Positions 1 through 33,913 of a stretch of DNA of 33,913 bases are shown here, in pieces (within the stretch, counting starts at the first letter, position 1; each line of letters starts with the position of its first letter). Below the pieces are notes generated by a model. That model was not told the DNA's origin, did not search any database, and saw nothing but the letters and a program-made list of their open reading frames with translations. The position numbers and the translations under genes are program-made. The DNA comes from Methanobrevibacter thaueri (GTDB taxonomy: Archaea > Methanobacteriota > Methanobacteria > Methanobacteriales > Methanobacteriaceae): NCBI GenBank assembly GCA_015062925.1, contig SUTL01000014.1, positions 1 through 33,913 of the forward strand. Direction: 5' to 3'.

Positions 1-242
1 CTGTCCCCTGCTTTTGCACCGTCAATAGGGGTTACTAATTCTCTTACAATATCTTCAGGCTCATCCATTTCATCTAATGGTGGGTGAACAGATTTATATT
101 CTTCACCTGGAGCTCTGTGACCTAATATTTTTACAACGTCTTCATCAGCGATTTCTCTTAACTTTTCTAATTCATATTCTGGATTAGCGAAGTTTCTTCT
201 GTTTTGAGCAACCTGAGAAGTACCTGGATAAATTTGTACCAT
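1..242 (-). CDS. mcrG: Methyl-coenzyme M reductase gamma subunit, N-terminal part (runs off the window start)
   Basis: Reverse complement from 242 reads [59 protein letters not shown]..., a typical McrG N-terminus, directly downstream of mcrC. Confidence 0.96.
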
Positions 243-244
243 AA

Positions 245-844
245 TTATGCATCTCCTAATGCTAATTTAACTTTTCTAATAATTTCATCTAATTTATCTT
301 GTGAAATTGTTTCACCACGAATAACTCCTGTAATAATATCATCAATAGTACCTTGGGTTTTAATATCGTCCTCTTCTGGCATGACTTTAGAAGTTTTTAC
401 TCCAATTTTAGCAAAATCTTCACAATCAACCGGGGATTCACATATAATAATGCAGTGTTTATTAACATTCCTTAGAATTAATCTTGCTTTGTAGATTAAA
501 TGATTGGCAACTCCACCCAAGTGAATAACTAGTAATTTGAAATTACTTAATTGTTCTACTTCTTTATCGGTGAGTCCAAATAAAGTACCTCCTGAAGCAG
601 GAGCATCATGAGGAACACCTGCACCAGCATTTAATACCACTGTACTAGTTAAAACATTTGCTTCACGTAAACCGAATGTAATTTCGCAAACTGGTTTAGT
701 AATGTGTCTGCGTCCTGGAGACATAGCAACAGCACATACATCTGCACCACATTCAGCGAAAGTTCCTCTTTGTGCTAAACTTCCACCTTTTCCCATTCCA
801 CTTGCTTCTCTGCAATCTACTACGTGAGTACAACGTCCTATCAT
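245..844 (-). CDS. mcrC: Methyl-coenzyme M reductase operon protein C
   Basis: [33 protein letters not shown]... matches the McrC family. The ORF track start at 859 adds five residues (MTSIK); the ATG at 844 is the likely start. Confidence 0.95.
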
Positions 845-845
845 T

Positions 846-1301
846 TTAATCGAAGTCATCTTTTCTAATTATTTTCACATGGTCTTCAAAACTGGAATAT
901 TGATCAGTCATTCCAACTAATTCATTTGGCATGTCCATATTACCATATTTAATTCTATCAGAAACAGTTTGTTCTTTTCTGATGTAATTGGTTCTGTCTT
1001 GATTAATATCAAAACCATATGGGATATGTTTTTTGCAAATTTCCTCGATTTCTTTTATTGTAGATTCCATTGTTAATTCAACGAATATTCTACCTGTTTT
1101 AACTTGAAGAGAAACTTCTTCACCATTTACAGTGATTATTCTGCGTTCTCTGTATTGAGGTGGTAAAGATTCTTCTGTTTTAGGAAATCTTGGACCATGA
1201 ATTACGGTTCTTCTTACATCTTCAATAGATTCAATGTCATTTAACAACTTTTCAGTTGTGTCACTTCCAAGAACTCTATGAGGAAATATTTCAATATCCA
1301 T
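846..1301 (-). CDS. mcrD: Methyl-coenzyme M reductase operon protein D
   Basis: [40 protein letters not shown]..., McrD family, in mcrBDCG order. Confidence 0.95.
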
Positions 1302-1337
1302 TTTTTTACCTTCATAAATTAGATTTTAATAAATTAA

Positions 1338-2669
<1,332 letters not shown>

Positions 2670-2714
2670 TTTTTCCCTCCTAAATAAATAGAGTTTATAA
2701 CTAAATATACCACT

Positions 2715-2744
2715 CTCAATGACGAAATTTTTCACCAAATTGAG
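2715..2744 (-). promoter_or_regulatory. Possible stem-loop in the mcr leader
   Basis: Minus strand CTCAAT-TTGGT-GAAA-AA-TTTC-GTC-ATTGAG, about 45 nt upstream of the mcrB start; TATA-like TTTATATAT on the minus strand near 2848-2857. Confidence 0.35.
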
Positions 2745-3160
2745 TTGAGCTACAAAGCAAGTTTTTTGCAATAGCCAGCCATATGGTATACAAATTTTAT
2801 TTTATAAAAGATATAATATAAAGATTACCTCTAAAAACTTTTAGAAAAATATATAAAGCATAATAAATGATTTTATTTTTAAGAAAAAAACGCACAAAAG
2901 TAATACTTTTTATTATTATTAAAAAATACTAATATTAAAAAAGAATGCTGAAAAATAAATTAAAATATAAAATAATGAAAAAAATAAAACAGAACATAAC
3001 ATAACAAGTTATAAATAATAATTATTAAAATTAAAGAAAAATAACAAATTATTACTTTTAGCAATACAAGTAATAAATAATACAAAAAGTAATACAAAAA
3101 AATCCATGAAAAAACACACCCCATATATAAATAAAATGAAAAGAAAAAATAATTAACATT

Positions 3161-4408
3161 ATGCAACTTGTAGCTGATGTTGGAGGAATACCTGGAAAAG
3201 ACTGCAATGGATTTTGTAAATATTGCTACTTTAGAAAGGTAAAAGAAATAAAAAGTTTCGGATGTGCACACTGCCTACCCAATAAAATAGGATGTGAAAG
3301 ATGCAGTAAAGGAATATCTGAAACACAAGGAGCATTCAAATCTCCATTTGAAGTAATGAACGAAGTTCAAACCGCCCTAATGATGAATATGGGTCAGAAA
3401 AATGTAAGTGCATATATCAGTGGAGGAGGAGACATAAGCTGCTACCCCCACCTTGAAACATTAACCGCAAACCTAAATCAATTCTCAATACCATCCACAC
3501 TAGGATACACATGCGGAAAAGGAATAACAGATTCACAAATCGCTACAAGATTAATAAACAATGGAGTTGAAGAAGTATCTTTCACAATCTTCTCATCAAA
3601 CCCACAACTAAGAAAAGAATGGGTAAAAGACCCAAACCCACAAGAAGCATTAAAAGCATGTCAAATATTCTGCGAAAACATTAAACTAACAGGAGCATCA
3701 GTTATAATACCTGGAGTTAATGATGGTGAAATATTAAGACAAACATGTAACAGTTTAGAAGAATGGGGGGCAAAAGGAATGCTTTTAATGAGATTTGCAA
3801 ACACATTCAACGAAGGCCTGATACTTGGAAACGAACCCATACTAAAAGGTATTGAATCACAACCAATCGAAGAATTCTCAGAACTTGTAAAACAAATCAA
3901 CTCAGAATACAAATTCAGAGTAAGCGGAACACCATTATGTGACCCTGAAACCGGAGGACCATTTGCAATAGCAAAAGATGAAAATGAAATATTCCTACAA
4001 TTCATAAAACCAGTAACCGGAGAAGCAACAATAATCACATCAAAAATAGCTTACCCATTTATTTCCAAAATATTCGATAAACTGGAAGTTGAAAGTGTAA
4101 ATGTAATAGGTGTTGAAAAAGAAATCGCATGTTTAATTACAAAAGAAGATTTGGAAAATATAGATTTAACTGAAATCCATGATGCCGTAATCATACCCGG
4201 CAGATCATTTGTCCATCAACTGGACGCTGAAAGAATATTAAGTCGTGACGGTGTTGAAAGAATCGTAGGCCGTGGTCCAGATACTTTAAGTGTTGATGGA
4301 GAATTAAGTATTGATATGACAGATGAAAATGTTATAGAACGAGAATTAGAACAATTCAATGATTTAGTGGATGCTATTAATTTCTTTGGAATGAGAAGAA
4401 AAATTTAG
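3161..4408 (+). CDS. mmp10: Methanogenesis marker protein 10, radical SAM/B12-type protein implicated in Mcr arginine methylation
   Basis: Radical SAM motif CNGFCKYC followed by a Cys-rich [16 protein letters not shown] segment, characteristic of Mmp10; divergent from the mcr operon. Confidence 0.92.
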
Positions 4409-5328
4409 TTTGAATCCTCAACAAGAGAACTCTCACTATTAATTTTAACTAGAATATAATCATACATTTTTGATTTTTTAATTTCAGAGATTTCTGATAA
4501 TTTCTTACCATCAATAACAACATTAGCAACAACACTTGCATAAGTATCATAATCAAGTTTAACACGAACACCATCCAATTGAGTTGTAACCGGTGTTGGA
4601 GATATAACCTCTTTAATTTCCCTTACCTGATTTTCAATAGCATTTTTAACAACAATAGATGGTACTAATGGAGCGTCAAGTGTCATTTCATGTTTTTTAT
4701 CATTTAATATTTTTTCAGTTGTTTCCACTAAATTATCAAGTGCACGAATATCCGGTCCTCTTCTAAGTCTTCTTGGAATCCTGCCTAAACCTCCAACATA
4801 AGCATCAGCCCCCGGAAGGTCATCAGCATCCAAATAAGGAGAACCTGTAACAATCACCGGAATATCAATATCATCATATAAAAAAGCTTTTTCTTTAATA
4901 CATTTTTCAAAACTACCTAAAACGAAAATAACTGCATCATGTTCTTCAATTAAATCTTTTTCTTCCTCAGTTATTCCAGAAGTTCCTTTACCATCACCAC
5001 GTGCAAGACCAATCATATTATCTTTTGCACCGAATTCACGTAAATATTCAGATATATCACATGCAGCATGAGGCAAATGATGTCTTGCAAGAGTAGGTGA
5101 AACAATTGCAATTTCAGAACCCGCCATAGGAGCAACTGATAATTTCGCTAATAGTTCTTTTGATTTATCCTGAATTTTATCAACATCATCTAATGGAACA
5201 GCCATATTTAACACTAATTCCATTTGTTGAATGCTTTCCTGAAGAATAAATCCTCCTAAATCTTCAATTAATTCTTTTATTTCCTCACTCTTGTGAACTC
5301 CACCGGTAAATGTTAATGTTTCATACAT
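4405..5328 (-). CDS. mmp7: Methanogenesis marker protein 7
   Basis: [45 protein letters not shown]... resembles the methanogenesis marker 7 family; located next to mmp10. Confidence 0.8.
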
Positions 5329-5389
5329 TATTAACAACTCTCAAAAAAAATTGTTTTATTATATTAATTATATATTCTATACCTTATAT

Positions 5390-5908
5390 CTATATTAAAT
5401 TTTCTAAAATAGAATATCTTAACTCTGCTTTTTCAAAGGGATTTTTGGAAATGGAATTATGAGAAGGTATTTCCACCAGATTTTCAACTTCAATAACTTT
5501 ATCTTTCAAATAATCCGGATAAACAACATAACTGAAATCATTTGAATTAATATTGAACCCCATATCTGAAACTATATCTTTTAAAAAATCAGAATAAACT
5601 TTAACATTAATATTTCTTTGATAATTTGAATTCAAATACTTCTGACATATAGGATAATTTTTAAACAAAGAAAGAATTTCCTCATCATCCAGTTCATTAT
5701 TATTGATTCTGGAAACTTCTTTAATGCTTTGATAAATCTGTGATGGAGTGTTGATTTTAATAGCTAATGCATCCATATCCACTTTACTTTCTGAAAGTAG
5801 AATTGCAAAATCCCCATCATCCTTATTTGGAAATTTGTTTAAAACATAATTTTTAATACCTGCCAATTTCACGATTTCCTCACACATTGGTGTTGTGACT
5901 ATTTTCAT
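5390..5908 (-). CDS. Conserved-looking hypothetical protein in the methanogenesis marker cluster
   Basis: ORF MKIVTTPMCEEIVKLAGIKNYVLNKFPNKDDGDFAILLSESKVDMD...; probable ATG at 5908 (ORF track start 5935). Family not recognised with certainty. Confidence 0.75.
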   Translation of the reverse strand: MKIVTTPMCEEIVKLAGIKNYVLNKFPNKDDGDFAILLSESKVDMDALAIKINTPSQIYQSIKEVSRINNNELDDEEILSLFKNYPICQKYLNSNYQRNINVKVYSDFLKDIVSDMGFNINSNDFSYVVYPDYLKDKVIEVENLVEIPSHNSISKNPFEKAELRYSILENLI

Positions 5909-5950
5909 AATAATAATATATATTCTAATTAACATAAAATAACTATTATT

Positions 5951-6637
5951 ATGAAAGTAACATTAAGCTTTGAAGAAAGTATTAGTAGTGATGTTTCCAT
6001 TATGGTTGATGCTCTTAGAGCCAGCACCACAATAACACTTGCATTGGATAATTTTAAAAAAGTAATACCATGTTTCACACCAGAAGAAGCATTTGAATTG
6101 AAAAAAAATATGGATGGTGTTCTTGCAGGGGAACGTGGTGGTGAAAAAATCAAGGGATTTGATATTGGAAACACACCATCTATGATTAAAGATTATGAAA
6201 GTTCAAAAGAAAATCTAATATTAACAACAAGTAATGGAACAAGAATCCTTGAAAATATGACTTCCAAAGTTTTAGTTGGTTCAATGGTTAATGCAAAGGC
6301 AGTTGCCGGAAAAAGTATAAAACTGGCAGATAATCATATTGATGTTGTGATGGCCGGAGTGAAAGGAGAATTTGCAATTGAAGATTTTCTTGCAGCAGGA
6401 GAAATATTATACTGGATAAATGAAAATTTAAACAGTAACTGTTTAAGTGAATATGCTAAAGCCAGTGTTTTAGCTAGCAGAGATTATAATATGTTAAAAA
6501 ATGCTTTTTTAAATTCAAGATCTGCTAAAAGATTAATTGAACTTGGTTATGAAGATGATGTAATCTTATGTTGTGAGAAAAATATTAGTGAAAATGTAGC
6601 AATATATAATAATAATGAATTAACTTTATATATTTAG
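5951..6637 (+). CDS. comB: 2-phosphosulfolactate phosphatase (coenzyme M biosynthesis)
   Basis: MKVTLSFEESISSDVSIMVDALRASTTITLALDNF...GVLAGERGGEKIKGFDIGNTPS...TSNGTR is typical of the ComB family. Confidence 0.92.
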   Translation: MKVTLSFEESISSDVSIMVDALRASTTITLALDNFKKVIPCFTPEEAFELKKNMDGVLAGERGGEKIKGFDIGNTPSMIKDYESSKENLILTTSNGTRILENMTSKVLVGSMVNAKAVAGKSIKLADNHIDVVMAGVKGEFAIEDFLAAGEILYWINENLNSNCLSEYAKASVLASRDYNMLKNAFLNSRSAKRLIELGYEDDVILCCEKNISENVAIYNNNELTLYI

Positions 6638-6681
6638 ATTTCAAAATATTAGATAAATATAATTTATAAAGAAGGGTTTTT

Positions 6682-7851
6682 TTGAAAAGAGAATGTTTAA
6701 CAATAATAGGTACTGCACATGTATCACAAGACAGTGTTGATGAAGTGAAAGATGCAATTTACGAACAACACCCAGAAGTAGTGGCAATTGAGCTTGACAG
6801 AGGCAGATACATAAAATTAAAACAAAACATGATGGGTATTGAACAGGATGAAACTATTTCTGTGAGTAAAATCATCAAAGAAAATAAAGTTACATTGTTT
6901 TTTACAAGTGCAATTTTAAGTTACTTCCAATCAAAAATTGGAGAAGATGTTGATGTTGCACCGGGTTCTGAAATGGTTGGTGCTATTGAAGCAAGTGAAG
7001 ATTTAGGAATACCAATTGCACTAATCGACAGAGATGTTAATATAACACTTCAAAGAGCATTGAATAAAATGGGTTTTATTGAAAAAGCAAAATTTGTTTT
7101 CAGCTTAATAGCATCCGTTTTTGGTTATGGTGAAGAAGAGGATATTGATATTGAAGAACTTAAAAACCCTGAAAACATTGATGAAGTAATGGAAATGTTT
7201 AAAGATGAAGCTCCAAGTGTTCATGAAGTACTGGTTCATGAAAGAGACATGTATCTTACAGGAAGCATATTGAAAATACCACAAGACCATGTTATTGCAG
7301 TTGTTGGTGCTGGACATAAACCCGGAATTGAAAAATACTTAGATAACCCTGAAACATTACCTGATTTAAAAGAATTAGAAGTTATTGATGATAAAAAAGG
7401 CATTCCATGGCTTAAAATATTTTTAGCATTGATTCCTGCATTATTCATTGTGATATTTTTTCTGGCATATTTTAGCGGGATAAACATCACAGGCAATCTT
7501 TTTGATTTTGTCATTATTAGTATGATTATGGGTTTTATCGGATCTATTCTTTCAGGTTCAAAAATCCAATCCGCAATTGTTGGAGGAGTAGTGGCGCCGT
7601 TAACTATTATTCATCCTTTACTTGCAGCAGGTTGGTTTTCAGGATTATGTGAAGCTAAATTTAGAAAAGTAAGGCAAAGTGATATTAAAAATTTAGCTAA
7701 AATAGAAGGTTTTAAAGATTTATGGCATAATAATATTTTTAGAATATTATTAGTTGTTATTGGAACCAATTTAGGAGTTAGTATTGCAACTCTGGTTATT
7801 TTACCCTCTAAGGTTTTCATACCATTATTCATGAAAATTTTTGGAATGTGA
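6682..7851 (+). CDS. TraB/PrgY-family membrane protein
   Basis: N-terminal GTAHVSQDSVDEV and VVAIELDRGRY motifs, C-terminal hydrophobic helices; TTG start preceded by GAAGGG. Confidence 0.88.
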   Translation: MKRECLTIIGTAHVSQDSVDEVKDAIYEQHPEVVAIELDRGRYIKLKQNMMGIEQDETISVSKIIKENKVTLFFTSAILSYFQSKIGEDVDVAPGSEMVGAIEASEDLGIPIALIDRDVNITLQRALNKMGFIEKAKFVFSLIASVFGYGEEEDIDIEELKNPENIDEVMEMFKDEAPSVHEVLVHERDMYLTGSILKIPQDHVIAVVGAGHKPGIEKYLDNPETLPDLKELEVIDDKKGIPWLKIFLALIPALFIVIFFLAYFSGINITGNLFDFVIISMIMGFIGSILSGSKIQSAIVGGVVAPLTIIHPLLAAGWFSGLCEAKFRKVRQSDIKNLAKIEGFKDLWHNNIFRILLVVIGTNLGVSIATLVILPSKVFIPLFMKIFGM

Positions 7852-7928
7852 AAAATGATAATTTTTATATAATTAGATTGATAATATTTATAATTACTAT
7901 TGATTTTTAATAAAAGGAAAATATTACC

Positions 7929-8141
7929 ATGTATTTCATTATTCGTTGTGACTGCGGAAGAGCATTGTATGCAAAAGAAGGAGTGGCTACTCGCAAATGT
8001 GTATGTGGAAAAACACTTAAAGTTAAATCCAGAAGGATTTTTAAAAAAGTAGCTACAAGAGAAGAAGCATCAGTTGCAGTTCAGGAAATGCAGGATAAAA
8101 TATATGGAAACACTGGATTTATGAGGGCTAGTGATTTATAA
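7929..8141 (+). CDS. DUF1922-type small zinc-ribbon-like protein
   Basis: 70 aa with CDCGRALYAKEGVATRKCVCGKTLKV (paired Cys motifs). Confidence 0.82.
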   Translation: MYFIIRCDCGRALYAKEGVATRKCVCGKTLKVKSRRIFKKVATREEASVAVQEMQDKIYGNTGFMRASDL

Positions 8142-8156
8142 AAATTTTTAATTGGT

Positions 8157-9488
8157 TTGTTAAAAATGATTGGGACGACACTGGAAATAATTATTATATT
8201 AATTTTAATAATACTTACAGGTTATTTGTCAATGGCAGAGTTAGCTGTTGTATCTGTGAGAAAAGCAAAATTACAAAAAGAATTAGAAGACGGAAATAAA
8301 AATGCAAAAATTGTTTTTGAATTATTAGAAGATCCTAATGAATTCTTATCAACAGTTCAAATTGGAATTTCACTCATAGGAGTGTTAACCGGAGCTTTTG
8401 GTGGAGTAACTCTTGCTGAACCATTAGCAAAGGCTATTTCTTTCATACCATACAGTCAACCAATAAGTGTAGCCATAGTTGTTATTATAACCACTTATTT
8501 AACATTAGTTGTTGGTGAAATTGTTCCTAAAGTTATTGCATTAAATGATCCTGAAAAAGTATCCCTTAAAGTAGCTAAAAGCATGGTTATATTATCTAAA
8601 ATATCAAAACCTGCTAGTTTTGTTCTTGCAAAATCAAGCCGTTTTCTCTTATGGTTATTGAGAATTGAAAATAAAAACCATGATAGTGTTACTGAAGAAG
8701 AAATTGAATTAATGATTAAGGAAGGAAGGGAAGAAGGAACAATTGAACAAGAAGAAGAGGACATTATTAAAAGAGTTTTCAAACTTGATGATCAGAAAGT
8801 TGAAAGTATAATGACTCCTCGTAATGAAATCATCTGGATTGATTTGGATGATGATAAATCAATAAATAAAGTTAAAATTATTGAAAGTAAAAGGTCTATT
8901 TTCCCTATAGCAAGAGGAGAGTTAGATGATTTTATTGGTGTTGTTCAGGCAAAAGATATTCTCTCAGCAATGTTTGGTAATGAGGAATTTGACATTAATA
9001 AAATTGTGAAAGAACCTTTAGTAGTATCTGAACATTTACAAACATTAGAATTACTTAAAGAATTTAAAGAAAATCAGGAATATGTTCATATGTCCCTGGT
9101 TGTTGATGAATTCGGTAGTGTTGAGGGATTAATTACATTAAATGATTTGCTTGAAGGTATTGTTGGGGATATTCCAGGTATTGATGAAGAAGCTGAACCT
9201 CAAGCAATACAGAGAAGTGATGGAACTTGGTTAATTGATGGAAGATATCCTATTGATAAATTTAAGGAGTTATTTGATTTTAAAGATAAATTGCCTGATG
9301 AAGATGAGGATAATTACACTACTTTAGCCGGATTTATTTTAAGTTTAAGTGGTAAAATTCCTAATGAAGAGGATAAATATGATTGTGGAAGATTTATCTT
9401 TGAAATAATTGATATTGATGGTCATCAAATTGATAAAGTTCTTGTAACTGATTTAGGTCCTGATGAACCTATGCCTGAGGAGGAATGA
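8157..9488 (+). CDS. CNNM/UPF0053 (CorC-HlyC-like) membrane protein with CBS domains
   Basis: N-terminal transmembrane region (GYLSMAELAVVSVRKAKLQ), CBS segment (SIMTPRNEIIWIDLDD), C-terminal CorC_HlyC-like region (LIDGRYPIDKFKELFDF). Start may be the ATG at 8166. Confidence 0.9.
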   Translation: MLKMIGTTLEIIIILILIILTGYLSMAELAVVSVRKAKLQKELEDGNKNAKIVFELLEDPNEFLSTVQIGISLIGVLTGAFGGVTLAEPLAKAISFIPYSQPISVAIVVIITTYLTLVVGEIVPKVIALNDPEKVSLKVAKSMVILSKISKPASFVLAKSSRFLLWLLRIENKNHDSVTEEEIELMIKEGREEGTIEQEEEDIIKRVFKLDDQKVESIMTPRNEIIWIDLDDDKSINKVKIIESKRSIFPIARGELDDFIGVVQAKDILSAMFGNEEFDINKIVKEPLVVSEHLQTLELLKEFKENQEYVHMSLVVDEFGSVEGLITLNDLLEGIVGDIPGIDEEAEPQAIQRSDGTWLIDGRYPIDKFKELFDFKDKLPDEDEDNYTTLAGFILSLSGKIPNEEDKYDCGRFIFEIIDIDGHQIDKVLVTDLGPDEPMPEEE

Positions 9489-9494
9489 AGAATA

Positions 9495-10439
9495 ATGGAT
9501 GCATCTATACTACTTTCAGTTGTACTTTTAATTGTTGGATTTGTTTGTTTGATTAAAGGATCAGATTTTTTTGTTGATGGTGCTAGTAATATTGCATCTC
9601 TTTTAAGAATACCTACTATTATTGTTGGGTTGACAATTGTTGCTTTGGGAACTAGTGCACCTGAAGCCGCTGTTTCTATTACTTCATCATTAACTGGCAG
9701 CAATGCAATGGCCATTAGTAATGTTATTGGAAGTAATTTATTTAACATTTTAATGGTTATTGGTATTGCAGCATTACTTAGTGATTTGTTAATGGAAAAA
9801 AGTGTTTTGAATAAAGATTTAAGAATTCTTGTTGCTATAACTGCTCTTTTTGCAGTGTTTATTTTTATTGGATGGGATATTTCAAATTATGAAGGATTAA
9901 TTTTAATTTTTATTTTAATCGCATATATTATTTATCTTATTTACTCTGCTAGGAAATCCGGAGCAATGGATAATGTTGATAAAGTGACTTTATCACTTCC
10001 TAAAAGTATTGTTTACATTATTGTTGGTCTTGCCGGAATTATTATTGGTGGAGATTTAGTTGTCAACAGTGCCTCTGATATAGCAATTGCACTTGGAATG
10101 AGTGAAACATTAGTTGGTTTGACAATTGTTGCAATTGGTACATCATTACCTGAACTTGTAACTTCACTTACTGCTTTAAAGAAAGGTGAAAATCAGATAG
10201 TAATTGGTAATGTGATTGGATCAAATATTTATAATATATTATTCGTACTGGGGGCAAGTAGTGCAATAAGTCGCATTCCTGTAAATTCAAACATATTAAT
10301 TGATGTTATATTCATGTTATTCATTACCATATTATGTTATATTTTCGGTAAAACACAGGAAAAATATGATAAAAAAGAAGGAATAATATTAGTAACATTA
10401 TTCATCATATATATGGCATTTGCAATACTTAGAAACTAA
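9495..10439 (+). CDS. Calcium/sodium antiporter (CaCA/YrbG family)
   Basis: Duplicated alpha-repeat motifs GTSAPEAAVSITSSLTGSNAMAISNVIGSN and GTSLPELVTSLTALKKGENQIVIGNVIGSN. Confidence 0.95.
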   Translation: MDASILLSVVLLIVGFVCLIKGSDFFVDGASNIASLLRIPTIIVGLTIVALGTSAPEAAVSITSSLTGSNAMAISNVIGSNLFNILMVIGIAALLSDLLMEKSVLNKDLRILVAITALFAVFIFIGWDISNYEGLILIFILIAYIIYLIYSARKSGAMDNVDKVTLSLPKSIVYIIVGLAGIIIGGDLVVNSASDIAIALGMSETLVGLTIVAIGTSLPELVTSLTALKKGENQIVIGNVIGSNIYNILFVLGASSAISRIPVNSNILIDVIFMLFITILCYIFGKTQEKYDKKEGIILVTLFIIYMAFAILRN

Positions 10440-10469
10440 AAAAATTATATATTAATTAAACCAACCTAA

Positions 10470-11321
10470 TCATTCACCATTAATTAATTCTTTTAATTCA
10501 CAGGCTTTACATATGTTAGCAGAGGTTGGTTCACCACATTTTTCACATTCATTGAGTTTTGTTGAAATTGTATTTTCAAAGGTTAACATTTTTTTAAATG
10601 ATTCCATTACATTATTTTTAATACCCGGATATTGGTCTTCATGAGTGTTTAGGAATTCTTTGATTTTAGCTCTTAGTGATAAATGTGAATAAGGACATTC
10701 ATCTAAATGAATATTAATATCATTTAATATGGCCCACATTCCCACTTCTTTTTCGGGAGTGTTCCATAATGGTTTGATTCTTGGAATGAGTTTTGGATGA
10801 ATCATGTCAAGTTCCGGTCCGAATTTTGAAAATTTAATTGTATCCCCACGGGCAAAACTCATTAAAAAAGATTGAATTTCATCATCTAAATTATGTCCTG
10901 TTGCCATTTTTACTGCACCTAATTCATGTGCGGTTTTATTTAATATGTTTCTTCTGAAAACACCACATGGTATGCATGCGCTTTTAAAATCAGTGTAAAT
11001 ATCATCTAAGGCAAATCCTTCTTCTTCTTTGAAGGATTTTTGAACAAGTTTTATATTTAAATCTTTAGCGTTTTGAACAGCTGAATCTATACCATGTTGT
11101 CTGTAACCTTTTATTCCTTCATCCACACTAATTGCTACTAATTCAAAGTCTAAATAATTCTGATAGTTTTTAAGTGCATGTAGGGTCAGTACACTATCTT
11201 TCCCACCGGATAATGCAATGGCGATTAATTCATCTTCTTTTATTAATTCATAATTTTTAATTAAATTGTTAATTCTTGTAAAAATGTGATTGTTAAATTC
11301 TTCTTTGTTTAATTTTACCAT
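10470..11321 (-). CDS. TtuA/Ncs6-like tRNA 2-thiolation PP-loop protein with degenerate N-terminal zinc finger
   Basis: PP-loop SGGKDS, CIPC plus downstream CPYSHLS (candidate Fe-S ligands), C-terminal CEKCG...CKAC zinc finger. Confidence 0.88.
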   Translation of the reverse strand: MVKLNKEEFNNHIFTRINNLIKNYELIKEDELIAIALSGGKDSVLTLHALKNYQNYLDFELVAISVDEGIKGYRQHGIDSAVQNAKDLNIKLVQKSFKEEEGFALDDIYTDFKSACIPCGVFRRNILNKTAHELGAVKMATGHNLDDEIQSFLMSFARGDTIKFSKFGPELDMIHPKLIPRIKPLWNTPEKEVGMWAILNDINIHLDECPYSHLSLRAKIKEFLNTHEDQYPGIKNNVMESFKKMLTFENTISTKLNECEKCGEPTSANICKACELKELINGE

Positions 11322-11324
11322 TAC

Positions 11325-11359
11325 TAAATTATTTTATAGAATGTTGAATAAATAATTTA
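11325..11359. promoter_or_regulatory. Compact symmetrical divergent promoter
   Basis: TAAATTATTT (11325-11334) and its exact reverse complement AAATAATTTA (11350-11359) within a 40-bp divergent gap. Confidence 0.45.
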
Positions 11360-11361
11360 TT

Positions 11362-11667
11362 ATGATTACTTGTGATTTTGCAATACTGCCTGTAGGTGGA
11401 AAAACAACTGAATGTAAAGAATATGTGGCTATTGCCGTTCAATCAATTAAAGATTCCGGACTTAATTATGAATTAACTGGAATGGGAACTCAGATTGAAG
11501 CTGAAAATTTAACTGAATTATACACTGCAATTGCTAATGCTCAGGAAGCTATTTTTAAATTAGGTATTGGTCGGGTGTATACTGTTATTAAAATAGATGA
11601 TCGAAGAGATTTGAAAAATAGAACTTTAGATGTTAAAGTAGATACTGTTGAAAAAATGTTAAAATGA
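11362..11667 (+). CDS. MTH1187/DUF77-family (thiamine-binding-like) protein
   Basis: MITCDFAILPVGGKTTECKEYVAIAVQSIKDSGLNYELTGMGTQIEA..., typical MTH1187 family pattern. Confidence 0.9.
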   Translation: MITCDFAILPVGGKTTECKEYVAIAVQSIKDSGLNYELTGMGTQIEAENLTELYTAIANAQEAIFKLGIGRVYTVIKIDDRRDLKNRTLDVKVDTVEKMLK

Positions 11668-11676
11668 GTTAGAAAT

Positions 11677-12783
11677 TTAATCTAACTCTTCACTAGCAGT
11701 TTTAACTGCATCAATTACAATATCTAAATCTTCTTTTGTAAGTGATGGGTGCACTGGAAGTGAAATTACATTGTCTGCTGCAAGTTCTGCATTTGGACAA
11801 TCCCCATCAAATCCAAGGTATTTGTATATTGGTTGATTGTATAATGGAATTGGATAGTGAATACCTGTTCCAACACCACATTCATTTATAAGATCAACCC
11901 AATCATCCCTATCTCCTTTTTCAACACGAATTGTGTATTGGTGATATACATGTTTTGAACCATAAGCACAGTATGGAGTGATTATTCCATCAACGTTTTT
12001 TAAACCTTCATTTAAATATGCTGCATTTTCAATTCTTTTATCATTAAATTGATCTATTTTGTTTAATTGTGCAAGACCTATTGCTGCTGAAATATCGGTC
12101 ATTCTGAAATTATATCCTATTGCATCATGATGATATCTTACACTTGCTCCATGTGCTCTAAACATTCTTGCTGCTTCAGCTAAGTCTTCATCATCAGTTG
12201 TTATAATTCCTCCTTCTGAAGTAGTCATGTTTTTTGTTGGGTAGAAACTGAAACAAGACATATCCCCCATACTTCCAACTTTTTGTCCGTTGCAGGTTGC
12301 ACCATGTGCTTGTGCAGCATCTTCAATTACTATTAAACCATATTTCTCTGCTATTTCATTGATTTTATCCATGTTTGCTGATTGTCCATATAATTGGACT
12401 GGCAGGATGGCTTTTGTGTTTTCTGTTATTAAATCTTCAATTGCATCCGGATTTAATGTGTATGTTTTCAAATCTATATCTGCGAATACTGGTTTGGCTC
12501 CAGTGTATGCTATAGCATTTCCACTTGCTATGAATGTGAATGGAGATGTTATTACTTCATCTTCAGGCCCTATTTCACATGCCAGTAATGCTGTGTGTAA
12601 TGCTGCAGTTCCTGAGTTAACGGCTATACCATATTCTGTTCCAACCCATTCTGCAAATTTCTGCTCGAATTCCTCAACTTTTGGACCTTGAGCGATCATT
12701 CCTGATTTTAATACTTCAACTACATTTTGTATTTCTTCATCACCAATTATTGGTTTTGCAATAGGGACTTTAATATTTGACAC
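11677..12783 (-). CDS. DegT/DnrJ/EryC1/StrS-family aminotransferase (PLP-dependent, sugar aminotransferase type)
   Basis: [37 protein letters not shown]..., [29 protein letters not shown] track starts at 12795 (TTG); the GTG at 12783 with an adjacent GGTGAT is preferred. Confidence 0.93.
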
Positions 12784-12881
12784 AATTATCACCAAATAGT
12801 TTTAATTAGATATTATAATAATATATAAATTTAATAATATTTAAAATATATTATAAATAGATAAAATATAAGTGATATTTA

Positions 12882-14042
12882 ATGGATGAATATAAAATTA
12901 AAAGTATTAAAGAAGGATTGACAAAAATTGAATTTCCTGAATTTGACAAGGTTTCATCAGCCGCACCAGTTTTTTATAATCCCCACATGGAATTAAATAG
13001 GGATTTATCCATTCTTGCAATACAAGTATTTCAAAAGGAACAAAATCGACCTATAAATATTTGTGATTTATTTGGAGGTAGTGGAATACGTGGAATCCGA
13101 TATAAAAAGGAAATAGATAATGTTGAAAATGTTTATATTAATGATATTAGTGAAACTGCCAATGAATTTGAAAAACATAATATTGAGTTGAATAATCTGG
13201 AGAATGTTGAAGTTTATCAGCATGATGCCAGTATGTTTTTAAGATTGAAACGTGGAGAGTTTGATGTTATTGATATTGATCCTTTTGGAACTCCTTCTCC
13301 ATTTTTAGATTCCGCCGGTTATTGTGCTAGAAGAGATTCATTATTATGTGTTACAGCAACTGATACTTCTGCATTGTGCGGAACATATATTGAACCTTGT
13401 ATTCGAAAGTATAATTCAAAACCATATAAAAGTGAATATTGTCACGAAACTGGAATTAGGATTCTTGCAGGTTTTGTGGCTCTTACTCTTTCTAAATATG
13501 CTAAATTCATTGAAGTTAAAATGTCACACAGTACTGAGCATTATATGAGATTATATCTTGAAATTAAAAAAGGTTCAAAAAAGACTGATGCTTCTCTGAA
13601 AAATATTGGTTATATTAGTCATTGTAAAAATTGTTTGCATAGGCAGAGCAGTTATGGTCTTGCAAGTCCTATTGATGATGTGTGTCCTGTTTGTGGTGAG
13701 AAATTGGTGCATGCAGGTCCGTTATGGTTGGGAAGTATTCAAAATAAGGAATTTATTGAAAAAATGATTTTTGAAGCAGATTGTAAAACAATTAATTCCG
13801 AAAAAGAAGCTTTAAAATTGTTAAATAAATGTCTTATTGAAGCTGATGCCCCAGTTAGTTTTTATGATGTTCATAGTATCTGTAAATCTTTAAAATTGAG
13901 TGCTCCGAAGTTTGATTTGATTTTGGATTGTCTTGAAGATGAAGGATTTAAAGCTATTAAAACTCATTTTAATCCATTAGGTATTAAAAGTGATTGTAGT
14001 ATTGAAGATATTAAGAATATTTTAATTAAATTAAATAAATGA
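12882..14042 (+). CDS. trm1: tRNA (guanine26-N2)-dimethyltransferase
   Basis: APVFYNPHMELNRDLSILAIQVF, DLFGGSGIRGIRYKKE, DIDPFGTPSPFLDSA, and a C-terminal CPVCGEKL motif. Confidence 0.95.
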   Translation: MDEYKIKSIKEGLTKIEFPEFDKVSSAAPVFYNPHMELNRDLSILAIQVFQKEQNRPINICDLFGGSGIRGIRYKKEIDNVENVYINDISETANEFEKHNIELNNLENVEVYQHDASMFLRLKRGEFDVIDIDPFGTPSPFLDSAGYCARRDSLLCVTATDTSALCGTYIEPCIRKYNSKPYKSEYCHETGIRILAGFVALTLSKYAKFIEVKMSHSTEHYMRLYLEIKKGSKKTDASLKNIGYISHCKNCLHRQSSYGLASPIDDVCPVCGEKLVHAGPLWLGSIQNKEFIEKMIFEADCKTINSEKEALKLLNKCLIEADAPVSFYDVHSICKSLKLSAPKFDLILDCLEDEGFKAIKTHFNPLGIKSDCSIEDIKNILIKLNK

Positions 14043-14053
14043 CATATTTATAT

Positions 14054-14083
14054 GAATTCATTATATTTTTATCCAATGAATTC
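14054..14083 (+). terminator. Hairpin after trm1
   Basis: GAATTCATT ... AATGAATTC, 9-bp stem, 12-nt loop, 11 nt after the trm1 stop, AT-rich/T-rich downstream. Confidence 0.5.
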
Positions 14084-14147
14084 TTATATAATAATTTATT
14101 TTTGTTAAATTTATATAAAAAACATGTTAAGTAAAAATTACTTTTAG

Positions 14148-14168
14148 TGAATTTTACAATAAAATTCA
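14148..14168. promoter_or_regulatory. Inverted repeat upstream of the Lrp-family gene
   Basis: TGAATTTTA-CAA-TAAAATTCA, perfect 9-bp arms. Confidence 0.35.
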
Positions 14169-14231
14169 TGAAAAAATAAATAAAATACAAAAACTTTTAT
14201 ATATTATAAAAATCTTACAATAATCTATACA

Positions 14232-14254
14232 GATTAATGTAGTACATATTAATC
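14232..14254. promoter_or_regulatory. Operator-like dyad in the Lrp-family gene leader
   Basis: GATTAAT-GTAGTACAT-ATTAATC, with nested ATGTA-G-TACAT, between a TATA-like CTTTTATATATTATA (~14192) and the SD. Confidence 0.45.
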
Positions 14255-14293
14255 AACCATTTTAAAATTAATAAAAACTAAAGGAGAGATAAA

Positions 14294-14770
14294 ATGGTAA
14301 AAACAAAAAATAATATTGTGAAACTTGATGACACCGATGTTAAAATCTTAAAAATAATCAATGAAGATGTGAGAACATCATACAGACAAATATCCCGCAG
14401 TTTAGAAGTGTCTGTAGGAACAGTTCACAATCGTATTGACAAAATGGTAAAATCAGGAGTTATCAAAAAATTCTCCCCAGTTATTGACCATGAAAAATTA
14501 GGTTTTGTACTAACCACAATCATAGGAGTCAGAGTAAAAGGTGGAAAACTTAAAAACTGGGAAGAAAAAACATTCTTTAACAAAAATGTAGTTGGAATCT
14601 ATGATGTTACAGGAGAATACGATGCATTCTTAATAGCAAAATTCAGAAACACCAACGAATTAAATGCATTTATTAAAGAATTACTAAAAGATCCAATTAT
14701 AGAAAGAACCTACACCCAAACAGTTCTTGATGTAATTAAAGAAGATATGGGATCTTCAAATATCTTATAA
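14294..14770 (+). CDS. Lrp/AsnC-family transcriptional regulator
   Basis: N-terminal HTH (LDDTDVKILKIINEDVRTSYRQISRSLEVSVGTVHNRIDKM) plus a RAM-like C-terminal domain; SD AAAGGAGAG. Confidence 0.94.
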   Translation: MVKTKNNIVKLDDTDVKILKIINEDVRTSYRQISRSLEVSVGTVHNRIDKMVKSGVIKKFSPVIDHEKLGFVLTTIIGVRVKGGKLKNWEEKTFFNKNVVGIYDVTGEYDAFLIAKFRNTNELNAFIKELLKDPIIERTYTQTVLDVIKEDMGSSNIL

Positions 14771-14792
14771 AAAGTAGTTTAAAACTACTTTT
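14770..14792 (+). terminator. Hairpin after the Lrp-family gene
   Basis: AAAAGTAGTTT-A-AAACTACTTTT perfect inverted repeat at the stop codon, followed by T-rich sequence. Confidence 0.55.
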
Positions 14793-14916
14793 ACTATTTT
14801 TTAAATACCATTCAAAAATAACATATTTATATTAAAAACTATTTTTTCATTTAACTATATAAACAAAGAAATATAATATACTAAGTATTATTACAATGTA
14901 AATAGAGGTTATTAAA

Positions 14917-15855
14917 TTGGCAGTTTGCTTACCCGATACTCAAGACGATACTCCAAAAGTGCCTATAAAATTAACTAGAGTAGGTGTAACTGGAGTTAAA
15001 AAATTATTACAACTTGAAAGAATTAATAAAAGACCTATAATTTTACTACCTACTTTTGATGCATTTGTAGACTTACCAAGTGATCAAAAAGGAGTACACA
15101 TGTCTAGGAACCCGGAAGCCATTAGCGAAGTTCTTGAAACCGTAGCTAAAGACTCCACAGTAGATGTTGAATCATTATGCGCAAAAATCGTAGCTAAAAT
15201 GATGACAAAACATGAATATGCAAAGCGTGTGGAAATTTCAATGACCACAGACTATATGTTTTTAAAAGAATCACCTGTTACCAAAAACAAAACCCAAGAA
15301 ATAGCACATTTAAAAGCAAAAGCTATTGGATTTAGAGATGAAGACGGTAACATTGACATTAGAAAAAGCATAGGTGCTGAACTTATTGGAATGACAGTTT
15401 GCCCATGTGCACAGGAATCAGTGAAAGAATCAAATAAAAACCAACTATTAGAATTCTTAGATGAAGAAACAACACAAAAAGTATTAGATACTGTTACTTT
15501 TGCTTCACATAACCAAAGAGGCGTAGGAACTCTATTAATTGAAGTTCCAGAAGATAGAATTGTGAAAGCAGAAGATTTGATTGACATTATTGAAACTTCA
15601 ATGAGTTCTCCAGTATGTGAATTACTTAAAAGACCAGATGAAAATGCAACAGTAATGAACGCTCATGCAAAACCAGTATTCGTTGAAGATTGTGTTAGAA
15701 ACATGATTGAAAAAATTGTTGAAAAATACTCAGATTTCCCAGATGACACATTAATAACAGCTCGTCAAGAAAATCAAGAAAGTATCCATAGACACAATGC
15801 TTTTGCAGAAAAAATAACAACACTTGGAGAGTTAAAAGAAGAATTAAATATCTAA
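14917..15855 (+). CDS. mptA: GTP cyclohydrolase MptA (methanopterin biosynthesis)
   Basis: LPDTQDDTPKVPIKLTRVGVTGVKKLLQL... and GMTVCPCAQE motif of the FolE2/MptA family; TTG start after GAGGT. Confidence 0.95.
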   Translation: MAVCLPDTQDDTPKVPIKLTRVGVTGVKKLLQLERINKRPIILLPTFDAFVDLPSDQKGVHMSRNPEAISEVLETVAKDSTVDVESLCAKIVAKMMTKHEYAKRVEISMTTDYMFLKESPVTKNKTQEIAHLKAKAIGFRDEDGNIDIRKSIGAELIGMTVCPCAQESVKESNKNQLLEFLDEETTQKVLDTVTFASHNQRGVGTLLIEVPEDRIVKAEDLIDIIETSMSSPVCELLKRPDENATVMNAHAKPVFVEDCVRNMIEKIVEKYSDFPDDTLITARQENQESIHRHNAFAEKITTLGELKEELNI

Positions 15856-15871
15856 AAAAGGATATGATTTA

Positions 15872-16312
15872 ATGAAAAAAACATATGAAATCGCAGGTCA
15901 AGTAATGGGATTTTTTGATGCATTCAAAGGATCAAGACCTGCAATGGATAATGAAAGAATTCTAATCGTAAGAGGAAGATCAAGAAAAATCCTACCATTA
16001 GACCAACTCGATTCAAAAATCAAAGAAATCGGTGAAATAATTGGTGGAACTGAAATTGATGCTGATTCTGAAAAAATCACAAAAATCCTTGAAGTTGGAA
16101 ATAAAAATATTCAAAAAAGCGAAAATACAACTGAAAACATAGACAGTCATGGATTCAGCAGAATGAAAGAAGAATTAGAATCAATGGGTCTTGTAGTAGC
16201 ATATAAAGTCTTTGAACTTCCTAATTTTGATGTAATTATTGCAATATGGGAAGATAAACATGAAATCCCACCATTATATGTTGAAGTAACTGTTTCAGAA
16301 CGTGACGATTAA
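15872..16312 (+). CDS. DUF2120-like methanogen-specific protein
   Basis: 146-aa ORF between mptA and cofG: MKKTYEIAGQVMGFFDAFKGSRPAMDNERILIVRGRSRK...; family label by recall. Confidence 0.72.
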   Translation: MKKTYEIAGQVMGFFDAFKGSRPAMDNERILIVRGRSRKILPLDQLDSKIKEIGEIIGGTEIDADSEKITKILEVGNKNIQKSENTTENIDSHGFSRMKEELESMGLVVAYKVFELPNFDVIIAIWEDKHEIPPLYVEVTVSERDD

Positions 16313-16314
16313 AA

Positions 16315-17415
16315 ATGACATCAAATTTAACTAAAAAAGATATTCTCCATATATTAAATTCAAAAAAAAGCGACATAATAAAATTTATGAACGAAACCGC
16401 AAAATATAGGGAGAATAATCTAATTACTTATTCTAAAAATATTTTCATACCATTAACCGAAATCTGCAAAAACGACTGTGGATATTGTAATTTTAAAAAA
16501 AACCCTAATGATCCACATGCAATAATTTTAAAAACAAAAAAAGAAATATTGGAAAGTTTAAAAGAAGCTGAAAAATATGGTTGTAAAGAAGCCATGTTTG
16601 CTTTTGGTGAAGATGCAGATGAAGAAGCAATTGTTCGAGAAAAACTAGCTGAATACGGATATGACTCAATGACTGATTATGTGTGTGATGTTTGTCAAAT
16701 GACTTTAGATGAAACAACACTCCTACCCCATACTAATGGTGGAAATTATTCATATGAAGATTTGAAAAAACTTAAAGAAGTTAATGCATCTATGGGTTTG
16801 ATGCTTGAAAATTCATCTGAAAGGTTAATGGACTTGCCAGCTCATAAAAAAAGTCCCGGTAAACATCCGAAAACTAGAATTGAAACAATTGCTAATGCAG
16901 GTAAACTTAAAATCCCTTATACTACTGGAATATTAATTGGAATTGGTGAGACAAAAGAAGAAATTGCCGAATCATTATTAAAAATTAGAGAGTTATATGA
17001 TGAATATGGTCATATTCAGGAGGTTATTATTCAGAATTTCACACCAATACCAGGTATTGAAATGGAAAATTCTCCTGAACCGAGTTTTTTAGATATGATT
17101 AGAACTGTTATTGCCGGATGTTTAGTGTTTAAAGACACTGATGTTAGTATACAGGTGCCTCCGAATTTAAATAATGATACTGCTCAGATATTTTTATTAT
17201 GTGGTGCTGATGATTGGGGTGGTGTTTCACCGGTGACTCCTGATTTTGTTAATATAACTTCTCCTTGGCCGGGAATTGATGAGCTTGAAAATTTAACAAC
17301 TGATGCTGGTTTTAATTTAGTTGAAAGATTATGTGTTTATGATAAATATATTAATCCTGAATGGTTAAATGAATATATACTGGAAAAAATTACTAATATA
17401 TCCGAGCATCAATAA
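16315..17415 (+). CDS. cofG: 7,8-didemethyl-8-hydroxy-5-deazariboflavin synthase subunit CofG (F420 biosynthesis)
   Basis: Radical SAM motif EICKNDCGYCNF; SLGLM-like ENSSERL and KHPKTRIETIANAGKLKIPYTTGILIGIGET. Confidence 0.95.
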   Translation: MTSNLTKKDILHILNSKKSDIIKFMNETAKYRENNLITYSKNIFIPLTEICKNDCGYCNFKKNPNDPHAIILKTKKEILESLKEAEKYGCKEAMFAFGEDADEEAIVREKLAEYGYDSMTDYVCDVCQMTLDETTLLPHTNGGNYSYEDLKKLKEVNASMGLMLENSSERLMDLPAHKKSPGKHPKTRIETIANAGKLKIPYTTGILIGIGETKEEIAESLLKIRELYDEYGHIQEVIIQNFTPIPGIEMENSPEPSFLDMIRTVIAGCLVFKDTDVSIQVPPNLNNDTAQIFLLCGADDWGGVSPVTPDFVNITSPWPGIDELENLTTDAGFNLVERLCVYDKYINPEWLNEYILEKITNISEHQ

Positions 17416-18121
17416 CTACATGCTCTACACCAGGAGCATATTTTTTAATTTTATTTATTTTAATTAATTCTACTTCACGATTATTTGCCTGGGAGATTAT
17501 TCTTTCAATAGGTCTTGTTTTCATTAGTTTTTCTGGAACTGTTTCATGATAATGTAAAATTCCTCCTTTGTTTAAACTGTTTATTGCTGTTTTCAGATAA
17601 TGGTGTGTTGTTTTAACATATCCCATTATAATTCTATCAGCTTTATATTTGGGAGTGATTTGCATGCAGTCCCCGAGAACTGGTGTTATGTTTGTTATTT
17701 TATTCAGTTTTATGTTTTCACATAAAAAATGATATGAATTCGGGTTGATTTCTATTGAAATTACTTTTTTGGGATTTGCATGAACCCCTATTGGGATGGA
17801 GAAATAACCTATTCCTGCAAACATATCTATTATTGTTTCATTATCAGTTACTTGTTTTGCTATTCTTAATCTTTCATTATTATTTCCTTTTGACCACATT
17901 ACTTTGGATAAATCTAATTTAAATAAACATCCGTTTTCTTTATTTATTGTTTCTGTTTCATTCCCATAGAGTATTTTATACACTGGTTCTCTTTTGGTTC
18001 CTTGAATATGATCTATTTCCATTATTGTTTTTACTTTATGTTTTGTGGAAAGTTCTTTATAGTCCTGATTTGGATATTGTTTATCTAAGATTAAAATATC
18101 GCCTATTTTTTTATATTTCAT
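17393..18121 (-). CDS. Trm5/TYW2-superfamily methyltransferase fold protein, probably Taw2 (wyosine-derivative synthesis)
   Basis: SAM-binding region IIDMFAGIGYFSIPIGVHANPKKVISIEINPNSYHFL, then RIIMGYVKTTHHYL and HYHETVPEK rather than the Trm5-type NLP motif. Confidence 0.85.
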   Translation of the reverse strand: MKYKKIGDILILDKQYPNQDYKELSTKHKVKTIMEIDHIQGTKREPVYKILYGNETETINKENGCLFKLDLSKVMWSKGNNNERLRIAKQVTDNETIIDMFAGIGYFSIPIGVHANPKKVISIEINPNSYHFLCENIKLNKITNITPVLGDCMQITPKYKADRIIMGYVKTTHHYLKTAINSLNKGGILHYHETVPEKLMKTRPIERIISQANNREVELIKINKIKKYAPGVEHVVIDARIY

Positions 18122-18274
18122 TTTATTATTACCTCATGAAAGAAAAACTTTATATATTTTAATAGCTAATATTTATATTGTTAGTTTTATACTAAAATAT
18201 ATTGATTCTGATTTTAAATAAATTAATTTAAATTTTGTTATAAACCTATAAGTAGTATGAATAATTATATTGTT

Positions 18275-18301
18275 TTAAATACTTATACGAGGTGTATTTA
18301 A
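18275..18301 (+). promoter_or_regulatory. Inverted repeat bracketing the psmB Shine-Dalgarno
   Basis: TTAAATAC-TTATACGAGGT-GTATTTAA directly before the psmB ATG; SD GAGGTG lies at the loop/3' arm boundary. Confidence 0.35.
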
Positions 18302-18919
18302 ATGGATGATAAAATATTAGAAGGTACAACTACCGTTGGAATTACTTGTAAAGACGGTGTTGTATTTGCAAGCGAAAGAAGAGCAAGTATGGGAAACCTT
18401 GTTGCTCATAAAGTAGCAGAAAAAATATTTAAAATTGATGATCACATTGTAACAACCATTGCAGGTTCTGTTGGAGATGCTCAAAGTTTAATGAAAGTTA
18501 TTGAAGCAGAAGTTTCCTTATATCAAATGAGAAATAATGATACTATTAGTGTTAAAGCAGCTGCATCATTAACTGCTAATATCTTACGTTCAGGACCAAT
18601 GTATGTTCAAACATTACTTGGTGGAATGGATGGTGATAAACCGTCTCTTTACTCACTTGACCCTGCAGGTGGTATGATTGGAGATACTTATATCTCAACT
18701 GGATCTGGTTCCATCGTAGCTTACGGTGTACTTGAAGATAGATTCAGAGATGATTTAACAACTGACGAAGGAATTGAAATAGCCATAAGAGCTATTAGAG
18801 CTGCTGCTGAACGTGACACTTATTCCGGAAATGGATATTTAGTTGCTAAAGTGGATAAAAACGGCTTTGAAATGTTAGATAATGAAAAAATTAATAAAAT
18901 TCTTAAAAAAATAAAGTAA
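18302..18919 (+). CDS. psmB: 20S proteasome beta subunit
   Basis: MDDKILEG|TTTVGITCKDGVVFASERRASMGNLV with G|T processing site and catalytic Thr; SGSGSIVAYGVLED. Confidence 0.97.
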   Translation: MDDKILEGTTTVGITCKDGVVFASERRASMGNLVAHKVAEKIFKIDDHIVTTIAGSVGDAQSLMKVIEAEVSLYQMRNNDTISVKAAASLTANILRSGPMYVQTLLGGMDGDKPSLYSLDPAGGMIGDTYISTGSGSIVAYGVLEDRFRDDLTTDEGIEIAIRAIRAAAERDTYSGNGYLVAKVDKNGFEMLDNEKINKILKKIK

Positions 18920-18961
18920 AAACTAATTTTTCATAAACTAACTATTTTTTCATATACAATA

Positions 18962-19027
18962 GTGTAGATAGTTTAGGGAATTTAACTAATTATAGCGAAA
19001 AAGCTTTCGTAAACTATTTTCCTACAC
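18962..19027 (+). promoter_or_regulatory. Structured leader upstream of aCPSF1
   Basis: GTGTAG-ATAGTTTA pairs with TAAACTAT-(TTTC)-CTACAC; inner hairpin CGAAA-AAGC-TTTCG; then C-TTTTTTT and SD GAAGGG. Confidence 0.5.
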
Positions 19028-19049
19028 AAACTTTTTTTGAAGGGATTAT

Positions 19050-20963
19050 ATGACTTCAGACATTTTAGATGAAATTAAAAAAGAAATTTTAGGCAAACTG
19101 CCAGATGAAATTCAGGTTTCTAAAGTAGAATTTGAAGGACCTGAAGTGGTGGTTTACACTAAAAATCCAGAAATAATTACTGAAAATGGTGATCTTATAC
19201 GGTCACTTGCAAAAGAACTTAGAAAAAGAATTATTATTAGATCTGACAAAAGTGCTTTACTTGAACCAGAAGACACTATAAATAAAATTCATGAAATTGT
19301 TCCTGAAGGAGCTGAAATTACTGATATTTACTTTGACACAGTTACCTGTGAAGTGGTGATTACTGCGAAAAAACCAGGACTTGTTATTGGAAAATATGGA
19401 GCAACATCAAGAACTATTGTTAAAAATACTGGATGGGCACCTAAAATATTAAGAACCCCACCTATTAGTTCAGATATTATTGGAAAAATTAGAACTATTC
19501 AGAAAAATAGTAGTAAAGATAGGAAGAAATTATTGCAGAAATTAGGACGTCAAATTCACCAAGGAAGTAAATATCCTAATGATTGGGCTAGAGTTACTTC
19601 AATGGGAGGATTCAAGGAAGTTGGACGTTCATCAATGTTACTTCAAACACCTAACAGTCGGGTGTTACTTGATTGTGGTGTTAATGTTGCTGCATCAGAT
19701 AATAAAAATGCATTTCCTATGTTGAATGCACCGGAATTTTCAATTGAAGAATTGGATGCAGTTATCATTTCTCATGCTCATTTAGATCATTGCGGATTTG
19801 TACCTTATCTTTTCCATTATGGATATGATGGACCAGTTTACTGTACAACTCCAACCAGAGATTTAACCACACTTTTACAATTTGATCATTTGGATATTGC
19901 ACATAGAGAGGGAAATCCTTTACCATTCACATCTAAAAATGTGAAACAGCAAATTAAAAATACAATTACTTTAGATTATGGTGAAGTAACTGATATTTCA
20001 CCGGATATTAGATTAACATTACATAATGCAGGTCATATTTTAGGTTCTGCAATTTCCCATATGCATATTGGAGATGGAGCTTATAATTTAGTATATACTG
20101 GAGATTTTAAATATGAACCATCCAGATTACTTGAACCTGCAACTATTCGTTTTCCACGTGCTGAAACTGTAATTATGGAAAGTACTTATGGTGGAAGAGA
20201 AGATGTTCAACCTTCCAGGAATAATGCTGAAAAAGAAATGATGAAAACAATTTATAAAACTCTTAAACGTGGTGGAAAAGTTTTAGTTCCTGTATTTGCT
20301 GTGGGAAGGGCACAGGAGTTAATGGTTGTGCTTGAAGAGTATATGAGACATGGTATGATTGAAGAAGTACCGATTTATATTGATGGAATGATTTGGGAAG
20401 CAACTGCTATCCACACTGCAAGACCAGAGTATTTAAGTAAGGATTTAAGAGATCAAATTTTCCATATGGGAAGAAATCCTTTTGTCTCAGAAATGTTTGA
20501 AAAAGTTCAAAATCGTGATCAGAGAAAAGAAATTGTTGAATCAAAACAACCTGCAATCATCTTATCCACTTCAGGAATGTTAACTGGTGGAAACTCTGTA
20601 GAATACTTTAAATGGTTATGTGAAGATGAAAGAAACACTCTTATATTTGTAGGATATCAGTCTGAAGGTTCTATGGGTAGAAGAGTTCAGAAAGGTTGGA
20701 AAGAAATTCCACTCGAAGATGATGATGGAAGAACCAGACAATTCTATGTTAAAATGCAAATTAAAACAATTAATGGATTTAGTGGTCATTCTAATAGAAG
20801 ACAATTAATGGAATATGTTAAAAGACTTAATCCAAGACCTGAAAAGGTTATTACTTGTCATGGAGACCCATATAAAGCTGTTGATTTAGCCTCATCAATT
20901 CATAGAAGTTATAAAATTGAGACTAAAACTCCAATTAATTTAGATTGTGTGAGAATACATTAA
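19050..20963 (+). CDS. KH-domain beta-CASP ribonuclease aCPSF1 (archaeal CPSF/FttA-type termination factor)
   Basis: N-terminal KH region, metallo-beta-lactamase motif SHAHLDHCG, beta-CASP motifs [35 protein letters not shown]. Confidence 0.96.
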
Positions 20964-20991
20964 GGAAAAATTAAATATCATATTGAACAAA

Positions 20992-21003
20992 ACTATTAAT
21001 AGT
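20992..21003. promoter_or_regulatory. Palindrome overlapping the putative purM promoter
   Basis: ACTATTAATAGT, perfect 12-bp palindrome abutting TATAAAT, ending 24 nt before the purM start. Confidence 0.35.
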
Positions 21004-21027
21004 ATAAATTTTTAATTAGGTGTAAAC

Positions 21028-22047
21028 ATGGTTACTTATTCAGAATCAGGCGTAGATATTGATTTAGAAGCAGATACCGTTTCTGCATTAGCAAACAAAC
21101 TTAAATCAACATTAGAATGTAGAGATATAATTACTGACAGCGGACATTATGCAGCATTAGTTAAACTGGGAGATAAAGCTATTGCAATGAGTACAGATGG
21201 TGTTGGAAGTAAAATTCTAATCGCAGAAATGATGAACAAATACGATACCGTAGGAATAGACTGTATTGCCATGGTAGTTAATGATATACTATGTGTTGGT
21301 GCTGAACCTATAGCATTAGTTGATTACCTTGCTGTTGAAAAACCAGACCCTAAAAGAGCAGCAGAAATTGCAGAAGGACTTGTAACTGGAGCAAAAGAAT
21401 CAAAAATAGCAATTATTGGTGGTGAAACCGCATCACTCCCAGGAATAATAAAAGATTTTGACCTTGCAGGAACAGGTATTGGATTTGTAGATATTGATAA
21501 AATCATTACTGGAGAAAAAATCCAACCAGGAAACGTATTAATAGGTATTGAAAGTAATGGAATACATTCAAACGGATACAGCCTTGCAAGAAAAGCATTA
21601 TTCGACGATGCTGGTTTTGATGTGAATGATAAAATGCCAAACGGCAACACCACCATTGGAGAAGAATTAATAAGACCAACTGAATTATATGTAAAACCAA
21701 TAGTAGCCCTATTTGAAAAAGAATATAATATTAACGGACTAGCACATATTACTGGAGGAGGTTTCACCAACCTCAGACGTTTGAAAAAAGGAGTTGGATA
21801 TGAAATCAACAACCTCCCAGAAGTCCCAGAAATATTCAAATTAATATATGAACAAAACGTAGACATCAAAGAAATGTATAAAGTTTTCAATATGGGTGTC
21901 GGTTTTGTTGTAATAACAACTGAAGATGAATCAGAAAAAATTATGGAAACTTTAAAAGAATATTGTAACTGTCAAATCATTGGTAGAGTAACTGATGATG
22001 AAAAAATAATTGTTAATACTTTTGAAGGTTCAGAAATTGAATACTAA
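21028..22047 (+). CDS. purM: Phosphoribosylformylglycinamidine cyclo-ligase
   Basis: [49 protein letters not shown] and [10 protein letters not shown]. Confidence 0.96.
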
Positions 22048-22057
22048 GAGGAATAAC

Positions 22058-23086
22058 ATGAAAATAATGAAAGAAAATGAAATTGCTCTTGTTAAAGAAA
22101 TATTAAAAAAACTTGGAGCTAGTGAAGAAGATCAGGAATTAGTAGCTGAAGCAACATTAGATGCGGATTTAAAAGGATTCACATCACACGGGCTTGGACG
22201 ATTCCCCCAATATCTTATTAGTATTGAATCTGGAACCATAAACTTAAAAGACAACATAACTATTGAAAAAGAAACTCCAGCAATTGCATTAATAAATGGT
22301 AACAGTGGATTTGGTCAAGCAGTATCATATAAAGCCATGCAAATAGCAATTAAAAAAGCAAAAGAAGTGGGTATTGCATGCGTAGGTGTTCACAACAGTA
22401 ATCATTTTGGAGTAACCGGATTTTACTCCGATCTTGCATTACGTGAAAACTGTATTGGATTAGTTCTTGCAAATACCGATCCGGCTATCGCACCATTAGG
22501 AGGTAGTGAAGCATTAATTGGAACAAACCCTCTTGCATTAGGAATCCCATCAGACTCCTATATTACTGTAGATATGGCAACTTCTGTTACTGCACGTGGA
22601 AAAATCATTGAATCAAAAAGAAAAGGATTGGATTTACCTGACGGCTGGGCATTGGATAAAAATGGAAATCCAACAAATGATCCTAACGAAGCACTTGAAG
22701 GATCAATTTTACCATTTGGCGGATTTAAAGGATATGCAATATCATTATTAATTGAAATTTTAACCGGGCCTTTAGTACAGGCAGGTTATGGTCATGGAGT
22801 AACAGGAACAGCATCTCCAACTAAAAATTGTACAAAAGGAGATTTATATGTTGCAGTTGACCCAAGTAAATTCGGTGATTTTGAAGAATTTAAAGCAAAC
22901 ACTGAAGATTTAATTTCCCAAGTAAGGGCAACTGGTGATAATGTTGCTATTCCTGGAGATTTGGAAGTTAAAAGAATTGCTGAAGCCGAAGCTAATGGTG
23001 TGGCAATTGATGAAAAATTATATGATCAATTAAAAGAAATCTGTGATAAGTTAGATATTGACATTGATTCATATGTAGAAAAATAA
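22058..23086 (+). CDS. comC: L-sulfolactate dehydrogenase (malate/lactate dehydrogenase type 2 family)
   Basis: TLDADLKGFTSHGLGRFPQYL, GVHNSNHFGVTGFYSDLAL, LPFGGFKGYAISLLIEILTGPL; ATG at 22058 after SD AGAGG (ORF track start at 22010 is too long). ComC rather than malate dehydrogenase is inferred from methanogen context. Confidence 0.88.
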   Translation: MKIMKENEIALVKEILKKLGASEEDQELVAEATLDADLKGFTSHGLGRFPQYLISIESGTINLKDNITIEKETPAIALINGNSGFGQAVSYKAMQIAIKKAKEVGIACVGVHNSNHFGVTGFYSDLALRENCIGLVLANTDPAIAPLGGSEALIGTNPLALGIPSDSYITVDMATSVTARGKIIESKRKGLDLPDGWALDKNGNPTNDPNEALEGSILPFGGFKGYAISLLIEILTGPLVQAGYGHGVTGTASPTKNCTKGDLYVAVDPSKFGDFEEFKANTEDLISQVRATGDNVAIPGDLEVKRIAEAEANGVAIDEKLYDQLKEICDKLDIDIDSYVEK

Positions 23087-23110
23087 TAAGAATCAAACAT
23101 GATTCTTATT
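23085..23110 (+). terminator. Hairpin terminator after comC
   Basis: AATAAGAATCA-AACA-TGATTCTTATT, perfect 11-bp stem overlapping the comC stop, followed by TTTTAAAACTTTTTTTT. Confidence 0.65.
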
Positions 23111-23321
23111 TTAAAACTTTTTTTTGAAAATGATTATTTTTAATTAAACATGAGATAATTATTTAAATTTTATATCATATCTGATATTCACTTAACTATT
23201 TATTAAATATGCAATTGAAATTTTGAGAAAACATTTCAACTAATATAATTAATTAATCCTTTAATAATTCAACTATTTTTCCTGAGAAATTATAGAATAA
23301 TAATATAGTATTTTAATATAC

Positions 23322-23380
23322 TTGGAATATACCTTTGATTAATATTAATCTGATGAATTGGATGTATATACTAATTCCAA
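23322..23380. promoter_or_regulatory. Nested dyad upstream of the adhesin gene
   Basis: Outer arms TTGGAAT...ATTCCAA, ATATAC...GTATAT, and inner perfect palindrome GATTAATATTAATC (23337-23350). Confidence 0.4.
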
Positions 23381-23549
23381 AAATGGCACATTAAAAATTA
23401 AAATAAAATAAAACATATAAAATCTAAAAAAATAATGAAATAAAACAAAACTATAAATGTAAAAAACTGCTAATATCTATGTACTGGAAATCATAACCAT
23501 ATTATTTTATATAAAAAATGATTTTCAAATAAAGGAGGATAATAAATTT

Positions 23550-26084
23550 ATGAAATTTAAAAACTCTTATATCTTATTAATAACAATAGCAATATTCTTA
23601 TTAATAAGTATCGGGTCTGTTTGCGCTAATGACAACATAGAGGCAAATAATAGTTCATTAGCAATTGCAGATGGAAATGATGTCATTAACGACGACAATA
23701 CACATGAAGGAATAACAAAATCAGCAATAAATACTACAATAGATGCTGATGATACAAAAGAATTCAAAAATAACGAAGATAAAATTATCACAGTAACTGT
23801 AAAAGACAACGAATCTAATATTATTCCTGTTGAAAAAAATAATTTAACATTATTTGAAGGATCCACAGAAATAGGATTCACATACAACAACACACAACTT
23901 AAAATAACCGATTCCCTATCAATAGGAGATCACAACCTAATAATAAAATACTTAGGTAATGCAAATTACACAAACTCAACAAAAACAATTCAAGTTAAAA
24001 TATTAGGTTCAGAAACCGGAAACATAATCCATTGTGATGATGTAATTGTAAAAACTGACTCAGAGGCAATCAGTTTTATAGCAAACGTCACCACAAACAA
24101 TGGAACTCCGATTGCAGTAACAAATGATAATTTTAAAGTATATAATGGAACAAGTTTACTTGACACCACCTACGACGGGACAAAAATGACCATAAATAAA
24201 AAATTAAAAAATGGAGTATATATTTTATCCCTAAAATTCCTAGGTGATGCTACATACAATGCTACAAGTAAAAATATAACTTTGAAAATATACACAATTA
24301 AAATAAACGGAACTGTAAAAGTAAACTCCACCAAAAAAGGAGAAGCTAAATTAAACATTACAGATGGAAAAGATTCAATAAGCTTTACAAAAGACGAAAT
24401 AGACATTAGTTTAAGTTATGTTAAAGATAATAAAACTGTCATCATCCCTATTAAAACATGGGATGTAGTTAATAATGTAATAGTCTTTGAAGTTGAAAAT
24501 GACAACTTTACAAGTGCAACATTAAATGTCACATACAAAAACACTTGTAAAACAAATGCAACAGTAAACAGAGTTTACAACATAAAAGTAACTCCAATTA
24601 CAACAACCCAAGATTACCAAGAAGGTAATTTCACATTCCAACTTACTGACATGGACACCAATGAATTATTAAGAAACAAAACAGTAACAATATCTTTAAC
24701 TAAAAACGGAACAAACGTATACTTCATCACTAAAAATGACCAAGGATACAGTCTCGGAACTACCCTTACAGTAACAAGTGATGCAAATGGAATAATTACA
24801 TTGAAAAATGAAAACTTCTATCCTGGATTAGTATTTAGTGATAAAATTTTCCCACCAATAGGTGAATACCAAGTTAAAATTGGAGGAACCGGAATAGAAG
24901 ATAAAAGCGGAAACAATACTAAAATTAAAATCAACCCAATTGATGTTAATATTGTTCTTGAAAACTATAATGAATACTACGGTAGCGATAAAAAAGTAAA
25001 AATCATAGTAACCAATGCAAAAACAGGAGCACCAGTTCCTAGTGTTTACATTTTACTCAATGTTAGTGGAGCTAATTTAACCAATCCTAACCAAATGACT
25101 GATGCAAACGGTACAATCCAACTTGGAGTAAGCGGATTATATCCAAATACATTCAACATTACTTACCAAGAAAACGATACCAACATTAATAGTGGAAATG
25201 GATCTGGATCATTCACTATTAAACAAGTACCAGTTGTAATTAAAGGAGATAATGTTAAAATCTACTACAACACAGGCAGCACATATACAATTAAAGTTAC
25301 ACGTAATGGTAAAGCTGTAAGTGGAATGTATATTCTTGTAAGATTATACTCCACCTCAAGCAAATATAACGATTACTTATTCATGACCAACAATAAAGGA
25401 CAAGTATCATTCAGTGCTTCCCTTGCTGTTGGAAAACATAAAATAATCGTATCTTCAGCAGATACCAGATACAATGCAAGTAAAATCACAAAAACAATCA
25501 CAGTTAAAAAAGCTAGTGGTAAATTCAAAGCTAATAAAGTAAATACTTACTACAAAAGTGGTAAAGCATTAACTATTAAATTAACTAACACTAAAAATAA
25601 AAAACCAATCTACGCTGCAAAAGTAAATGTTAAAGTATTTGTTACAAAAACCAAATACTACAATTACAACGGAAACACTGCAATGAACGGTAAACTCAAA
25701 TTATCTGTAGATACATTAAAACCAGGTAGTTATAAGATTGTAATCTCCGATGCTGATAAAAAAGATTATTCAGCTAAATCAATTACTACAAAAGCAGTTA
25801 TTAAAAAAGCAAAAACCAAATTATCCGCTAAAAAAATAACCGCCAATAAAGGAGAAAACAAATACATGAAAATAACTACCAGTAAAAAAATGGTTGGCGC
25901 TACCCTTAAAGTTAAAGTATATACTGGTAAAAGTGCTAAAACATATAAAATAAAAACTGACTCAAAAGGAGCAGCTAAATTAAGCACCAAGAGCTTAAGT
26001 GCTGGAAAGCATAAAGTTGTTGCTTCAATATCAGAAAAATATACTAAAGGTAAAAAAGCAAAATCAACTATAACAATTAAATAA
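23550..26084 (+). CDS. Adhesin-like secreted/surface protein with Ig-like (Big-type) repeats
   Basis: Signal peptide MKFKNSYILLITIAIFLLISIGSVCAND; repeated Ig-like units ending NYTNSTKTIQVKI / TYNATSKNITLKI; Thr/Asn-rich; Lys-rich C-terminus; SD GGAGG. Confidence 0.9.
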   Translation: MKFKNSYILLITIAIFLLISIGSVCANDNIEANNSSLAIADGNDVINDDNTHEGITKSAINTTIDADDTKEFKNNEDKIITVTVKDNESNIIPVEKNNLTLFEGSTEIGFTYNNTQLKITDSLSIGDHNLIIKYLGNANYTNSTKTIQVKILGSETGNIIHCDDVIVKTDSEAISFIANVTTNNGTPIAVTNDNFKVYNGTSLLDTTYDGTKMTINKKLKNGVYILSLKFLGDATYNATSKNITLKIYTIKINGTVKVNSTKKGEAKLNITDGKDSISFTKDEIDISLSYVKDNKTVIIPIKTWDVVNNVIVFEVENDNFTSATLNVTYKNTCKTNATVNRVYNIKVTPITTTQDYQEGNFTFQLTDMDTNELLRNKTVTISLTKNGTNVYFITKNDQGYSLGTTLTVTSDANGIITLKNENFYPGLVFSDKIFPPIGEYQVKIGGTGIEDKSGNNTKIKINPIDVNIVLENYNEYYGSDKKVKIIVTNAKTGAPVPSVYILLNVSGANLTNPNQMTDANGTIQLGVSGLYPNTFNITYQENDTNINSGNGSGSFTIKQVPVVIKGDNVKIYYNTGSTYTIKVTRNGKAVSGMYILVRLYSTSSKYNDYLFMTNNKGQVSFSASLAVGKHKIIVSSADTRYNASKITKTITVKKASGKFKANKVNTYYKSGKALTIKLTNTKNKKPIYAAKVNVKVFVTKTKYYNYNGNTAMNGKLKLSVDTLKPGSYKIVISDADKKDYSAKSITTKAVIKKAKTKLSAKKITANKGENKYMKITTSKKMVGATLKVKVYTGKSAKTYKIKTDSKGAAKLSTKSLSAGKHKVVASISEKYTKGKKAKSTITIK

Positions 26085-26107
26085 GAGAATTCAATATTAA
26101 TTCTCTT
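26083..26107. terminator. Shared bidirectional terminator between the adhesin and polB genes
   Basis: AAGAGAATT-CAATATT-AATTCTCTT stem filling the 22-bp convergent gap, with T-rich sequence on the + side. Confidence 0.55.
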
Positions 26108-27897
26108 TATTTCTTATTTTTTTCATATTTCGCATAAAAACCATCAGTATCAGCATATATTGTATAAAAACCATATTCTTCTGCTTTTTTTATAGATGAT
26201 TTAATATACTGTCGTCCCCATGAAGTAATTGCTTTTGCACATTCAAATGAATACCATCTGAAACGAGGAAAACCATAAATACCATACATAGTATTAGCTA
26301 ATCTTTTAATAGCCTGTTGTTGTACATTTAAAGCTATTTTTTCCTGAGGATCAGTTGAAGATTTCATTTCACGTTTAATTCTAAATCTTTCCTGTAAAAT
26401 TTTATCAATAACTGAGGGGATAAATCCTTGAGGATCTTTTTTAAATTTAATTCCATGTTCAGGAGAAATATTATATTCCTCCTCATTTAGAATATCCTCC
26501 ATTACCATAACATCAGGAGATATGTTTTTAGAAATAATTATACTTGGATACAGACTTCTAAAATCAAATTGAACTAGATTTTCATGTAATCCTTTTTCAG
26601 GTTCTTTTACATATCCTCCTTCATTATCTTCAGCTGCAGCTCTATCAGCAAAGTTTGATCCCTGTTTGTTTGGAACAATTTCATTGTCAAAGTAAGCTTG
26701 TTTTACTAAAAACCATTCTGCTTGTTGACCTGTTGCCATACGAGATACATCGAATAATGGTTGGCCTATAATACGAGTTAATTCTAAATTAAGAGGTAGT
26801 GTTTGTTCTGCAATTTTTAATGTGGATATAACATCATCTAATGAATAATCAAATAATGTGTCAAGTTCATCTCCACCATTATCCCAGAATTCCCAAATAC
26901 GTTCTCCCGGAACATCAATTTTTTCCTCACCGAATAATTCATAATAAACCCTTTCCAATGTATATCTATCAAGAGTCATGTATCTTCTCATAACAAGATA
27001 CAAATCAACATGAATTAATCCTTTAAATGAAGCTGCATTTGCATATCCTCTTCTGATAAATTTAATATCAGATCCATCCATTCCAATATCCAAATCAACA
27101 TCTAAAATTTTAGCACGTTCCTTAATATATGGGAAGTCAAAATTATCAGAATTATAACCTACAATAATATCAATATTATTCTCTTTAATTATTTTAACGA
27201 ATTCCTCAATCATTGCTTTTTCAGATTCAACTTTATTTACAAAATCATCTTTATTTTTAGAATTTGTTTTTGTAGATATTACCTGATTTAATCCGAAGTT
27301 ACTTGCAATACCAATCATGATTATTTCATCTTCTTCTGAGTTTGGCATTCCATGTGGATTTCTAACTTCCAAGTCAAAACTTAAGATTCTGAAATTTTGA
27401 GGATATTCTTTAACTCTTTCCAGGTCTTGTGTTAATTTTATTATTTCAATATCCTGTTTTGAAGAATCAATGTCCATGAATTTTTCAATTTTATCTCCTG
27501 TTGCCACTACTTCAGTCATTGGAATAATATCTTTATCCATTAAATATCTTCGATAGAATGGAATATCAAATTCCCTTATTTGAATTACAGAATCCAAATC
27601 TCTTAAAGTATCTCTGTTTTTTGCTAATTGCTGTGGATGAGAGAATGTGACTTTTAAATATTCTCCTTCAATTTGAAAGTCTTTTTTAATTACTTTTTCA
27701 ATTTCAACTGTGTCGAATTTTCCTTTAATATCATCCATACATTGATTTATATCATCACTAACAACATATAAGTAAGGTTTGAATGAATCATCGATTAAAA
27801 TTATGTTTTTATCTCCATCTTTGGAAAAAAGTCTTATTACTGGTTTTTCTTCGTAAGTAACATAATCAATGTCCAATATAACAACATTTCGTTTCAT
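26107..27897 (-). CDS. Split family-B DNA polymerase, large (N-terminal) subunit
   Basis: Exo motifs [23 protein letters not shown]; Pol motifs [21 protein letters not shown] and YADTDGFY; the ORF ends 10 residues after DTDG, as in the split PolB of Methanothermobacter. Confidence 0.94.
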
Positions 27898-28919
27898 TGT
27901 TTTCCCCCGACAAGATATTCTTTTCTATAATTATCCAACACTACATATGTAATTCCTAATATTAAAGGCCCTACAATAAATCCAACTATTCCATAAACTA
28001 ATGGTCCGGATAAGAATCCTATAAGTAATATTAACGGATGAATATCAGCATAATGACTTGATAGTGCTGGTCGAATATACATGTCGATTGTGCTTAAGAA
28101 AAATCCGAATAATAATACAATTATTGCTCTTGGATAATTTCCAGACATTATGTCCATGAAAAATAATATCCAATATACCGGCCATGGCCCGAATATTGGG
28201 ATGAGTTGTAATATTCCAGTTATAACTCCTAGAAATATTCCGAATTCATATCCAAGAAGTGAATAACCAATTGCACCGAATATTCCAATTATTAAAGATG
28301 TTAAAAAGTGTCCGTAGAATATGCTTCGCAATACATCTTTCACTGATTCAACAGTATTGTTGAAAAATTCCTTTGAATCTTCTGGGACAAATGATTCTAT
28401 AAATTCAAAACATTTATCCCCATCACGAGCAAAGTAAAACACAGAACAGATTAGTATGAACAAATCCAATGTAACATTCATTAAACCAGATACTGCTTTA
28501 ACAAGATAATTTAAAACATAACTGCCCACTTCATGAATTGATGAGTTGATTGATGAAGATAGTGAATTAATATCAAATTGCCAAGGCAGATAATTAGTAA
28601 CTGAAGTTATTACAGTATTAATATCTGTGTTTGAAGTGGAGTTTAAAATTAATGATCCTATACTTGAAAGTTCAAAAGTAATATATGCAACCAATATTAT
28701 TAACGGTACTAAAATAAGAATCATTGCAAGTAAAATTGAAATTGATGGGAATTTTAACTTGGATTGTATTTTCACAGCAACAGGACGAACTCCATATGCT
28801 AAAATTGCTCCTAAAATCACCATGTTCAACACAGGAAATACAATCATTAAAGACACTATTAATAAGAATATTATTAAAAGCACCGGCGGTGTTAAGTATT
28901 GTTTAATGTTGATTTCCAT
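27894..28919 (-). CDS. AI-2E/PerM-family transporter
   Basis: Multi-helix protein with [21 protein letters not shown] and [44 protein letters not shown] overlap with polB; probable ATG at 28919. Confidence 0.92.
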
Positions 28920-28946
28920 TCTTTTAAACCCCATATTAGCATTATT

Positions 28947-29744
28947 TTAATATTTTACACCTGAAGCATCTCTTCTGTATTTTGCAAATTCAGTTATTTG
29001 TTGAATTTTATTATTTTCAAAAACCGGTCCTTCAACACATATTCTCCATCCTTGAGAATCAACACAGCACTGACCGCAAACACCAAGAGCACATTTCATA
29101 TATCTTTCAAGAGAATATTGTGCTGGAATATTATTAGTTTCTAAAATATCATAAATTCCCTTCATCATGATTTCAGGACCACATACAAATGCATAATCAT
29201 AATTTTGAGTTTCAAGTAAATCAGATAAGCAATTTGTAGCAAATCCTTTAAAACCAAAACTTCCATCATCAGTACATGGATAAACATTAACCCCAATATC
29301 CTGTAGAGAATCAATGAATAATAATTCCTCTTTAGTTTGAGCAGCACTTATAACATTAACATTATTCTCTGATGCTAAATTAGTGGATATTGCATTGATT
29401 GGTGCCATCCCAACACCTCCTCCAATTGCAATAATATTTTTATCTTTAAAGGAATTGTTAAAACCATTACCATAACTTCCCCTAACACCTATTTTATCAC
29501 CGATTTTTAATTCATGCAGTTGAGATGTGAATTTTCCAATATTTTTAACAGTTATGGCTAATTGATTATTATTAATTTGTGAAATTGACATTGGTTTTTC
29601 ATTGTTAAAGTTCCATATCATTATAAATTCACCAGGATTTGGTTTTCCAAGTGTTTTAAAATCCCAGTTGAATTTGAATGTTTTAATTGTTGGTGTTTCT
29701 TCAATGATTTCTGTGATTTCAACTATTTTTGGTTCATTAATCAT
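28947..29744 (-). CDS. pyrK: Dihydroorotate dehydrogenase electron transfer subunit
   Basis: Ferredoxin-reductase-like fold with GGGVGMAPI and Cys cluster MKCALGVCGQCCVDSQGWRICVEGPVF; start ATG at 29744 overlapping pyrD. Confidence 0.94.
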   Translation of the reverse strand: MINEPKIVEITEIIEETPTIKTFKFNWDFKTLGKPNPGEFIMIWNFNNEKPMSISQINNNQLAITVKNIGKFTSQLHELKIGDKIGVRGSYGNGFNNSFKDKNIIAIGGGVGMAPINAISTNLASENNVNVISAAQTKEELLFIDSLQDIGVNVYPCTDDGSFGFKGFATNCLSDLLETQNYDYAFVCGPEIMMKGIYDILETNNIPAQYSLERYMKCALGVCGQCCVDSQGWRICVEGPVFENNKIQQITEFAKYRRDASGVKY

Positions 29745-30642
29745 GAGCAATCCCCACCATTTCATCAATTGATTTATAACCTTTTTCATTCATAAAATTC
29801 TCTAGATCAGAGTTTATTTTGCTAAACACTTCAACTCCTTCATCCATAATTGCAGTTCCAATTTGAACTGCACGTGCACCTGCAAAAATGAACTCCACCA
29901 CATCACGGTAATTGTAAACACCACCAACACCAATTAACGGTATATTAACAGCTTCATAAACAGAGTAAACATTACTAATTGCAATAGGTTTAATTGCTTT
30001 TCCACTCATTCCACCAAATTTATTGGATAAAACCGGTTTTGCAACATCAATATTAATTTTCATACCTGGACCTAATGTATTTATTAATGATAAACAGTCT
30101 GCTCCTGCATCTTCACAGGTTTTTGCAATTTCAGTAATATCGGTTACATTAGGAGTTAATTTAGCAATAATTGGAACTTCAGCCATATCTTTTGCCGCTG
30201 AAACAATAGTATGTGATAAATCACAACTTTGACCAATAGATGCACCATAACCATCCATTGCATGAGGACAGGAAATATTTAATTCAATCATATCAACAAG
30301 CCCCTGTACTTCACCAACAAGTTTTTTAAATTCCTCAGGGGTTGCACCATAAATTGATGCGATTAAAACATTATTTTCCCGTTCAATTTTCAACAATTCT
30401 TCTTTAAAATTCTCAACACCAGGATTTGAAAGCCCAATTGCATTTATAATCCCCCCATCAACTGCAACAGTTGTTGGGTTCACATAACCTGGATGAGGAT
30501 TTAGAGAAAATGACTTGGTAACAACTCCCCCAGCTCCAGATTTTAAAATCCAATTCATTGATGACGCATTACTACCCATAATTCCTGCAGCCAACATCAA
30601 TGGATTTTGAAATTCCACTCCACAAATATTAGTTTTCAACAT
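29737..30642 (-). CDS. pyrD: Dihydroorotate dehydrogenase B catalytic subunit
   Basis: NPLMLAAGIMGSNASS, ELNISCPHA, PIIAKLTPNVTDI, PLIGVGGVYNYRDVVEFIFAGARAVQIGTA. Confidence 0.96.
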   Translation of the reverse strand: MLKTNICGVEFQNPLMLAAGIMGSNASSMNWILKSGAGGVVTKSFSLNPHPGYVNPTTVAVDGGIINAIGLSNPGVENFKEELLKIERENNVLIASIYGATPEEFKKLVGEVQGLVDMIELNISCPHAMDGYGASIGQSCDLSHTIVSAAKDMAEVPIIAKLTPNVTDITEIAKTCEDAGADCLSLINTLGPGMKINIDVAKPVLSNKFGGMSGKAIKPIAISNVYSVYEAVNIPLIGVGGVYNYRDVVEFIFAGARAVQIGTAIMDEGVEVFSKINSDLENFMNEKGYKSIDEMVGIAHD

Positions 30643-30666
30643 AGTATCATTTTTGTAATTAATTAT

Positions 30667-31206
30667 TTAATTAGTTTTTGTAAATTTATCAATAATATCC
30701 TGATATTTTTCATTTTGTAATTTTAAACTAATAACATTAGTTTTATTAGATTTGACAATTTCATCATTAGCTTTAGTGAGGTTTTTAATAATTTCATCTT
30801 GTTTTTCAATTATCAAGTCTTTTTGAGAAAGTAAATCCTCATATGTTTTAGAGATTTTCCTAAGTTGTATTTCCAACTCCTGAGAATTAGATTTAACCTG
30901 AGTTTTAAAATCATCAACAAGTAAACGCAGATATTTAACCTGATCCTGTTTATCCTCAATGATTTTATCTTTTTGCACGAGTTTATCTGATAAATCATCC
31001 AGCTCCTTCATCCGAGCCTTATCATAATCAATTTTAGTATCCAATTTATCCTCCAGATTTTTCTTCTCATATTTCAACTTAGTGGAGTATAGTTTTAACT
31101 TATTTATTTCCTCATTTTTAACCTCCAACTCCATTGACAATTCATCAATTTCAGCATTTTTAAGTTCAATCTCATTTTTCAAATCTCTAAAACTTTGCTT
31201 TGACAT
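30667..31206 (-). CDS. Hypothetical coiled-coil protein
   Basis: MSKQSFRDLKNEIELKNAEIDELSMELEVKNEEINKLKL... with continuous heptad-like Leu/Ile/Lys/Glu pattern; probable ATG at 31206. Confidence 0.8.
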   Translation of the reverse strand: MSKQSFRDLKNEIELKNAEIDELSMELEVKNEEINKLKLYSTKLKYEKKNLEDKLDTKIDYDKARMKELDDLSDKLVQKDKIIEDKQDQVKYLRLLVDDFKTQVKSNSQELEIQLRKISKTYEDLLSQKDLIIEKQDEIIKNLTKANDEIVKSNKTNVISLKLQNEKYQDIIDKFTKTN

Positions 31207-31297
31207 AATAATTAATAATTTAATTTTCATTATTGAAATATTTTAAACACCAGATTTTAAAAATACTTATTAAAAATAAAATAAATAAATAATGTTC

Positions 31298-32458
31298 ATG
31301 GAATGCTATATAACTTATTGTGTTAAGGGATTTTTCGCATTCAACAATGAAAATGAATTAATATGTGAAAAATTATTCCCCGAAAACGAAATAATTAACA
31401 GATTAATTGAAATTAATAATAAACAAATTGTTGATGAAGAAATAGAAATTATAAACTCACTTTCAGATTATGATGAAATTATCATTGAATCCAATAAACG
31501 ACAATCAGATTATAATAATGATAAAATTAAAATTAAAACTCCAAATCAAGGAGGAGAATATTTAAGAAATAATTATGAAGAATTTGGTTTGAATGATACT
31601 GATATAACATCCATTTATCAAAATCTCACAATTTATAAAATTAAAAAAGAATCTGCAAGTGAAGATAAACATTTAATTCAAGCTATTAACTCAATTGATG
31701 AAATTGATGAGAGTATTTCAAAATTAATTGAAAGAATTAGAGAATGGTATGCATTATATTTCCCTGAAATGGATGTTATTAAAAACAATGAAACTTACAT
31801 CAAATTAATTTCCCAAAATAAAACAAAACAGGAAATTCTAAAAGCTAAACCAGAAGCATTCCCACAAGACATTGTTGATTTTGATGAAGATATTAATCCA
31901 ATTGATTTGGAAATAATGAATAATTATGCAAATTCACTTTTTGAACTTCAAAAAACAAGGAAAAATATTGAAGAATACATTGATAATAAAATGGAATCCA
32001 TTGCGCCAAATTTAAGATTACTAGTTGGATCAACATTAGGTGCTAAATTAATATCACATTCCGGAGGAATAAAGCGTCTTGCAATGTATCCTTCAAGCAC
32101 AGTTCAAATAATGGGTGCTGAAAAAGCATTATTCAGGCACTTGAAAAGTGGAGACAGACCACCTAAATATGGTTTAATTTACCAACACCCACAAGTGAGA
32201 GGTGCAAAATGGTGGAATCGTGGAAAAATTGGAAGAATGCTTGCAGGAAAAATATCACTTGCCGTTAGAAGAGATGTTTTTACAAAAACATTAGATGAAA
32301 CAGTATCTGATGAATTTATTAAAAAAGTTGAAGAAATAGAAAAAAACAATCCTTTTCCAACAAAAACTACACGTAAACGAAAAGAAGAAAAAACCAAATC
32401 TAAAAATAAAAATAAAAAGAGAAAAAGTAAAAAGAAAAGGAGAAGGAAGGGGAAATAA
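31298..32458 (+). CDS. Nop5/Nop56-Nop58 C/D box RNP core protein
   Basis: IREWYALYFPEMD, APNLRLLVGSTLGAKLISHSGGIKRLAMYPSSTVQIMGAEKALFRHLKSGDRPPKYGLIYQHP; Lys/Arg-rich tail. ATG at 31298 preferred over 31292. Confidence 0.96.
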   Translation: MECYITYCVKGFFAFNNENELICEKLFPENEIINRLIEINNKQIVDEEIEIINSLSDYDEIIIESNKRQSDYNNDKIKIKTPNQGGEYLRNNYEEFGLNDTDITSIYQNLTIYKIKKESASEDKHLIQAINSIDEIDESISKLIERIREWYALYFPEMDVIKNNETYIKLISQNKTKQEILKAKPEAFPQDIVDFDEDINPIDLEIMNNYANSLFELQKTRKNIEEYIDNKMESIAPNLRLLVGSTLGAKLISHSGGIKRLAMYPSSTVQIMGAEKALFRHLKSGDRPPKYGLIYQHPQVRGAKWWNRGKIGRMLAGKISLAVRRDVFTKTLDETVSDEFIKKVEEIEKNNPFPTKTTRKRKEEKTKSKNKNKKRKSKKKRRRKGK

Positions 32459-32460
32459 TT

Positions 32461-33102
32461 ATGAAAGTTTATTTTAAAGACGGTAATGTTGCAACTAAAA
32501 ATTTAACTCCTGGAATATCAGTTTATGGTGAGGAATTAATTAAAGAAGATGAAGAATATAGAATCTGGAATCCTAGACGTTCAAAATTAGCAGCAGCCCT
32601 TTTAAATGGATTGGAAAATCTAGAACTCAATGAAACTTCAAAAGTATTATATCTTGGTGCTTCAACCGGAACTACTGTCTCACATATTTCAGACATTGTT
32701 ATTGATGGAAGAGTATATGCTGTTGAGTTTTCACCTACTACTGCTAAAAAATTAGTTCAACTTTCACGTCAAAGACCCAATATTGCTCCAATTTTAGGTG
32801 ATGCAACTAAACCAAAAGGATATTTGAATTATGTTGAAAAAACAGACCTAATATACTGTGATGTTGCCCAACCAACACAAACACAATTATTTATGAAAAA
32901 TATGGAGTTATTCGGAAAAGAAGAGAGTACAGGCCTTTTAATGATTAAAGCCAGAAGTATAGATGTGGTTCAAAAACCTAAAAAAGTATTCAAACAACAG
33001 GAAAAACTTTTAAAAGAAAAAGGATTCAGAATAATTGAAAAAATTAAACTAGAACCATATGAAAAAGATCATATTGCATTATTAGTTGAAAAAAATTTCT
33101 AA
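32461..33102 (+). CDS. flpA: Fibrillarin-like rRNA/tRNA 2'-O-methyltransferase
   Basis: EYRIWNPRRSKLAAALLNGLENL, VLYLGASTGTTVSHISDIV, GRVYAVEFSP; 2-bp gap after nop5. Confidence 0.97.
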   Translation: MKVYFKDGNVATKNLTPGISVYGEELIKEDEEYRIWNPRRSKLAAALLNGLENLELNETSKVLYLGASTGTTVSHISDIVIDGRVYAVEFSPTTAKKLVQLSRQRPNIAPILGDATKPKGYLNYVEKTDLIYCDVAQPTQTQLFMKNMELFGKEESTGLLMIKARSIDVVQKPKKVFKQQEKLLKEKGFRIIEKIKLEPYEKDHIALLVEKNF

Positions 33103-33134
33103 CCAAACATCAATACTATCCCTTCATTAATTAT

Positions 33135-33190
33135 TTAGATACATAGGTAACATGTGGAAGTCTTCTTCTACTTTATTCCTATGTATTTAA
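33135..33190. repeat. Imperfect 26-bp inverted repeat after fibrillarin
   Basis: TTAGATACATAGGTAACATGTGGAAG-TCTT-CTTCTACTTTATTCCTATGTATTTAA; 9-bp perfect core ATACATAGG/CCTATGTAT. Confidence 0.5.
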
Positions 33191-33376
33191 CAAAAGAAGT
33201 TTTTTCCAGTCCTCTTTTTCCAATCACAAAAAAAAATATTCTAGAATCCCCCAACCTATTATTTTTGGCATATACCAGATAATTTTAACAATATCTTCAT
33301 CTATTCCTTTGAAATTATCTGGTGAAACATGATGTCATGACTCAAAAGGACGTTCTGGGAAACTATTTGCATCCAT
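33167..33376 (-). pseudogene. Possible decayed small gene of unknown family
   Basis: Minus-strand reading gives MDANSFPERPFES*HHVSPDNFKGIDEDIVKIIWYMPKIIGWGILEYFF, then after a 1-nt shift at a 9-nt homopolymer VIGKRGLEKTSFVKYIGIK*. One internal TGA and one frameshift. Confidence 0.3.
33274..33323. repeat. 12-bp perfect inverted repeat in the post-fibrillarin gap
   Basis: ACCAGATAATTT (33274-33285) and AAATTATCTGGT (33312-33323); extends to about 15 bp with one mismatch. Confidence 0.5.
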
Positions 33377-33842
33377 TTAGTTATTTTCGTTCAATAATAT
33401 TAATATAATCCTTAATTATAATTAATATTTACCTAGTGGAAAAAAAGTGTATATAAAATATCCCAATACCTATTAAAACCTTAAATATTACTCCTACTAA
33501 TTATTTTAAATAATTTAATAAATATAATAAATAATAAAGAATATTACAGTAAGAACTATCAAAACCACACCCATATTAAATCCTAAATTAAAATCCGCCA
33601 AAGATAAAACGTAAATTCAATATAAATTTTTTAAAATTAACCAAATCCAAAAACAAGGCCCCCACAAAAAAGACAATAATGGATTGCCAATCAGGTGAAA
33701 ATATTTGAAAAAAATCATATAATTTTCAAGTGATAATCAACTAAAAAATAGCTTAAAGTAAATTAAAAAATTACTACAAAAATTGCCAAAAAGTATTACT
33801 TAGATACTTATAAAAATATATCAAGCTTTTGAGACAAGATAT

Positions 33843-33913
33843 TTAAATTAATTTTTCAGCCACCTGAATGAATATTTCGGCTTCTTTCAAAATAGATTGT
33901 GCATCTTCTTCAC
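33843..33913 (-). CDS. C-terminal end of an unidentified CDS running off the window end
   Basis: Reverse complement ends ...EEDAQSILKEAEIFIQVAEKLI* with TAA at 33843-33845. Confidence 0.5.
   Translation of the reverse strand, partial: EEDAQSILKEAEIFIQVAEKLI

Follow-up and report, generated by a model that had tools for sequence, protein, structure and literature searches.

A conserved hairpin and U-tract at the Shine-Dalgarno sequence of aCPSF1 (FttA) in the Methanobacteriales: a candidate autoregulatory RNA element

In Escherichia coli, the general termination factor Rho terminates transcription in its own leader, a mechanism known as rho leader attenuation. The 5' UTR of E. coli rne is likewise reported to give feedback on its product, RNase E (PMC10989929). 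In the archaeon Methanococcus maripaludis, the termination factor aCPSF1 binds the U-tracts of terminators with its KH domains, and termination depends on its nuclease activity; archaeal terminators are described as functioning without a hairpin (PMC8716108). PolyU sites within operons of this organism reduce output of the gene that follows, an effect that depends on aCPSF1 (PMC10450193). How the level of such an essential general termination factor is controlled in archaea is not described in the papers we found, and our search, which covered the main text of openly available papers, returned no report of FttA autoregulation. Here we describe a conserved RNA structure and U-tract in the leader of aCPSF1 (FttA) that may provide such control.

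A covarying hairpin in the genus

The window, by which we mean the whole 33,913-nt stretch of DNA analysed, comes from a Methanobrevibacter-type genome of 2.16 Mb in 153 contigs. The proteasome gene psmB precedes aCPSF1 here (Table 1), and the same neighbour stands upstream of aCPSF1 at almost every locus of the order at which it could be checked; this synteny, together with the covariation of both hairpin arms, suggests that the two genes share one transcript. The spacer between these co-directional genes carries two U-tracts. The second, a genus-conserved U7, starts after a 4-nt linker from helix P1 and touches GAAGGGAT, which is followed by the ATG. Although GAAGGGAT matches the 16S tail more poorly than the GAAGTGAT of other genera, it is near-invariant in the genus. 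The 83 nt at 18958-19040 fold with -17.4 kcal/mol (z -2.57), and the 75 nt preceding the U-tract with z -4.0.

Table 1. Annotated features around the psmB-aCPSF1 spacer, in window positions
Feature	Position	Strand	Remarks
psmB, proteasome beta subunit	18302..18919	+	TIGR03634 247 bits, above curated cut-off; upstream of and co-directional with aCPSF1
Upstream block TTTTTCATAaACTAACTATTTTTTcATATA	18927..18956	+	column identity mostly 0.98-1.00 in 60 genomes
P1 5' arm GTGTAG	18962..18967	+	partner 19022-19027
P2 5' arm ATAGTTTAGGGAA	18968..18980	+	partner 19005-19017, one mismatch in this genome
Conserved apical single strand ACTAATTATAGC	18985..18996	+	column identity mostly 0.90-1.00
P2 3' arm	19005..19017	+	partner 18968-18980
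P1 3' arm CTACAC	19022..19027	+	partner 18962-18967
Second U-tract, U7 (UUUUUUU)	19032..19038	+	genus-conserved; proposed FttA site
GAAGGGAT, Shine-Dalgarno (SD) position of aCPSF1	19039..19046	+	GAAGTGAT in most other genera
aCPSF1/FttA coding region	19050..20963	+	TIGR03675 1001 bits, above curated cut-off; ATG 19050

A gene for aCPSF1 was detected in 66 of the 67 same-genus genomes, one of these by a weak paralogue match only, and the spacer was extracted from 63. Its length is 123-140 nt in all but one of the 63 leaders, and nearly all of them follow a common plan: TTTTTCATAACTAACTATTTTTTTATATAA, the P1/P2 hairpin, the apex ACTAATTATAGC and then ACTTTTTTTGAAGGGATTAT ahead of the ATG. The exception in length, L024 (G052; 3380-3620, minus strand), keeps the U-tract and SD and is without the upstream block and most of the 5' arms, which may reflect a natural variant or an assembly fault. 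Another leader, L107, is strongly diverged; its base helix GTGTAAAT/ATTTGCAC, read by eye, is retained.

Applied to a MAFFT alignment of 27 sequences, RNAalifold gives P1/P2 unprompted. Two-sided cells number 23 in this alignment, which is free of bias towards the model, against 7.2 when shuffled. A 61-sequence alignment built with covariance model R1 leans towards structure because it was fitted to that model; 96.7% of its cells are paired, and compensatory changes are present across Methanobrevibacter, with two-sided changes in 10 of the 19 pairs. Two-sided cells in this alignment number 51 against 15.8 shuffled (0/500) and further pair types 28 against 19.3 (0/500), figures that are not probabilities since the shuffles do not keep relatedness. 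Within P2, 8 of the 13 pairs have two-sided changes in the genus, and sliding the partner by 1-3 columns as a control left pairing of only 27-60%. With the closing pair excluded, G-U/U-G combinations occur 51 times and A-C/C-A 6 times; this large excess of G-U identifies the selected molecule as the plus-strand transcript. An RNA structure is under selection here.

The first-pass annotation of this DNA had proposed the hairpin, and its placement of GTGTAG/CTACAC, of ATAGTTTA (18968-18975) with TAAACTAT (19010-19017) and of T7 is correct throughout. The hairpin is real and covaries far beyond chance, and its second helix reaches further inward than had been claimed. A further proposal, that the 5' arm has a competing partner upstream in TAAACTA (18934-18940) and AACTAT (18940-18945), again correctly placed, fared differently. 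Across 61 genomes the shared arm paired with its own downstream arm at -11.3 against -9.5 kcal/mol and beat all 2000 permutations, whereas with its own upstream block it paired no better than with that of other species, 1086 of 2000 permutations being as good. The downstream duplex was at least as strong as the upstream one in 59 of the 61. A two-state attenuator or riboswitch with mutually exclusive helices is rejected as a covarying structure on these figures (1086/2000 upstream, 0/2000 downstream). The upstream block does pair with the shared arm better than shuffled sequence (-8.0 against -4.4), and an invariant alternative partner keeps some residual possibility, to which covariation lends no support. 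The supposed diverged direct repeats AACTATTTTTTC/AACTATTTTCC are peculiar to this sequence, because 19018-19022 is variable in the genus.

The covariance model finds one strong site per genome, ahead of aCPSF1, in 62 of the 67 same-genus genomes; its other matches in the genus are two weak ones (E 0.29 and 0.82) and one antisense on an element itself. Genomes without a match include the one with the diverged leader (G062, L107) and those in which the aCPSF1 copy is cut or missing. Having a single strong site per genome, the element is essentially gene-specific and resembles the rho and rne type in being a conserved RNA structure confined to the leader of its own gene. At E up to 1, Rfam 15 gave no match in 17000-21000, and two structured-RNA surveys do not mention FttA autoregulation in their main text.

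The U-tract and hairpin across the order

Leaders from 20 genera (g1 to g20, g20 being a class-level relative) were compared. Among the genomes concerned, we take G007 to be M. smithii, G089 M. ruminantium, G127 Methanosphaera stadtmanae and G148 M. thermautotrophicus. In 18 of the 20 genera, 4-9 T stand just ahead of the aCPSF1 SD, typically as CTATTTTTTCGAAGTGAT, and the tract is at least 5 long except in a few g9 members and g20; spacer length ranges from 38 to about 700 nt. Ordinary genes carry T6 or more at a comparable position in 3.1% of cases in a Methanobrevibacter-like genome (G008) and 1.4% in a Methanothermobacter-like one (G150), and T5 or more in 7.4% and 3.9%, respectively. The overlap of U-tract and SD is conserved order-wide. 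The tract is missing in g10 (L124, L212) and in g12 (L142-L147; Methanosphaera type, with a GAGAGTGAT leader), and these two genera offer natural test cases for loss of the proposed control. In G150, U-runs adjoin the SD in the psmB leader too (L195 16239; TTTTTTATTATTTTTACTCGAGGTG).

These data bear on the reading that the hairpin together with the U-tract is a fixed terminator inside the operon, which would set the 3' end of the psmB mRNA, protect this mRNA from 3'-5' decay by means of the hairpin and hold the psmB:aCPSF1 ratio constant with no meaningful feedback. Internal polyU termination sites do occur in 38% of M. maripaludis operons (PMC10450193), and the spacer here carries two U-tracts; however, across spacer lengths from 38 to about 700 nt the U-tract stays on the SD and not near psmB, a position unneeded for a psmB 3' end, and any aCPSF1-dependent terminator at this site would feed back on aCPSF1 anyway. 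We consider a fixed terminator rather unlikely. If some other protein or a ligand bound the apex ACUAAUUAUAGC to control translation or stability, and the U-tract gave the ribosome an accessible landing site, this would account for an apex motif that is conserved though unpaired, possibly a candidate protein-binding site, and for a U-tract that adjoins the SD. Yet the apex, which ranges from a few to 581 nt, is not common to other genera, whereas the U-tract is, and few other genes have a U-tract by the SD, so that this explanation seems to us distinctly improbable.

The hairpin itself recurs with other letters. In g9 (M. ruminantium type; L211 = G089, L125-L127, L200-L209) both helices are present as GUAUA(A/GA)-UAGUAUAUG ... 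CAUAUGCUA-AU-UUUAUAC and enclose an apex of 81-581 nt, and member L208 shows a double compensation, UAGUAUAAG/CUUAUACUA. A simple one-arm search of the long leaders did not find the structure; the two-helix search used instead, which did not recover the g9 structure in L210, gives P1 of the AUGUGUA/UACACAU type in g3, g7 and g8 and illustrates these helices but does not test them, because its arms are chosen by complementarity. Long leaders, of about 460-550 nt, occur in g8 as well. Methanothermobacter-like genomes, whose spacer is only 69-72 nt, have a compact hairpin CAGUAAAC/GUUUACUG with z -5.3 to -6.8. Among 358 SD-bearing genes sampled from one such genome, with one of the sampled blocks chosen so as to include aCPSF1, a U-tract adjoins the SD in 15, and the lowest hairpin z of these 15 (-4.73) belongs to aCPSF1. 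Folding energy by itself says little in several A+T-rich genera (z +1 to -1.8 in g2, g4-g6 and g14-g18), and folding found no clear hairpin in g2, g6 and g18 despite their U-tract.

Conserved more strongly in the genus than the hairpin itself is the block ahead of it, TTTTTCATAACTAACTATTTTTTTATATAA (18927-18957), which holds the first U-tract (18945-18950) and a TATA-like ATATAc (18952-18957) and could be a promoter, a psmB terminator or an RNA-binding site. The TATA-like ATATAA sits 3-8 nt ahead of the hairpin and may place a start site within it, in which case the 5' arm would be absent from the main transcript. It might be supposed that the block is mainly a promoter, with transcription starting within an inverted repeat that serves as a DNA operator. 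The near-invariant TTTTTTTATATAA directly ahead of the repeat would agree with this, and transcription beginning some 25 nt further on would start within the P2 arm or apex. But compensatory changes that pass through G-U, with few A-C mismatches, are those of plus-strand RNA and not of DNA, the g9 arms lie far apart, and the Methanothermobacter-like spacer is very short. We regard the reading as a whole as very unlikely, and its DNA operator is rejected on the G-U/A-C asymmetry and the g9 arm distance. Selection of both arms in RNA requires psmB read-through or a start upstream of 18962; a promoter may nevertheless coexist with the RNA element and yield a second, shorter transcript from ATATAA.

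A model of FttA feedback and its known counterparts

The first-pass annotation had suspected a structured, U-rich, attenuator-like element ahead of aCPSF1, and it is borne out by the conservation, the compensatory changes, the single-gene specificity and the order-wide overlap of U-tract and SD, a pattern that, on sequence grounds, would fit autoregulation well. Since the U-tract lies between the hairpin and the SD of aCPSF1, and the protein binds U-tracts, negative feedback is the simplest reading, and by analogy with U-tract binding by M. maripaludis aCPSF1 (PMC8716108) the arrangement suggests that FttA acts on its own leader and lowers its own expression. We judge the chances to be about even that the psmB-aCPSF1 spacer is an intercistronic attenuator at which FttA terminates or masks its own message. 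Such an attenuator would operate on RNA that continues from psmB or that begins upstream of 18962. P1 and P2 would fold into a hairpin ending 4 nt ahead of the U-tract that abuts the SD, and FttA would act on this U-tract via its KH domains, with the outcome that the transcript is terminated or cleaved ahead of the coding region or the SD is covered. Abundant FttA would reduce how much aCPSF1 message is made or translated, and with little FttA present RNA polymerase would read through. Possible roles of the hairpin are to keep the U-tract exposed, to make RNA polymerase pause, to shield the psmB 3' end or to bring in a protein that binds the conserved apex. We infer that FttA is the ligand and negative feedback the outcome, the step being termination, cleavage or a translation block. 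Counted against the attenuator are the ATATAA near the hairpin, the lack of a clear hairpin in g2, g6 and g18 and of a U-tract in g10 and g12, and also the view that archaeal terminators need no hairpin (PMC8716108).

On this evidence we see the case as evenly poised that the leader represents an undescribed archaeal family of cis-regulatory RNA, through which FttA/aCPSF1 would control its own synthesis by a hairpin-gated U-tract terminator at its own SD, retained across the Methanobacteriales as an independent counterpart of rho autoregulation. It would also link FttA to a conserved structured RNA, though archaeal termination is described as requiring no hairpin. The element provides a specific candidate feedback loop that is open to experiment, in organisms that probably include Methanobrevibacter smithii and Methanothermobacter thermautotrophicus, and the leader is a ready substrate for in vitro work.

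Compared with a bacterial intrinsic terminator, the element shares the order of hairpin and then U-run; it differs in its A+U-rich, interrupted stem and in the 4-11 nt between stem and U-run. A pattern scan of 18100-19200 for such a terminator found no G+C-rich stem with a U-run directly after it. Like the aCPSF1-dependent internal operon termination sites (ioTTS) of M. maripaludis (PMC10450193), the leader has polyU between co-directional genes, where aCPSF1-dependent lowering of the downstream gene would be expected. Unlike in the ioTTS, it is aCPSF1 itself that lies downstream, with a U-tract that abuts its SD and a conserved, covarying hairpin ahead of the tract; termination at this site is proposed. 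In function, the element comes nearest to the rho leader and the rne 5' UTR of E. coli, and it is homologous to neither. It would share with the rho leader the principle that a general termination factor holds down its own production by way of its leader, here with a U-tract and hairpin in place of a C-rich Rho site and with a feedback that is proposed. As in the rne 5' UTR (PMC10989929), the structured leader belongs to a ribonuclease gene; FttA, however, is a beta-CASP nuclease of termination, and its feedback on aCPSF1 is a proposal.
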